From NCBI RefSeq assembly GCF_022647505.1, contig NZ_CP071409.1:1922001-1986000 (forward strand): a stretch of DNA of 64,000 bases, given 5' to 3'. The notes beneath the pieces are model-generated. The model saw only the letters and a program-made list of their open reading frames with translations. It did not search any database and was not told the DNA's origin. The translations under genes were made by a program, and so were the position numbers. Positions 1 through 64,000 of this stretch are shown piece after piece. Within the stretch, counting starts at the first letter, position 1. The number at the start of each line of letters is the position of its first letter. Source of the stretch: [Pantoea] beijingensis (GTDB lineage: Bacteria > Pseudomonadota > Gammaproteobacteria > Enterobacterales > Enterobacteriaceae).

Positions 1-1096
1 CAAGCATTAGGTGCTCAGCCATTTCTTTATGATCTGTACGCATTTCCAGCTCAATACGGCTATCCATATCGCGATCCAGTGAACCATCTGCATGGCGTCC
101 GCGTGGCCGCGTACCGGCAATTGGATAGATTTCGATCTGGCGCTGCGTTGATTCGTATTTCAACGAACTTTCCGGTGAGGCGCCAAATAGGCTGAAATCC
201 CGGTCCTGCATAAAAAACATATATGGGCTGGGATTACTGTTTTTCAGATTGTCGTATGCGGCCAGCGGCGACGGACAGGGCAACGAGAAGCGCCGAGAAG
301 GGACCACCTGAAAAATTTCACCAATGCGGATTGCTTTCTGCATGTTACGGACGACGTCGCAATAAGCTTCATCACTTTGGCTGCAGCTCAGTGCCATTTT
401 CTCGACGCGCTGTACCGGTAACGCTGGCGCAGGTTGTAGCATTTGAACATGCAACTGCTCAATGCGGCGTTGCAGACGCTGGAACTCAGCAGTAGAGGGC
501 ACAAAAAGACTGGCCTGCAAGCGTGATGTTTGAGTCTGGTGATCGATAACCAGTAATGTTTCCGCAAGGTAAAAGCAGTAATCCGGGCAGCGCTGATTAC
601 TTTCCAGTGCGGGCAGATCTTCGAACCCGGCAACCAGGTCATAGGCAAAAAGGCCGCCCAACAGCATTGCTTCACGCTCTTCTTCGGGCGTATTAATCAA
701 CTGTGGAAACAGACGCAGCGCATCAAACACCGACAGTGATTGTAAACGGGCATCTTCATCCTGCAGCAGCGTGATTTCAGGGAAAATTAGCTCGCGACCG
801 TCTGGACGAACGTGGTTGATAACTTCGGCAGGCAGTACCTCATCAAGTAAGGGCAACAATGCACGACCATTTTCTGAGAGCGCCTGAATGGTCACTCTCT
901 TTTCCTGCGCGGTAATGCGCAAGGCACTGTCGACGATTAGCAGACTTTTAAGATTACGTTTGCTGTCAATGTCCGCTGATTCGAGCAACAGCGTTGCCGG
1001 ACGAGCTCCGCATAGCTGATGGAACACGGCGGCCGGATCTTCGCGATAAGGCGCGCTGCCGGTAATCAACTTCAATGTAGGTTTCGCGTTTGACAT
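1..1096 (-). CDS. trpE: Anthranilate synthase component I, 3' end outside window
   Basis: TrpE forms anthranilate from chorismate with TrpD, the first committed step of tryptophan synthesis in the cytoplasm. The reading frame is open from ATG at 1096 to the window edge, giving about 365 of the usual ~520 residues. The N-terminal LLES element (residues about 37-40), part of the tryptophan feedback site, is visible in the sequence. The start region (MSNAKPTLKLITG) and the leader upstream fit enterobacterial TrpE. It lies directly downstream of trpL and the attenuator, so it is the first structural gene of the trp operon. Only the 3' end is missing; no frameshift was seen. Confidence 0.95.
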   Translation of the reverse strand, partial: MSNAKPTLKLITGSAPYREDPAAVFHQLCGARPATLLLESADIDSKRNLKSLLIVDSALRITAQEKRVTIQALSENGRALLPLLDEVLPAEVINHVRPDGRELIFPEITLLQDEDARLQSLSVFDALRLFPQLINTPEEEREAMLLGGLFAYDLVAGFEDLPALESNQRCPDYCFYLAETLLVIDHQTQTSRLQASLFVPSTAEFQRLQRRIEQLHVQMLQPAPALPVQRVEKMALSCSQSDEAYCDVVRNMQKAIRIGEIFQVVPSRRFSLPCPSPLAAYDNLKNSNPSPYMFFMQDRDFSLFGASPESSLKYESTQRQIEIYPIAGTRPRGRHADGSLDRDMDSRIELEMRTDHKEMAEHLML

Positions 1097-1119
1097 GATG
1101 TTTTCTCTAAATTTCGCTC

Positions 1120-1146
1120 AAAAAAAAGCCCGCTTGCGGCGGGCTC
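1120..1146 (-). terminator. trp attenuator terminator
   Basis: A 7-bp stem (1127-1133 pairing with 1139-1145) with a 5-base loop is followed, in the minus direction, by eight U residues. It lies between trpL and trpE. Together with the tandem Trp codons in trpL this is the classical attenuation terminator, formed when charged tRNA-Trp is plentiful. Confidence 0.92.
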
Positions 1147-1192
1147 GGGTATCTGCACTTCTACACGGAATGTGCGCGATGACGTCGCCCTG

Positions 1193-1246
1193 TCAGGGAG
1201 AAGTGCGCCACCAACCATTCATAAATGTGTAGAGATTCATCATCAT
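1193..1246 (-). CDS. trpL: trp operon leader peptide
   Basis: A short frame encodes MMMNLYTFMNGWWRTSP, 17 residues if the first of three in-frame ATGs (1246, 1243, 1240) is used. The GWWRTS segment with two adjacent Trp codons is the hallmark of enterobacterial TrpL, where ribosome stalling at low charged tRNA-Trp prevents formation of the downstream terminator. The real start among the three ATGs cannot be decided here; E. coli TrpL has 14 residues, which would favour the third. Confidence 0.92.
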   Translation of the reverse strand: MMMNLYTFMNGWWRTSP

Positions 1247-1268
1247 TTAATACCCTGTGCGTGAACTT

Positions 1269-1304
1269 GTGTACTAGTTAACTGGTTCGCAGGAAAAAAG
1301 TCAA
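1269..1304 (-). promoter_or_regulatory. trp promoter and TrpR operator
   Basis: On the minus strand TTGACT (1304-1299) and TTAACT (1281-1276) are separated by 17 bases. The -10 box lies inside the palindromic segment GAACCAGTTAACTAGTAC (1288-1271), which is almost identical to the E. coli TrpR operator. Repression by tryptophan-bound TrpR is inferred from this match. Confidence 0.85.
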
Positions 1305-1374
1305 TACCCTTTTTCCCCTCAGGCGTAATTATCGCTATCATGCGCTACTCAATTCCTACAATATCGGAGTACTT

Positions 1375-2247
1375 TTGACAGCCGTTACGCCCCTCAATCA
1401 TTTCACGATTTACGATCTCCACAGTCATACGCAAGCCTCAGACGGCCTGTTAACTCCGGAAGCGTTGGTATTGCGCGCGGTAGAGATGCGTGTAGGGGTG
1501 CTGGCAATTACCGACCACGATACGGTAGCCGGTATTCAATCTGCACGTGACGCGATTGCAAAGCATCAATTAGCACTGCAACTGATTAACGGCGTGGAAA
1601 TTTCAACGTTGTGGGAAAATCATGAAATCCACATTGTTGGGCTCGGTATGGATATCCATAACCCGCAATTTGCTGATTTTCTTCAGGGGCAAAATGACAG
1701 TCGATTGATACGTGCGCAACTGATTGCTGAACGGCTGGCCAAGGCGCAGATCCCGGGTGCGTTGGAAGGCGCTATGGCATTGGCCGACGGCGGCGCTGTG
1801 ACGCGCGGCCATTTTGCGCGTTATCTTATCGCCCAGGGGAAAGCGGATAATATGGCGCAGGTGTTTAAAAACTACCTTGCGCGGGGTAAAACCGGTTATG
1901 TCCCTCCCCAGTGGTGTACAATAGAACACGCTATTAATGCCATTCACCATTCTGGAGGCCGAGCGGTGCTGGCGCATCCTGGTCGTTATGGTTTGTCTGC
2001 TAAGTGGTTGAAACGGCTGATTGCTCATTTTGCCGAATGCGGCGGAGAAGCAATGGAAGTGGCGCAGTGTCAGCAGCCACCTCAGGAGCGCAGTCAACTG
2101 GCGCAGTATGCTCAGGAACATCATCTGGCGGCATCACAAGGATCGGATTTTCATCAGCCCTGTCCATGGATTGAGCTAGGGAAAAAATTGTGGCTGCCCG
2201 GCGGTGTTGAGGCCGTTTGGGCCCGTTATCCTGATATGGTTAGTTAA
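1375..2247 (+). CDS. rnm: 5'-3' exoribonuclease Rnm (PHP family, YciV/TrpH)
   Basis: Rnm (RNase AM) degrades short RNA fragments 5' to 3' and trims the 5' ends of ribosomal RNAs. The PHP-domain metal ligands are visible: HSH near residues 16-18, ITDHDT, GVEIS, VLAHPGRY and GSDFH near the C-terminus. The start is TTG at 1375 preceded by a weak GGAG (1364-1367); the E. coli orthologue also begins with TTG. At 290 residues it has the usual length. It is transcribed divergently from the trp operon and probably shares an operon with yciO, 35 bases downstream. Confidence 0.93.
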   Translation: MTAVTPLNHFTIYDLHSHTQASDGLLTPEALVLRAVEMRVGVLAITDHDTVAGIQSARDAIAKHQLALQLINGVEISTLWENHEIHIVGLGMDIHNPQFADFLQGQNDSRLIRAQLIAERLAKAQIPGALEGAMALADGGAVTRGHFARYLIAQGKADNMAQVFKNYLARGKTGYVPPQWCTIEHAINAIHHSGGRAVLAHPGRYGLSAKWLKRLIAHFAECGGEAMEVAQCQQPPQERSQLAQYAQEHHLAASQGSDFHQPCPWIELGKKLWLPGGVEAVWARYPDMVS

Positions 2248-2282
2248 GATTTCGTCGCGCGATGCGGCGGCATGAGGTTTTT

Positions 2283-2903
2283 ATGAGTCAATTTTTTTAT
2301 ATCCATCCGGAAAATCCGCAGCCGCGGCTGATTAAGCAGGCGGTAGAACACCTCGTGAAGGGGGATGTGATCGTTTATCCGACCGATTCTGGTTATGCAT
2401 TAGGTTGCAAGCTGGAAGATAAAAATGCGATGGAACGTATTTGCCGTATTCGTCAACTGGATGGCAACCACAATTTTACTCTGATGTGTCGCGATCTCTC
2501 TGAGCTGTCGACTTACGCACATGTTGATAACACGGCATTCCGGTTGATTAAAAATAACACCCCGGGGAATTACACGTTTATTCTCAAGGCGACAAAAGAG
2601 GTACCGCGCCGTTTGATGAATGAGAAGCGCAAAACGATTGGGTTGCGTGTCCCGTCAAATCCGATTGCGCTGGCGTTACTGGAAGCATTGAATGAGCCAA
2701 TGATGTCGACTTCGCTAATGTTGCCGGGTAATGATTTTACGGAGTCCGACCCGGAAGAGATCCAGGACTCAATTGGTAAACAGGTCGATTTAATTATTCA
2801 CGGTGGTTTTTTGGGGCAGCAACCGACAACGGTGATCGATTTAACCGAAGATATCCCCGTGGTGGCCCGAGAAGGCGCTGGTGATGTGAAACCTTTCCTG
2901 TAA
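2283..2903 (+). CDS. yciO: YciO, YrdC/Sua5-domain protein
   Basis: A 206-residue protein of the YrdC/Sua5/TsaC fold, the family that makes threonylcarbamoyl-AMP for tRNA t6A. YciO itself is a paralogue whose cellular role is not settled. It carries the VYPTDSGYALGC nucleotide-binding segment and the KRKTIGLRVPSNP motif typical of the fold. An upstream in-frame ATG at 2262 exists, but ATG 2283 gives the N-terminus MSQFFYIHP matching E. coli YciO and has an AGG (2275-2277) at proper spacing. It follows rnm as in E. coli. Confidence 0.92.
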   Translation: MSQFFYIHPENPQPRLIKQAVEHLVKGDVIVYPTDSGYALGCKLEDKNAMERICRIRQLDGNHNFTLMCRDLSELSTYAHVDNTAFRLIKNNTPGNYTFILKATKEVPRRLMNEKRKTIGLRVPSNPIALALLEALNEPMMSTSLMLPGNDFTESDPEEIQDSIGKQVDLIIHGGFLGQQPTTVIDLTEDIPVVAREGAGDVKPFL

Positions 2904-3048
2904 ACCTGTGAGATGCGTGCTTTAACAATAAGGTTACAACGCGATCCTAATGCTGTATAATGGCACACATTAAACGAGCTAACTCCTTGTTTTTAAAAGA
3001 TTTACACCCATTATTATGACGCCTGGGAAGGCGGCAACGAGGTGCTCT

Positions 3049-3927
3049 ATGAGCGAAAAGTTACAAAAAGTACTCGCGCGAGCCGGTCACGGTTCACGTC
3101 GTGAAATCGAAACCATGATTTCCGCAGGTCGCGTTAGCGTTGATGGCAAGTTGGCCACGCTGGGCGATCGTATTGAACTCGATAAGTCGCTGAAAATTCG
3201 TATTGATGGCCATCTTGTTTCTATCAGTGAATCCGCAACCGAAGTTTGTCGTGTCCTGGCTTACTATAAGCCGGAAGGTGAACTCTGCACCCGTAATGAT
3301 CCTGAAGGCCGCCCAACCGTATTCGATCGTTTGCCAAAACTGCGTGGCGCGCGCTGGATTGCTGTCGGGCGACTGGATGTGAACACCTGCGGACTTTTAT
3401 TGTTTACTACCGATGGTGAGCTGGCAAATCGCCTGATGCATCCCAGCCAGGAAGTTGAGCGTGAATATGCGGTGCGTGTTTTTGGCCAGATTGATGAAGA
3501 TAAGATTCGCCAACTGAGTCGTGGCGTGCAGTTAGAAGATGGCCCGGCGGCGTTTAAAACCATTAAATTCGCGGGCGGTGAGGGAATCAACCAGTGGTAT
3601 AACGTAACCCTGACGGAAGGGCGTAACCGTGAAGTGCGCCGCCTCTGGGAAGCTGTTGGCGTGCAGGTAAGTCGCCTGATTCGCGTACGCTACGGTGACA
3701 TTTCACTGCCGAAAGGCCTGCCGCGCGCGGGTTGGACAGAACTTGACCTGCAGCCTACTAACTACCTGCGTGAACTGGTAGGGCTGAAGCCTGAAACCGT
3801 GAGTAAGGTGCCGGTTGAAAAAGATCGTCGCCGTACTAAAGCGAATCAGATCCGCCGTGCGGTAAAACGTCATACTCAGGCAAGCGGTAATAATCGTCGT
3901 CCTGCAAAAAGTGCGAAGCGATCTTAA
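3049..3927 (+). CDS. rluB: 23S rRNA pseudouridine(2605) synthase RluB
   Basis: RluB converts U2605 of 23S rRNA to pseudouridine. An N-terminal S4 RNA-binding domain (residues 1-60, with SRREIE) is followed by the RsuA-family catalytic domain, where GRLDVNT holds the catalytic aspartate near residue 110. The tail is rich in Arg and Lys, as in orthologues. An in-frame ATG at 3016 would add 11 residues, but 3049 gives the conserved [19 protein letters not shown] start and is preceded by CGAGG. The product is 292 residues. A hairpin terminator follows at 3998. Confidence 0.95.
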
Positions 3928-3997
3928 TTAATATCCGGCTGGTACCGTGCCCCCGACGGATTTAGGGGCTGATTATTAAAGCCGTGGTAGGGTAATC

Positions 3998-4031
3998 ATC
4001 CGGAGACGTATACCGTATCCGGATTTTTTTT
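3998..4031 (+). terminator. Rho-independent terminator after rluB
   Basis: The inverted repeat ATCCGGA (3998-4004) and TCCGGAT (4018-4024) is followed by a run of eight T. It lies 70 bases after rluB and before the convergent btuR. Confidence 0.85.
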
Positions 4032-4107
4032 GCTGGTATCTTTTTGCATCGCTGATGCACTGAATGACGGATAAACAACAGACCGTTTTATACGATGGGC
4101 ATCTCCG

Positions 4108-4701
4108 TTACCAGTCAATGCCTCGCTGCGCCTGAATTCCATTATCAAACGCGTGTTTCACCGGGCGCATTTCAGTCACCGTATCTGCTAAGGCAAGCAG
4201 ATCGCGATGACAGCCTCGACCGGTTATAATCACACTTTGGTGAGTAGGGCGCTGAGTTAATGCCTCGACCACTTCAGCTAATGGCAGGTAATCAAAACTT
4301 ACCATGTAGGTCAGCTCATCAAGGATAACCAGGTCAAGCGCGGGATCCTGCAACATGCGCTTGCCGTGCTGCCAGACCTCGAGGCAGGCCAGGGTATCGC
4401 TTGCACGGTCTTGTGTGTCCCAGGTAAACCCCGTTGCCATCACCTGGAATTCGACGCCTGCAGGCTCAAGCAGATTGCGTTCACCGTTTGGCCATTCACC
4501 TTTAATAAACTGAATAACACCCACCTGCTTTTGGTGGCCAACCGCGCGCGTTGCAGTACCGAACGCGGCGGTCGTTTTACCTTTACCGTTGCCGGTAAAT
4601 ACCATCAGTATGCCGCGCTCTTCGGTTGCCGTAGCAACACGGGCATCAACGTGTTCTTTCAGGCGCTGTTGGCGCTGTTTATACCGTTCATCAATAGCCA
4701 T
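4108..4701 (-). CDS. btuR: Cob(I)alamin adenosyltransferase
   Basis: BtuR (CobA/CobO type) transfers adenosyl from ATP to corrinoids, giving coenzyme B12 precursors. The P-loop GNGKGKTTAAFG (residues about 37-48) and the segments NGERNLLEP and VKHAFDNGIQAQRGI are conserved with E. coli BtuR; length is 197 residues against 196. Its ATG at 4701 overlaps the last base of yciK, so the two are probably translationally coupled. Confidence 0.95.
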   Translation of the reverse strand: MAIDERYKQRQQRLKEHVDARVATATEERGILMVFTGNGKGKTTAAFGTATRAVGHQKQVGVIQFIKGEWPNGERNLLEPAGVEFQVMATGFTWDTQDRASDTLACLEVWQHGKRMLQDPALDLVILDELTYMVSFDYLPLAEVVEALTQRPTHQSVIITGRGCHRDLLALADTVTEMRPVKHAFDNGIQAQRGIDW

Positions 4702-5462
4702 TATTCGGCAGCCCCCGGTTTACGTCCAGGTTGTGCATCAAAACTGATACCGGTTTTACGACGGCTGTCGTCGCCCATAAGATAAAGATACAATGGCATA
4801 ATGTCGGTGGGCGTTTTCAGCTTGTTGGCATCTTCATTGGGAAACGCGCTGGCTCGCATTTTCGTCCGGGTACCACCGGGATTAATGCAGTTCACCCGTA
4901 AATTGCGGCTGCGATACTCCTCAGCGAGTACCTGCATCATACCTTCAGTTGCAAACTTTGACGTTGCGTAAGCCCCCCATTCAGCTCGTCCTGTTCGTCC
5001 GACGCTGGAGCTGGTAAAAATCAGTGAACCAGCTTCGGATTTCAACAACAGTGGCAGTAAAGCCTGGGTCAGGAAAAATGTCGTGTTAACGTTGACTCGC
5101 ATGACATGTTGCCAGACATCCGGCTCTATTTGCTCCATCGGCACAATGTCCCCCAACACGCCTGCATTATGCAGCACGCCATCCAGTCGCGGATAGTACT
5201 CTGCAATCCGGACAGCAAACTGGTGACAGTCATCGGGAGTCGCGCTATCTAAATCAAGGGGGAACGCGCGCGACTCCACTTTCCCCAGAGAATTAATTTC
5301 ATTACTGACATGTTGTAATTTCTCAGCATTCCGGCCTGACAGCACCACTTGGGCGCCGTAGCGGGCGTAGGTCAGTGCGGCTTCGCGTCCAATCCCATCG
5401 CTGGCACCCGTAACCAGTATGATGCGATGGTCGAGCAGATCGCTTTTCGGTTGGTAGTGCAC
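4701..5462 (-). CDS. yciK: YciK, short-chain dehydrogenase/reductase
   Basis: A 253-residue member of the short-chain dehydrogenase family. The cofactor motif TGASDGIG (residues about 19-26), NAG, and the catalytic Ser with YATSK (YxxxK) are intact; the natural substrate is not known. A TTG at 5480 would lengthen the protein, but GTG at 5462 is preferred: GAGGA lies seven bases before it (5474-5470) and the product HYQPK N-terminus matches E. coli YciK, which has 252 residues. It is cotranscribed with btuR. Confidence 0.9.
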   Translation of the reverse strand: MHYQPKSDLLDHRIILVTGASDGIGREAALTYARYGAQVVLSGRNAEKLQHVSNEINSLGKVESRAFPLDLDSATPDDCHQFAVRIAEYYPRLDGVLHNAGVLGDIVPMEQIEPDVWQHVMRVNVNTTFFLTQALLPLLLKSEAGSLIFTSSSVGRTGRAEWGAYATSKFATEGMMQVLAEEYRSRNLRVNCINPGGTRTKMRASAFPNEDANKLKTPTDIMPLYLYLMGDDSRRKTGISFDAQPGRKPGAAE

Positions 5463-5701
5463 GACATTGTCCTCTGGCAATTAGCGAATGCAGAAATAGG
5501 GGGATCTTTCTGCAACTCGAATGGTTTAGGGGATCGCGGTACGATAAACCCGAATAAGGTGTGTTATGCCTGAAATTATCGGGCAGTTCAATGTTTCCGG
5601 GTCTCAATTCGGGCGATCTGCATGGTTATCTGGCGACGAAGCGCATCGACTCGGTTACACTAAGCGGGGATCCTAATGCTATGTTAAATAAGGCGGATTG
5701 A

Positions 5702-6751
5702 GTGGACTTACTTTTTTATTATGGCCTGTTCCTGGCTAAGGTCGTGACGGTAGTCGTCGCGGTTGCTGCGATTGGATTAATTATCGTCAATCTGGCGCAA
5801 CGTAAACGTGGACAGAGTGGCCAGCTAAAAGTGACTGATATTGGTGAGCAATATCGCAATATGAAAGATGACATGATGCTGGCAACGATGAAGCATCACG
5901 ATCAAAAGCTGTGGCATAAAGCGCAGAAGAAAAAAGAGAAAACGGAGACAAAGGTAGCAAAAGCACGCATCCGACAAGGGATCAAAAGTGAAAACGGAAA
6001 GTCGACGCTTTACGTGCTGGATTTTAAAGGCAGCATCGACGCTAGTGAAGTGGCTTCTTTGCGTGAAGAAATTTCGGCAGTAATGGCGGTGGCGAAAACC
6101 AATGATGAAGTGTTGCTGCGTCTGGAAAGCCCGGGCGGCGTGGTGCATGGCTATGGGTTGGCCGCTTCACAGCTTCAGCGCCTGCGAAGCAAAGGTATCC
6201 GCCTCACCGTTGCCGTTGATAAAGTGGCGGCCAGCGGGGGATATATGATGGCGTGTGTTGCCGATCGTATTGTGGCTGCGCCGTTCTCAATTATCGGCTC
6301 TATCGGTGTTGTCGCACAAATCCCTAATTTTAATCGCTTACTGAAACGTAATGAGATTGATGTCGAATTGCATACGGCCGGAGAGTATAAGCGGACACTA
6401 ACGCTCTTTGGTGAAAACACGGAGCAGGGACGCGAGAAGTTCCGCGAAGATTTGAATGAAACTCATCAGTTGTTTAAACAATTCGTCCATGAAATGCGTC
6501 CGTCACTGAATATTGATGCGGTCGCTACCGGCGAACACTGGTTTGGTACCCAAGCCCTGGATAAGGGGTTGATCGACCATATTGGCACCAGTGATGATCT
6601 GATTATTGCTGAAATGAGCAACCATGAGGTGATCGGCGTGCGTTATGCACGTCGCAAGCGCATGATGGATCGCTTCACATCCAGTGCCGCAGCCAGCACT
6701 GAACGCCTGCTACTGAAATTATGGCAGCGTGGCGAAAAGCCATATCTGTAA
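5702..6751 (+). CDS. sohB: Putative inner-membrane protease SohB (S49)
   Basis: SohB is a membrane-anchored, periplasm-facing serine peptidase of family S49, related to signal-peptide peptidase SppA and known as a multicopy suppressor of degP. A transmembrane helix spans residues about 5-27, followed by a charged linker rich in Lys and a ClpP-like catalytic domain with LESPGG and VDKVAASGGYMMACVAD, which contains the nucleophilic Ser. The start is GTG at 5702, giving DLLFYYGLFLAKVV like E. coli. The product is 349 residues and a terminator follows. Confidence 0.93.
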   Translation: MDLLFYYGLFLAKVVTVVVAVAAIGLIIVNLAQRKRGQSGQLKVTDIGEQYRNMKDDMMLATMKHHDQKLWHKAQKKKEKTETKVAKARIRQGIKSENGKSTLYVLDFKGSIDASEVASLREEISAVMAVAKTNDEVLLRLESPGGVVHGYGLAASQLQRLRSKGIRLTVAVDKVAASGGYMMACVADRIVAAPFSIIGSIGVVAQIPNFNRLLKRNEIDVELHTAGEYKRTLTLFGENTEQGREKFREDLNETHQLFKQFVHEMRPSLNIDAVATGEHWFGTQALDKGLIDHIGTSDDLIIAEMSNHEVIGVRYARRKRMMDRFTSSAAASTERLLLKLWQRGEKPYL

Positions 6752-6760
6752 GTGCAGTGA

Positions 6761-6789
6761 AACGCCCGCTTCGCCGGGCGTTATTTTTG
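6761..6789 (+). terminator. Terminator between sohB and yciN
   Basis: The stem AACGCCCG (6761-6768) with CGGGCGTT (6775-6782) is followed by ATTTTT. The stem overlaps the yciN stop codon at 6781-6783, so one hairpin probably serves sohB, and the tail of the convergent yciN message lies inside it. Confidence 0.8.
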
Positions 6790-7032
6790 CAGGTAGTAGC
6801 GCGGAGATAATTCCTGGGCTAGAAATTTAAACATGTTAAACACAAGCGTGCTTTTCGCGGTTGGCAACCCCTGTTCATCAAGAAAGTAATCGCCACGAAA
6901 AATGAGCACATTCCCGTTTTGCTCAACATCATTAGCCTGTAGTCCGTCAAAATAATCTTTATGTTCGACAATCATTGCATTGGCTTTTTCCAGTAAGGCC
7001 TGGCGTTGAATTGCTTCGGCTGCCACATACAT
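6781..7032 (-). CDS. yciN: YciN family protein
   Basis: A small acidic protein of 83 residues. The segment [16 protein letters not shown] followed by VFNMFK is almost identical to E. coli YciN, which has the same length. No enzymatic motif is visible and the family has no established function. ATG 7032 is preceded by GGAG. It is transcribed away from topA and converges on sohB, as in E. coli. Confidence 0.9.
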
Positions 7033-7440
7033 ATTTTTTTCTCCTTTTTACAAACTGAAATTTCCTTCTATATTACTTGCCAGCAAACTGAATACGCAAA
7101 CTGTCGTCGCCTTTTTTGATTTGGCACAAACAAACAACATGCCGGAACAGAAATGGAGAGGTATTGCTAATTAAGTTGCGTAACAGATTTTATCAGGTAC
7201 AGTGTGGGCGTTTCTGGTTTCGAGCGTAAAAAAGGGTTTACGATTGAGACGGTAAGCGCGAAGAAAATGCTAAAAGTTTTCGCAAATCAGCAGGTTGGCG
7301 CTAAGCTTTATAAGGTAATTGCAGGTGCGGCAGCCCGTGTTGCAAAAAAACAAGTCCGCCGTAATATTATCATCGCGCCGCTGGCAACATGAAAAACGCC
7401 ACCACTTACATTCGAAAGTTATCATTAGGTAAAGGTAATT
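7033..7440. other. yciN–topA intergenic region, no gene
   Basis: About 400 bases between divergent yciN and topA. It should hold the topA promoters, which are supercoiling-sensitive in E. coli, but no promoter could be fixed with confidence. A GTG-initiated 62-codon frame at 7204-7392 has no family signature and is not called. The topA ribosome binding site is AAAGG at 7431-7435. Confidence 0.5.
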
Positions 7441-10038
7441 ATGGGCAAAGCTCTCGTAATAGTTGAGTCCCCGGCAAAGGCCAAAACAATCAATAAATAT
7501 CTCGGTAATGACTACGTGGTTAAGTCCAGCGTCGGTCATATACGCGATTTGCCGACCAGTGGTTCAACAGTTAAAAAGAGCGCTGACTCTACAACCAGTA
7601 AACCGGCCAAAAAGGTTAAAAAAGACGAAAAAACCGCGCTGGTTAATCGCATGGGTGTCGATCCCTGGCACGGTTGGGATGCTGATTATCAGATTCTTCC
7701 CGGAAAAGAAAAAGTTGTTGCTGAGCTGAAATCGCTGGCGCAGAACGCAGAACATATTTATCTCGCAACCGACCTTGACCGCGAGGGGGAGGCCATTGCG
7801 TGGCACCTGCGGGAAGTGATCGGGGGTGATGAGTCACGTTACAGTCGCGTAGTGTTTAATGAAATCACCAAAAACGCGATTCAACAGGCTTTTGAAAAAC
7901 CCGGCGAGCTAAATATCGATCGGGTTAACGCTCAGCAGGCCCGGCGTTTTATGGACCGTGTAGTGGGATATATGGTTTCCCCGCTATTATGGAAAAAGGT
8001 GGCTCGCGGGCTGTCAGCCGGACGCGTTCAGTCTGTTGCCGTCCGCCTGGTTGTTGAGCGTGAGCGCGAAATTAAAGCATTTGTTCCTGAGGAGTACTGG
8101 GAATTAAATGCAGATTTGACGACGCCAAAAGGCAGCGAACTGCCGATGCAAGTGACGCATCAGGGCGATAAACCGTTCCGTCCGGTTAATGGTGAACAGA
8201 CCCATGCGGCGGTGGCCCTGCTCGAGAAAGCACGCTATGCCGTGACCGATCGTGAAGATAAGCCAACCAGCAGTAAACCGGGCGCGCCTTTTATTACCTC
8301 CACGCTGCAACAGGCTGCCAGCACGCGCCTGGGCTATGGCGTGAAAAAAACGATGATGATGGCACAGCGCTTGTATGAAGCTGGCCATATCACGTATATG
8401 CGTACGGACTCCACCAATCTGAGCCAGGATGCGGTGAGTATGGTGCGCGGTTATATTGAAAGTAGCTTTGGCGATAAATATTTGCCAAAGGCCGCGAATG
8501 TTTACACCAGTAAAGACAACTCACAGGAAGCGCACGAGGCGATACGCCCTTCAGATGTCAACGTGCAGGCAGAACAGCTCAAAGATATGGAAGCTGATGC
8601 GCAAAAACTGTACCAGCTAATTTGGCGCCAGTTTGTCGCCTGTCAAATGATGCCGGCACAGTACGACTCCACAACGTTGACGGTATCGGCAGGTGATTTC
8701 AAGCTAAAAGCGAAAGGTCGTACCCTGCGTTTCGACGGCTGGACGAAAGTGATGCCGGCGTTGCGTAAAGGGGATGAGGATCGTACCTTGCCACCGATTA
8801 ATGTTGGTGAAGAGCTTAATCTCCAGCAGTTGGTGCCAAGCCAGCACTTCACCAAGCCACCCGCTCGTTTTAGCGAAGCTTCACTGGTTCGTGAGCTGGA
8901 AAAGCGAGGTATTGGTCGTCCTTCTACCTATGCATCAATTATTTCAACCATTCAGGACCGCGGTTATGTGCGTGTAGAAAGCCGCCGCTTTTACGCGGAA
9001 AAAATGGGTGAAATCGTCACCGATCGACTGGAAGAAAATTTCCGCGAGTTGATGAATTATGATTTTACCGCGCACATGGAAAGCAGCCTCGATCAGGTAG
9101 CAAATAACGAGACGCAGTGGAAAGGCGTTCTGGATAAATTCTTTGGCGAGTTCAGCCAACAGCTTGAGCAGGCTGAAAAAGATCCTGAAGATGGTGGAAT
9201 GCAGCCAAATCAGATGGTGCTGACTTCAATCGATTGCCCAACGTGCGGGCGCAAAATGGGTATCCGAACGGCCAGTACCGGTGTTTTTCTCGGCTGCTCT
9301 GGTTACGCTTTACCCCCCAAAGAGCGCTGCAAGCAAACCATCAACCTGATTCCTGAGAATGAAGTGCTGAACATTCTGGAAGGTGATGATGCGGAAACGA
9401 ATGCGCTTCGTGCGCGGCGCCGCTGCCAGAAATGCGGGACAGCAATGGACAGCTACCTGATTGATAATCAGCGCAAGTTGCATGTATGTGGTAACAACCC
9501 TACCTGCGATGGTTATGAAATAGAACAGGGCGAGTTCCGCATTAAAGGGTATGATGGCCCGATCGTTGAGTGTGAAAAATGTGGTTCTGAAATGCATCTC
9601 AGGATGGGACGTTTTGGTAAATACATGGCTTGTACTAACGACGAGTGTAAAAATACGCGGAAAATCCTGCGCAATGGTGACGTCGCCCCGCCAAAAGAAG
9701 ATCCGGTTCCGTTACCTGAACTGCCCTGTGAAAAATCGGATGCGTATTTTGTATTGCGTGATGGGGCGGCTGGTGTGTTCCTGGCGGCAAACACCTTCCC
9801 TAAATCCCGTGAAACTCGCGCACCGCTAGTGGAAGAGTTGAAACGCTTCAAGGATCGCTTGCCAGAAAAGCTACGTTATCTTGCTGATGCACCCGAGGCC
9901 GATGAGGAAGGAAATAAAGCTGTAGTCCGCTTTAGTCGCAAAACCAAGCAGCAGTATGTTAGTGCTGAGAAAGAGGGTAAAGCGACCGGATGGTCGGCCT
10001 TCTTTATTGAGGGTGAATGGAAAGTGACGAAGAAATAG
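7441..10038 (+). CDS. topA: DNA topoisomerase I
   Basis: Type IA topoisomerase that relaxes negative supercoils. The Toprim domain starts with [14 protein letters not shown] and contains [12 protein letters not shown]; the catalytic tyrosine sits in [11 protein letters not shown] near residue 319. Three C-terminal zinc ribbons are visible ([28 protein letters not shown]), followed by a zinc-less C-terminal region. At 865 residues it equals the E. coli protein. A strong terminator follows immediately. Confidence 0.98.
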
Positions 10039-10045
10039 TCATTAT

Positions 10046-10074
10046 CGGGCCAGCATCAGGCTGGCCCGTTTTCT
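10046..10074 (+). terminator. topA terminator
   Basis: Perfect 8-bp stem CGGGCCAG (10046-10053) and CTGGCCCG (10061-10068), followed by TTTTCTT. It begins seven bases after the topA stop codon. Confidence 0.9.
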
Positions 10075-11337
<1,263 letters not shown>

Positions 11338-11365
11338 AACGTGTGTACGCCAGTGATTCTCCCGG

Positions 11366-11387
11366 GCCGCTTATGCGGCTCTTTTCA
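11366..11387 (+). terminator. cysB terminator
   Basis: Stem GCCGC (11366-11370), loop TTAT, stem GCGGC (11375-11379), then TCTTTTC. A short but typical rho-independent terminator 28 bases after cysB. Confidence 0.7.
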
Positions 11388-11838
11388 TTGTGATTGACGA
11401 TAAAACCCCTATTCTGTTTAAGGGCGTTTATTATTTTTCAGTAAATGAAACGTGCATCACATGTTTCCTTATCGTTATTCATTAAATGAGAAACGGTACA
11501 CATTTTTAAACGGACGTCTTTGCAGCATGCCAAAAGTATTCCCATAATCAAGCTGTACAAAGCGGCAAATCACAGCAGGGATAAGGGAAAGAGGGCGATA
11601 ATAGTCTTGTTTTTTGTGGTGCTAATTTGGTGCTGTTATCTGATAATTTGAGTTAATGTTTAATTAATATTTAATATGCAAGTTTACGTTTAATGATAAA
11701 TCTTCACGCTACACATAAATTAAGTTTTACCGTTTCGCCAAACAAATAACTGGATTTTTAGCGATAAAGTGATTAGGATTATTCTCATATTCCAATTCAC
11801 GTTAACGACTACGTAATGAGAGTGGTTATCACAAAGCT
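11388..11838. other. AT-rich intergenic region before ymiA
   Basis: About 450 bases without a supported gene. The stretch 11630-11760 is strongly AT-rich. It presumably contains the promoter of the ymiA group. I found no RNA gene or repeat that I could recognise. Confidence 0.4.
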
Positions 11839-11991
11839 ATGATTACAAGATTAAGTATCCAGTCCGTTGTTGAAACAGAAACAACCAAAACCAGGCGCAT
11901 TGTTAGCACTCGCCGTAAGGCATGGCTCGCGGCATTTGCTATCTCAGGACTGTTTTGGGTTGTCGTTGCACTCATCATTTGGCATTTGTGA
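11839..11991 (+). CDS. ymiA: YmiA family small membrane protein
   Basis: A 50-residue protein with a basic N-terminal half (TRRIVSTRRKAW) and one predicted membrane helix at about residues 29-49 (LAAFAISGLFWVVVALIIW). The RKAWLA…LFWVVVAL segment matches E. coli YmiA, found in the same place between cysB and acnA. Its function is unknown. The next small gene starts nine bases after its stop, so they are probably cotranscribed. Confidence 0.82.
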   Translation: MITRLSIQSVVETETTKTRRIVSTRRKAWLAAFAISGLFWVVVALIIWHL

Positions 11992-12000
11992 GGTTAACTC

Positions 12001-12168
12001 ATGTCGGAACAGGTAATGATCGCTAAGCAAAAAAATGTGTGTGAAATGCAACCGTGCTGTTATCCGCAAAGCCCGGTTACCGATGAAACTATCATTCCTG
12101 CGTCGTGGGAGCTTAGCGAACCGCAGCGGAATTTTATTGAATCGATGGTAGAAAATAAAAATCAGTAA
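12001..12168 (+). CDS. Small protein downstream of ymiA (YciX position)
   Basis: A 55-residue frame starting MSEQVMIAKQKN, with a cysteine pair in EMQPCCYPQ and the motif PASWELSEPQRNFIES. It lies nine bases after ymiA, in the position and with the length of E. coli yciX, but I could not align the two from memory, so no symbol is given. No membrane helix or signal peptide is visible. Tight linkage to ymiA is the main support that it is expressed. Confidence 0.6.
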   Translation: MSEQVMIAKQKNVCEMQPCCYPQSPVTDETIIPASWELSEPQRNFIESMVENKNQ

Positions 12169-12363
12169 TAATCACCTCATTTTCAATTTGCGCTAAGCCG
12201 ATTCCGCAACGCAATATCATCAATGACTTAATCAGTATCCGTTATCCCAGTTAAGACAACATCAAATGTTGTTACCCTTTTCCAATCTTAAATAAACTAA
12301 TCAATTCGAGGTGATTTGATTAGTGGTATAACGCCACGGCCATAAGGTCTGAGCGAGGTAATA

Positions 12364-12450
12364 ATGAATCTTATTAAAATTTCATGGCTGAGCACTTTCC
12401 TCTTTTCTTTTATTGTCTGGGCAAGTGCGGCATGGATAATAATGCAGTAA
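12364..12450 (+). CDS. YmiC-like single-helix microprotein
   Basis: A 28-residue frame with GAGGT nine to five bases before its ATG. The sequence is almost wholly one membrane helix (ISWLSTFLFSFIVWASAAWI) after a short N-terminus. E. coli ymiC, a verified 31-residue microprotein, sits in the same position upstream of acnA and has the same WSW…FW…LWII pattern. A terminator directly follows the stop, which supports a real transcription unit. Function unknown. Confidence 0.65.
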   Translation: MNLIKISWLSTFLFSFIVWASAAWIIMQ

Positions 12451-12468
12451 AAATGCATCTATATTAAT

Positions 12469-12507
12469 AAAGCGCCTTGGTTAAGTTTTTATCCGGGGCG
12501 CTTTTGT
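12469..12507 (+). terminator. Terminator after the ymiC-like gene
   Basis: AAAGCGCC (12469-12476) pairs with GGGCGCTTT (12496-12504) across a 19-base loop and is followed by TTGTTTT. It separates the microprotein gene from the acnA promoter region. Confidence 0.65.
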
Positions 12508-12637
12508 TTTAAAAGAATGTTAGAACTCTTGTCATTTTGTGTTGCAATCAAAACGTTACCTCTAATTTGTACTATCTTTAATGCTGACCTTGTATTTACT
12601 CAGGTTATTGTTAAAAGCAGAATAAAAAGGAGGAGCT

Positions 12638-15310
12638 ATGTCGTCTACCCTACGCCAAATCAGCCAGCATACGTTGGAAGTGGAAGGGCGGTATTACCGC
12701 TATTACAGCCTGCCCCGCGCTGCCCAGCAGCTTGGTGATATTGCCCGCTTACCTAAATCGATGAAAGTATTGTTGGAAAACCTTCTGCGCTGGCAGGACG
12801 AAAGTTCGGTGACGACAGAGGATATTCATGCACTGGCTGGCTGGCTGGAAAATGCCCATGCCGACAGAGAAATTGCCTACCGTCCGGCGCGCGTGTTAAT
12901 GCAGGATTTTACCGGCGTACCCGCAGTTGTTGACCTTGCCGCAATGCGCGAAGCCGTTAAGCGGCTGGGCGGCGATGTGAATAAAGTTAATCCACTTTCC
13001 CCCGTCGATTTGGTCATCGATCATTCGGTTACTGTCGATCATTTCGGTGATGATGATGCTTTTGAAGAAAATGTTCGCCTGGAAATGGAGCGTAATCATG
13101 AGCGTTATGTTTTCCTGCGTTGGGGGCAAAAAGCATTTAACCAGTTTCGTGTTGTCCCGCCTGGAACGGGTATTTGTCACCAGGTGAACCTGGAATACCT
13201 TGGCCAGTCTATATGGCATGAAGTACAGGATGGCCATGAAGTTGCCTATCCGGATACTTTGGTGGGTACTGATTCTCATACCACAATGATTAATGCACTT
13301 GGCGTACTGGGGTGGGGGGTCGGCGGTATTGAGGCGGAAGCGGCGATGCTCGGCCAGCCAGTATCAATGCTCATCCCTGACGTGGTAGGTTTCAAACTTT
13401 CCGGCAAACTGCGCCCCGGGATCACTGCAACAGATTTAGTTTTGACCGTGACGCAAATGCTGCGTAAACACGGTGTTGTCGGTAAATTTGTCGAATTCTA
13501 TGGGGATGGACTTAGCGATCTTCCGCTGGCCGATCGGGCAACTATTGCCAATATGGCACCCGAATATGGTGCAACGTGCGGTTTTTTCCCGGTTGATGAT
13601 ATCACCCTTGGCTATATGAAGCTGACAGGCCGTAGCACTGAGCAGGTCGCCCTCGTAGAGGCCTATACCAAAGCGCAGGGAATGTGGCGGAATCCTGGCG
13701 ATGAGCCCGTGTTTACCAGCTCGCTGGCGCTTGATATGAGCACGGTTGAGGCCAGCCTTGCCGGGCCAAAACGGCCACAGGACCGGGTATCATTGGGCGA
13801 CGTGCCGCGTGCGTTCCAGCAAAGTAATCAACTCGAGGTCAATCAGGCACAGAAACCTCATAAAGCGATTAATTACAGCGATAAGGGACAACAGCATCAA
13901 TTAACGGATGGTGCGGTAGTGATCGCGGCAATTACGTCCTGTACCAATACATCAAATCCCAGTGTATTAATGGCCGCGGGCTTACTGGCCAAAAAAGCGG
14001 TATTGCTGGGGCTGACGCGAAAACCCTGGGTTAAAGCCTCGCTTGCGCCCGGTTCAAAAGTGGTTTCTGACTATCTCGCCGTAGCGCGACTGACGCCATA
14101 TCTGGATAAACTTGGCTTTAATCTGGTGGGTTACGGTTGTACAACCTGTATTGGTAACTCCGGCCCGTTGCCAGCCGCGATTGAAGGCGCGATTAAAGAG
14201 GGTGACTTAACCGTAGGTGCGGTGCTTTCCGGGAACCGCAACTTTGAAGGGCGCATTCACCCTTATGTGAAAACCAATTGGTTGGCTTCTCCACCACTGG
14301 TGGTTGCTTATGCGCTAGCAGGGAATATGAATATTAACCTGCAAACTGAGCCGCTGGGTGAAGATAAAACCGGTAAGCCAGTCTATCTCCAGGATATCTG
14401 GCCTACGCCGGAAGAGATTGCAGAGGCGGTTCAGCAGGTTTCTACCGATATGTTCCGTAAGGAATATGCTGAAGTCTTCGAAGGTACGCCGGAATGGCAG
14501 CAGATTAAAGTGAGTGAGGCAGCGACTTACGATTGGGATGACGGTTCAACTTATATTCGCCTTTCACCGTTTTTCGACGATATGGGTAAAACGCCCAAAC
14601 CTGTAGAAGATATTAAAGGCGCTCGGGTGTTGGCAATGCTGGGTGACTCGGTCACGACCGACCATATTTCTCCTGCCGGCAATATCAAAGCAGAGAGCCC
14701 CGCGGGGCGCTATTTGCTGGGGCACGGTGTTGAACGCGGCGAGTTTAACTCATACGGCTCAAGACGCGGCAATCATGAAGTGATGATGCGTGGTACTTTC
14801 GCCAACATTCGTATTCGTAACGAAATGGTTCCGGGCATTGAGGGTGGCGTAACGCGTTATATCCCGGGCAATAAGCAGCTTGATATTTATGATGCGGCTA
14901 TGCAATACCAGCAGGATGGGGTGCCACTGGCTGTTATCGCAGGCAAAGAGTACGGCTCTGGGTCAAGTCGGGACTGGGCTGCTAAAGGCCCTCGCTTACT
15001 GGGCGTTCGGGTAGTCATTGCTGAATCATTTGAACGTATTCATCGTTCAAATTTGATCGGTATGGGGATCCTGCCACTGGAGTTTCCACAGGGCGTTACG
15101 CGTAAGACACTCGGCCTGAGCGGAGATGAACAAATTGATGTGGAAAATTTGATGCAGTTGAAGGCAGGGGGCACGGTTAAAGTTACACTAACGTATGCCG
15201 ATGGTCGCCGGGAAACACTGGATACCCGCTGCCGTATCGATACAGGTAACGAACTTACCTATTATCGTAATGATGGCATCTTACATTACGTCATCCGCAA
15301 TATGTTATGA
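12638..15310 (+). CDS. acnA: Aconitate hydratase A
   Basis: AcnA interconverts citrate and isocitrate and is the stress- and stationary-phase aconitase; its apo form can bind mRNA in E. coli. The [4Fe-4S] cysteine ligands are visible in SCTNTSNP and [12 protein letters not shown], and the C-terminal swivel domain carries [17 protein letters not shown]. Length is 890 residues (E. coli 891). A strong AAGGAGGAG precedes ATG 12638. The gene converges on ribA with a shared terminator between them. Confidence 0.97.
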
Positions 15311-15344
15311 CCGATCGATAGCGACGGTTGGGCAATAAAACTAA

Positions 15345-15385
15345 AACGGGCCGAAACCTGGTAACAGAAGACGGCCCGTTAGATT
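15345..15385. terminator. Bidirectional terminator between acnA and ribA
   Basis: AACGGGCC (15345-15352) and CGGCCCGTT (15372-15380) form a stem with A residues before and T-rich sequence after, so it can act on both converging transcripts. Confidence 0.75.
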
Positions 15386-15392
15386 TTGAATA

Positions 15393-15986
15393 TTAAGACT
15401 TGGGCAGCAAATGCCCCATCTTAGCGGCCTTGGTATCAAGGTAATGCGCATTCTCCGGATTACGGCCAACGACTAACGGCACGCGCTCCACGATGTTTAT
15501 GCCGGCTTCGCTCAGAATCTCAACTTTACGCGGATTATTGGTCAGCAGACGGACCTCGTTAATGCTCAATAATTTAAACATGTCCGCGCACAGCGTGAAA
15601 TCACGTTCGTCAGCTGCAAAGCCGAGTTGATGATTTGCCTCAACCGTATCGTAGCCTTTATCCTGAAGCGCGTAGGCGCGGATCTTATTGAGTAAACCAA
15701 TATTGCGACCTTCCTGCCGGTGATAAAGCAGCACCCCGCGGCCTGCTTCCGCAATCGCGGTGATTGCGGCTTCCAATTGAAAACCGCAATCACAACGTAA
15801 GCTGAACAGCGCATCACCGGTCAAACACTCGGAATGTACACGAGCCAGTACAGGCTCACTATCCGTAATATCACCATAAACCAGTGCAAGGTGGTCATGG
15901 CCCGTGGCCAATTCTTCAAAACCGACCATGAGGAAATCGCCCCATGGCGTTGGCAGTTTGGCTTCTGCCACCCGTTTAAGCTGCAT
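15393..15986 (-). CDS. ribA: GTP cyclohydrolase II
   Basis: RibA opens GTP to give 2,5-diamino-6-ribosylamino-pyrimidinone phosphate, the first step of riboflavin synthesis. The zinc ligands are in [18 protein letters not shown] and the catalytic segment is [13 protein letters not shown] 15986 gives [16 protein letters not shown] and 197 residues, like E. coli (196), with GGAGAG seven bases upstream; an in-frame ATG at 16025 would add 13 residues with no homology. No FMN riboswitch is seen upstream. Confidence 0.95.
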
Positions 15987-16324
15987 GTGACTCTCCAGAA
16001 CCATCATTTGTTGCGCTATCGTCATGGTAGCGCGGTGTCAGCAACCTGACTGAAAAAACATCCTGTACCTGTGACACTTCTCGTTGCTGGCGAAATGCAC
16101 CCGCTCCACTGGATAAACCTGCGTACGTGTTTGACATTATCGCCTTACCACAATCGGAATTATTTAGTGAGTATTTTGCCACAACCAGGGCGTTGCCGGG
16201 TAATGTGTATCCCCGATTGTAGTGATCCAGCACGATTATCCAAGTGTAAATCGTTATGTTATTATTTTTTATACTAATATTAGATGAAGTTTGGCTCAAT
16301 TACAGTTAACGGCTAGGATGAATA
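15987..16324. other. ribA–pgpB intergenic region
   Basis: About 340 bases between two divergent genes. It should contain both promoters. Beyond an AT-rich block at 16254-16290 just upstream of pgpB nothing could be assigned. Confidence 0.4.
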
Positions 16325-17095
16325 ATGCTTGATATTGCGAAGCGCACGCTGCCCGGCGCATTGTTATTACTTATTATGCCCGTTTCACTGTGGATTTCAG
16401 GCTGGAAATGGCAGCCTGGCGAGAGTGGGGTATTTTTGCATGGGTTGTACTGGGTGACCGAAACCGTGACACGCCCATGGGGAATTCTAACCAGTGCTAT
16501 TCTTTGCGCCTGGTTTTTATGGTGCTTGCGATTCCGCCTCCAACCTGCAATTTTCCTGCTAATTATCATGGTCGCCGCTATCATTGCCGGACAATATACC
16601 AAGTCATTTATTAAAGAGCATGTGCAGGAGCCGCGGCCTTACGTGTTGTGGCTGGAAAAGACCCATGGAATTAATGAAGACGCCTTCTATGCGCTGAAGC
16701 GGAAAGCGCGTGGCGAAATGGTCACACAATTAATCGCGGATGATTCACATTTGCCGCGCTGGCTTAAAAGGCATTGGGCTTTCGAGACCGGATTCGCGTT
16801 TCCTTCTGGTCATACGCTCTTTGCTGCCAGTTGGGCATTATTAGGCGTGGGACTGCTTTGGCCAAGGCGGCATGTCAAAACGGTAATAGTGTTGCTGATA
16901 TGGGCGACAGCGGTTATGGGCAGTAGAGTATTATTGGGGATGCATTGGCCGCGTGATTTGGTTGTTGCCACTCTTATCAGTTGGCTGCTGGTTACTGTAG
17001 CGACCTGGCTGGCGCAATGCGTTTGCGGGCCACTTAGCATCCGGCCACAAGAACAGGGTGAAATTAAGCAGCGAGAAGATGAAGGGGCAAAATGA
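16325..17095 (+). CDS. pgpB: Phosphatidylglycerophosphatase B (PAP2 family)
   Basis: An inner-membrane PAP2 phosphatase acting on phosphatidylglycerol phosphate and undecaprenyl pyrophosphate. The three PAP2 signature motifs are present: KEHVQEPRP (residues about 98-106), PSGHTLF and the catalytic histidine region RVLLGMHWPRD. Several hydrophobic helices fit the six-helix topology. Length is 256 residues against 254 in E. coli. AGGA precedes ATG 16325. It lies upstream of lapA-lapB as in E. coli. Confidence 0.93.
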   Translation: MLDIAKRTLPGALLLLIMPVSLWISGWKWQPGESGVFLHGLYWVTETVTRPWGILTSAILCAWFLWCLRFRLQPAIFLLIIMVAAIIAGQYTKSFIKEHVQEPRPYVLWLEKTHGINEDAFYALKRKARGEMVTQLIADDSHLPRWLKRHWAFETGFAFPSGHTLFAASWALLGVGLLWPRRHVKTVIVLLIWATAVMGSRVLLGMHWPRDLVVATLISWLLVTVATWLAQCVCGPLSIRPQEQGEIKQREDEGAK

Positions 17096-17364
17096 TTGTA
17101 AATGGCAGTCGTTGCCCCCATAACACTCATTATTGTGACGGTAACAGGCTAAGGAGCAGCCGGTATGCCATTTATTCTGAATGTTATCACTCTCATATTT
17201 TGACTTGGGGTAGTGAGAGAGACTGCGTGAGTAGCGTGCCTGGATATTGAGTCGGCGCGGTTGTTATCTTCGTATAACCCGAATAATTTAAGGCATATCA
17301 TGCAGCATCCCTTCAATTTTTTTGGCATAATTCTTTTGGTTAACACCAAATTATGGGACGAAAT

Positions 17365-17673
17365 GTGAAATATTTGCTGATCTTTATATTGGTTTTAGTG
17401 ATTTTCGTCATCTCGGTGACGCTCGGTGCGCATAACGATCAGATTGTTTCTTTCAATTACCTGCTTGCGCAGGGTGAGTACCGTGTATCGACGCTTGTGG
17501 CAACACTTTTTGCCGTTGGCTTTTTGCTTGGCTGGGCCGTTTGTGGCCTGTTTTGGCTCCGCGTGAGAGTAACGTTGGCGCATTCACAGCGTAAATTAAA
17601 ACGTCTCCAGCAGCAGTTGGGGCAGGCGGAAGAGTCAGTGACAGTGTCACAGACTTCTGCCGTTAAGGAATAA
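17365..17673 (+). CDS. lapA: Lipopolysaccharide assembly protein A
   Basis: LapA is a small inner-membrane partner of LapB in the control of LPS synthesis. It has two membrane helices (residues about 2-20 and 43-64) and a C-terminal coiled-coil tail. GTG at 17365 is chosen over ATG 17353 because it gives KYLLIFILVLVIFVISVTLGA with 102 residues, exactly the E. coli length, and GGGA sits at a workable distance. lapB starts seven bases after its stop. Confidence 0.92.
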   Translation: MKYLLIFILVLVIFVISVTLGAHNDQIVSFNYLLAQGEYRVSTLVATLFAVGFLLGWAVCGLFWLRVRVTLAHSQRKLKRLQQQLGQAEESVTVSQTSAVKE

Positions 17674-17679
17674 TCACAC

Positions 17680-18849
17680 ATGTTGGAACTGCTGTTTCTG
17701 TTATTACCCGTCGCTGCCGCCTATGGTTGGTATATGGGGCGCAGGAGTGCGCAGCAGGATAAACAACAGGAGGCCAGTCGCTTATCTCGCGATTACGTGA
17801 CCGGCGTAAATTTCCTGCTTTCAGATCAGCAGGATAAAGCCGTTGATCTGTTTCTTGATATGCTCAAAGAGGACAGCGGAACCGTTGAAGCACACCTTAC
17901 ACTCGGTAACTTATTCCGTTCTCGTGGGGAAGTTGATCGGGCGATCCGTATTCATCAGTCATTAATGGAAAGCGCCTCGCTGACCTATGACCAGCGGCTG
18001 CTGGCGATACAGCAACTTGGGCGTGATTACATGGCTGCTGGCCTCTACGATCGTGCCGAAGATATGTTTGGTCAATTGGTGGACGAAACGGATTTCCGCA
18101 CCAGCGCCCTGCAGCAATTGTTGCTGATTCATCAGTCAACCAGCGACTGGCAGAAAGCCATTGATGTAGCTGAGCGGCTGGTTAAGCTCGGCAAAAACCA
18201 GCAAAAAATGGAGATTGCCCACTTTTATTGTGAGCTGGCATTACAGGCGATGGGAAGTGACGATCTTGATCGTGCCATGAACCTGTTGAAAAAGGGCGAA
18301 GCAGCCGATCGGCAAAGTGCTCGAATCTCAATCATGATGGGCCGTATTTTGATGGCTCAAGGCGATTATTCGCGCGCTGTTGATCATCTGCAACGCGTTA
18401 TTGAACAAGATAAAGAATTAGTCAGTGAAACTCTGGCGATGCTAGAAACCTGCTACCAGAGGCTTAATCAGCCACAAGCGTGGGCTCATTATCTGAAACG
18501 TTGCGTTGAAGAGAACACAGGGGCAGCGGCTGAGCTTTATTTGTCGGATATACTTGAGCGCGAAGAGGGCGCAGAAGTCGCTCAGGTGTATATTAATCGC
18601 CAGCTTCAGCGTCATCCCACTATGCGTGTCTTCCACCGCTTAATGGATTTTCACCTGCATGAGGCTGAAGATGGCAGAGCAAAAGAGAGCCTGATGGTGC
18701 TGCGTGACATGGTGGGCGAGCAAATCCGTACGAAGCCTCGCTATCGCTGCCAGAAATGCGGGTTTACCGCCCATGCACTTTACTGGCATTGTCCATCATG
18801 TCGGGCCTGGTCCTCCGTGAAGCCAATCCGTGGGTTAGACGGGCAGTAA
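17680..18849 (+). CDS. lapB: Lipopolysaccharide assembly protein B
   Basis: LapB is a membrane-anchored adaptor that delivers LpxC to FtsH and so sets LPS synthesis. An N-terminal anchor (residues 1-19), a series of TPR repeats (about 35-330) and a C-terminal rubredoxin-like metal site with CQKC and CPSC (about 357-374) are all visible. It has 389 residues, the E. coli length. It is the second gene of the lapAB pair. Confidence 0.96.
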   Translation: MLELLFLLLPVAAAYGWYMGRRSAQQDKQQEASRLSRDYVTGVNFLLSDQQDKAVDLFLDMLKEDSGTVEAHLTLGNLFRSRGEVDRAIRIHQSLMESASLTYDQRLLAIQQLGRDYMAAGLYDRAEDMFGQLVDETDFRTSALQQLLLIHQSTSDWQKAIDVAERLVKLGKNQQKMEIAHFYCELALQAMGSDDLDRAMNLLKKGEAADRQSARISIMMGRILMAQGDYSRAVDHLQRVIEQDKELVSETLAMLETCYQRLNQPQAWAHYLKRCVEENTGAAAELYLSDILEREEGAEVAQVYINRQLQRHPTMRVFHRLMDFHLHEAEDGRAKESLMVLRDMVGEQIRTKPRYRCQKCGFTAHALYWHCPSCRAWSSVKPIRGLDGQ

Positions 18850-19151
18850 ATAAATTCTCGCGGTGATTTTCTTCCCTGAATTTAAGGATGTCTCCGCGTG
18901 AAGATAGCGGCCAGTGATTTACCTTCATTGGCAGTATTCCCTTTCATCTTAGTTACAACATACAAATTAATATCAAAAATAGTTACGCCCCCTTAGCGAC
19001 AGAAAATCCTTCGCTTAGCAGCCAGTCGCGCGAATTAAGGCGCAAGCGGATAAACTCCCGGTATCGCTGTAAACTTAGGGCGGGCAAGGGTAGAATGCTT
19101 GCCGTTTATCCTATGCGCCGCGCCGGTGCTTCACTGTCAAAGGGTTATCTT
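18850..19151. other. lapB–pyrF intergenic region
   Basis: Around 300 bases holding the pyrF promoter. The inverted repeat GGCAAG (19083-19088) and CTTGCC (19098-19103) lies about 50 bases before the pyrF start and could form a leader hairpin. Nothing else was assigned. Confidence 0.4.
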
Positions 19152-19871
19152 ATGCCATCCCCCCAAACTGTAACCGACTCGCCGATACTGGTAGCGCTGG
19201 ATTATGCGAACCGCGAAAGTGCAATGGCCTTTGTTGACCGTATCGATCCTGCGTCTTGCCGTCTGAAAGTCGGCAAAGAAATGTTTACGTTATTTGGCCC
19301 GCAGTTCGTCCGTGAACTGCAAGGGCGTGGTTTTGATATTTTTCTCGACCTGAAATTTCATGATATTCCTAATACTGCCGCTCATGCCGTAGCAGCTGCG
19401 GCGGATTTAGGTGTCTGGATGGTCAATGTACACGCAAGCGGGGGAACCCGAATGATGACGGCAGCGCGAGAGGCGTTAATGCCCTTTGGCAAGGATGCTC
19501 CGTTATTGATAGCCGTTACGGTATTAACCAGCATGGAGGCTGAAGACTTGCGAGATATTGGCATTACGGCCGCTCCCGCTGACCATGCCGAACGTCTGGC
19601 ACAGCTGGCGCATCAGTGCGGACTGGATGGTGTCGTTTGTTCCGCTCAGGAAGCGCGAAGGTTCAAAACCGCTATCGGGCAGGATTTTAAATTGGTCACC
19701 CCAGGAATCCGCCCCACAGGCAGTAACATTGGCGATCAGCGCCGCATTATGACGCCGGTTGAAGCGCAGCGGGCTGGCGTTGATTATATGGTCATCGGGC
19801 GTCCGATTACGCAGGCTGCTGAACCAGCTACTGCGCTGCAGGATATCCTGGCAACATTGCAGGGGGCGTAA
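19152..19871 (+). CDS. pyrF: Orotidine 5'-phosphate decarboxylase
   Basis: PyrF makes UMP from OMP, the last step of de novo pyrimidine synthesis. The catalytic tetrad segment [10 protein letters not shown] and the phosphate-binding GIRPTGSN are intact. ATG 19152 with AAGGG upstream gives 239 residues; the alternative at 19095 adds an unrelated N-terminus. Its TAA overlaps the ATG of yciH (TAATG), indicating coupled translation. Confidence 0.95.
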
Positions 19872-20197
19872 TGAAAGTGGAAAACAACCGTCTGGTCTAT
19901 TCCACCGAGAGCGGTCGCATTGAGCAGCCTAAAGCCAGCATCGCTCGGCCCAAAGGTGATGGCATCGTACGAATCCAACGGCAAACCAGCGGACGTAAGG
20001 GAAAAGGGGTTTGTCTGATCACTGGCATTGACCTGGATGACGTGGAATTGACAAAACTGGCTGCAGAATTGAAGAAAAAATGCGGTTGTGGAGGCGCGCT
20101 GAAGGATGGCATTATCGAAATTCAGGGTGATAAACGTGACCTGCTCAAATCTCTGCTGGAAGCGAAAGGCATGAAGGTAAAACTGGCCGGTGGATAA
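19871..20197 (+). CDS. yciH: YciH, SUI1/eIF1-like translation factor homologue
   Basis: A 108-residue protein of the SUI1 (eIF1) family, which in bacteria can affect start-site selection in vitro. The SUI1 core is clear: IRIQRQTSGRKGKG, ITGVDLDD-type segment, LKKKCGCGG and IEIQGDKRD. The length is identical to E. coli YciH. It is translationally coupled to pyrF. Confidence 0.95.
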   Translation: MKVENNRLVYSTESGRIEQPKASIARPKGDGIVRIQRQTSGRKGKGVCLITGIDLDDVELTKLAAELKKKCGCGGALKDGIIEIQGDKRDLLKSLLEAKGMKVKLAGG

Positions 20198-20200
20198 TTG

Positions 20201-20260
20201 AAAAAGCCGTGGAACTGAATTCGCGTCTCAACCAGACAACCGGATTCAGATACCACGGCC
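20201..20260 (-). terminator. osmB terminator (long hairpin)
   Basis: GCCGTGG (20206-20212) pairs with CCACGGC (20253-20259), with a second stem CTGAAT/ATTCAG inside. In the minus direction it is followed by five U residues (20205-20201), so it ends osmB; it also lies just after the converging yciH. Confidence 0.75.
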
Positions 20261-20311
20261 TTAGATAAGTAGATGCGCTGCGCTAGCCGGAATATTATTA
20301 TTGTTGAATCT

Positions 20312-20530
20312 TTATTTACTTATCTGGTGGCCGATAATACCACCAACCGCGGCACCACCAAGAGTTCCCAGCCCACTTCCATTTGTCAGAACAGAGCCAC
20401 CGATTGCACCGGCACCTGCACCAATCGCAGTATTACGATCGCGCTTTGACCAATTTGAACAGGCGCTTAATGACAGCACGAATGTTACGGCCAGAACGGC
20501 TGCGGTAATACGCTTGGCATTGATTGACAT
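20312..20530 (-). CDS. osmB: Osmotically inducible lipoprotein B
   Basis: A small lipoprotein of 72 residues, same length as E. coli OsmB. The signal peptide ends in the lipobox LSAC (Cys near residue 24), and the mature part is a glycine-zipper membrane segment (AIGAGAGAIGGSV and GGAAVGGIIG). E. coli OsmB is induced by osmotic stress through RpoS and Rcs; whether that holds here was not tested. AAGGAG precedes ATG 20530. Confidence 0.93.
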   Translation of the reverse strand: MSINAKRITAAVLAVTFVLSLSACSNWSKRDRNTAIGAGAGAIGGSVLTNGSGLGTLGGAAVGGIIGHQISK

Positions 20531-21052
20531 AATAACAACTCCTTTCTAGTTTCCAGCAGAGACAACTCTTTCATTATAGTTGCCATTCCCTGCGCGTGGG
20601 TCCACTTACTGTTTCTTTACCTTAGCCTGATATCTCTGCTACATCGGCAGTAGGGATGTCAGCGCCAATCGTTATCGTACGCACAAGCGCGTAAAGCTAT
20701 CCCCCATCCTTTCCCGTTTACACTTGCAAAAGACGCGTCAGATAGAAAGCAAGCTAACTATTACGTGGTTGGCTATTACGTAAGGATATTGTAGTGAGTT
20801 GGACACTTTCTTACAGGTTAAAAACTCCTAATTCTTCTGGTTAAAAAACCATCATGGCACAAAAGGTACAGGGTGATATGCGTGCTTCAGCGCGGTTATC
20901 GTTTTTTTTTTGCGTGAAGAGGATATCAGGCTGAAAGCCTCTGTATGTGTGCGGTGTATGAAAAACGTAAGAGACGGCATTCAGAGAAAAGTGAACTTTT
21001 CTGATGATAACCCTGAGCATTCATCAAAATAATGAAATTAACTACCTTTTAA
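20531..21052. other. osmB–kdgT intergenic region
   Basis: Over 500 bases between divergent genes. A run of ten T at 20911-20920 is not preceded by a convincing stem. No ORF with a family signature and no known RNA were found. The kdgT end of the region carries the operator listed separately. Confidence 0.4.
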
Positions 21053-21071
21053 AATGAAACGATGTTTCAAA
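21052..21071 (+). promoter_or_regulatory. Putative KdgR operator upstream of kdgT
   Basis: TGAAAC (21055-21060), GAT, GTTTCA (21064-21069) is a perfect 6-3-6 palindrome in an AAA-rich context, resembling the KdgR box that controls pectin and ketodeoxygluconate genes in soft-rot and plant-associated enterobacteria. It lies about 120 bases before kdgT. Regulation by KdgR is inferred; the regulator gene is not in this window. Confidence 0.7.
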
Positions 21072-21187
21072 AACAAGCTGGCGATCACTTTTCTTACTTT
21101 ATTTTAACGTTATCTTTCTCTCACTCGCTATTGGGGCAACTGCACATAAACACTGTTTCGTCTTACTCATATGAGGTGAAAGGCACC

Positions 21188-22171
21188 ATGCAAATTAAAC
21201 GCGCAATCGACAAAATCCCCGGTGGTATGATGCTTGTGCCACTGTTTATCGGTGCGATCTGTCACACTTTCGCGCCTGAATCCGGGAAGTATTTTGGCTC
21301 TTTTACCAATGGTCTTATGTCCGGAACCGTGCCTATCCTGGCCGTATGGTTTTTTTGTATGGGAGCATCCATCAAGCTAAGCGCGACGGGAACCGTGCTA
21401 CGCAAATCAGGAACATTAGTGGTAACCAAAGTCGCCGTCGCCTGCATTGTTGCGGCAATTGCGGCGCGCATAATTCCTGAACAGGGTATTCAGGTCGGGA
21501 TGTTGGCAGGCTTGTCAACGTTGGCGCTGGTGGCGTCAATGGATATGACTAACGGCGGTCTGTACGCTTCAATTATGCAGCAATATGGCACCAAAGAAGA
21601 GGCGGGCGCCTTTGTTTTGATGTCTCTGGAGTCCGGGCCACTGATGACCATGATAATTCTGGGTACATCGGGCATTGCTTCCTTTGAGCCGCATGTGTTT
21701 GTCGGGGCGGTATTACCCTTTATTATTGGCTTTGCGCTGGGTAACCTGGATCCGGAATTGCGTGAGCTCTTTGGAAAAGCGGTTCATACTCTGATTCCTT
21801 TCTTTGCCTTTGCTTTGGGTAACACGATTGACCTCTCCGTGATCGCGGAAACGGGATTACTGGGTATCTTCATTGGTATCGCAGTGATTATCATTACCGG
21901 TATTCCATTAATCATTGCCGATCGCCTGATTGGCGGTGGGGATGGCACCGCGGGTATTGCAGCGTCCAGTTCGGCAGGCGCGGCGGTTGCAACGCCGGTC
22001 CTTATCGCGGAAATGGTGCCGCAGTTCAAACCGGTCGCACCTGCAGCAACTGCACTGGTAGCAACCTCGGTTATTGTGACCTCGGTTTTGGTGCCGATTA
22101 TTACCGCAATGTATTCAAAACGCGTGAAAAGTGCACGGCTTGTTGTGGGCCAGCGTGCTGCCATTAAATAA
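21188..22171 (+). CDS. kdgT: 2-keto-3-deoxygluconate permease
   Basis: KdgT imports 2-keto-3-deoxygluconate, a product of pectin breakdown, across the inner membrane by proton symport. The hydrophobic sequence with about ten helices, the start [18 protein letters not shown] and the segment [19 protein letters not shown] are typical of the family. ATG 21188 gives 327 residues like E. coli KdgT and is preceded by AAAGG; upstream in-frame starts add 42 unmatched residues. The KdgR-like box upstream supports the substrate. Confidence 0.93.
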
Positions 22172-22204
22172 ATTACTTCCGCTATTTCAATCCATCCCTT
22201 GCAC

Positions 22205-22243
22205 AAATTCCCGGTCATTACACCGGGAATTTTCACGTCTTTT
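22205..22243 (+). terminator. kdgT terminator
   Basis: Perfect 11-bp stem AAATTCCCGGT (22205-22215) and ACCGGGAATTT (22222-22232) with a 6-base loop, followed by T-rich sequence. It lies 33 bases after kdgT. Confidence 0.8.
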
Positions 22244-22448
22244 ATCTTAAAAATCAGTCAGTCGTTTAGTCCATCATCGCGCTGAATTACGCTGATGATG
22301 TAGGTATTCCCGCCATACTTCTGGCGGCAGGTTTGTTGACCCCCTCGCGGCATCCAGTCACGCAATAAGCCGCTGGATGCTGCGTAGCGGCTACCTGCTG
22401 TGTGAATTATTTTGGGTACCACGCATCACACTAACTGAGGATGAGACG

Positions 22449-23315
22449 ATGACTGTAATAAACCAGGCGACCTGCCGCTTATTTACCGAAATGGGAAAAA
22501 CTACGCAATTGTCCGCTTATTATGAAGAGGAGCGCCGAACCATGTGGATGATGCTGCGAGCGGAGCCGCGACCCAGTTTTAATCATGCGCTAATTGAAGA
22601 GATCATGAACCTCAGCTATGCCGCACAGCAATCGGGGCTTCCTATTGACTTCTGGGTCACGGGTTCCTTGATACCTTCAATGTTTAATGCAGGTGGTGAT
22701 TTAGGATTTTTTGTTGAATCAATCACCAATGGTCGCCGTGAAGCTTTACGCGCCTATGCCCGGGCCTGCGTTGATTGCATTCACGCCGCCGCGAAAGGAT
22801 TTGATACCGGCGCGGTTACCATTGCTATGGTTGAGGGAAGCGCGTTAGGTGGCGGCTTTGAAGCCGTATTGGCACATCACTTTGTCCTGGCGCAAAATAC
22901 AGCGCGGATGGGCTTCCCTGAGATTGCCTTTAATCTCTTTCCCGGGATGGGCGGTTACTCACTGGTTTCTCGCCGGGCGGGAATGAAGCTGGCGGAGGAA
23001 CTCATCATGGATGGCGAATCACATACCGCCGAGTGGTATGCGCAGCGTGGTCTGGTTGACCGTTTATTCCAGCCAGGAGAGGCCTATCGTACCACCCGGA
23101 CATTTATTGATACGCTTAGGCCAAAACTTAATGGTGTAAAAGCAATGCTTAAGGCACGCCAGAGAGTTCTTCAATTAACGCGTGCCGAACTCATGGATAT
23201 CACGGAGGATTGGGTTGATTTCGCATTTACTCTTGAGCCAAAAGATTTAGCGTATATGGAGCGCCTGGTTCAACTACAAAATCGTCACAGTGCGCAACTG
23301 CGTAAAGCTGGATAA
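22449..23315 (+). CDS. rpfF: DSF/BDSF-type signal synthase RpfF (crotonase fold)
   Basis: RpfF makes cis-2-unsaturated fatty-acid signals (DSF family) from acyl-ACP by combined dehydratase and thioesterase activity. The protein has 288 residues (Xanthomonas RpfF 289). The two catalytic glutamates are in GGGFEAVLAHHF (E138) and FPEIAFNLFPGMG (E158), with the same 20-residue spacing as E141/E161 of Xanthomonas. ATG 22449 is preceded by GAGGATGAGAC. It is convergent with rpfR, whose stop is eight bases away, the arrangement expected of the Burkholderia/Cronobacter type RpfF/RpfR system. Confidence 0.9.
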   Translation: MTVINQATCRLFTEMGKTTQLSAYYEEERRTMWMMLRAEPRPSFNHALIEEIMNLSYAAQQSGLPIDFWVTGSLIPSMFNAGGDLGFFVESITNGRREALRAYARACVDCIHAAAKGFDTGAVTIAMVEGSALGGGFEAVLAHHFVLAQNTARMGFPEIAFNLFPGMGGYSLVSRRAGMKLAEELIMDGESHTAEWYAQRGLVDRLFQPGEAYRTTRTFIDTLRPKLNGVKAMLKARQRVLQLTRAELMDITEDWVDFAFTLEPKDLAYMERLVQLQNRHSAQLRKAG

Positions 23316-23323
23316 CCGCTAAC

Positions 23324-25303
23324 TCAGGCAGGATGCCGCTGAAGCCAATGCTCGAGCTCGGTGGCGGGCATTGGCTTCGCATACAGAAAACCCTGGCGAA
23401 CATCAACACCGCTGGCGACCACGAAAGCTTCTTCTTCCGTTGTTTCGATACCTTCTGCAATAATATTTAGTTCCAACGCTTTAGCGACGGCAACGATGGC
23501 ACGAACCAGTGATTGAGAAACGGTACGATGGTCAACACCGCGAACAAAGCTTTGGTCCAGCTTAATCGCATTGATCGGGACGCGAGCCAACTGAGATAGA
23601 GAGGAATAGCCTGTACCGAAATCATCCAGATGCACCTCTGCTCCCAGTTCCTGAAATTGTCGCATCAAAGCTAAAGCTTGTTGTTCATTTTCAATCAGGC
23701 AACTTTCCGTGAGTTCAATATCAATCGGACAGCGTGCAATCCCGCTTTCCTGCAATGCCTGCTTCAGGTCACTGTAAATGCTCTGATCGATTAATTGCCG
23801 TGCGGAAACGTTGACCGCGACGCGCAGAAAAAGGCCTTGTTTTCGCCATGTAATAATCTGCGCCAGTACGGTCAGCATCACCCATCTACCCAGAGGGACG
23901 ATAAGACCGGACTCTTCAGCATAGGAAATAAAATCCTTTGGGGGGACCAGCCCACGCTCGGGAGATTGCCAGCGAACCAGGGCTTCTGCGCTGGTGACGC
24001 TGCCATCACCGTTCACTTTGGGCTGATAATGAATGATTAACTGTTGTTGCTCCAACGCCTTTCGTAAATTTGTATCCAGCCATAAATATTCAAATACTCT
24101 CTGATTCATCTCTGCAGAGAAAATGCAAAATTTGCCACGGCCATTCTCCTTCGCCATATACATTGCGGTATCCGCGTTGCGGATTAACGCTTCCCGATCG
24201 TTTCCGTGCTGCGGTGATATGGCGATGCCTATTGAACAGCCGGTATACACTTCGATTAAGCCGATGCGGAAAGGGCGTTTAAGGCGATCGAGGATCCTGG
24301 AGGCCATCGCTTCCATGGCGGCTTGGGTAGTATCTTTAGCCAACACCACGAACTCGTCACCTCCCAGTCTTGCCAGCGTTTGCTCCCGATTCAGGCAGCT
24401 TAAAATAGCCAGCGATACGGCTTGCAGCAGCTGATCGCCAAACATATGCCCATAGGCATCGTTAACTTTTTTAAAGTTATCAAGATCCAGATAAACCAGA
24501 CCCAGTTGGGTTTGTTCACGCGCTTTAATTGACTGCGAAATTTGCTGGTGGATGGCATTCCGGTTGGGTAGGCCGGTGATGGTATCGGTATTTGCCAATT
24601 CACGCAGGCGCTCTTGTGCGCTGCGTTCTTCGGTGATATCAGTACCTGAACAAATCAGAAAAATTTCGTTTTTACCGCTACCGCTATGGACGAATTTATT
24701 GCGGAACAAAAACAGCCGTTGTCCTTTACGCGTCTTAACCCAGCGCTCGACTTCATAAGAGCTACCATTACGAAAAAAACCGCTGATATTACGGCGTGAC
24801 GCGGTAGCCTCCTGCTTCGTCATAAACAGCTGGAAGACATTACGTCCAATAACTTCCTGCTCCTTGAGGCCGGTATACTCTTCGCTTAGCCGATTAAAGC
24901 GCTGAATATTGCCACGCTGATCGAGGATCACAATGACCGAATTGGCTTCCGATACCACCTGTTCAGCAAACGAAAGTCCGACGGTTAAATCCCGGGCGAC
25001 TGAAGACGTATCCCCCCAGGCTGATGCGGTACCTGCCCATTTATGTTGATGCACTTTGCGGCCAACAAGGTGCAGTGCTATCTCATTCCCTCGCAGGACA
25101 ATACTCAGGTTGACACTACAGGTCATCACCGTCATCGAACGGATCAGGCTAGCCTGCGGGGGCGTTAAGGCAATAGCGATATTAATACTGGTATTTTCAT
25201 TTTCTGAAAAATTGAGAGCATCGCTGTCTGAAGAGAGATGCCAATGAGGGCTGGTTGTACCAAATAAGGTATACAGTAACGTTTGCCCTGATTCATCGGT
25301 CAT
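23324..25303 (-). CDS. rpfR: RpfR-type PAS-GGDEF-EAL c-di-GMP regulator (PdeR/Gmr orthologue)
   Basis: A 659-residue signalling protein: N-terminal domain (1-95), PAS (about 110-225), GGDEF domain with intact GGDEF at 314-318, and EAL domain with EAL at 440-442, DDFGTG at 560-565 and AEGIE near 616-620. All catalytic motifs look intact. In RpfR proteins the PAS domain binds the BDSF signal and raises phosphodiesterase activity. The E. coli orthologue PdeR (Gmr) lies in the same position between osmB and rnb but has no rpfF beside it. GGAGG precedes ATG 25303. Calling it rpfR rests on the neighbouring rpfF. Confidence 0.88.
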   Translation of the reverse strand: MTDESGQTLLYTLFGTTSPHWHLSSDSDALNFSENENTSINIAIALTPPQASLIRSMTVMTCSVNLSIVLRGNEIALHLVGRKVHQHKWAGTASAWGDTSSVARDLTVGLSFAEQVVSEANSVIVILDQRGNIQRFNRLSEEYTGLKEQEVIGRNVFQLFMTKQEATASRRNISGFFRNGSSYEVERWVKTRKGQRLFLFRNKFVHSGSGKNEIFLICSGTDITEERSAQERLRELANTDTITGLPNRNAIHQQISQSIKAREQTQLGLVYLDLDNFKKVNDAYGHMFGDQLLQAVSLAILSCLNREQTLARLGGDEFVVLAKDTTQAAMEAMASRILDRLKRPFRIGLIEVYTGCSIGIAISPQHGNDREALIRNADTAMYMAKENGRGKFCIFSAEMNQRVFEYLWLDTNLRKALEQQQLIIHYQPKVNGDGSVTSAEALVRWQSPERGLVPPKDFISYAEESGLIVPLGRWVMLTVLAQIITWRKQGLFLRVAVNVSARQLIDQSIYSDLKQALQESGIARCPIDIELTESCLIENEQQALALMRQFQELGAEVHLDDFGTGYSSLSQLARVPINAIKLDQSFVRGVDHRTVSQSLVRAIVAVAKALELNIIAEGIETTEEEAFVVASGVDVRQGFLYAKPMPATELEHWLQRHPA

Positions 25304-25425
25304 TTACGTATCCTCCATAAGATGCTCGGTAAGTTGTATGTTATTATTTTAGCAACAGTATTCGGCAAGATGCAGAAGAACAATACGCAAATAGAATATA
25401 TTTTTATTCTGGTTTTCATTGGCGC

Positions 25426-25449
25426 GAAAAAAGCCCTCCGAAGAGGGCG
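25426..25449 (-). terminator. Terminator after cstA-type gene
   Basis: GCCCTC (minus strand, 25448-25443) pairs with GAGGGC (25438-25433) over a 4-base loop and is followed by six U residues. It separates the permease gene from rpfR. Confidence 0.85.
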
Positions 25450-25505
25450 TAGGTGCGTATCAGCAAAGAACCTTTTTCGGACTTCCTTTGCCGAAGAACC
25501 ATACA

Positions 25506-27572
25506 TCATACGTGGTGAGAATCCTCGCGTAACATCGTGGTGGATTCGTGGGTTGTTGGCTGGTGACTGCTGAGCGCACGACGGATCACAAAGAATGCGG
25601 AAATTAACATCGTCACTGCAACCAGCATAAAAAAGCCACACAGCACCGCATTGATTTGATTGCTGAGGACGATTGTTTGCATATCGCCAATGGTTTTGGC
25701 TGGGGCGATCATCACGCCATCAGCAATGCCTTTTGAAAACCTATTGGCCTGCGCCAGGAAGCCAATGGCGGGTTTTTCGTGGAATATTTTCTGCCATCCG
25801 GCGGTCATTGAAGTAATAAACAGCCAGGCCGTAGGCAAAATAGTTACCCAGGCATAGCGCTGCTTTTTCATTTTAAACAGCACTACCGTACCCAGAATCA
25901 GCGCCATTGAGGCGAGCATCTGGTTACCAATACCAAAAAGTGGCCACAGGGTATTGATACCGCCCAGCGGATCGACCACGCCCTGATAAACGAAAAACCC
26001 CCATCCGGCAACGGCAACGACAGTTCCTGCGATATTACCCAGCCACGAGCGGTTATTCGCCAGCGCGGGTATGACGGTACCGACCAGATCCTGAACCATA
26101 AAGCGACAGGCACGGGTGCCCGCGTCGACGGCAGTCAAAATAAACAACGCTTCAAACAGAATGGCAAAGTGATACCAGAATGCCATCATCGCGCGGCTGT
26201 TAAAAACCTCTGTAATGATATGGGCCATACCCACGGCAAACGTCGGGGCGCCACCCGCGCGGGAAAGCACCGAAGTTTCCCCAACATCTCTGGCAATAGC
26301 GGAGAGGATTTCTGGGGTGACCACAAATCCCCACCCATTAATCGCCTGTGAGGCACTCTCAACCGTCGTACCAATCAGTGCCGCGGGAGAGTTCATGGCG
26401 AAATAAACCCCGGGATCAATAACGGAGGCACAAATCAACGCCATGATTGCTACGAAGGACTCCATCAGCATTGCGCCATAACCGATAAAGCGAATATGGC
26501 TTTCACGCTCTACCAGTTTCGGTGTTGTTCCGCTGGAGACTAGCGCATGAAAACCTGAGATCGCGCCGCAGGCAATAGTAATAAACAGGAAAGGAAACAG
26601 GGCACCTGAGAACACCGGGCCACTGCCGTCAATAAAGCGAGAAACAGCGGGCATTTTCATTTCCGGCATTGCGAATATAATGCCAATGGCAAGACCGATG
26701 ATGACGCCGATTTTTAAAAATGTGGAAAGATAATCGCGCGGTGCCAGCAGTAGCCAAACCGGCAGAACCGACGCCACAAAACCGTAGATCACCAGCACCC
26801 AAGTCAGTGAGGTACCCTTTAGCGTGAAAAAGGGGCCCCAGTAAGGGTGTTGAGCAATATCTCCACCATAAATAATGGCCGCCATCATCAGTACAAAACC
26901 GATAAGAGATACCTCAGCGATTTTTCCGGGACGCAGGAAACGCATATACACGCCCATAAACAGCGCAATAGGGATCGTTGCCGCAATGGTAAATAGCCCC
27001 CAGGGACTATCCGCCAGAGCTTTTACCACCACCAATGCCAGTGCGGAAAGGATAATAATCATCACGCCGAGCGCGCCGAGCATGGTAATCACACCGGCAA
27101 ACGCCCCCAACTCCTGCTTGGCCATTTCACCCAGTGAACGGCCATCACGGCGTGTGGAGATAAACAGGATGAGGAAGTCCTGCACTGCACCGGCGAGCAT
27201 CACACCGACCAGAATCCAGATAGTACCCGGCAAAAAACCCATCTGTGCTGCGAGAATGGGGCCGACCAGCGGACCTGCGCCCGCTATTGCAGCGAAATGA
27301 TGGCCGAACAAGACCCATTTATTGGTGGGAACATAATCCAGACCATCGTTATAACGCTCAGCAGGCGTCAGACGGCGATCGTCCAGCTCAAAGATATTAT
27401 TGGCAATAAACCGGCTGTAGAAGCGATAAGCGATGCTGTAACAAGCCACGGCGGCGATCACCAGCCATACGGCGTTAACATGTTCGCCGCGGCTGATAGC
27501 CAGCATAGCAAAGGCGAACGCACCAATTAACGCCACCACTAACCAGATAACCCCGGTTTTGACGTTCTTCAT
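25506..27572 (-). CDS. cstA: CstA-family carbon starvation permease
   Basis: A large inner-membrane protein of 688 residues with many helices, of the CstA/BtsT family of peptide and pyruvate transporters. Conserved blocks are NDGLDYVPT, FGHHFAAIAGAGPLVGP, STRRDGRSLGE and FWYHFAILFEALFILTAVDAGTR. These and the C-terminal FKMKKQRYAWV segment are nearer to E. coli CstA than to BtsT, so cstA is used, with some doubt between paralogues. ATG 27572 has AAGGAG upstream; the longer frame to 27623 is rejected. E. coli cstA is elsewhere, so the location between rpfR and rnb is not the E. coli one. Confidence 0.82.
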   Translation of the reverse strand: MKNVKTGVIWLVVALIGAFAFAMLAISRGEHVNAVWLVIAAVACYSIAYRFYSRFIANNIFELDDRRLTPAERYNDGLDYVPTNKWVLFGHHFAAIAGAGPLVGPILAAQMGFLPGTIWILVGVMLAGAVQDFLILFISTRRDGRSLGEMAKQELGAFAGVITMLGALGVMIIILSALALVVVKALADSPWGLFTIAATIPIALFMGVYMRFLRPGKIAEVSLIGFVLMMAAIIYGGDIAQHPYWGPFFTLKGTSLTWVLVIYGFVASVLPVWLLLAPRDYLSTFLKIGVIIGLAIGIIFAMPEMKMPAVSRFIDGSGPVFSGALFPFLFITIACGAISGFHALVSSGTTPKLVERESHIRFIGYGAMLMESFVAIMALICASVIDPGVYFAMNSPAALIGTTVESASQAINGWGFVVTPEILSAIARDVGETSVLSRAGGAPTFAVGMAHIITEVFNSRAMMAFWYHFAILFEALFILTAVDAGTRACRFMVQDLVGTVIPALANNRSWLGNIAGTVVAVAGWGFFVYQGVVDPLGGINTLWPLFGIGNQMLASMALILGTVVLFKMKKQRYAWVTILPTAWLFITSMTAGWQKIFHEKPAIGFLAQANRFSKGIADGVMIAPAKTIGDMQTIVLSNQINAVLCGFFMLVAVTMLISAFFVIRRALSSHQPTTHESTTMLREDSHHV

Positions 27573-27719
27573 GGCAAAACTCCTTGTTGAGTCCAGAGGG
27601 AGGAAAGATCGGATGAGCAACAAGGTAAAAGTAATGTAATTATTTGTTAATGAAAGTTAACGTGAAAAGAAGTGTGAACTGCGAGGGTTTTTAATCGGTC
27701 GCGGGAAGGGTGAAAATAG

Positions 27720-27741
27720 CGGGGTAACTTTGGTTACCCCG
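27720..27741 (-). terminator. rnb terminator
   Basis: Perfect 8-bp stem GGGGTAAC (27721-27728) and GTTACCCC (27733-27740) with loop TTTG; in the minus direction it is followed by CGCTATTTTC. It begins 15 bases after the rnb stop. Confidence 0.65.
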
Positions 27742-27754
27742 TATAAAAATAGGC

Positions 27755-29692
27755 TCAAATCGCCGGGCGAGCGACAACGCTACGAGTTTCCATCCGAACT
27801 TCGGCGATGGTTACGTCGATAATGTCAGTCACGCGGAAAACGACCTCACCTTTAATCTGCACTGTGCCACTTTCCTGGCTGCATACCATTTCGTCACGCA
27901 CTGCATGCAGGAAAGGCGCAGGGATAAAGGCCATCGCGCCAATATCTTGCAAACGCACGCGCATCCCCCCGCGTGAGATATCGATAATTTCTGCGCTAAA
28001 ACGGGTATCGGTACCCGCAGATTTTTCCAGATAACGAGAGTAGAGCCAGTCACCGACATCGCGTTCAGCCATACGGTTTTGTCGACGTCGTTCTGCCATT
28101 TTCAGTGTCAGTTCATCAACCGGACGCGCTGCCTCTGTCCCTTTAATAATCGCTTTTAGCAAGCGGTGGTTGACCATGTCGCCATATTTACGAATAGGCG
28201 ATGTCCAGGTGGCATACGCTTCAAGACCTAAGCCAAAGTGCGGACCGGGTGCAGTTCCGATCTCCGCAAAGGATTGAAAGCGGCGGATGCGACTATCAAG
28301 GAACTGCGTAGGTAATGCATCCAGTTCGCGACGCAGCGCACGGAATCCTTCCAGCGTGACGATAGCCGTAGGGTCAACGGTCACACCGTTTGCCGCCAGG
28401 ATTGCAGCAGCCTGTTCAGCATTGGTGTTGTCAAAACCGAGGTGCACGTTATAGATGCCAAAACCCAGTTTTTCTCGCAGGGTGATTGCCGCGCAAATAT
28501 TGGCGGTGATCATCGCCTCTTCAACGATTCGGTTAGCAATGCGACGTGGTTCCGCCACGATATCCAACACTTCGCCTTTCTCGCCAAGCAGGAAACGATA
28601 GTCAGGGCGATCTTTAAACACCAACGCATGGTTTTGTCGCCATTCGCCACGCGCCAGGCACAGACGATGCAACAAATGAATTTGATTAGCTATTGCCTCT
28701 GACTCAGGTTGCCATTCACCGCTATTTTCCAGCCAATCGGAGACATTGTCGTAGACCAGTTTGGCCTTCGATTCGATCCAGGCAGCAAAAAATTGAATAT
28801 CATCAGATAAGGTGCCGTCTGCGGCTACGGTGACACGACAGGCCAGTACAGGACGACGTTCACGTGGGCGCAGTGAACAGGTATCATCCGAAAGCTGGCG
28901 AGGCAGCATCGGGATATTAAAGCCCGGCAAATAGTTGGTAAAGGCTCGTTCAGCAGCGATGTCGTCCAGGACACTGCCTTCGGCGACGTAGGCCGTAGGA
29001 TCGGCAATTGCAATCGTCAGGCGTAGCGTACCTTCGGGCGTCTCTTCGACGAAGAGCGCATCATCCATATCTTCGGTACTGGCGCTGTCAATGGTAACAA
29101 ATTCAAGCGCGGTTAGATCTTCGCGCGTGAGCTGTTCGTCCAACATCGTATCCGGTGCTGCGACGTCAGGCGCTTCGCGCTCCAGATTATGGCGCGACAG
29201 CGTCACCCACCACGGTGCCAGGTGATCGTCACCGGTGGTGATAAACTGCGTCAGTTCAGCATAAAAACCGCGATCGCCTTTCAACGGATGACGACGCATT
29301 TCCGCAACGGCCCAGTCACCAGCCTGAAAATCGTGCTGTACGCTGCGGTCAGGGCGGCACTGAATGGCATCTTTAAGCAACGGATGGTCGGGAACGATCG
29401 ACAAGCGATCATCCTTTTTCATCACGCGTCCCACGAAGCGTGTCAGAAAAGGCTCGACCAGTTTTTCCGGCTCGGCGATTTCGCGATCCTTGTCGGTTTG
29501 CACCACGGCAATAATTCGGTCGCCGTGCATGACTTTCTTCATCTGCGGTGGCGGAATGAAATAGCTTTTTTGTGCATCGACTTCAAGGAAGCCAAATCCT
29601 TTTTCAGTACCTTTTACCACGCCTTCAACGCGTGGCGTTTGAGAATGAAGCTTCTCTTTAAGCTGCGCGAGCAGCGGGTTATCCTGGAACAT
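27755..29692 (-). CDS. rnb: Exoribonuclease II
   Basis: RNase II degrades single-stranded RNA 3' to 5'. It shows an N-terminal pair of cold-shock domains ([17 protein letters not shown] at about 22-38), the RNB catalytic domain with [17 protein letters not shown] (metal-binding aspartates near 201-210) and a C-terminal S1 domain. Length 645 residues against 644 in E. coli. ATG 29692 is the conserved start [12 protein letters not shown]. Neighbourhood with the pdeR orthologue is conserved. Confidence 0.97.
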
Positions 29693-29833
29693 AATTAAGT
29701 CGTTTTCGTGGCCTAAGAGCGGCTGACAGTTTTACGCGATTAACCGCCTGTGGGCAAGGGAAAATCGGCGAAGGATAGCCAGAGAGAAGGGGACATTAAC
29801 CGGGGGAACGAACCAGATTAATATCCCGCTGAA

Positions 29834-30194
29834 CTAAGCAATACGTTGGTTTGCTAGTTGGGGAGTGAGAGAAATTTTCACCGGGACGGATTTCGATGTG
29901 GGCGTACCGCTGCTATCACCAAAACTGGAAAGGGGAACCAGTGGATTGGTCTCGGGGTAATAAGCTGCCAGATTACCACGTGGGATAGCATAAGCGACCA
30001 GCTTGAAGCCGCTTACTTTTCGGATAATGCCATCATTCCACAGCGTTTCGATATCGACGTTTTCACCGGCTTCCAGACCGAGTTCCGCGATATCCTCCGG
30101 ATTAATAAACAGCACCTCCCGCTGTACGTAAACGCCACGATAGCGGTCATCCAGGCCATAAATGTAGCGGCTCGCGTTTATCGGTTTTTTGCTG
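29834..30194 (-). pseudogene. 3' remnant of a YdeP-type molybdopterin oxidoreductase
   Basis: About 115 codons of homology survive. Reading on the minus strand, an open frame enters from the inverted repeat (in-frame stop at 30211-30209) and continues as YIYGLDDRYRGVYVQREVLF, INPEDIAELGLEAGENVDI and NLAAYYPETNPLVPL to the stop at 29834. These are the C-terminal molybdopterin-dinucleotide-binding motifs of the FdhF/YdeP group, whose full proteins are around 750 residues. The N-terminal five sixths are missing and the break coincides with the left inverted repeat of the element at 30195-32820. It cannot encode an active enzyme. Confidence 0.85.
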
Positions 30195-30274
30195 ACATTA
30201 ACTGCAACTTACAATTCACCTCTCGACGCCACCAATCGTTCATTTTGGGTATACCACAACCAGAAAAAACCATG
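30195..30274 (+). repeat. Left copy of 80-bp inverted repeat
   Basis: Compared with the reverse complement of 32741-32820 it differs at 6 of 80 positions. The inner 33 bases and a 24-base block (30217-30240) are identical. The inner end runs into the omptin terminator. Confidence 0.9.
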
Positions 30275-30302
30275 GGATACGGAAATGTCTCATGGTTTTT
30301 TG
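30262..30302 (-). terminator. Omptin gene terminator (bidirectional)
   Basis: AAAAAACCATG (30264-30274) and CATGGTTTTTT (30291-30301) form an 11-bp stem with A/T tails on both sides. It begins 25 bases after the omptin stop codon and can end transcription from either side. Half of it is part of the left inverted repeat. Confidence 0.8.
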
Positions 30303-30326
30303 TATATGCTGGCATTAACTGCCCGC

Positions 30327-31277
30327 TCAGAAGCGGTACTGTAGACCCGCTGTCAGGCTATAATTTTTATTTTCGATACCAGCTACATCGCCGCCCTCAT
30401 GGCTCGATTCGCCACTTACACGGTCAATTACCTGCGTCCCCCCTTTACCCTGAGAGTATTTGCTCCAGGTAAACTCGGTGAATACTTTGGCGTTAGGGGT
30501 AACGTAATAACCTACATCCATCGAGGCCGAATAATAGTTGGAGCCGCTGGTCTTTTCACGGAAGGTCAAATCACGCATGTAGTGCTCATCGTTGTCTCTG
30601 GCTTCAACCCAGGGGCTGAACTTCAACAATGCATTAAATTCAATATCCCGATACCGATAGCCGCCAGCCAGACCGACGTATGGCATACTGAATTTTTGCT
30701 GGTAGCCAATTCCGCGCTCTCCGCGAGGGAAATCGCCGACGTAGTTGCCGTTATCATACTGGTAGTGACCGCCAAAAGCAGTCCAGCTAAAACGGGTCTG
30801 TTGGTAACCAACTACCGCACCTACTTTATAATCAGAGCGTTTTACCAGCCAGGCTTTGGCATTGATATCAAATTCATTAGCATGATTAAGGCGGGTATTC
30901 GGGCTGTTTGACCAGTCAGTCCAATGTGACTGGCTGGTATCCAGCCAGTCGTAATCATCCATTCCCGCTCCACTTGAGGCCAATGTGGTCCAACCCCTTG
31001 CATTCAGCGTTAACCAAAAAAGCGGATCCCAGGAAATATCACCTTTAATGATGGCTGTATTGTTGATCTTCCAGTTGAGTTCGCTAACCTTTCTGCCGTT
31101 ATCGTCGTCATACACAAACTCTTTAGACTCACCGCCAAGCCAACCCAACGAGGTATTGACGGTTATGCTATCGGCAGCAAAATTAACGGAATAAGGTCCT
31201 TTCTCATTTTGAGCCAGGGTGACATTAGTTGCCGCTAAACCTAAAATTCCAAACTTTATCATGTATTTATTCATCAT
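30327..31277 (-). CDS. Omptin-family outer-membrane protease (Pla/PgtE/OmpT type)
   Basis: An outer-membrane aspartyl-type protease forming a 10-stranded barrel. The 316-residue precursor has a signal peptide ending around VTLA-QN (residue 22). The catalytic aspartate pair is D108/D110 in GMDDYDW and the Asp-His dyad D230/H232 in DNDEHYMRD; the 120-residue spacing is that of Yersinia Pla. It ends in YRF, the usual barrel end. ATG 31277 has AAAGGA upstream and is preferred to the longer frame from 31367. Omptins cleave host defence peptides and plasminogen; a homologue (PlaA) is known in Erwinia. It is the only intact gene in the element. Confidence 0.9.
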   Translation of the reverse strand: MMNKYMIKFGILGLAATNVTLAQNEKGPYSVNFAADSITVNTSLGWLGGESKEFVYDDDNGRKVSELNWKINNTAIIKGDISWDPLFWLTLNARGWTTLASSGAGMDDYDWLDTSQSHWTDWSNSPNTRLNHANEFDINAKAWLVKRSDYKVGAVVGYQQTRFSWTAFGGHYQYDNGNYVGDFPRGERGIGYQQKFSMPYVGLAGGYRYRDIEFNALLKFSPWVEARDNDEHYMRDLTFREKTSGSNYYSASMDVGYYVTPNAKVFTEFTWSKYSQGKGGTQVIDRVSGESSHEGGDVAGIENKNYSLTAGLQYRF

Positions 31278-31331
31278 TAACCATTCCTTTGACAATAGAC
31301 GAGGACCTGATTTCAGGCCGGTCAGACCTGA

Positions 31332-31378
31332 AAGCAAGTAAGTTGCCTCTGGCACTGTTAAAGGCAACTTACTTGCTT
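31332..31378. repeat. Perfect 16-bp inverted repeat upstream of the omptin gene
   Basis: AAGCAAGTAAGTTGCC (31332-31347) and its exact complement (31363-31378) enclose a 15-base loop. It lies 55-101 bases before the omptin start and just beyond the stop codon of the ATPase remnant (31387). It could be a processing hairpin or a terminator for the remnant; there is no T run after it on the minus strand. Confidence 0.85.
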
Positions 31379-31386
31379 ATAAACCC

Positions 31387-31829
31387 TCAAATTGGCAGCC
31401 CGATGGCCAGCAGCCGATCGCGGAACTCTGACGACCTGACAGGGTCGAGCTGATTATTGAAGAAGGCCCGAATCTCTGCCAGCCTGGCGTCAAACAATTC
31501 CCCCATTTCTTTCAGACGATACCCATGACGCGTCAGGGCAGGTTCCAGATCATTCAACAGCCGCGAAAGTACCGACTCAATCAACGATACTGTTATAGGC
31601 TTCTCTCCGGTCTGATAACTGGCTTCAATGGCCAGCGTCAGATGCAGATGGATCTGCAAAGGCGTACGCAGTATCTCAGCCAGCAGTTCGATAGCTTCGG
31701 TTGTCAGGGTATCTCCGGTTTGCAGTGTTCCGCGCAGGCACTGAGCAGCCAGTGGATATCATGGTCGAACTCCACGAACATTTCGTCGTCAAACAGATCC
31801 CACTTGAGAAAAACCGTTTCAACGGCCAT
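31387..31829 (-). pseudogene. Remnant of a transposition helper AAA ATPase
   Basis: Two frames joined at about 31740 read as one degenerate protein: an N-terminal part ending FVEFDHDIHWLLS and, after a one-base frameshift, CLRGTLQTGDTL, LLAEILRTPLQIHLHLTLAI, NDLEPALTRHGYRLKEMGEL and RSSEFRDRLLAIGLPI. The second part resembles, from memory, the C-terminus of TniB/ExeA-like ATPases found beside Mu-type transposases. The N-terminal ATPase core with Walker motifs is absent. The 90-codon frame from 31659 alone is unlikely to be a gene. Confidence 0.6.
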
Positions 31830-31860
31830 ATCCGGCTCCACTTAATAGACGGCGCCGTCG

Positions 31861-32160
31861 ACCGTCACTTGAGCATCTCCCCCAACAATATTCCTGATAG
31901 GTGACGCCACTGCGATCGTATACGACGCTGAATATCGTCAGTGTCGGTACTCCATTTTGGCGGGATCAACCCATTCTGGCTGTTCAATATGTTTGAGATC
32001 GGAAAGAGACATATCGAACGGCCAGCAGTCATTGCTGTATTCCGCCTGAAACCTGACGGCCGGAGGTTCCCGTAATAAACGGGACTGGTCGAGGCGAAAC
32101 CGGGAGATATAACGTCCACTGTCTGGCGACGTTGCAATCCTGGTGGCACTTTGATCAGCC
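31861..32160 (-). pseudogene. Remnant of a Mu/Tn552-type DDE transposase
   Basis: Fragments in shifting frames: KVPPGLQRRQTVDVIS (about 32151-32104), then REPPAVRFQAEYSNDCWPFD and MSLSDLKHIEQPEWVDPAKM (about 32075-31945), and YDRSGVTYQEY at 31920-31888. The WPFDMSLSDLKH segment corresponds to the start of the rve integrase core, whose first aspartate is in this position. Stops and frameshifts interrupt it and most of the core is missing. It was recognised by family memory, not by search. Confidence 0.65.
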
Positions 32161-32299
32161 CCTGACCAATCTCGACTCCATGCTCCTCAAGTAATTATAT
32201 CGCCCTGGACGTCGACAGGTGACGATCGTATTTGTTGGTAGTACTCAGTTTAAGGGCGGCAATAATCTTGCAATACAGCGCCGAGGTGGACAACACCCT

Positions 32300-32647
32300 G
32301 GGTTTGCCATGATCGCGGCGGTATGCGGTTTCAGGTCACGCCGGAGAGCCCGGTAGACCGATGCCCGATCAATCCCAAGCGTACGGGCGATGGTGGTTGC
32401 CCCATTTTTCATCCACATAGAGGCGATGGACTTCGGCCGGATCAATGTAAGGTTTGCGGTCACGGTAGACACCGCGCACTTTTGCCGCGATCCCCTCCAG
32501 CTGCCATTCGGAACACCCCTTTCGACTGACACCGCTGGCTTTTTCTGCACGAATAACTTCACAGCCGGCATCGCGCAGGATTTGCGTCTGTAAGACCAGA
32601 TCCTGAGCGTTGGTTGAAACGCGGGCGTACCCATACATAATGGTCAT
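32300..32647 (-). pseudogene. Serine resolvase (Tn3 family) with internal deletion
   Basis: The N-terminus MYGYARVSTNAQDLVLQTQI with the catalytic serine of YARVST is followed by EVIRAEKASGVSRKG. The frame then jumps directly to the C-terminal DNA-binding part (WQLEGIAAKVRGVYRDRKP), so about 80 residues of the catalytic core (including the usual RLARS and FAEFE motifs) are missing. A second frameshift near 32395 puts the helix-turn-helix (TTIARTLGIDRASVYRALR) in another frame. Not functional. Confidence 0.85.
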
Positions 32648-32740
32648 ATTTGCTTGAAATGTATCATTTGCCTCTAGATGGAAGGAAGATAGCGCGAGGG
32701 TACATTAAAAAAAACGTTTAATTAGACATAAAAAGCGGTT

Positions 32741-32820
32741 CATGGTTTTTTCTGGTTGTGGTATACCCAAAATTAACGATTGGTGGCGTCGAGAGGTGGA
32801 TTTTGATTTGCAGTTATTGT
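32741..32820 (-). repeat. Right copy of 80-bp inverted repeat
   Basis: Inverted partner of 30195-30274 with 74 of 80 positions identical. Just outside, weaker similarity continues on both sides (for example GATAAACGCGAGC at 32858-32870 and, inverted, at 30171-30183). Confidence 0.9.
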
Positions 32821-32911
32821 GAGCACGGGCACGGGAATGGTGATTGCGAGCATGAAAAGATAAACGCGAGCATGTGGGTTTTCAGACGCGACCCGCTACA
32901 CATACGGTTGA

Positions 32912-33397
32912 CGTTGGCATTGGTTTTTTGAGCTTACTACGCTGCGTGAACTTCATTTTCAGGTCGAATCTCTGAAGGATAATGGCACTGAGCTGTTATT
33001 CCATCCCCGGCATTTTCCTCAACTGGTCGATGAACGACCGCTACAGCTCGATCAGGTAGCAGGCATTCCGCTTTGTTTAGCGGAATCGACGCGCTACTTT
33101 CGTCGTTATCTTGATGTGCATTTTCGCGAGGCGGAAGTTCCTTTGCGACTGATTATGGAAAGCAGTTCTATTTTCCAGTTATTGCAAGGTGTACAGGTAG
33201 GTCTGGGGTGTTTGATTACGCCGGTTGGTCATTTACTCACGGAAATGGCACCGGAGTTAGGCTGCCGTAGGCTGGCTATCGCGCCTATGTCGCGCCAGGC
33301 TGCGGTGGTAATTGCCGAACCAGGCTGGGCGACGCCGTTGTCGCAGCATTTTTTTGATGAGGTTCGACGCTGGCTGGCGACAATGTTAGCGGAATAG
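32912..33397 (+). pseudogene. 3' remnant of a LysR-type regulator
   Basis: The open frame from 32912 to the stop at 33397 encodes only the effector domain: FELTTLRELHFQVESLKDNG, HPRHFPQLVDERPLQL, AGIPLCLAESTRYF and GVQVGLGCLITP. The helix-turn-helix half is missing. The GTTGGCATTGGTTTTTT segment just upstream would read VGIGFF only if one T is added, so a frameshift in the T run at 32924-32929 is likely too. It points away from the ydeP remnant, as expected of a regulator once divergent from its target. Confidence 0.8.
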
Positions 33398-33438
33398 AGC
33401 CGCAGCATAATACAGACATCGCCGGCCAACAAAAAAGC

Positions 33439-34587
33439 TTATCTCCCCAGCGTTTGCATCAGCCGGTTATTCCAGTTAGCTATCGCGACACTCAGGACCA
33501 CACGCATGATTTCGCACGGTGATAGCCCCAAATCCAGCAAGGGGCGCAGGTGCGCTGCGCTAAAACGATCGGGTGAGCGGGTAAGTTGGGCCGCAACGTT
33601 AATCAGTGCGTGTTGAAGTGGCTGGCTCCCCGCCGCATCCAGCGCTTCACCCACTCCCAGACGCAAAGCATCACGCAGGGGGCCCTGATAGCGATTAAAG
33701 CAGTTTGCGCTGCCGTTAATTCGTGCGCTCACCGCCGCGCTGAGGTCCGCATGTTCCGCGACCCGTTCAGGTTGCAACACATCCATCAAATGCGCCCAGC
33801 CATACAAGGCTTTAGCATCATGAGCCAGCAGCCAGAGGCAATGTTCTGGCACCTGTAGCGGTTGCGAATAGGTGAGAGCCTCCAACTGTTCCACACTGGC
33901 ATAACGCAATTCAACCGGCGACAGTGTCGGTTGTTTCGGTTGTTGATTGGCAAAACAGCGGATATCAGCATCCGTTGGGGCATGTGCGCCGGGGATCCAG
34001 CGTACCGGTAAGCCCATTAATGCCTGAATGCCCGCAACAATGCGTGCCTGATAACACACATAGCCAATTACGTGGCTAAAGCTAACGATATCGGGCTCGG
34101 TAAGCCCCACGTCTTCCAGGCGTTTCAGCGCCGCGCCGTCAATAAGTGTCGGCTGGCTGGCAAGTTGGCGGGCGTATTGCGTGATCTGCGTCAGACGATT
34201 ATTACTTTCGCGTGAAGAATCGGGGCCAGGCAGCGGGTTGAGACGGGCGGCATAATGGTTGCAAAGACGCTGGATGCCTGCAACCTGCGCGACGGTTAGC
34301 GCAGTACTCAGGCGATCGTACAGTGTCAGCGTGTGGGTAAGCGAGGTGTGCAACGTATCCGGAAGCAGTAGAAGACTAAGATCGCGGGAGGCTAAAAAAG
34401 GTGCACGAAAGTATTGCAGTGCCTGCAACAATTCACCCTTAAGTTGCTGCATTAAGCCCAGCAAAAACCGATCTTCAACTTCAGCGGCTTCGGGAACCAG
34501 CGGCGATTCCTGTTCAGCGCAAGCACTGGATTGCGTTTCATGGTACCAGTGGTTGTTGCCAGAATAACGGCGTTGTTCCATGGTCAT
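33439..34587 (-). CDS. CMD/AhpD-like domain protein of unknown function
   Basis: A 382-residue protein, mostly helical, without signal peptide. The block DGAALKRLEDVGLTEPDIVSFSHVIGYVCYQARIVAGIQALMG resembles the carboxymuconolactone decarboxylase/AhpD-like peroxidase-related family, in which such helices carry the active site; the usual CxxC is reduced here to a single Cys in YVCYQ. A second half with similar architecture follows. The substrate is unknown. It converges on the LysR remnant, which may once have controlled it. Start M1 or M3 (34587 or 34581) cannot be decided; GGAATGACC lies upstream. Confidence 0.6.
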   Translation of the reverse strand: MTMEQRRYSGNNHWYHETQSSACAEQESPLVPEAAEVEDRFLLGLMQQLKGELLQALQYFRAPFLASRDLSLLLLPDTLHTSLTHTLTLYDRLSTALTVAQVAGIQRLCNHYAARLNPLPGPDSSRESNNRLTQITQYARQLASQPTLIDGAALKRLEDVGLTEPDIVSFSHVIGYVCYQARIVAGIQALMGLPVRWIPGAHAPTDADIRCFANQQPKQPTLSPVELRYASVEQLEALTYSQPLQVPEHCLWLLAHDAKALYGWAHLMDVLQPERVAEHADLSAAVSARINGSANCFNRYQGPLRDALRLGVGEALDAAGSQPLQHALINVAAQLTRSPDRFSAAHLRPLLDLGLSPCEIMRVVLSVAIANWNNRLMQTLGR

Positions 34588-34769
34588 TCCTTTTCAAGTT
34601 TACTGGCCCGAACGTTCAACTGATTAAGGAGAGGGAAAAGCGGTTACGTCGGGCCTGAATGGCTTAGCTATCCTCGCTGAAGCCGGTGTGTAAACCAAAG
34701 AATGTTAAGTGATAATTAATAGCGAGAAGTTCTATGCCGTAAACGTGAGCAGGCGTGCTGAAAGATATT

Positions 34770-34922
34770 TTACTGACGGCGCATCAACAGATTAGAGCGG
34801 TTTAAGGTAACCCGATAGATTCTCAGGCTGAGGTATTGCGGAAGTGCCAGCAAAGCGATGGAAGCGAGCGCAGGGATAATAATCAGCAGTAAAAGTGGGC
34901 GAGGCCATGTGAGCCCCGCCAC
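34770..34922 (-). CDS. Putative 50-residue membrane protein downstream of fabI
   Basis: A GTG-initiated frame starts six bases after the fabI stop. It reads AGLTWPRPLLLLIIIPALAS, a hydrophobic helix, then a basic tail with YRVTLNRSNLLMRRQ, an inside-positive pattern. There is no ribosome binding site of its own, so translation would depend on coupling to fabI. No family was recognised; it was found by reading the sequence. Could be chance. Confidence 0.4.
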   Translation of the reverse strand: MAGLTWPRPLLLLIIIPALASIALLALPQYLSLRIYRVTLNRSNLLMRRQ

Positions 34923-34927
34923 AACGA

Positions 34928-35716
34928 TTATTTCAGTTCCAGCTCGTTCATGGCTGCAATACTGAAACCGCCATCAACGTGCAGAACTTCACCCGTTACA
35001 CCAGCGGATAGATCGGAACACAGGAAGGCGGCGGAGTTACCGACATCTTCAGTGGTCACGGTACGACGAATCGGCGTCACGGCTTCGCAATGCGACAGCA
35101 TTTTGCGGAAATCTTTAATGCCGGATGCGGCGAGAGTACGGATTGGGCCTGCAGAGATCGCGTTGACACGAATGCTTTCCGGACCCATAGCGTTCGCCAT
35201 ATAGCGCACGTTCGCTTCGAGAGAAGCTTTTGCCAGACCCATGACATTATAGTTAGGGATGGCACGCTCGGCACCGAGGTAAGAGAGCGTCAGCAATGCG
35301 GAATTTGGATTCAGCATAGTGCGGCACGCTTTAGCCATCGCGACAAAGCTGTAGGCGCTGATGTCGTGCGCGATTTTAAAGCCTTCACGCGTCACTGCAT
35401 TAACATAATCACCATCCAACTGGTCAGCCGGAGCGAAGCCGATGGAATGCACAAATCCATCAAATTTTGGCCAGGTTTTTGCCAGTTCAGTAAATAGCGC
35501 GGTGATGCTCTCATCTTCGGCGACGTCGCAAGGCAGGACAATATCGGAACCCAGTTCTTTGGCAAATTCCTCTACGCGACCTTTCAGTTTGTCGTTTTGG
35601 TAGGTGAATGCCAGTTCCGCGCCCTGTTTGTGCATCGCTTGCGCAATACCGTATGCGATAGAGAGTTTACTGGCAACGCCAGTTATCAGAATGCGCTTAC
35701 CGGAAAGAAAACCCAT
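34928..35716 (-). CDS. fabI: Enoyl-[acyl-carrier-protein] reductase (NADH)
   Basis: FabI carries out the last reduction of each fatty-acid elongation cycle and is the triclosan target. The start [21 protein letters not shown], the segment HSIGFAP and the active-site region with Tyr and Lys ([19 protein letters not shown]) are intact. ATG 35716 with AAGGA upstream gives 262 residues, the E. coli length. It is downstream of the sap operon in the usual arrangement. Confidence 0.97.
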
Positions 35717-35880
35717 AGCTGTAATCCTTATGGTCATTGTTGTTGGCGGCCGCTTCGTTTAAAAAGTGAGCGACCGACGTTAATCGACCCGGCGATTCTA
35801 GCACGAGTCGTGGGGAGGAGTAAGCAGACCTGTGATGTCAGCGGCCCGACGGCAAAAACACCGCGTTTGCCGAGGCGGAG

Positions 35881-36687
35881 TCAGAGGTCGCGCCGCCATG
35901 CATCTGCGGTTAATGCTTCACCAAAATGACTGGTGATAAGACGCCGGGTAAGCTCGTGTAGCGGAGATGCCAGCACATCGGCGGTACTGCCACGTTCGAC
36001 CACTTCTCCCTGGTGCATCACCAGCACCTGATCGCTAATATGTTTCATCATGCCGAGATGCTGAGTCACATAAATATAGGCGATACCGTGTTTCTCCTGG
36101 AGTTCAAGCATCAGGTTAATCAATTGAGAGCGCATCGACATATCCAGCGAAGCAAGGGCTTCGTCAGCCACAATGACTTTGGGTTGCAGGATCAACGCTC
36201 GGGCAAGGCCAACACGCTGGAGCTGTCCCGGTGCCAGCATATGTGGATAGTGTGCTGCATGATCGCGTAACAAACCAACCTGGCGTAGCGTCGTGATAAT
36301 TCGTTTCTCACGTGCTTTTGCATCAAGATCGGTATTGAGACGCAGCGGTAAATCAAGAATTTGGCTAATACGCTGACGTGGATTGAGTGAGGTAGAGGGA
36401 TCCTGAAAAATCATGCGGATGCGTTGGCTGCGATAGCCATAGTCACCGTATTCCAGCGGATGATCGTCTATCATAATTTCACCGGCGGAAGGCGCGATCA
36501 TACCGCTAAGCATTTTTGCCAGCGTCGATTTCCCCGAACCATTCTCGCCAATAATCGCCAGTGTCTGTTTTTCCCGCAGCGTAAAACTAATGGCCTTTAC
36601 CGCTTCCACGTGCTGGCGGCGAAACAGACCGGTTCGGTAACGGTAGGTTTTGGTTAAATTTCGCACTTCAAGCAGCGTTTCGACCAT
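35881..36687 (-). CDS. sapF: Peptide/putrescine ABC transporter ATPase SapF
   Basis: ATP-binding subunit of the Sap transporter, which takes up antimicrobial peptides and in E. coli exports putrescine. Walker A IIGENGSGKSTLAKML, signature APGQLQRVGLARAL and Walker B VIVADEALASLD are visible. ATG 36687 overlaps the sapD stop (ATGA), giving 268 residues as in E. coli; a GTG one codon earlier is possible. The signature LAPGQ replaces LSGGQ, as in known SapF. Confidence 0.95.
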   Translation of the reverse strand: MVETLLEVRNLTKTYRYRTGLFRRQHVEAVKAISFTLREKQTLAIIGENGSGKSTLAKMLSGMIAPSAGEIMIDDHPLEYGDYGYRSQRIRMIFQDPSTSLNPRQRISQILDLPLRLNTDLDAKAREKRIITTLRQVGLLRDHAAHYPHMLAPGQLQRVGLARALILQPKVIVADEALASLDMSMRSQLINLMLELQEKHGIAYIYVTQHLGMMKHISDQVLVMHQGEVVERGSTADVLASPLHELTRRLITSHFGEALTADAWRRDL

Positions 36688-37679
36688 CACTGACTCTCCA
36701 TGTTAAGCGGGAAATGACAGGCAAAAAGGTGTGATTTTGTGCCAGATAATCGTGGCGTGTCGATACACTTCTTCTGGGCATAGGGGCAGCGCGGCCCCAG
36801 ACGGCACCCAATAGGTAAATGTTCCAATGAAGGGATCGCGCCCGGTAAGGTATTCAGCCGGCTTTTATGCGGTAATGAACGCCCAAAATCCGGCATGGCG
36901 CGGATCAGCGCTTGGGTATAAGGGTGATGAGGCGCGGCAATCAGTTCCTCGCTTTCGGCGGTTTCTACCGTTTGTCCGCAATACATGACATTAATACGAT
37001 CCGCCCATTGGCTCAGCATCTGCAAATCGTGGCTGATCAACAAAATCGTGGTGTTATTGTTCTGGTTAAGGCGCGACAGCAGACGGAATATCTGGGCTTG
37101 AGTCGTCGGTTCCATGGCGTTTGTCGGTTCGTCGGCGATCAGCAAACGCGGCTGATTGGCCAGCGCGATGGCGATCATGACTTTCTGGCACTCACCATCG
37201 GTTAATTCGTACGGAAAGCTGCGCATAATATCTTTATGGTCTTTGATGCCCACTCGATGTAACAACTCCATGGCGCGGCGTTGGCGCCAGCGAAAGCGCT
37301 GATACCAGCGTCCTTTATAGGTCCAGCCTGGGATAGCTTGTATAATCTGGCGGCCAATGCTTTCTGACGGGTCCAGACAAGACTGTGGCTCCTGAAAGAT
37401 CATCGAGACGTTATGCCCAATAAGGCGACGTCGTTCACGTGGTGAAAGGTGCAACAAATCGATATCATCCAGCCGCATGCGGTCAGCCGTGATACGCCAG
37501 TTGTCTTTAGTCACACCACAAATCGCTTTGGCAATAAGGCTTTTGCCTGACCCCGATTCGCCGACCAGACCACGCACCTCTCCTGCGCTCAGGGTAATAC
37601 TGATACGGTCAACGGCTTTGACCGGCCCGTCAGCGGTCATAAACTCAATCGTTAGATTGCGGATATCAAGTAACGGCAT
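36687..37679 (-). CDS. sapD: Sap ABC transporter ATPase SapD
   Basis: The second ATPase of the Sap system; in E. coli it also supports Trk potassium uptake. Walker A is [17 protein letters not shown] (residues about 35-51), Walker [18 protein letters not shown], and the C-terminal oligopeptide-transporter cysteine-rich segment [14 protein letters not shown] is present. It has 330 residues, the E. coli length. Its ATG overlaps the sapC stop. Confidence 0.96.
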
Positions 37680-38569
37680 TATTCCACTCCCGCTTCAATG
37701 GCACGGCGGACACCATCGCCCAGCAGGTTAACAATCAACACGCTGACCATAATCGCCGCGCCGGGCAGCATCACCGTCCAGGGCGCAACATAAATTAATT
37801 CCAGTGAATCCCCTAACATCGCGCCCCATTCTGGTGAGGGGAGCTGGGCCCCTAAATCAAGGAATCCCAGTGCCGCAATATCGAGAATAGCCAGCGACAG
37901 CGCGCGGGTAAACTCGGTCACAAGTAACGACAAGATATTGGGGAGGATCGCGTGCCAGAGAATATTCAGGCTACTTGCCCCATCAAGTCGCACTGCCGTC
38001 ACGTAATCTTTTTCCAATTCATCGTGTACCGCACCGTAAATAGCACGCACAAGGCGAGGGAGGATCGCCAGCCATACCGCCAGAAGAGCGTGTTCAAGAC
38101 GTGGTCCAAGAAAGGCGACGACCACGATGGCCAGCAGCAGCGAAGGGATGGATAACAGCGTATCCAGGATGTGGTTCATTACTGCTGAACGCAGGCCGTG
38201 GGTGAGTCCGGCAAACACGCCCAACACCATCGCGCACAGTGCAGCAAAAATGGTGACCAGGATGGCTGAGCCGACGGTAGGTGCCGTGCCGCTGAGCAGA
38301 CGGCTCAATACGTCCCGCCCGAGATCATCGGTCCCAAGGAAAAATGAGACATCTCCGTAACGTGACCATGAAGGCGGAAGTAATTGATAGCCAAGAAATT
38401 GTTGATCCAATCCATAAGGCGCAGCCAGGCCGCCAAAAATGCACAGTAACAGCAGCGCGGCAAAACCGTACAGGCCGATCATCGCCGTAGTATCGCGATA
38501 AAACAGCCGCCAGGTATGGCGAAACGGGCTGGGTAACCGCTTTTCAGCGTAAATGTTATCGGAGGGCAT
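37679..38569 (-). CDS. sapC: Sap ABC transporter permease SapC
   Basis: An inner-membrane permease of the DppC/OppC class with about six helices. The cytoplasmic EAA-like loop ([22 protein letters not shown]) that contacts the ATPases is present. It has 296 residues, equal to E. coli, and [18 protein letters not shown] as family signature. It overlaps sapB by 14 bases. Confidence 0.96.
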
Positions 38570-39521
38570 ACCACTCCTTATGTTTCAGCGGATTCATGAT
38601 GGCACCCAGGATATCAGACAGAACATTGACGGTGATCACCAGACCACCAACGAGCATGACACCCGCGGAGATAGCGGCATAATCCTGCTGGCGAATGGCA
38701 TTAATCAACCAGCGGCCTAAACCTGGCCAGTTGAAAACCATTTCGGTAATCATCGCCAGCGTTAGCATGGTAGAGAACTGTAAGCCCAGACGTGGGATCA
38801 CCGGCGGCAGGGCATTGTGTAAGACATGGCGACGAATAATCGTAAAACGGGAGAGGCCACGTGTCGCTGCCGCTTTAATATAGTTTTTATCGATCACATC
38901 ACTGGTGCTCAGGCGTAGCAAACGAATCATTTCGGTAGTGGGTGCCACGGCCAACGCCGTAACAGGCAACACCATATGCGTCACTGCGCTCATCAGCATC
39001 TCATGGCGCCATGGCGAATCTGACAGCCAGGCATCAATCAGAGAAAATCCCGTGATGGTTTTCACCGGGTAAAGTAGATCGACACGACCGGAAACCGGCA
39101 GCCACCCGAGGTTTAACGAAAAAAATAGCGTCAGCAGTAGCGCCAGCCAGAAAATTGGCATTGAGAACCCCAGCAACGCGAATGCGCTAATGAGTTTGTC
39201 CTGCCATTTATTGCGCATCACACCCGCGATGATACCTAAAGGAATACCCGCTATAAGTGCCATGCTAAAGGCCAGAATACACAACTCCATGGTGGCGGGG
39301 AAAACCTCACGAAGTTGCAAATTAATCGACTGGCCGTTGATGCTTGAAACGCCAAAATCAAGTTGCAGAATCCCCTTAAACCAGAACAGCAAGGCATCCA
39401 ACAGAGACGCCCCCTGTAGCGGGGCATGCGGGGTAAAATAACTCAGGCTAAAACCAACCAGCGTCAGCATAAAGAGTGTGATAATCAGTAACACCATTCG
39501 ACGCAGCGTATAGATAATCAT
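38556..39521 (-). CDS. sapB: Sap ABC transporter permease SapB
   Basis: Permease of the DppB/OppB class, 321 residues. It starts with the [20 protein letters not shown] helix and has the loop [27 protein letters not shown] typical of such permeases. The start overlaps the sapA stop by four bases (ATGA), consistent with a single sapABCDF operon. Confidence 0.96.
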
Positions 39522-41146
39522 GGTTTCTCCTTTCCTGCATCGTTGCGATGCACGCCAGCAAAGGAGGCGTTACCGAACGGGCTGAGTACCAGACCCTGTA
39601 TATCGTGGCGATAGGCCTGTAAACGTAGCGATGATGCCAGCGGCAACATAGGTAGTTCCTTCTCCAGAATGCGTTGCGCTTCGTTATAACGATCGATACG
39701 TGATGATAGCTGTGGCGTCAGCAACGCCTTGTGAAGGACCTCATCAAACGCCGGGTTGCACCAGTGCGCCAGGTTAGTCTGTGAATTAATTCCCGCACAG
39801 CTCAGCAGCGGGCGGAAGAAGCTGTCAGGATCGTTACTGTCAGTTGACCAGCCGCTTAGCGTCAGGTCATGGTTTGACTCCATCAACTGGGCTTCCTGAA
39901 ACCGTCCTTCAACTTGCACAATGGTAACCTGCACGCCGATTTGCGCCATATCAGCCTGGATTAGCTCTGCTGTCTTCATTGGGCTTGGGTTCCAGGATTG
40001 CGAAGCAGAGGGCACCCATAGGTTAAAATGGAGCTCCCCAATGCCCAGTCTTTTTAACTCTTCCCTGGCCTTTTGCGGATTATAAGGTGTGACGTGCGCA
40101 TTACTGTCATAGGCCCACGACGCACGTGGCAAAATGGATGCAGCGGTTTCTGCAGTACCATAATAAATCGATTCCATCAGACGTTCATTGTTGATCGCCA
40201 GCGCCAGCGCCTGGCGAACTTCAGCACGATCCAACGGTGGTTTGCGGGTATTAAAGGCGAGATAGGCGATATTCATGCCTGGACGTAGCGTTAAACGTAG
40301 GCGTGGGTCATCACGTAAAATGGAGAGCTGACTGGCTGCGGGGTAGGCCAGTACATCGCACTCACCGGTCAGCAGCTTGGATAAGCGGCCAATGCCACCC
40401 GCGCCCAGATCAATTACCACCTGGGGCATACCTGGCACGCCGCGCCAGTAGTCACCGTTACGGGCCAGCCGAATATATTGCCCGGAACGGTATTCGCTCA
40501 GCATAAAAGGGCCGGTGCCCACGGGTTGGCGATCTAACTCTTCCTGGCGATTAGTTTTACTGAGATTCGCGGCATATTCAGCAGACAGCACTGGCGCATA
40601 GTGAGTGGCAAGATGCCAAAGAAATGCGGCATCCGGACTGTTCAGGCGGATTTCTACCGTCGAGTTATCCAGTTTGGTCACGCTTTTGACCGAATCGGTA
40701 AATTGCAGACTATCGAAATAGGGATAGCTGCCGCCGTTGACGTTATGCCATGGATGATGACGATCGAACATGCGGGCAAAACTAAAGACTACATCGTCAG
40801 CGTTCATCGTACGTGTCGGCGTAAACCATTGAGTATGCTGGAAAGCGACATGACGCCGCAGATGGAAACGATAAGTTGCACCGTTGTCCAGTACTTCCCA
40901 ACGCTCAGCCAGTTCAGGCATTAGGCGATAGGTATAAGGATCGACATCAAGCAGACGATCGTAAAGCTGAGCGGCAAGCGTATCGACCACCAGCCCACCA
41001 CTTGCCAGTTGAGGATTAAAAGTGTTCATGAGGCCATTGACGCAATAAACAAAGCCGCTTTGGCGGATGTCTGTTGGTGCTGCGGACCACGCAGAAACAC
41101 TTATCACGCTGAGTCCGAGGAGCAGAGTGGAGAATATTTTTCGCAT
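39518..41146 (-). CDS. sapA: Periplasmic peptide-binding protein SapA
   Basis: SBP family 5 protein that binds cationic peptides in the periplasm for the Sap transporter. The signal peptide [21 protein letters not shown] is cleaved near residue 21; conserved blocks are [30 protein letters not shown] and [18 protein letters not shown] 41146 gives 542 residues (E. coli 547); the longer frame to 41251 adds sequence without homology. It is the first gene of sapABCDF. Confidence 0.95.
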
Positions 41147-41306
41147 TAGGCTACTGAGGTTCACGGGCAATGTGCTGAGTGTATCGTACTCTATGCGTTG
41201 CCCCAAAGTTTGATGAGATAACAGACGCGTTCCAGCTGATTTTATGCTCATTCTGATGATGACAACAGTTAGCAGGCAGAGAATAGTCCTGATAATATTG
41301 TGGAAA

Positions 41307-41363
41307 TGAGAACTATTCTCAAAAAATGCTTTACAGATGATATTGAGAATGATTACTATTCAT
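41307..41363 (+). promoter_or_regulatory. ryhB promoter with two Fur-like boxes
   Basis: TGAGAACTATTCTCA (41307-41321) is a perfect palindrome and TGAGAATGATTACTATTCAT (41344-41363) resembles the 19-bp Fur box. Between and within them lie TTTACA (41330-41335) and TACTAT (41354-41359), spaced 18 bases, as -35 and -10. The second box covers the -10 region, as needed for Fur repression. Further upstream GAGAATAG (41279-41286) mirrors CTATTCTC (41313-41320). Confidence 0.85.
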
Positions 41364-41365
41364 AT

Positions 41366-41456
41366 GCGCTTCGACGGTGGCTCTACCGAAGAAGAGCACG
41401 ACATTGCTCACATTGCTTCCAGTATTGTTTAGCCCGCCCTGCGCGGGCTTTTTTTT
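41366..41456 (+). ncRNA. ryhB: RyhB iron-responsive small RNA
   Basis: RyhB represses mRNAs of iron-using proteins through Hfq when Fur is inactive. The unstructured core (41395-41426, starting AGCACGACATTGCTCACATT) is identical to the E. coli RyhB pairing region. A 5' hairpin (CTTCG/CGAAG around 41369-41391) and a 3' terminator (stem 41431-41437/41443-41449, then eight T) complete the structure; the length of about 91 bases equals RyhB. The 5' end is placed from the -10 box. In E. coli ryhB is far away, between yhhX and yhhY, so its location between sapA and pspF is different. Confidence 0.92.
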
Positions 41457-41488
41457 GCCTTCGGAGGGCTCATCGGGTACTGACCCGA

Positions 41489-42481
41489 TTACCTCTCTTG
41501 CTGAGGTCGAACACCGTGTTTTTTCAACATGGCTCTGAACTGGTGGTAAGTGACCCCAAGAAGCTCGGCGGCACGGCGCTGGTTAAAGCGCGCTTGCTGC
41601 AGACTGTTCTCCAATAGTTTTTTTTCCTGTTGATTCTGCCAGTGACGTAAATCAATCGGCAGTTCGGGAGACGCGGGATCGCGCGATTCCGGCTCGGAGT
41701 ACGGGGGGGGCCGGTGAAAAGGGTTAAGAATAATCGTATCCAGCGCTTCATCCGTGCTGCTGTGACGATATACCGAGCGCTCCACCACGTTTTTTAGTTC
41801 GCGCACATTACCAGGCCAGTGATAATCCAACAGCACCTGCTGTGCCGCAGGCGAGAAGCCAGGAAAAAGCGCCATGCCCAGTTCACGGCACATCTGAATC
41901 GCAAAATGCTCCGCCATCACTAAAATATCGCTACGCCGCTCGCGAAGCGGGGGAAGCTGGACCACATCAAACGCCAGCCTGTCGAGCAGATCTGCACGGA
42001 ATCTTCCTCGGCGCGCAAGCTCAGGCAGATCATCATTTGTTGCGCACACCAGTCGAACACTGACCTGCAAAGGTTGGCTACCGCCAACACGCTCAAGCTG
42101 ACCGTATTCAATGACACGCAGTAATTTCTCCTGCACCAGCATCGGTGCCGTTGCCAGTTCGTCAAGGAACAGCGTGCCGCCATCAGCGCGTTCAAAGCGC
42201 CCAAGATGGCGTTTTTGCGCGCCGGTAAAGGCGCCCGCTTCATGGCCGAAAAGTTCGGAGTCGAGCAAATTTTCATTCAGCGCTGCACAGTTGAGAGAAA
42301 TAAAAGGACCCTGCCAGCGGTTGGATAGGTAGTGTAACCGGCTGGCAATCAGCTCCTTACCGGTACCGCGTTCGCCAGTGACCAGTACCGGTTTGTTAAG
42401 TGGAGCCAGGCGTGAAACTTGCTCAAGCACTTCAAGAAAGTTATTTGATTCACCTAAAAGGTTATCGCGGTGTTCTGACAT
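41489..42481 (-). CDS. pspF: Sigma-54-dependent psp operon activator PspF
   Basis: PspF is an AAA+ enhancer-binding protein that drives the psp operon and is held inactive by PspA. It lacks an N-terminal sensor domain and has Walker A GERGTGKE, the GAFTGA loop (HEAGAFTGAQKRH), Walker B GGTLFLDELA, the arginine-finger region and a C-terminal Fis-type helix-turn-helix (NQRRAAELLGVTYHQFRAML). ATG 42481 gives 330 residues; E. coli has 325. It is divergent from pspA, as in E. coli. Confidence 0.95.
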   Translation of the reverse strand: MSEHRDNLLGESNNFLEVLEQVSRLAPLNKPVLVTGERGTGKELIASRLHYLSNRWQGPFISLNCAALNENLLDSELFGHEAGAFTGAQKRHLGRFERADGGTLFLDELATAPMLVQEKLLRVIEYGQLERVGGSQPLQVSVRLVCATNDDLPELARRGRFRADLLDRLAFDVVQLPPLRERRSDILVMAEHFAIQMCRELGMALFPGFSPAAQQVLLDYHWPGNVRELKNVVERSVYRHSSTDEALDTIILNPFHRPPPYSEPESRDPASPELPIDLRHWQNQQEKKLLENSLQQARFNQRRAAELLGVTYHQFRAMLKKHGVRPQQER

Positions 42482-42577
42482 GATGAATTTCACCAGGTGT
42501 TAGTGTTTAAAACTAAATTACGCGTTCAACAGCATCAAGTAAAGCTAATGAATGCTATAAAATCAATAAGATAAAAA

Positions 42578-42594
42578 CTGGCACGCATTTTGTA
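42578..42594 (+). promoter_or_regulatory. Sigma-54 promoter of pspABCD
   Basis: CTGGCACGCATTTTGTA matches the -24 (GG) and -12 (GT) elements of the E. coli pspA promoter. It ends 54 bases before the pspA ATG. PspF binding sites and an IHF site are expected between it and pspF but were not pinned down. Confidence 0.85.
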
Positions 42595-42648
42595 TTAAAA
42601 ACAACAGCGCATGGCGCAACACAGACAATATGAATGAGGATGTTAATT

Positions 42649-43317
42649 ATGGGTATTTTTTCTCGCTTTGCCGACATTGTGAACGCCAACATTAATTCGC
42701 TGTTGGAAAAAGCTGAAGATCCACAAAAGCTGGTACGCCTGATGATTCAGGAAATGGAAGACACGCTGGTTGAAGTGCGTTCAACCTCTGCACGTGCTTT
42801 GGCGGAAAAGAAACAGCTGGTTCGTCGTATTGAACAAGCGGAGGCCCAGCAGAACGAATGGCAGGAAAAAGCTGAGCTGGCTCTGCGTAAAGACAAAGAT
42901 GATTTAGCACGCGCAGCACTGATTGAAAAACAGAAGCTGGCCGATTTGACAGGGTCACTGAAGCACGAAGTCGCGTTGGTGGAAGAGACGCTGGACCGTA
43001 TGAAGGGTGAAATTGGTGAGTTAGAGAAAAAACTCTCTGAAACTCGTGCCCGTCAGCAGGCGCTGACGCTACGCCATCAGGCGGCATCCTCTTCACGCGA
43101 TGTTCGTCGTCAGCTCGATACCGGTAAACTGGACCAGGCGATGGCGAGATTTGAATCTTTTGAACGACGTATCGATCACATGGAAGCGGAGGCAGAAAGC
43201 GTAGGTTTTGGCAAGCCTAAATCACTGGATCAGGAGTTTGCCGAACTGAAAGCTGACGATGCGATTAGCGAGCAGTTAAATGCATTAAAAGCCAAAATGA
43301 ATAACCGCAGCGAATAA
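42649..43317 (+). CDS. pspA: Phage shock protein A
   Basis: PspA binds stressed inner membrane to preserve the proton motive force and, when free, inhibits PspF. It is a long coiled-coil protein of 222 residues, the E. coli length, with the N-terminal amphipathic helix [19 protein letters not shown] and the PspA/IM30 motif [20 protein letters not shown] 42649 is preceded by TGAGGA. The short in-frame extension from 42634 is not supported. Confidence 0.97.
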
Positions 43318-43331
43318 TGCTGCAGGGATCG

Positions 43332-43350
43332 GGCATCTTCATCAGATGCC
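43332..43350 (+). other. Hairpin between pspA and pspB
   Basis: GGCATCT (43332-43338) and AGATGCC (43344-43350) form a 7-bp stem without a T run. It may stabilise the pspA message or partly attenuate pspBCD; this is an inference from position only. Confidence 0.5.
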
Positions 43351-43392
43351 TGCCCGTGACCGGTTTCGGGTAGAAAAGATCAAGGAGAGGGA

Positions 43393-43620
43393 ATGAGTGC
43401 ATTATTTCTTGCCATACCGTTGACAATTTTTGTGCTGTTTGTGGCACCTGTCTGGTTATGGCTTCATTACAGCAATCGCCAAAATAACGGCGCTGAACTA
43501 TCCCAAAGCGATATGCAGCGCCTGCAGCAACTGACGCATGATGCGAAACGCATGCGCGAACGTATTCAGGCGCTGGAAGAGATTCTGGATGCCGAACATC
43601 CTCGCTGGAGGCAACCATGA
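43393..43620 (+). CDS. pspB: Phage shock protein B
   Basis: Inner-membrane component that, with PspC, relays envelope stress to PspA. It has 75 residues: one membrane helix (about 5-25, LAIPLTIFVLFVAPVWLWLH) and a coiled-coil tail ending EEILDAEHPRWRQP, as in E. coli (74). A strong AAGGAGAGGGA precedes the ATG. Its stop overlaps the pspC start. Confidence 0.95.
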   Translation: MSALFLAIPLTIFVLFVAPVWLWLHYSNRQNNGAELSQSDMQRLQQLTHDAKRMRERIQALEEILDAEHPRWRQP

Positions 43621-43979
43621 CAGGATTTTCATTAAAAGGAAAAAGCCTCTGGCGCATTCCGCAACAGGGCAAGATTAAAGGTGTTTGCGCCGGTATTGCT
43701 CATTATCTCGATATCCCGGTGCGGTTGGTACGGGTAATGGTCGTGCTTTCAATGATTTTCGGTCTGTTTTTCTTCACGATCGTGACCTATTTTATTTTAA
43801 GTTTGGTGCTGGACCCGATGCCCTACGGCATGGAGCAGGAAGAACGTCAGCCTACGACGGGAGAATTACTGAACGATCTTAGCACTGAGCTGACATCAGG
43901 CGAACAACGCCTGCGTGAGGTTGAGCGTTATGTCACCTCGGAAACTTTTAGTGTCCGCAGCCGTTTCAGCCAACTGTAG
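43617..43979 (+). CDS. pspC: Phage shock protein C
   Basis: Inner-membrane sensor partner of PspB. The PspC domain (WRIPQQGKIKGVCAGIAHYLDIPVRLVRV) precedes a membrane helix (about 40-62), followed by a charged tail with a heptad pattern. It has 120 residues; E. coli PspC has 119. Overlaps pspB by four bases (ATGA). Confidence 0.95.
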   Translation: MTGFSLKGKSLWRIPQQGKIKGVCAGIAHYLDIPVRLVRVMVVLSMIFGLFFFTIVTYFILSLVLDPMPYGMEQEERQPTTGELLNDLSTELTSGEQRLREVERYVTSETFSVRSRFSQL

Positions 43980-44022
43980 CGTTGGTCTGACCGGTTTGAC
44001 TGTTTTTCGTAAGGAGTTTGTT

Positions 44023-44262
44023 ATGCGCCAGTGGCAACAACGTTTTCGCCAGCATGCCGCCCCTGCGTTGAAGTCAGTGGGTAAATTTATGTTGATTAAT
44101 GCTATCTCGTATGGCCCGGCAGGTATCACTGGTTGGGCCGTTAAATCGGTGGCGCGGCGTCCTTTAAAAATCGCACTGGCCGTTGTGCTGGAACCATTAC
44201 TTAAACGCGCGACCGCTAAAATAGTCCGGGCCGTAGCAAGACGAGCCGGTGGGGCGGCGTGA
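44023..44262 (+). CDS. pspD: Phage shock protein D
   Basis: A small peripheral/inner-membrane protein, last gene of the psp operon. Its 79 residues include ISYGPAGITGWAVKSVARRPLK, strongly conserved with E. coli PspD, and a basic C-terminus. ATG 44023 has AAGGAG at good spacing; the longer frame from 43915 overlaps pspC and is rejected. Function in stress is poorly defined. Confidence 0.9.
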   Translation: MRQWQQRFRQHAAPALKSVGKFMLINAISYGPAGITGWAVKSVARRPLKIALAVVLEPLLKRATAKIVRAVARRAGGAA

Positions 44263-44384
44263 TAATTACGCATGCATCACGTCGGGATAGGTGAAAATAG
44301 CACGATGCATGTTACGCTTCCGTCATCAATGACTCATTGCCATGCGCCGATGGGTCATCCTTCCCCTACGATCAGGACCTTCCG

Positions 44385-44897
44385 ATGACGCTCAAAAATA
44401 TCACCACGCGACTAGCCAGATTGCAGGATGCTGAAAACATTGCCGACTTACTGATTGCGAATTCTGCTGATAATGGCGGTGAGCTGTATGGCAACTATTC
44501 TGTAGAGGTCGTTGCCGAGTGGATCGAACGCGCGACACCGACGCTGGTCGCATTGGATGAGGGCAGAGTGATTGGGGTGCTTTTTACCGCTGAAAAAGCG
44601 CGGGTAAAAGCCAAGCCAGTCGTGGAGATGCTCAAAGTGTGGCCTGGTGATGCTGATGCGTATCTCTATGGTCCGGTATGTATTGATGTGGATGCACGAG
44701 GCCAAACGGACCAGCAGCAAAAACGTGTTTTCACCGAGCTATACCGTGAATTAAAACAGCAGTTTCCAACGCGAGAAGGCCTGCTGTTTATTAACACGGA
44801 AAATACACGATCGATTGCCGCCCACCAACGTCTTGGCATGACCCGAGTGGCGGATTTTACCTGCGAAGGTACACAATTTGTGGTGATGACCGTGTAG
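44385..44897 (+). CDS. GNAT-family N-acetyltransferase
   Basis: A 170-residue protein of the GNAT fold. The pattern RLARLQDAENIADLL (start of the fold), AYLYGPVCIDVDARGQ (strand 4 and the acetyl-CoA binding region) and FINTENTRSIAAHQRLGM (motif B) are typical. The acceptor is unknown. It lies between pspD and ycjX, where E. coli has no such gene. ATG 44385 has AGGA upstream; an in-frame ATG at 44337 would add 16 residues. Confidence 0.75.
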   Translation: MTLKNITTRLARLQDAENIADLLIANSADNGGELYGNYSVEVVAEWIERATPTLVALDEGRVIGVLFTAEKARVKAKPVVEMLKVWPGDADAYLYGPVCIDVDARGQTDQQQKRVFTELYRELKQQFPTREGLLFINTENTRSIAAHQRLGMTRVADFTCEGTQFVVMTV

Positions 44898-44949
44898 CGG
44901 TGATGAGCACAGGGCCAATAATAATGATGATGGGGTGCTAACACCTGAG

Positions 44950-46347
44950 ATGAAACGACTGCAAAATGAATTGATGTCGCTTATGAACCGTGGCGTGGAT
45001 CGCCATTTACGTCTTGCCGTCACCGGGCTGAGCCGAAGCGGCAAAACGGCTTTTATCACGTCGATGGTTAATCAGCTGCTTAATGTGCATGCAGGCGCTC
45101 GATTACCGATGCTGTCAGCGGCACGCGAAGCGCGATTGTTAGGTGTTAAACGCGTTCCACAGCGCGATATGGGCATACAGCGTTTCACTTATGATGAAGG
45201 GCTGGCGCAACTTTATGGCATGCCGCCTAACTGGCCAACGCCAACGCGCGGTGTCAGTGAAATGCGTCTGGCGTTGCGTTACCGTTCGCGGGAATCGCTA
45301 TTGCGGCATTTTAAAGAGACATCCACGCTCTATCTGGAGATTGTTGATTATCCCGGTGAGTGGTTGTTGGATCTGCCGATGCTGGCGCAGGATTACCTGA
45401 GCTGGTCACGCCAGATGGCTGGGTTGTTACAAGGTGATCGTGCAAGTTGGGCCAAACCCTGGCGCGATCTTTGTGCATCGCTTGACCCACTGGCCCCGGC
45501 CGATGAAAATCGGTTGGCTGAGATTGCTCAAGCCTGGACCGATTATCTGCTACTGTGCAAGCAGCAGGGGCTGCACTTTATTCAGCCCGGTCGCTTTGTA
45601 TTACCGGGAGAGATGGCGGGTGCGCCCGCCCTGCAATTTTTTCCCTGGCCTGACGTGGACGCAGACGGTGAATCAAAGCTGGCGCAGGCGGACAAGGGCA
45701 GCAATATTGCGACGCTACGCGCACGGTTTAACTACTATTGCCAGCATGTTGTGACTGCATTTTATAAGAACTATTTTTTACGTTTCGATCGGCAAATTGT
45801 ACTGGTTGACTGTCTGCAACCGCTCAATAGTGGGCCACAGGCGTTTAATGATATGCGGCTGGCGCTGACGCAACTGATGCAAAGCTTTCACTATGGTCAG
45901 CGTACGCTTTTTCGCCGTCTTTTCTCGCCCGTTATTGATAAGCTGCTGTTTGCCGCCACGAAATCCGACCATGTAACCGCCGATCAGCACGCCAATCTTG
46001 TCTCTCTTTTACAACAGTTGGTACAGGATGCCTGGCAAAATGCGGCCTTTGAGGGCATCAATATGGATTGCGTCGGGCTGGCGGCTGTGCAGGCGACGCA
46101 AAGCGGCATCGTGGACCATCTCGGCGAAAAAATCCCGGCGTTACGCGGTCACCGCCTGGGTGATGATGCGCCTCTGACCTTTTATCCGGGAGAAGTGCCA
46201 CCGCGCCTGCCAGGCAATGCATTCTGGCAGCAGCAGGGATTTCATTTTGAACAATTCCGGCCACAAAATCTCGATGTGGACCGTCCGTTGCCACATATTC
46301 GTATGGATTCTGCGCTGGAGTTTTTACTGGGAGACAAGCTGCGATGA
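44950..46347 (+). CDS. ycjX: YcjX family NTPase
   Basis: A cytoplasmic P-loop protein (DUF463) of 465 residues. Walker A is [10 protein letters not shown] (residues about 26-35) and the segment [19 protein letters not shown] resembles a G3-like DxPG motif. It is genetically linked to psp and regulated with it in E. coli, but its biochemical role is unclear. ATG 44950 equals the E. coli N-terminus and length; a GTG at 44935 is an alternative. It overlaps ycjF by four bases. Confidence 0.93.
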
Positions 46348-47411
46348 CTACACCAATTAAACCGCGCATTGATTTTGCAAAACCATTCGAGATGGAGTCA
46401 GCACGGCCCATTAAAGCTTCCCGGGCTTTTAGTGAGGCAGAGAAAACGCCTTTTATTGCGCTGCATGAAGACGCGAGTCTGGAACCGCTAAATGAAGGCG
46501 CAGGCGAACGCGCCGTTGATGCGGCGTTGCGGCCAAAGCGCAGCCTATGGCGCAAAATGGTGACCGCGGGATTGGGCGTATTTGGGATCAGTGTGATTGC
46601 TCAGAGCGCACAGTGGATACACCATGCCTGGCTGACACAGGATTGGATCGCTCTTGGTGCTGGTACCGCGGGAGGGTTGATTATCGCGGCTGGAGCAGGG
46701 GCGCTTGCCACGGAATGGCGACGGTTATACAAATTGCGTGAGCGGGCGGAAGAGCGCGATGTCGGGCGCCAGTTACTGGATAGTCATGGTATCGGACAGG
46801 GACGCGTCTTTTGCGAGAAGTTGGCGCGTCAGGCGGGGCTCGATCAGGGACATCCGGCCCTCCAGCGCTGGCAGGCCTCGCTGCATGAAACACACAACGA
46901 TCGCGAAACTGTCGAGCTCTATGCGCAGCTGGTACAACCGGTGTTGGACCGACAGGCCCGACGTGAAATTAGCCGTTCTGCGGCGGAATCAGCATTAATG
47001 ATAGCCGTTAGCCCTCTGGCACTGGTTGATATGGCATTTATCGCCTGGCGTAACCTGCGACTGGTCAACCGTATAGCGGCGCTCTACGGCATCGAGCTGG
47101 GCTATTTTAGCCGCATACGTTTGTTTCGCCTGGTATTGCTGAATATTGCCTTTGCAGGAGCTTCAGAGCTGGTGCGCGAAGTCGGGATGGATTGGGTGTC
47201 TCAGGATATTGCCGCCCGACTTTCCGCCCGTGCGGCACAAGGCATTGGAGCAGGATTACTAACCGCACGCTTGGGTATTAAAGCTATGGAGCTATGTCGT
47301 CCGCTCCCCTGGCTGGCAGGTGATAAGCCTCGACTGGGCGATTTTCGGCGGGAATTAATAGATCAGTTAAAAGATACGTTGCAAAAAGGCGGCAACAAAA
47401 CAGAGAAATAA
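46344..47411 (+). CDS. ycjF: YcjF family inner-membrane protein
   Basis: A 355-residue protein of the UPF0283/DUF697 group. After a hydrophilic N-terminal region come two membrane helices (about 72-91 and 100-121) and a C-terminal DUF697 part with [28 protein letters not shown]. Function unknown; coupled by ATGA overlap to ycjX, as in E. coli. N-terminus [11 protein letters not shown] is conserved. Confidence 0.92.
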
Positions 47412-47543
47412 ACTTTCGGGTGGCGTATTTTTCGCCATCCGCCATATAAATGTCCAGTTTTGCGTTAGCGTGCTGAAAAAATAGTATTAAGCATGATTAA
47501 CCCTGACACCTCAGCTACTATTTTTTTGCCTCTTGCGGCAAAC

Positions 47544-47561
47544 TGTCAACTTTTCATGACA
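47544..47561 (+). promoter_or_regulatory. Putative TyrR box upstream of tyrR
   Basis: TGTCAA-6-ATGACA (47544-47561) matches the TYR box consensus TGTAAA-N6-TTTACA at the key TGT and ACA positions. It lies about 75 bases before tyrR. Autoregulation is known in E. coli; here it is inferred. Confidence 0.6.
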
Positions 47562-47634
47562 GGCGCTTCTGACCTGCCGTATGATGGCATATTATTTGGA
47601 AATTTGTTTCTTATACATTGAATAAGGCCATCCC

Positions 47635-49191
47635 ATGCGCTTGGAAGTCTTTTGCCAGGACCGAATCGGTCTGACGCGTGAACTGCTGGATTTGCTGGTC
47701 GAGCGGAGTATTGATCTTCGCGGCATTGAAATTGCCCCTATAGGGCGTATTTATCTGAACTTTTCCGCCATTGCCTTTGATCAGTTTAGCAATTTGATGG
47801 CTGAAATTCGTCGTATTTCCGGGGTGACCGATGTACGTACCGTGACATTTTTGCCCTCTGAGCGCGAGCATCGAGCGCTGAGTGCGTTGCTGGTTGCGCT
47901 ACCGGATCCGGTATTTTCCATCGATCTGAAAAGTAAAGTTGAGCTGGCTAACCCTGCGGCGCAAATCTTATTTGATCTTGACGACCAAAAAATGCGCGGC
48001 CATAGCGCGGGTACGCTGATCCCCGGTTTCAATTTTATGCGCTGGCTTGAAAGTGAACGGGTTGAAGCTCAGGCACAACATGTGCTCATTCAGGGGCGAG
48101 ATTTTCTGATGGAAGCACGGCCTATTTATCTGAATGACGTCAAGGAACAACCGGAAGGCCCGGTGGGCGCGGTAGTTATGTTGAAATCTACTGCGCGTAT
48201 GGGGCAGCAGTTGCAGAATCTTGCGGTAAACGATGATTCTGAGTTTGAACACATCGTCGCGGTCAACCCGAAAATGCGTCAGGTTATCGATCAGGCACGC
48301 AAACTGGCTATGTTGGATGCGCCGTTGCTGATTGTAGGCGATACCGGCACGGGAAAAGATATGCTGGCGCGTGCCTGCCATTTGCGCAGTTCCCGGGGTA
48401 AAAAGCCGTTTCTTGCATTGAACTGTGCTTCTCTACCGGATGATGTCGCCGAAAGTGAACTGTTTGGTCATGCAGCAGGCGCTTACCCCAATGCGCTGGA
48501 AGGAAAGAAAGGGTTTTTTGAGCAGGCGAACGGCGGATCGGTATTACTGGATGAAATTGGCGAAATGTCGCCGCGTATGCAGACTAAATTACTGCGTTTT
48601 CTTAACGACGGCACCTTTCGTCGCGTAGGGGAAGAGCATGAAGTACATGTCGATGTGCGCGTGATTTGTGCGACCCAAAAAAACTTGACTGAATTGGTTC
48701 ATCGAGGTGAGTTTAGGGAAGACCTTTTCTACCGGCTTAACGTATTGACGCTGCATTTGCCGCCGTTGCGTGAGCGACCGCAGGATATTTTGCCACTGAC
48801 GGAAATGTTCGTTGCGCGCTTTGCCGATGAACAGGGCGTGACATGTCCGAGACTGTCATCGCAGTTGAACGGATTTTTAATGCGCTACAGCTGGCCCGGT
48901 AACGTACGTCAGCTCAAAAATGCGCTGTATCGTGCGTTAACGCAACTTGAAGGTTATGAACTACGGCCGCAGGATATTATTTTACCTGAATTGACGCTGG
49001 AGTTATCCCTGGGCGATGAAGCGATAGAAGGATCGCTTGATGAAATTACCAGCCGTTTTGAGCGTTCGGTGCTAACGCGACTTTATCTTTCCTACCCGAG
49101 TACGCGTAAGTTGGCGAAACGTCTGGGCGTGTCCCATACTGCGATTGCTAATAAGTTGCGTGAATATGGACTGAGCCAGAAAAAAACGTAG
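47635..49191 (+). CDS. tyrR: Aromatic amino acid regulator TyrR
   Basis: TyrR represses or activates aromatic amino acid synthesis and transport genes in response to Tyr, Phe and Trp. It has an ACT domain (1-75), a PAS domain (about 80-190), a sigma-54-activator-like AAA+ domain (Walker A GDTGTGKD) and a C-terminal helix-turn-helix (STRKLAKRLGVSHTAIANKL). As in other TyrR proteins the GAFTGA loop is replaced (HAAGAYPNALEG), fitting sigma-70 promoters. 518 residues; E. coli 513. Confidence 0.95.
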   Translation: MRLEVFCQDRIGLTRELLDLLVERSIDLRGIEIAPIGRIYLNFSAIAFDQFSNLMAEIRRISGVTDVRTVTFLPSEREHRALSALLVALPDPVFSIDLKSKVELANPAAQILFDLDDQKMRGHSAGTLIPGFNFMRWLESERVEAQAQHVLIQGRDFLMEARPIYLNDVKEQPEGPVGAVVMLKSTARMGQQLQNLAVNDDSEFEHIVAVNPKMRQVIDQARKLAMLDAPLLIVGDTGTGKDMLARACHLRSSRGKKPFLALNCASLPDDVAESELFGHAAGAYPNALEGKKGFFEQANGGSVLLDEIGEMSPRMQTKLLRFLNDGTFRRVGEEHEVHVDVRVICATQKNLTELVHRGEFREDLFYRLNVLTLHLPPLRERPQDILPLTEMFVARFADEQGVTCPRLSSQLNGFLMRYSWPGNVRQLKNALYRALTQLEGYELRPQDIILPELTLELSLGDEAIEGSLDEITSRFERSVLTRLYLSYPSTRKLAKRLGVSHTAIANKLREYGLSQKKT

Positions 49192-49200
49192 CGCCGAGCG

Positions 49201-49234
49201 ATAACGGGTCAGCAAAGCCGACCCGTTATTTTAT
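49201..49234. terminator. Terminator between tyrR and tpx
   Basis: Perfect 10-bp stem ATAACGGGTC (49201-49210) and GACCCGTTAT (49220-49229), followed by TTTAT. It sits between the converging tyrR and tpx stops and may serve both. Confidence 0.75.
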
Positions 49235-49244
49235 CGGCAGAGGC

Positions 49245-49751
49245 TTATTTTTTCAAAATGGCCAGTGCAGCATCGTAATCAGGTTCATTAGTGATTTCAT
49301 TCACTAATTGGCTATATAACACCTGATCTTTATCATCCAGCACGACAACCGCGCGAGCAGTTAACCCTTTTAGTGGGCCATCCGCAATTGCGACGCCATA
49401 ATCTTCTTTAAATTCGTCATTGCGCAGCGTAGATAAGGTCACGACGTTGCTTAAACCATCTGATCCGCAAAAGCGTGACTGTGCGAAGGGAAGGTCGGAA
49501 GAGATACACAATACAACGGTATTCTCTAATTCATTTGCCAGTTGGTTGAACTTACGCACTGAAGCAGCGCAGACACCGGTATCAATACTGGGGAAAATGT
49601 TCAGGACTTTACGCTTTCCGGCATAAGTGGAGAGCGTAACATCAGAAAGATCTTTTGCGACGAGAGTAAACGGCTTCGCCGCCTGACCAGGCGTTGGAAT
49701 CTGACCGGCAACAGCAACAGGATTACCCTGAAACAGAACTGATTGAGACAT
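49245..49751 (-). CDS. tpx: Thiol peroxidase
   Basis: Tpx is an atypical 2-Cys peroxiredoxin reducing lipid and alkyl hydroperoxides with thioredoxin. The peroxidatic Cys61 lies in [15 protein letters not shown] and the resolving Cys95 in [11 protein letters not shown]. It has 168 residues, as in E. coli. ATAAGGAACC precedes ATG 49751. It converges on tyrR in the E. coli arrangement. Confidence 0.97.
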
Positions 49752-50024
49752 ACTGGTTCCTTATACATGTGTTTGACACGTCGGCCAGTGTAAGGCAATC
49801 CGGCGGGCTGAGACAGAGAAATTATGTCTGCCAGAGTTCAGGCAGCAGATTTTAGATTTCACTGCCTTTGCCCGCCTGCCATTATCCAACCGATGAGGGT
49901 GATGTTCATGGCGTACAGTGAGCTGTTAAGCGTGGCACAATTTTAATATTTTGCGCGGTACGAAATAGCAACAATGGTCATGATGCGCTAAAAAATCAAC
50001 ATCATTTAACCTAAGGATACATGG

Positions 50025-51002
50025 ATGATTGCTGTAAAAATTTACCCTGAAGCCTGGCCATTACATTCACCGTTTGTTATCGCGCGCGGGGCCCGAAGCG
50101 AAGCGGGTGTGGTGGTGGTTGAGCTGGAAGATAACGGCATCAAGGGCATCGGTGAATGCACGCCTTACCCTCGCTATGGTGAAAGTGAGGCTTCGGTGTT
50201 GGCACAGATTTGTGCAATTTTGCCCTCGCTGGAACGAGGAATAACGCGGGCAGAGTTACAGGATATTTTGCCTGCTGGCGCTGCGCGCAATGCGATCGAC
50301 AGCGCAATGTGGGATCTGGAAAGCCGCAAAGCGGGGCGTTCACTTTGGCAACTCACCGCAACGGCTATGCCTGATGAGGTGACAATGGCACAGACCGTCA
50401 GTATCGACGAACCTAACGTGATGGCCAGTAGCGCGCTGGCGTTATGGCAAAACGGTGCCCGCCTGCTCAAAATCAAACTTGATGATCACATGATTACCGA
50501 GCGGATGATGGCAATCCGCACAGCGGTTCCGGAAGCACAGTTAATTGTCGATGCGAACGAGTCATGGAAAAGCGAGGGGCTGGCGGCGCGCTGCCAGCTT
50601 CTCGCCGATCTCGGTGTCGTTATGCTGGAGCAACCGCTACCGGTGCATGAGGATACCGCGCTTGAAAATTTCATCCATCCTCTGCCGATTTGTGCTGATG
50701 AGAGCTGCCATACCCGCAACAGCCTGAATATGCTGCATAATCGCTATGAGATGATTAATATCAAGCTGGATAAAACCGGTGGTTTGACGGAAGCCCTCGC
50801 GCTGGCAGAGGCGGCCCGTGCGGCGGGATTTGGCATTATGCTTGGCTGTATGCTTTGCACATCCCGAGCGATCAATGCCGCGTTGCCATTGGCGCCGCTG
50901 GCGCGCTTTGTCGATCTTGATGGTCCGACCTGGCTGGCGGTTGACGTTGAGCCAGGGCTGCATTTCTCCAGCGGGAAAATTACTCTCAGGGTTGCCACGT
51001 AA
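50025..51002 (+). CDS. ycjG: L-Ala-D/L-Glu epimerase
   Basis: An enolase-superfamily enzyme that epimerises L-Ala-D-Glu from murein to L-Ala-L-Glu so that it can be used as a nutrient. The muconate-lactonizing-type barrel has KIKLD (catalytic lysine), DANESW, EQP, CADES and the second lysine in INIKLDKTGG. 325 residues, E. coli 321. AAGGAT precedes the ATG. It overlaps the 3' end of convergent mpaA by 17 bases, and the neighbours mpaA and mppA act on the same peptides. Confidence 0.94.
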   Translation: MIAVKIYPEAWPLHSPFVIARGARSEAGVVVVELEDNGIKGIGECTPYPRYGESEASVLAQICAILPSLERGITRAELQDILPAGAARNAIDSAMWDLESRKAGRSLWQLTATAMPDEVTMAQTVSIDEPNVMASSALALWQNGARLLKIKLDDHMITERMMAIRTAVPEAQLIVDANESWKSEGLAARCQLLADLGVVMLEQPLPVHEDTALENFIHPLPICADESCHTRNSLNMLHNRYEMINIKLDKTGGLTEALALAEAARAAGFGIMLGCMLCTSRAINAALPLAPLARFVDLDGPTWLAVDVEPGLHFSSGKITLRVAT

Positions 51003-51693
51003 GTAAATCAATCATCGCGTGCAGAAAGGTTTCGCTGGATTCATCAGCAGAGATCGCGGGGAGTTCGGCGGTGATACAGGGCAGGCTTAAATCGGCGCAC
51101 CAACTGCCAAATGACCCCGGTGTTGCATAACCGACGCTAGTGACCAGCGGGAGCGTCATTTTTTTGGCCAGCCACTGGCCAAGCATACTGGTGTGAGGAT
51201 CTTCAACGCAGCCCAGAGGCTCATGAAACGTAACGACCCATGCCGGTTTAAGTTGATGGATCAAATTACATAAAGCCTGCGTTTCTGGCTCAGAAGCGGG
51301 GGCATTTCCGGCAGATAAAATGACGTCCCGCTTTTCGGCTGCGCTGTTCCAGCGGTACACAGTATCGCCATGTTGCCAGTTAGCTGCGGGAAAATTGCGG
51401 TTGAGATCGACACCCTGCGCGTTTGCGCGTAGGCCCAGTTGGCACCCATCGGGATTCACCGCCAGGACTACATGATGACGCCGATGCGACGCTTGTAGGG
51501 TACGCATGGCGCAGGAGAGGGTCACAACGGCGGCTGTTTCATCACCGTGTGTGCCAGCCAGGATTAATCCGCTATCGTCATCGGCTTGGGGCGCAGGAAA
51601 CCAAAGTAGTGGAGCACCCAACCGTGATGCACCGTAATTTTCCATCTGAGCATCAAGCTTACCGCGCCGCGTTCGCGGATGTAACAAAGACAT
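50986..51693 (-). CDS. mpaA: Murein tripeptide amidase A
   Basis: MpaA cleaves the D-Glu–meso-DAP bond of murein tripeptide, producing L-Ala-D-Glu for YcjG. It is a zinc carboxypeptidase of family M14: zinc ligands are in LAGTHGDETA, and His in VVTFHEPLG; the catalytic Glu is in ITAELPAIS. 235 residues (E. coli 242). It converges on ycjG, with which it shares 17 bases. Confidence 0.93.
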   Translation of the reverse strand: MSLLHPRTRRGKLDAQMENYGASRLGAPLLWFPAPQADDDSGLILAGTHGDETAAVVTLSCAMRTLQASHRRHHVVLAVNPDGCQLGLRANAQGVDLNRNFPAANWQHGDTVYRWNSAAEKRDVILSAGNAPASEPETQALCNLIHQLKPAWVVTFHEPLGCVEDPHTSMLGQWLAKKMTLPLVTSVGYATPGSFGSWCADLSLPCITAELPAISADESSETFLHAMIDLLTWQP

Positions 51694-52112
51694 AATGTAA
51701 CCCCTGAACTTATCACCTACCCAATAAGATGTTCTACGCTAGCGGAAAGACGGGCTGGCGGCAATCACCCTCCGATACGAGGATCGTTTTCAGTGACGAT
51801 CATCTGTTTTAAGACGCTTTATTGATGTCGGGTGCGCAGATTTTAATCAAACACGCCGCTGAACCAGGGGAAATATGTGAGCCCGATCGTTTCGCGTAAA
51901 ATAGCTATTTATCGATCAATGATTTGCGCTAAAGTGCCAGACAATATGATTTATCCTGGACATTTAAGTAACAACAAACGGGATCTGTGTTGGCTGGCTA
52001 TGCGCTGCTCAACATCGCGTAGGACGCACTAAAGTCAGTGAACAAATGTGGCCGGACCAGGTCTCTTCGGGATAATTTTTTTTATTTTCCTTCGACAGGC
52101 TAAGGGTAAGTA
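51694..52112. other. mpaA–mppA intergenic region
   Basis: About 420 bases between divergent genes. It must contain both promoters. In E. coli further genes lie here (ymjC/ycjY/ycjZ region); none remain. No RNA or repeat was recognised. Confidence 0.4.
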
Positions 52113-53732
52113 ATGATGACACCTTTTCGCTTTACGTTAGGCGCACTGCTGGCCGCCTGCGCAACTTCCTCTGTTCTGGCGGCCACCGTGCCGACGGGAA
52201 CCGCGTTGGCAGAGCGGCAGGAAATTGTTCGTCATATTAAGGACGAACCGGCATCGCTCGATCCGGTAAAGGCGGTAGGATTACCTGAAATTCAGGTTCT
52301 TCGCGATCTGTTTGAAGGCCTCACTAATCAGGACGCACAGGGAAATATCATCCCAGGAGTTGCGCAGAACTGGCAAAGTAATGACAGTAAAAGCTGGATT
52401 TTCACCTTACGTAAAGATGCAAAGTGGTCAAACGGCGATCCGGTAACGGCCAGTGATTTTGTCTACAGTTGGCGCCGGCTGGTCGATCCCGTGAACACAT
52501 CGTCTTTTGCCTGGTTTGCCGAACTGGCCGGTATCTCTAATGCTGGCGCCATTACCAAAGGTGAAATGACGCCAGATAAACTTGGGGTGGTTGCACTCGA
52601 TGCTTACCACCTAAAAGTCACGCTTGAAAAGCCGGTGCCTTATTTTGTTAGCCTGACAGCCAATGTCAGTCTCTTCCCTGTGCCGCAAAAAGTGGTTGAT
52701 GCGCACGGGAGTGACTGGACTAAAACCAGTAACCTGGTTGGGAACGGAGCCTATAAACTTCAGGAACGGGTAGTAAATGAAAAGCTGGTATTGGTGCCTA
52801 ATGAACACTATTGGGACAATGCGCATTCCGTTCTGACAAAAGTGACCTTTCTCCCCATCAATGAAGAATCCAGTGCCACCAAGCGTTATCGGGCTGGGGA
52901 TATTGATATTACGGAGTCCTTCCCTAAAAACCTTTATGCGTTGCTGAAGAAACAGATTCCTGCTGAAGTTTATACTCCCGACCAACTGGGCACCTATTAT
53001 TACGCCTTTAATACCCGGAAAGGGCCGACGGCTGATGTGCGAGTACGTAAAGCGCTCTCCTGGACCATCGATCGCAACATCATTGCGCAGAAGGTGTTAG
53101 GTACCGGGGAAAAACCCGCCTGGCACTTTACACCTGATGTCACATCGGGCTTCAGGCCAAAGCAGAGTATTCTGCAGCAGTACTCCCAGGAGGAGTTAAA
53201 TGCTCAGGCAAAAGCGCTACTGGCAGCAGCGGGCTACGGCCCGACAAAACCGCTAAACCTGACGTTGCTGTATAACACGTCAGAAAATCACCAGAAAATT
53301 GCCATTGCAGTCGCATCAATGTGGAAAAAGAACCTGGGGATTAATGTGAAATTACAGAATCAGGAGTGGAAAACCTATATCGACAGCCGTAACAGCGGTA
53401 ACTTTGACGTGATCCGCGCTTCATGGGTGGGGGACTATAATGAACCTTCAACCTTCCTGAGTCTGTTAGGCTCCCGACACAGCGGTAATATCGCGAAATT
53501 CAGTAACGCCGAGTACGACGCGGTATTAGATAAAGCAAGCCGGGAAAGTAATGCTGCTGCGCGTAATGATGATTACAACCAGGCGGAGCAACTCATCGCC
53601 GATCAGGCTCCTATTGCGCCGATTTATCAATATACTAATGGCCGCTTGATCAAGCCGTGGGTGAAAGGCTATCCGATCGAAAATCCTGAAGATGTGGCTT
53701 ATAGCCATGAGTTGTACATCCTTAAGCACTAG
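52113..53732 (+). CDS. mppA: Murein peptide-binding protein MppA
   Basis: A periplasmic SBP family 5 protein binding L-Ala-γ-D-Glu-meso-DAP and delivering it to the Opp transporter. The signal peptide ends near SSVLA-ATVP (residue 23-24). The conserved segments RHIKDEPASLDPVKAVG, LRDLFEGLTNQDAQGNIIPG, VGNGAYKL and ASWVGDYNEPSTFLSLLGS are those of OppA/MppA. 539 residues (E. coli 537); ATG 52116 is an equally good start. It completes the murein-peptide recycling cluster with ycjG and mpaA. Confidence 0.92.
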   Translation: MMTPFRFTLGALLAACATSSVLAATVPTGTALAERQEIVRHIKDEPASLDPVKAVGLPEIQVLRDLFEGLTNQDAQGNIIPGVAQNWQSNDSKSWIFTLRKDAKWSNGDPVTASDFVYSWRRLVDPVNTSSFAWFAELAGISNAGAITKGEMTPDKLGVVALDAYHLKVTLEKPVPYFVSLTANVSLFPVPQKVVDAHGSDWTKTSNLVGNGAYKLQERVVNEKLVLVPNEHYWDNAHSVLTKVTFLPINEESSATKRYRAGDIDITESFPKNLYALLKKQIPAEVYTPDQLGTYYYAFNTRKGPTADVRVRKALSWTIDRNIIAQKVLGTGEKPAWHFTPDVTSGFRPKQSILQQYSQEELNAQAKALLAAAGYGPTKPLNLTLLYNTSENHQKIAIAVASMWKKNLGINVKLQNQEWKTYIDSRNSGNFDVIRASWVGDYNEPSTFLSLLGSRHSGNIAKFSNAEYDAVLDKASRESNAAARNDDYNQAEQLIADQAPIAPIYQYTNGRLIKPWVKGYPIENPEDVAYSHELYILKH

Positions 53733-53889
53733 GTAAAAAGAGCAATTGTAGATTGTTATCAAATGAGTTTGATGCGGAAATCGCCGCCTTCTACGGGGCA
53801 TTAACATTTTGTGAAAAAGTGGCATATTGCATCTACCTGGTGTCAGGCTAGACTGTATCGTATTGATTATGTTGATGCCGGGGCATGAT

Positions 53890-54873
53890 GTGGACGTTAT
53901 TGAAGGTAAAGCGCTGCAGGTTTCTGATGCAATCATCTCTTGCCAGCTTGATGGAAAGGGCGGGCTGATCCCGATTGAAGATAAGGATGTGATCAATTGC
54001 GATCGCCCTTGCTGGCTTCACCTTAACTACACTCGCCGTGAAAGCGCGGACTGGTTGATGTCTACGCCGCTATTACCTGATTCGGTGCGGGCGGCTCTCT
54101 CTGGTGACAGTATGCGCCCGCGGGTCAGTAAGTTAAGCGATGGCTTCATGATCACGCTACGCAGTGTCAATTTAAACACGGAATCACGTCCCGATCAGTT
54201 GGTTGCTATCCGGGTATTTATCAATGAAAAACTCATTATTTCCACGCGGCGACGTAAAGTTTTTGCTATTGATGAGGTGTTATCCGATCTACAAAATGGC
54301 AACGGTCCTGTGGATGGGGGAAGCTGGCTGGTTGATGTCTGTGAAGCGCTGACCGATCACGCCAGTGAATTTATTGAGCAATTGCATGATAAAATCATTG
54401 AGCTGGAGGATGCTTTACTGGAGCAGCAGGTGCCGGCACGCGGTGAATTAGCGCTAATACGTAAACAGATCATTGTCATGCGACGTTACATGGCGCCACA
54501 GCGCGATGTCTATGCCCGCCTTGCCAGCGAGCGTTTGGCATGGATGGATGACAACGAACGACGGCGTATGCAGGAAATTTCCGACCGGTTGGGGAGGGGA
54601 TTGGATGATCTGGATGCCAGCGTGGCACGTACAGCGGTATTAGCCGATGAAATTACGACCATTATGGCGGATGCGATGAATCGTCGAACCTATACTATGT
54701 CGCTACTGGCGATGGTGTTTCTGCCGACAACATTCCTTACCGGGCTGTTTGGCGTTAACCTTGGTGGTATTCCCGGTGGGGCATGGCGCTATGGTTTTAG
54801 TGTTTTTTGTCTGCTGCTGGTGCTACTGGTCCTGGGTGTTGCATGGTGGTTAAGAAGACGTAAATGGTTGTGA
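53890..54873 (+). CDS. zntB: Zinc transport protein ZntB (CorA family)
   Basis: ZntB is a pentameric CorA-type channel moving zinc across the inner membrane. The long cytoplasmic domain is followed by two C-terminal helices with the [11 protein letters not shown] loop in place of the GMN motif, as is usual for ZntB. GTG 53890 is chosen: it yields 327 residues, exactly as E. coli, with GGGG before it; upstream in-frame starts (53827, 53869, 53875) add unmatched residues. The fnrS gene follows. Confidence 0.93.
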
Positions 54874-54919
54874 TAAAACAAATAATTAATTGCGTAAAAC
54901 AGAGAAAGCGGAAAAAAAA

Positions 54920-54933
54920 GTGATCGACATCAA
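54920..54933 (+). promoter_or_regulatory. FNR box of fnrS
   Basis: GTGATCGACATCAA matches TTGAT-N4-ATCAA at nine of ten positions. Its centre lies about 42 bases before the predicted fnrS 5' end, the class II activator position. CAGAAT (54956-54961) would be the -10 box. Confidence 0.85.
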
Positions 54934-54968
54934 TAAAACCGCTACTGCTTTGGCGCAGAATCAGTTCC

Positions 54969-55089
54969 GCAGGTGAATGCAACGTCAAGCGATGGGCGTT
55001 GCGCTCCTTAATTGTCTTACTTCCATTTTCGAATTACTGCATAGCACTTTTAATTCGTACGACGCCGGCTTATTTGGCCGGCTTTTTTT
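54969..55089 (+). ncRNA. fnrS: FnrS small RNA
   Basis: FnrS is made under anaerobic conditions through FNR and represses messages of aerobic metabolism with Hfq. The 5' part (GCAGGTGAATGCAACGTCAA, 54969-54988) and the internal segments AATTACTGCATAGCAC and ATTCGTACGACGCCG are the same as in E. coli FnrS. The transcript ends with a GCCGGC stem (55064-55069/55077-55082) and seven T. The length of 121 bases and the location after zntB also agree with E. coli. Confidence 0.95.
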
Positions 55090-55206
55090 ATGGTTTGTCG
55101 GCTCGTCCTGTCGTTCCTATACTTACCTTTCTAGTTAATAGCCGCACGGCATCCCGTGATTACATTGGTCATGCGCCTATTATTCAGGAATACGAGAGGA
55201 GGAAGC

Positions 55207-55371
55207 ATGTTTATGCTTAATAACGCTGAATGTTTACACATGTCAGATCCGGTTCCCACCGACCCTGTGCCCATACCTAATCCGATTCCACAACCCCAGC
55301 CGATACCTGAACCACCACCGACAGAGCCGGACCCCCACCCAATCATCGATCCACCGCCGTACGTCTGGTAA
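55207..55371 (+). CDS. Proline-rich microprotein
   Basis: A 54-residue protein with a very strong ribosome binding site (GAGAGGAGGAA) before ATG 55207. After MFMLNNAECLH it consists of repeated DPVP/IPNPIPQPQPIPEPPP units, with about a third proline, and ends PPPYVW. E. coli encodes a similar proline-rich small protein (YnaL) which I believe is in this region, but this was not verified, so no symbol is given. No membrane segment. Function unknown. Confidence 0.65.
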   Translation: MFMLNNAECLHMSDPVPTDPVPIPNPIPQPQPIPEPPPTEPDPHPIIDPPPYVW

Positions 55372-55426
55372 TGATTGTTCAGCGGGCAGACCTCTTTTCC
55401 TTGCTGAAGAGAGGTCTGCGTCAGTA

Positions 55427-56362
55427 TCATCTAATTTCTAAAATATCCAGTCGCTGGGCAGATGACATCTCATCGTCATCTTGCGGTTGCCATCCCGCAG
55501 GCTGGACCGGCAGGGGTTCACGATCGAAAGCCAGATCGCCTCCGTCAACCACCTCACTTCCATGTTGAATGCCTTTAAAATCAAATAGCGCAGTATCTGC
55601 CAGATGCGAAGGAACAACATTTTGCATTGCGCTAAACATCGTTTCAATACGCCCGGGATAACGCTTATCCCAGTCACGCAGCATATCGGCAATAACCTGA
55701 CGCTGAAGGTTAGGTTGAGAGCCGCACAAATTGCACGGAATAATCGGATATTCGCGCGCAATCGCAAAACGTTCGATATCTTTTTCCCGGCAGTAAGCCA
55801 GTGGTCGAATAACAATGTGCTTGCCGTCATCACTCATTAACTTAGGCGGCATGCCTTTCATTTTTCCGCCATAGAACATATTCAGGAAAAGCGTTTGAAG
55901 AATATCATCCCGATGGTGGCCGAGGGCGATTTTAGTGGCACCTAACTCGCTGGCAGTACGATAAAGAATACCCCTGCGAAGACGAGAACACAGGGAACAA
56001 GTGGTTTTACCTTCCGGGATCTTATCTTTAACGATCGCGTAGGTGTTTTCTTCAACAATTTTGTATTCAACACCTAACGTTTCAAGGTATTGCGGCAGGA
56101 TATGCTGAGGAAAACCTGGCTGTTTCTGATCCAGGTTAACGGCTACAAGTGAAAAGGAAATAGGGGCGCTTTTCTGCAGGCTGCTCAGCATTTCCAGCAT
56201 GGTATAACTGTCCTTGCCGCCGGACAGACAAACCATAATGCGGTCACCATCTTCGATCATATTAAAATCAGCGATAGCCTCGCCAACATGACGGCGCAGG
56301 CGTTTCTGCAGTTTATTCAGATTGTACTGCTCTTTTTTTGTGGTTTCTTGATTTTGTTGCAT
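55427..56362 (-). CDS. ttcA: tRNA 2-thiocytidine(32) synthetase TtcA
   Basis: TtcA thiolates cytidine 32 of some tRNAs using ATP and a [4Fe-4S] cluster. The PP-loop SGGKDS (residues about 47-52) and two CxxC pairs, CSLC and CNLC, which ligate the cluster, are visible. 311 residues, E. coli 311. ATG 56362 has no clear Shine-Dalgarno but the MQQNQ...[15 protein letters not shown]-terminus is conserved. Confidence 0.96.
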
Positions 56363-56841
56363 AATTTAACGACTCATTGCAATGTGGGGCATGAAAGCTG
56401 TTGTTCCAGCTTAGCGTTAAGTATAGAAATTGTTTCGTTACTCATTTCTTTCGCCCGGACTCCGTATACGTCATATATCGCTCACCCTCTGGTTAGTGAT
56501 AAAAGAGGAGCCCGCGCCAGCTGACAAAAGCCTGCAGGTAAAAGTCTGTCGCGTATGGTACGGATTACGACGCCGAATGCCAACGCGTTTTATCAATGCT
56601 TTCCGGTGTGCCCCCTGCAATTGCTGATACAGTCAGATGCACCGGTCATCCCCCCCGAAACATCGCCTCGCAAACAGATGGCAAAGGAAGCTGTTAGGAT
56701 GGGCTTGGGTGCTTAATGACAAAGATTGCTATCTGATTAATTGACTACTGATTTCATCACTCCGCCGAATGGTGCAGGTAAACGGGACTTTTCTGGTAAA
56801 CTGCGCGCCACGATCCCCCGATTTTATGTAGAGAGTTTTCC
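56363..56841. other. ttcA–dbpA intergenic region
   Basis: About 480 bases between divergent genes. Frames in it carry no recognisable motif, and no conserved RNA was identified. The dbpA promoter should be at the right end. Confidence 0.4.
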
Positions 56842-58221
56842 GTGACCGCTTTTTCAACCCTGACGACACTGCCCGCCAGCCAGCTTGCCAATCTCGAAGA
56901 GATGGGTTACCAAACCATGACACCGATTCAGGCAGCGGCGCTTCCGGCCATACTGGCCGGACATGATGTCCGTGCGCAGGCCAAAACGGGGAGCGGAAAA
57001 ACCGCTGTTTTTGGTCTTGGCATTCTCCAGACCATTGATGCTTCAAGTTTTGTCACCCAGTCGCTGGTGTTGTGTCCAACGCGTGAACTGGCGGACCAGG
57101 TGACCAAAGAGCTGCGTCGACTGGCGCGTTTTACCCAAAACATCAAAATTCTGACGCTGTGCGGTGGCCAGCCAGTGGGAGCACAGCGTGACTCTTTAGT
57201 TCACGCGCCGCACATTGTGGTAGGTACACCGGGCCGTATCATCGATCATCTCAAACGTGAAACCCTGAAACTGAATAGTCTGAAAAGTCTGGTGCTGGAT
57301 GAAGCCGACCGCATGCTGGAGATGGGATTTCGTGAGGATATCGACGACATCATCAGCTTTGCGCCGTCTACTCGGCAAACGTTACTGTTTTCCGCTACCT
57401 GGCCGCAGAGCATTGCGCAGATTAGTCAACGCATCCAGCGTGATCCGCTAACCATTGAAACCGGGGACGTATCCGAGCTGCCAACGATTGAGCAAACATT
57501 CTATGAAGCCGGGAATCGAGAAAAAGTAGCGCTGCTGGCGGGCCTGTTGAGTACGCAGCAACCTAAATCCTGTGTAGTATTTTGTAATACTAAACGTGAA
57601 TGTGACGATATTGCTGAAGCGCTGGAAGGTCATAATATTAGCGCGCTGGCATTGCACGGCGATCTTGAACAGCGCGATCGCGATCGGGTATTGATCCAGT
57701 TTGCCAATGGTAGCTGTCGGGTGCTGGTTGCGACCGATGTGGCTGCGCGCGGCCTGGACATTAAAGAACTGGCGCTGGTGGTTAACTACCAGCTTGCTTT
57801 TGATCCTGAGGTACACGTTCACCGTATTGGCCGTACCGCGCGTGCGGGGCAGCATGGTGAAGCGGTGAGTTTTGTAGCGGCGGATGAGATGGTAAGAGCG
57901 CATGCGCTGGAAGATTATCTGCAGATGACACTGAACTGGCAACCGAATGCGGCGTTGAAGTCAGCGCCCATCGTGGCGCTACCGGCTGAAATGTCGACTT
58001 TATGCATCGAAGGTGGACGGAAAGCTAAAATTCGTCCGGGTGATATTCTGGGTGCGCTAACCGGCGAGGCTGGATTGAACGCAGAGGTCGTGGGTAAGAT
58101 CGCTATCACCACCACCCATGCTTATGTTGCCATTCGGCAAGATGCGGCCCGCCAGGCGATGAAACAGCTTCAGCAAGTGAAAATCAAAGGTAAAAGCTGT
58201 CGCGTTCAGTTACTAAAGTAA
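56842..58221 (+). CDS. dbpA: ATP-dependent RNA helicase DbpA
   Basis: DbpA is a DEAD-box helicase that is specific for hairpin 92 of 23S rRNA in 50S assembly. Motifs I (AKTGSGKT), II (DEAD in VLDEADRM), III (SAT) and VI (HRIGRTARAG) are present, and the C-terminal DbpA-type RRM has ALTGEAGLNAEVVGKIAI. GTG 56842 gives 459 residues; E. coli has 457, with the same TAFSTL start. Transcribed away from ttcA. Confidence 0.96.
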   Translation: MTAFSTLTTLPASQLANLEEMGYQTMTPIQAAALPAILAGHDVRAQAKTGSGKTAVFGLGILQTIDASSFVTQSLVLCPTRELADQVTKELRRLARFTQNIKILTLCGGQPVGAQRDSLVHAPHIVVGTPGRIIDHLKRETLKLNSLKSLVLDEADRMLEMGFREDIDDIISFAPSTRQTLLFSATWPQSIAQISQRIQRDPLTIETGDVSELPTIEQTFYEAGNREKVALLAGLLSTQQPKSCVVFCNTKRECDDIAEALEGHNISALALHGDLEQRDRDRVLIQFANGSCRVLVATDVAARGLDIKELALVVNYQLAFDPEVHVHRIGRTARAGQHGEAVSFVAADEMVRAHALEDYLQMTLNWQPNAALKSAPIVALPAEMSTLCIEGGRKAKIRPGDILGALTGEAGLNAEVVGKIAITTTHAYVAIRQDAARQAMKQLQQVKIKGKSCRVQLLK

Positions 58222-58323
58222 CTGACTCGTAGCAATCGGGGCTATGTTCATAGCCCCGACGCGAAAAGCGAGCCTTGCCTGCCTCAGCACGTTTATGCCG
58301 GAAGCAGGGCGCAGCTGCAAAAT

Positions 58324-58611
58324 TTAAAAAACGTTGACTTCAGCAGGCTGCTTAAGCAGAGATTCTGTATCAACAATGACCTTTTGGAGATGAGGCTGCT
58401 GGTTATGATGGTCAAGCGCTGCCTGATCCTTCCAGGTCTCATGGAATAAGAAAACGTTTCCATCTTCAATGCTGCGATACAGATCGTAATGAATACAGCC
58501 TTCTTCGGCGCGGCTTGGGGCAAGAACGTTAGTTAATACTTTTTTTAGCGCATCGGCCTTGCCCGGTTGTGCCACAAACTTTGCGATTACTAATTTCGTA
58601 TTGTTGCTCAT
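58324..58611 (-). CDS. ABM-domain monooxygenase-like protein
   Basis: A 95-residue protein of the antibiotic biosynthesis monooxygenase (ABM/YgiN-like) family, forming dimeric ferredoxin-like barrels. Typical are IAKFVAQPGKADALKKVL, EEGCIHYDLYRS and FLFHETWKDQAALDHHNQQPH. The substrate is unknown; relatives act on quinones. ATG 58611 is preferred over 58617 because GAGG then has a spacing of six bases. It lies downstream of ydbK on the same strand with a 42-base gap, so it may be cotranscribed. Confidence 0.8.
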   Translation of the reverse strand: MSNNTKLVIAKFVAQPGKADALKKVLTNVLAPSRAEEGCIHYDLYRSIEDGNVFLFHETWKDQAALDHHNQQPHLQKVIVDTESLLKQPAEVNVF

Positions 58612-58659
58612 GTTCATCCTCTATATTTATTGAACCAGACTCTGCTGGCAAAGGGCGCA

Positions 58660-61600
58660 TTACCCGTCAATTTTATCGCTTTTACCAGCCATTTGCGCGA
58701 GTAACGCATAACGGCGTTTTACATCTTCTGCCGCATCATGCCATAGCTGTTTAGCCACTTCAGGCTGTTGCGTGTTTAATCTTCTGAAACGTTGCTCATT
58801 CATCAGCGCATCATCCAGTTCACTAGAAGGTGGACGGGAATCAAGGGAAAGCGGCAACTTGCCTTCATCAGCACGTCGCGGATCAAAACGATAAAGTGGC
58901 CAGAAGCCGGACGCAGTAAGCTGACGCATTTGATCGTGGCTCAGCGCCAAATCATAGCCATGCTCTTCACATGGGCTGTAGGCAATAATCAGCGAAGGGC
59001 CAGGCCATGACTCCGCTTCCTGAATGGCTTTCACTGTTTGATTCAACTGTGCGCCGAGTGAAATCTGTGCGACATAAACATGGCCGTACATCATCATACT
59101 TACGCCTAAGTCTTTACGTGATTTGCGTTTTCCATGTTCGCCAAATTTGGTCACAGCCCCCAGCGGGGTGGCCTTAGAGGCTTGACCGCCGGTGTTGGAA
59201 TAGCATTGGGTATCAAGTACCAAAATATTGACGTTCTCCGTCAGACTAAGGACATGATCAAGCCCACCAAAGCCAATATCGTAAGCCCAACCATCCCCCC
59301 CAATCAACCAAATCGATTTATCAACCAGCGCATCAGCATCGGTAATTAATTGCCGGGCAGCAGGCTCATCTACGTGACTTAGCAGCGCACGTAGTTCCGC
59401 GATCTGCTGACGGCGCTGTTCTGTCGTGACGCTGTCACTTTTTAATGCTTCCAGCAATGTCTCTGGCAGGCGGTCGGCATAACTCTCCAGCAGACGAGTA
59501 ACGCGGTGACGGTGTTGATCGACGGTTAGACGAAAACCTAAGCCAAACTCAGCATTGTCTTCAAAAAGCGAGTTAGCCCACGCGGGGCCTCGACCGTCGG
59601 CGTTAGTGGTGTAAGGTGTAGAAGGAAGGTTGCCACCATAAATTGATGAGCAACCGGTGGCGTTAGCAATCAATAGTCTATCGCCATACAGTTGGGTCAG
59701 TAACTTGATGTAAGGTGTTTCACCGCAGCCGGAACAGGCGCCGGAATATTCAAATAATGGTGAGATCAACTGTGATGTACGAATATCAATACGCTCGAGC
59801 TGAGCGGCATCGATTTCAGGTAGATTGAGGAAGAAATCATAGTTCTCTTTTTCTTCTTCAACGTGGTCAAGGCGCGACATCATATTGATGGCTTTAATTG
59901 ACGGATCCTGCCGATCTTTTGCCGGACAAACTTCTACGCACAGGTTGCATCCAGTGCAATCTTCCGGTGCGACCTGCAGCACATATTTTTGCCCGCGCAT
60001 ATCGCGTGCTTTTACATCAAGAGATTGCAACTGGTCCGGTGCATCTGCCAGTGCTTGCGGCTGTACAACTTTGGCGCGAATAGCCGAATGGGGGCAAGCT
60101 GCAACGCAGTGGTTGCATTGGGTGCACAGTTCGGGCTTCCAGATTGGCACTTCTTCCGCAATATTCCGTTTTTCCCATTGCGTGGTTCCTGTCGGCCAGG
60201 TGCCGTCCGGCGGTAGTGCAGATACCGGGAGGGCATCGCCCAATCCTGCCAGCATGGCTGCGGTAACGGTTTTAACAAAATCAGGGGCGGCATCGGAAAC
60301 CACAGGCGGGCGCACCGGGCTAGTGCTATCAACGGGCTCAAGTGGCACAGGCTGTATGGCCTCCTGTGCAGTTGCAAGCGCCTGCCAGTTGCGTTCAACC
60401 AGTTCCTGGCCTTTACTGCTGTAACTGTTAGCAATGGCATTTTGCAGCGCGGCCAGCGCCGTCTCACCGGGTAGAATCTGGGTTAACTGGAAGAATGCCA
60501 TCTGCATAACGGTGTTAATACGTGCGCCGAGCTGGCAGTCACGGGCGATTCTCGCCGCGTTGATCACGTAGAATCGCGCCTGTTTCTGATTCAGTACCGC
60601 CTGTACTTCCTGGGGCAGGCGTGACCAGACCTCGTGGGCTGCATATGGCGTATTAAGCAGAAAAATACCACCGGGTTTTAGCTGCTCCGCCATTTGATAT
60701 TTATCGATAAATTGCAGTTGGTGGCAGCCAACAAAATCGGCGCTATTAATCAGATATGCAGAGTGGATTGGCCGATCGCTTACTCGCAGATGAGAAACGG
60801 TTAACCCGCCCGCTTTTTTTGAATCATAGACAAAATAGCCCTGCACATTGAGCGGCGTCGCATTACCAATAATTTTGATGTTATTTTTGGTGGCGGAGAC
60901 ACTGCCATCGCTGCCCAGTCCGTAGAATAGTGCTTCCAGCTTCGCATGGTTTGGTAACGCATGTTCGGGTAGAGGAAGCGATAGATGTGTCACATCGTCA
61001 TAAATGCCGACGGTAAAGCGCGCTGGGGGATGATCACCGGCCAGAGCATGAAATACCGCCAGGACGCACTCGGGACCGAATTCTTTTGAGGATAGGCCAT
61101 AACGTCCGCCGATGATGCGCGGCATGCTGCGACGCTCTCCACGGCTGAAGGCTTCAGCCACTGCGGTCATCACATCAAGATAGAGGGGTTCCGCCAGTGC
61201 GCCGGGTTCTTTTGTGCGGTCGAGTACCGCGATACTTTTCACGCTTGTCGGTATAACTTGCAGTAAATGTTGCGCTGAAAAGGGGCGATAAAGGCGGATT
61301 TTCACCACGCCGACCTTGTCACCCTGCTGTAGCAATTCATCAATGACTTCTTCGCATGTACCAATGGCTGATCCCATTAGCACGATTACGCGCTCTGCTT
61401 GTGGATGACCATAGTATTCAAAAGGATAATAGCGGCGTCCTGTTTCTCCTTCGAACGCCTCCATCGCCTGTTCGACATGTGCGAACGTGGCGTTGTACCA
61501 GGGATTAGTGGCTTCGCGTGACTGAAAATAGGTATCGGGATTGGCTGAAGTACCGCGTATCACAGGATTATCAGGCGACAGAGCACGTTGACGATGTGCA

Positions 61601-62190
61601 TCAATTGCTGATTGCGGCATCAGCGTGCGCAGTGTGTCATCGGAGAGTGGCGCAATTTTGTTAATTTCATGCGAAGTACGGAAACCATCAAAAAAGTGAA
61701 TGAAAGGGATGCGACTGTTCAGCGAGGCTATTTGCGCTATCAATGCAAAATCCTGCGCCTCCTGCACGTTGCTGGCACACAGTAGTGCACATCCTGTCTG
61801 TCGTACCGCCATCACGTCAGAGTGATCGCCAAAAATTGACAGTGCGTGAGTTGCTATGGTGCGTGCGGCTACATGCAGTACAAATGGCGTCAACTGACCT
61901 GCCAGTTTGTACAGCGTGGGGATCATCAGCAGCAAGCCCTGCGAGGAGGTAAAGGACGTGGAGAGGGCGCCGGTTTGTAAAGCGCCATGTACGGTAGCGA
62001 TCGCACCAGCCTCGGACTGCATTTCGACGACGCGCGGCACATCGCCCCAGATATTTTTCCGGCCATCACCCGCCCAGGAATCTGACAGCTCGGCCATAGT
62101 TGAACTGGGAGTAATAGGATAAATAGCGATCACTTCGCTGGTGCGAAAGGCCACAGAAGCAGCCGCGCCATTACCATCAATGGTTATCAT
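58660..62190 (-). CDS. ydbK: Pyruvate:flavodoxin/ferredoxin oxidoreductase
   Basis: A large single-chain enzyme (NifJ type) that converts pyruvate to acetyl-CoA and reduces flavodoxin or ferredoxin, using thiamine diphosphate. Of 1176 residues, the N-terminal half has pyrimidine-binding and CoA domains (PITPSSTMAELSDSW), then two 4Fe-4S motifs (CTQCNHCVAACP, CTGCNLCVEVCP near 690-760), a further cysteine cluster site (SGACSGCGETPY) and the TDP-binding GDGWAYDIGFGGLDH. E. coli YdbK has 1174 residues. No terminator was identified downstream. Confidence 0.95.
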   Translation of the reverse strand: MITIDGNGAAASVAFRTSEVIAIYPITPSSTMAELSDSWAGDGRKNIWGDVPRVVEMQSEAGAIATVHGALQTGALSTSFTSSQGLLLMIPTLYKLAGQLTPFVLHVAARTIATHALSIFGDHSDVMAVRQTGCALLCASNVQEAQDFALIAQIASLNSRIPFIHFFDGFRTSHEINKIAPLSDDTLRTLMPQSAIDAHRQRALSPDNPVIRGTSANPDTYFQSREATNPWYNATFAHVEQAMEAFEGETGRRYYPFEYYGHPQAERVIVLMGSAIGTCEEVIDELLQQGDKVGVVKIRLYRPFSAQHLLQVIPTSVKSIAVLDRTKEPGALAEPLYLDVMTAVAEAFSRGERRSMPRIIGGRYGLSSKEFGPECVLAVFHALAGDHPPARFTVGIYDDVTHLSLPLPEHALPNHAKLEALFYGLGSDGSVSATKNNIKIIGNATPLNVQGYFVYDSKKAGGLTVSHLRVSDRPIHSAYLINSADFVGCHQLQFIDKYQMAEQLKPGGIFLLNTPYAAHEVWSRLPQEVQAVLNQKQARFYVINAARIARDCQLGARINTVMQMAFFQLTQILPGETALAALQNAIANSYSSKGQELVERNWQALATAQEAIQPVPLEPVDSTSPVRPPVVSDAAPDFVKTVTAAMLAGLGDALPVSALPPDGTWPTGTTQWEKRNIAEEVPIWKPELCTQCNHCVAACPHSAIRAKVVQPQALADAPDQLQSLDVKARDMRGQKYVLQVAPEDCTGCNLCVEVCPAKDRQDPSIKAINMMSRLDHVEEEKENYDFFLNLPEIDAAQLERIDIRTSQLISPLFEYSGACSGCGETPYIKLLTQLYGDRLLIANATGCSSIYGGNLPSTPYTTNADGRGPAWANSLFEDNAEFGLGFRLTVDQHRHRVTRLLESYADRLPETLLEALKSDSVTTEQRRQQIAELRALLSHVDEPAARQLITDADALVDKSIWLIGGDGWAYDIGFGGLDHVLSLTENVNILVLDTQCYSNTGGQASKATPLGAVTKFGEHGKRKSRKDLGVSMMMYGHVYVAQISLGAQLNQTVKAIQEAESWPGPSLIIAYSPCEEHGYDLALSHDQMRQLTASGFWPLYRFDPRRADEGKLPLSLDSRPPSSELDDALMNEQRFRRLNTQQPEVAKQLWHDAAEDVKRRYALLAQMAGKSDKIDG

Positions 62191-62334
62191 AAAAAGCCCT
62201 TAAACTAGAATACCGGGTCATCTGCCGAGTACGACTGATGCGAATATGCTAAGTCTAGCAAAGACGCTTTGAGGGAATTTTGACTTTTATGATAAAACGC
62301 TGGTAATAGCACCAGAGATCAAATGGGTATAATT

Positions 62335-62991
62335 TTAATGCATCTCCAGTGACTCTACGCCTTTAACCTCTAACAAACTTTCATACAGCATGCTGGTCGG
62401 TATTTTTCGTGACAGTGTCACGTCAATCATCAGCTCACACACCCCGGATTCTTTATCACGATTAACCACTGTGATCTGACCGTAGCGCACTCGCTCTCTT
62501 TGTAATGCTTCCAATACGCCGGGCACGCTCTTCGGTTTAAGCTGAAAAATAAACGTATGGTGATGGCCAACAATCCAGTGGCTGATGCGACGAAACGTTT
62601 CCAGCACAACTAAAGCCATCAGCGTACCGTAAATACCGATCTCATACATGCCGCTACCGATGACTAACCCGATCGCGGCGGTTACCCATAAACCTGCTGC
62701 CGTCGTCAGGCCTTTGACGATCTGCTTCTGGATAATGATGGTGCCTGCGCCAAGAAAACCCATACCGCTGACCACTTGCGCGGCGATACGACTGGGGTCC
62801 AGGCCTATATGCGTTTGCGAGAGAATGTCGTCAAAACCATATTTCGAAACGATCATAAACATCGCACTGCCAATGCCCACTAAAATATGTGTACGCAAGC
62901 CAGCTTCTTTAGCACGTAGCTGACGCTCCAGTCCTATCAGACCGCCTAGCGCGCCTGCCAGGGCAATACGTAATAACAAATCCATTAGCAT
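62335..62991 (-). CDS. MgtC/SapB-family membrane protein
   Basis: A 218-residue protein with about five N-terminal helices and a soluble C-terminal domain. The segments GALGGLIGLERQLRAKEAGLRTH and VVSGMGFLGAGTII are the MgtC family signature. In Salmonella MgtC, a member, acts in low-magnesium and intramacrophage survival by modulating F1Fo ATPase; a different role is possible for this generic paralogue. AGAGGA precedes ATG 62991. The gene is not in this place in E. coli. Confidence 0.85.
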   Translation of the reverse strand: MLMDLLLRIALAGALGGLIGLERQLRAKEAGLRTHILVGIGSAMFMIVSKYGFDDILSQTHIGLDPSRIAAQVVSGMGFLGAGTIIIQKQIVKGLTTAAGLWVTAAIGLVIGSGMYEIGIYGTLMALVVLETFRRISHWIVGHHHTFIFQLKPKSVPGVLEALQRERVRYGQITVVNRDKESGVCELMIDVTLSRKIPTSMLYESLLEVKGVESLEMH

Positions 62992-63240
62992 AGTTTTTCC
63001 TCTTTCTCATAGTGACATCCGTTATCCTTGACGCAGCCCCGTGTTGATCACATCGGTACGTGCTTCAGAGGTGTTAGCGCTTTACTGCCATGCTGGTAAA
63101 AAAACAGAGTAAACAGGAATTTTACGATTGCTATTTTCATAATTTTTTTTTGGTAAAAAGTTATGTTGCATATCGACCTGACACAAAACGTGGCTTATGC
63201 TGGCAACGTCTTTTTTTTATACTCTTTTGGAGCCTGACAG

Positions 63241-63513
63241 ATGAAAGTCACGACCTTTCTGCTTGTCGGCGCTGCCTTCGTGCTTTCAGCATGCAGCAGT
63301 GCAGACAATGAGCCGCCACAACAAGCCACCGCCGCCCATGTGCCACCTAAAGTCGTGATGTCCGAGCTGGCGGCAAGTAGTTGTGCCAGTGCCGGAGGGG
63401 CGCTTGCCTTATCACGTCAACTGGATGGTTCATCCGTGGGAATGTGCCAGTTGGCAAACGGACGCCGCTGCGGGGAAAGCGCGTTACTTAATGGCTCCTG
63501 CGCGCGTTACTAA
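63241..63513 (+). CDS. DUF333 lipoprotein, YdbJ-like
   Basis: A 90-residue lipoprotein: signal peptide with lipobox LSAC (Cys near residue 18), then a flexible part and a DUF333 domain with CASAGGALALSR, GMCQLANGRRCGESALL. E. coli has ydbJ, another DUF333 lipoprotein, in the interval between ydbK and ldhA, which suggests orthology; the hslJ gene that lies there too is absent. Function unknown. TTTTGGAGCCTGACAG gives a GGAG for ATG 63241. Confidence 0.8.
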   Translation: MKVTTFLLVGAAFVLSACSSADNEPPQQATAAHVPPKVVMSELAASSCASAGGALALSRQLDGSSVGMCQLANGRRCGESALLNGSCARY

Positions 63514-63560
63514 CCTGCAGCCATGATATCAGCGGTAATGGCTTCCAGAGTACCTGCGTG

Positions 63561-64000
63561 TCAGGTTGTTAGCATATTGCTGCAGGCGATACCCGTATCC
63601 AGTTGCCTGATATTTTCTAAGGTCGTTTCCGAAATACTGATTAGCGCTTCAGCAGTTAAGAAAGCCTGATGGCCAGTGAACAGGACGTTATGGCAGGCAG
63701 AAAGCCTGCGGAAAACATCGTCCTGAATAACATCATTCGACTTATCTTCAAAGAATAAATCGCGTTCGTTTTCATAGACATCCATTCCAAGAGCACCAAT
63801 TTTTTGCTGTTTCAGTGCGTCGATCGCGGCTTGCGAATCGATCAAGCCTCCACGACTGGTATTAATAATCATCACACCCTCTTTCATCTGGCTAAATGCT
63901 TGTGTGTTCAGCAGATGATGGTTTTCATCCGTTAGCGGACAGTGGAGGGTGATAACGTCCGCGTGGCTGAATAGGGTGTTGATATCCACATATTCAGCAC
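63561..64000 (-). CDS. ldhA: D-lactate dehydrogenase, 5' part outside window
   Basis: Fermentative NADH-dependent D-lactate dehydrogenase. About 146 C-terminal codons are visible, of the usual ~330. The catalytic and cofactor segments HCPLTDENHHLLN, INTSRGGLIDSQAA, GMDVYENERDLFFEDKSNDVIQDDVFRRLSACHNVLFTGHQAFLT are nearly the same as in E. coli LdhA; the active-site histidine is in TGHQAFLT. The frame remains open at the window edge and the gene begins beyond it. Confidence 0.95.
   Translation of the reverse strand, partial: AEYVDINTLFSHADVITLHCPLTDENHHLLNTQAFSQMKEGVMIINTSRGGLIDSQAAIDALKQQKIGALGMDVYENERDLFFEDKSNDVIQDDVFRRLSACHNVLFTGHQAFLTAEALISISETTLENIRQLDTGIACSNMLTT

Follow-up and report, generated by a model that had tools for sequence, protein, structure and literature searches.

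Genes and features of the locus

At positions 29834-33397 of the window (the whole 64,000-nucleotide stretch of DNA analysed), a chromosomal transposon remnant of 2,738 bp lies between the remnants of a ydeP-type gene and a LysR-type regulator gene. The features are, in order of position:

29834..30162, minus strand: C-terminal remnant of a YdeP/FdhF-family molybdopterin oxidoreductase, residues ~660-769 of 769 (Pfam, protein match and alignment)
30163..32900: transposon remnant, comprising the next eight features
30163..30277: left inverted repeat; tip TGTAGCGGCTCGCGTTT intact, repeat shortened internally
30327..31274, minus strand: intact omptin gene, 315 aa, cargo of the element (Pfam PF01278, NCBIfam NF008223)
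31332..31378: perfect 17-nt inverted repeat, in the gap from the stop of tniB to the start of the omptin gene
31387..31759, minus strand: tniB-like AAA+ ATPase remnant, C-terminal ~116 of 322 codons, one frameshift
31759..31877, minus strand: tniA-like DDE transposase remnant, second piece, one premature stop
31888..32361, minus strand: tniA-like DDE transposase remnant, first piece, frameshifts and a stop
32345..32638, minus strand: serine resolvase remnant, 219-nt internal deletion and a frameshift (Pfam Resolvase, E = 5.5e-5)
32741..32900: right inverted repeat including its tip, directly abutting lysR sequence
32901..33397, plus strand: LysR-type regulator remnant, C-terminal part, with one base deleted close to the start of the fragment

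The ydeP-type fragment carries a Molydop_binding domain (29834-30208, minus strand; Pfam E = 6.7e-7) and has 88% amino acid identity to residues 661-769 of the 769-residue YdeP of a relative, L032 (residues 659-769 in a second comparison). This intact protein matches TIGR01701 (FdhF/YdeP) over its full length, at 911.7 bits against a cut-off of 582. Elsewhere in the window's genome, ydeP-type sequence amounts to two weak, distant matches. The original prediction had correctly read the fragment as C-terminal, but the 109-111 codons that remain are about one seventh of the gene, not one sixth. On the other side, the LysR_substrate domain is recognised (Pfam, 1.1e-10), and protein comparison with a relative places the fragment at residues 146-297 of 298. 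It retains ~54% of the protein, in keeping with the predicted C-terminal half, and also has the 1-base deletion, which the prediction did not mention.

As predicted, the omptin gene is intact. Its product matches Pfam PF01278 over positions 2-283 of 283 (1.8e-125; 418 bits, cut-off 22.6) and NCBIfam NF008223 at 472.9 bits (cut-off 467). The DDYDW and DNDEH motifs align without gaps with two solved chains, both of the plague omptin, at positions that we take to be the catalytic Asp-Asp and Asp-His pairs of omptins. This complete and now chromosomal gene can probably still make an outer-membrane protease. Kop, the omptin of Klebsiella plasmids, is 63% identical to the window omptin, and both match the family over their full length. 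What sets the window gene apart is that a defined transposon carries it as cargo. The E. coli genomes searched gave no near match, and the scan of viral contigs, one of eight scans, gave one omptin pattern match and no confirmed omptin.

Related elements and family placement

We find a complete relative of the element, 4,832 bp long, on a plasmid contig of Izhakiella australiensis (NZ_MRUL01000025.1). Its resolvase, DDE transposase, AAA+ ATPase and omptin genes are all open, and it has 264-nt inverted repeats (93% identical) and a 6-bp target duplication, TATAAG. The tips of the window element agree with those of the Izhakiella element at 17 of 17 bases on the left and 38 of 42 on the right. 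A further copy, on Serratia marcescens plasmid pWVU-009 (NZ_CP041133.1), has 88.3% nucleotide identity over 99% of the 2.74-kb window query, and the window element is thus recognised far beyond chance. The same copy is 91.2% identical over 100% of the Izhakiella element; its transposase and resolvase are broken into pieces in different frames, and its flanks do not match.

The Izhakiella and Serratia copies share gene order, inverted repeats and tips with the window element, and each encodes an omptin to which the window protein is 90% identical. Both are plasmid-borne, however, whereas the window copy is chromosomal, and the Izhakiella copy is complete and has a target duplication, whereas the window copy is neither complete nor so flanked. 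In the window, long inverted repeats (85 nt at 92%) still enclose the ATPase, transposase and resolvase pieces. The region of the 17-nt repeat is similar in Izhakiella and Serratia and degenerate in Kosakonia. None of the other genomes in the set of 36 from the genus matched the whole element, and no second copy of the transposase was found in the window's genome; in one of the genome scans, up to eight candidate places were scored per genome.

Relatives that lack the omptin carry a resolvase, an IS481-like DDE transposase and an AAA+ ATPase in the window element's order. They include S. marcescens plasmids AP028524.1 and NZ_MT039168.1 and a contig of genome G027, together with relatives of ~76% identity on Salmonella plasmids. 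In the Salmonella rows among the 30 of 387 records listed, matches end at position 3489-3491 of the 4832-base query, which is the end of tniB. Another member of the genus has, on a 38-kb contig, a relative devoid of cargo that is flanked by a 6-bp duplication, GCTATG.

Transposons of the Tn402/Tn5053 group carry tniA, tniB, tniQ and a resolvase, have 25-bp terminal repeats and generate a 5-bp duplication. The complete Izhakiella element, which has res, tniA, tniB and the omptin, differs in having no tniQ, for which the 331 and 286 bases remaining at its ends leave no room. It also differs in its 264-nt repeats and 6-bp duplication, when set against the Tn402/Tn5053 values as generally described. 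Tn552 combines a DDE transposase, an ATPase and a serine resolvase with long inverted repeats and a 6-7-bp duplication. The complete copy agrees with it in layout, long repeats and duplication size, a comparison of descriptions and not of sequences. The best NCBIfam model for the transposase is IS481, below its cut-off (74 against 224). We are confident that what survives here is a relic of a transposon with a DDE transposase, an AAA+ ATPase and a serine resolvase, in which the omptin is cargo and to which the gene loss is linked.

Insertion and gene loss

The original prediction held that a transposon remnant carrying an omptin had replaced the centre of a divergent ydeP/lysR pair, and intact genes in relatives bear this out. 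Among 18 relatives' loci, chosen from the stronger DNA matches and not at random, ydeP is full length and beside rnb in all 18, and lysR is full length, divergent and beside yciW in 17; in the remaining one (L046), neither lysR nor yciW was found. By DNA search, the end region of ydeP is matched in all 35 other genomes of the genus. The lysR region has no DNA match in 6 of 37 genus genomes, two of which nevertheless have lysR by protein (L034 in G031 and L044 in G017). Relatives free of the element thus carry full-length genes, and in two loci these are close divergent neighbours, with 235 bp between their starts in L044 (G017) and 306 bp in L050 (G009). No relative was found to have the element at this site.

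An alignment with 12 relatives places the ends of gene homology at the ends of the element: ydeP homology diverges at about 30163, the left tip, and homology to lysR begins at 32901. The element is flanked by CATAAA and CATACG, which share their first four bases. A 6-bp target duplication was considered and rejected, since in the same alignment both sextets read as native ydeP and lysR sequence. A truncated left tip was likewise rejected, the tip being present and the repeat shortened internally. Both tips survive, gene homology stops at the tips and there is no target duplication; the genes were thus probably lost either through adjacent deletion caused by the element or through recombination between a pair of copies. 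The predicted loss of the middle of the pair is thereby narrowed to a loss linked to transposition or recombination. Its extent may also have been greater: 4.0-7.8 kb separates ydeP and lysR in the four closest relatives, so the loss may exceed the middle of two genes.

The four bases shared by the flanks might be what is left of a degraded duplication. They would also suit a history in which a deletion first fused ydeP to lysR and the transposon later struck the fusion point, its 6-bp duplication having since mutated. As both sextets are the genes' own sequence, the insertion would need to have fallen precisely at the fusion point, and we consider this history very improbable. Under deletion linked to the element, one or two copies would have entered the ydeP-lysR region, and intramolecular transposition (adjacent deletion) or recombination or resolution between two copies would then have taken out the first ~660 codons of ydeP and the first ~137 of lysR, together with anything that stood between the two genes. 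Either route could lead to the single end product seen. Internal deletions and point lesions would later have broken the resolvase, transposase and ATPase genes and shortened the left inverted repeat, thus fixing the element in place.

Decay of the element and survival of the omptin

The transposition genes of the window element are dead, while the omptin frame is intact. The broken genes have seven small indels (five of them frameshifts), two stops and four large deletions, two of which are flanked by matching stretches of 12 and 17 nt. Lesion and N/S counts cover alignable blocks only. Indels were judged specific to the window against four copies for the transposition genes and two for the omptin, and N/S counts against two copies for both gene sets. 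The N/S script also flagged a single stop on the Izhakiella branch and another on the Serratia branch; we take both to be artefacts of codon context, because the Izhakiella genes are open.

It was originally suggested that the omptin has been kept by selection. Domestication, in which host selection keeps the omptin while the rest decays, is a reading to which we give somewhat less than an even chance, and the lesions argue for it. The omptin has no indel or stop in 945 columns, whereas the broken genes have five frameshifts and two stops over 1,266 aligned columns (1,268 in the probability calculation). All seven inactivating lesions would fall outside the omptin with P = 0.020, and all nine lesions, counting two in-frame deletions, with P = 0.007. 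This weighs against the omptin being a hitchhiker that has not yet been struck, which we also regard as a plausible reading falling a little short of even odds. No second omptin was found in the genome, and being the only one accords with domestication. The four large deletions, however, would all spare the omptin by chance with a probability of 0.13.

The substitutions favor the hitchhiker. On the window branch, the omptin has 20 N and 19 S changes and the broken genes 44 N and 43 S (Fisher P = 1.0). The 20 N changes fall short of the 30.6 that an unconstrained gene would be expected to show (P = 1.4e-4), as domestication would have it, but the broken genes are also below expectation (44 against 65.7; P = 4e-7). 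Moreover, the omptin ratio is 0.29 on this branch, compared with 0.10 on the Izhakiella branch (P = 0.026) and 0.11 on the Serratia branch (P = 0.07). A two- to threefold rise of this kind would be expected under relaxed or altered selection. None of its 17 amino acid changes hits a column in which the ancestral residue is conserved by 90% or more of 39 other omptins, but the same holds for the 12 Izhakiella and 11 Serratia changes. Three of the 17 residues gained do not occur in the other omptins, compared with one of 12 in Izhakiella and none of 11 in Serratia.

Pairwise dN/dS of the omptin is low (0.125-0.134), but we reject it as proof of selection, because the broken tniB piece is also low (0.06-0.09); the omptin value would thus mostly predate the death of the element. 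A low ratio in a cargo gene left behind in this way is a poor guide to selection in its present host. The suggested role of selection is therefore weakly upheld by the lesions, and the dN/dS check that accompanied it does not favor selection acting since the death of the element.

Horizontal spread of omptins is known, but the vehicle is usually described no further than as a plasmid or a prophage. Our search of literature listings turned up no account of a defined transposon that carries an omptin. Here, the vehicle is a transposon with clear boundaries, and its complete copy, the copy broken for transposition and the dead chromosomal copy together make capture, movement, landing damage and decay readable. 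One lineage of resolvase/DDE/AAA+ transposons might have captured a single omptin on one occasion, at the place that separates tniB from the inverted repeat, and might move omptins between plasmids and chromosomes of at least three genera (Izhakiella, Serratia and Erwinia, to which we infer that the window's plant-associated host belongs), clearing genes on landing, with the vehicle dead and the protease domesticated in this case; we offer this tentatively, as somewhat doubtful. As an example of how mobile DNA reshapes chromosomes, the locus itself is clear but rather ordinary. PMC4793686 describes a Citrobacter plasmid in which pPCP1-like DNA, Pla included, adjoins a 5-kb inverted repeat that contains resolvases and transposases; this case may be related.

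The interrupted ydeP/lysR locus

The outer genes of the locus, rnb on one side and yciW/fabI on the other, retain intact open reading frames. Between them lie the following features:

29834-30162, minus strand, YdeP/FdhF C-terminal remnant, adjoining the element on the left
30163-32900, transposon remnant with an omptin gene (the element; 2,738 bp), between the ydeP and lysR remnants
32901-33397, plus strand, LysR C-terminal remnant, adjoining the element on the right

From left to right, the Pfam domains are Molydop_binding, Omptin, a partial Resolvase, and LysR_substrate. The element ends in long inverted repeats (85 nt at 92%, plus an outer 13-nt match).

Locus sequences were retrieved for 18 relatives out of the 36 other genus genomes (37 were searched, including the window's own). 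A full-length ydeP (768-791 aa) adjoins rnb in all 18, and a full-length, divergent lysR (298-328 aa) adjoins yciW in 17; these relatives lack the element, and none shares the truncation. The sole exception is locus L046 (G027:C1): its 16-kb stretch yielded no lysR and no yciW downstream of ydeP. In alignments with 12 relatives, ydeP homology ends at the left tip of the element and lysR homology begins with the first base beyond the right tip. These results bear out the original prediction that a divergent pair lost its centre to the element. By DNA, 31 of the 37 genus genomes have a match to the lysR end region; of the six others, two have the gene by protein and one is the genome of L046. 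A search of the window's genome for a second full ydeP of the same kind found none, with two weak matches elsewhere.

The distance between the ydeP and lysR start codons (first-start calling, 17 relatives) is 235, 306, and 781 bp in three relatives and between 1.9 and 7.8 kb in the remaining 14. This range, 0.2-7.8 kb, suggests that genes are gained and lost unusually often in the interval. It spans 4.0-7.8 kb in the four fetched relatives closest by rnb (91-93% amino acid identity), and at one locus, L032, contains an EAL-domain protein, RsxA, and a PTS IIBC-like transporter. Based on these intervals, at least about 2.6 kb, and perhaps 6-10 kb, was lost at the window locus.

Related elements and origin of the damage

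The whole element was matched in none of the 36 other genus genomes; partial matches in 12 are more distant omptins, pieces like related transposons, or an omptin fragment. Among 958 records from a distant plasmid search (query 30160-32900), only Serratia marcescens pWVU-009 covers 80% or more of the query at a single site (88.3% identity across 99%). An omptin scan of one-per-species genomes gave 27 loci, led by an Izhakiella australiensis plasmid contig (NZ_MRUL01000025.1; 90% amino acid identity). This Izhakiella copy is complete and encodes a 184-aa resolvase, a 553-aa DDE transposase, a 322-aa AAA+ ATPase, and a 315-aa omptin within 264-nt inverted repeats at 93% (tip TGTAGCGGCTCGCG), flanked by a 6-bp duplication, TATAAG. 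In its general features, the layout appears more like Tn552 than Tn402/Tn5053. Another genus member carries a cargo-less related transposon (5565-9728 of L047, on 38-kb contig G027:C2) with full-length matches to all three transposition genes and a 6-bp duplication, GCTATG.

When the flanks of six such elements were compared by eye, exact 6-bp duplications were seen in two (the Izhakiella copy and contig C2 of G027) and a 5-of-6 match in AP028524.1. The duplication is absent from Serratia pWVU-009, NZ_MT039168.1 (where one tip departs from the pattern), and the window.

A random deletion would hardly end to the base at both tips. Two routes would do so. In intramolecular transposition, the element deletes everything between one of its tips and a new target; alternatively, copies inserted in ydeP and in lysR recombine, either homologously or via the element's resolvase. 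Both would leave a single element without a duplication, so that the one end product fits either. That the element instead inserted exactly at the joint of a pre-existing ydeP-lysR fusion is improbable.

Decay of the element and selection on the omptin

Decay of the element probably followed the loss of the neighboring gene parts. Relative to the Izhakiella copy, four separate deletions have removed 219, 146, 501, and 1,002 nt from the window element, and part of its left repeat is missing. Two of these large deletions are bounded by matches of 12 and 17 nt, and the join of one deletion has 10 extra bases. The transposition genes carry seven small indels (five frameshifts) and two stops in 1,266 aligned columns; no further transposase copy was found in the window's genome.

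The original prediction suggested that the omptin has been kept by selection; support for this is weak. The reading frame is indeed free of lesions, with no indels or stops in 945 columns; were the seven inactivating lesions placed randomly over the aligned columns, none would fall in the omptin with P = 0.020 (P = 0.007 for all nine). However, changes found in the window copy but in neither the Izhakiella nor the Serratia copy number 20 nonsynonymous and 19 synonymous in the omptin against 44 and 43 in the broken genes, and the per-site ratios (0.29 and 0.33) do not differ (Fisher P = 1.0). Both ratios exceed those of the Izhakiella and Serratia branches (0.07-0.11). Both still fall short of the value expected without constraint (P = 1.4e-4 for the omptin and P = 4e-7 for the broken genes), because the branch covers time before the element's death. 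For the omptin, pairwise dN/dS (0.125-0.134) suggests constraint, but the broken tniB piece gives the same impression (0.06-0.09), and dN/dS therefore fails as the proposed sign of selection. The chance that all four large deletions would spare the omptin is 0.13. Since lesion counts point toward domestication and substitution comparisons against it, maintenance by selection and mere survival of an unmaintained gene are about equally likely.

The omptin cassette and other omptins

The omptins are an established family that spreads horizontally, according to PMC3048539. The GC content of the omptin gene, 0.47 (likewise 0.47 in Izhakiella), is lower than that of rnb (0.53), yciW (0.55), and fabI (0.52), in keeping with a foreign origin. 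In the literature searched, which includes few subscription papers, no publication was found that describes a defined transposon with an omptin as its cargo. PMC4793686 describes resolvases and transposases beside Pla-type DNA on a Citrobacter plasmid, which may be a related situation.

The cargo slot starts at the tniB stop. Salmonella plasmids match only to the tniB end (positions 3489-3491 of the 4,832-bp Izhakiella element as query; among the matches listed, the best 30 of 387). Beside a Kosakonia omptin (79% identical), cassette homology spans the tniB stop to just beyond the omptin stop, and neither the transposition genes nor the repeats of the element were matched in the 20.9 kb fetched there.

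In the gap separating the tniB stop from the omptin start, bases 31332-31378 form a 17-nt inverted repeat without mismatches around a 13-nt loop. The Izhakiella and Serratia copies have a similar region here; beside the transposon-free Kosakonia omptin it is degenerate. The repeat may therefore be part of the omptin module, as a candidate operator or terminator.

A short omptin remnant in another genus member (L048, G013:C88, 7104-7315) comprises the start region and a C-terminal piece at 81-88% identity; its upstream region is the same as that of the window omptin, and no transposon genes were matched in the 14 kb fetched. G018, the genome of L032 and among the relatives closest by rnb, encodes three distinct omptins, with 65, 53, and 48% identity to the window omptin.
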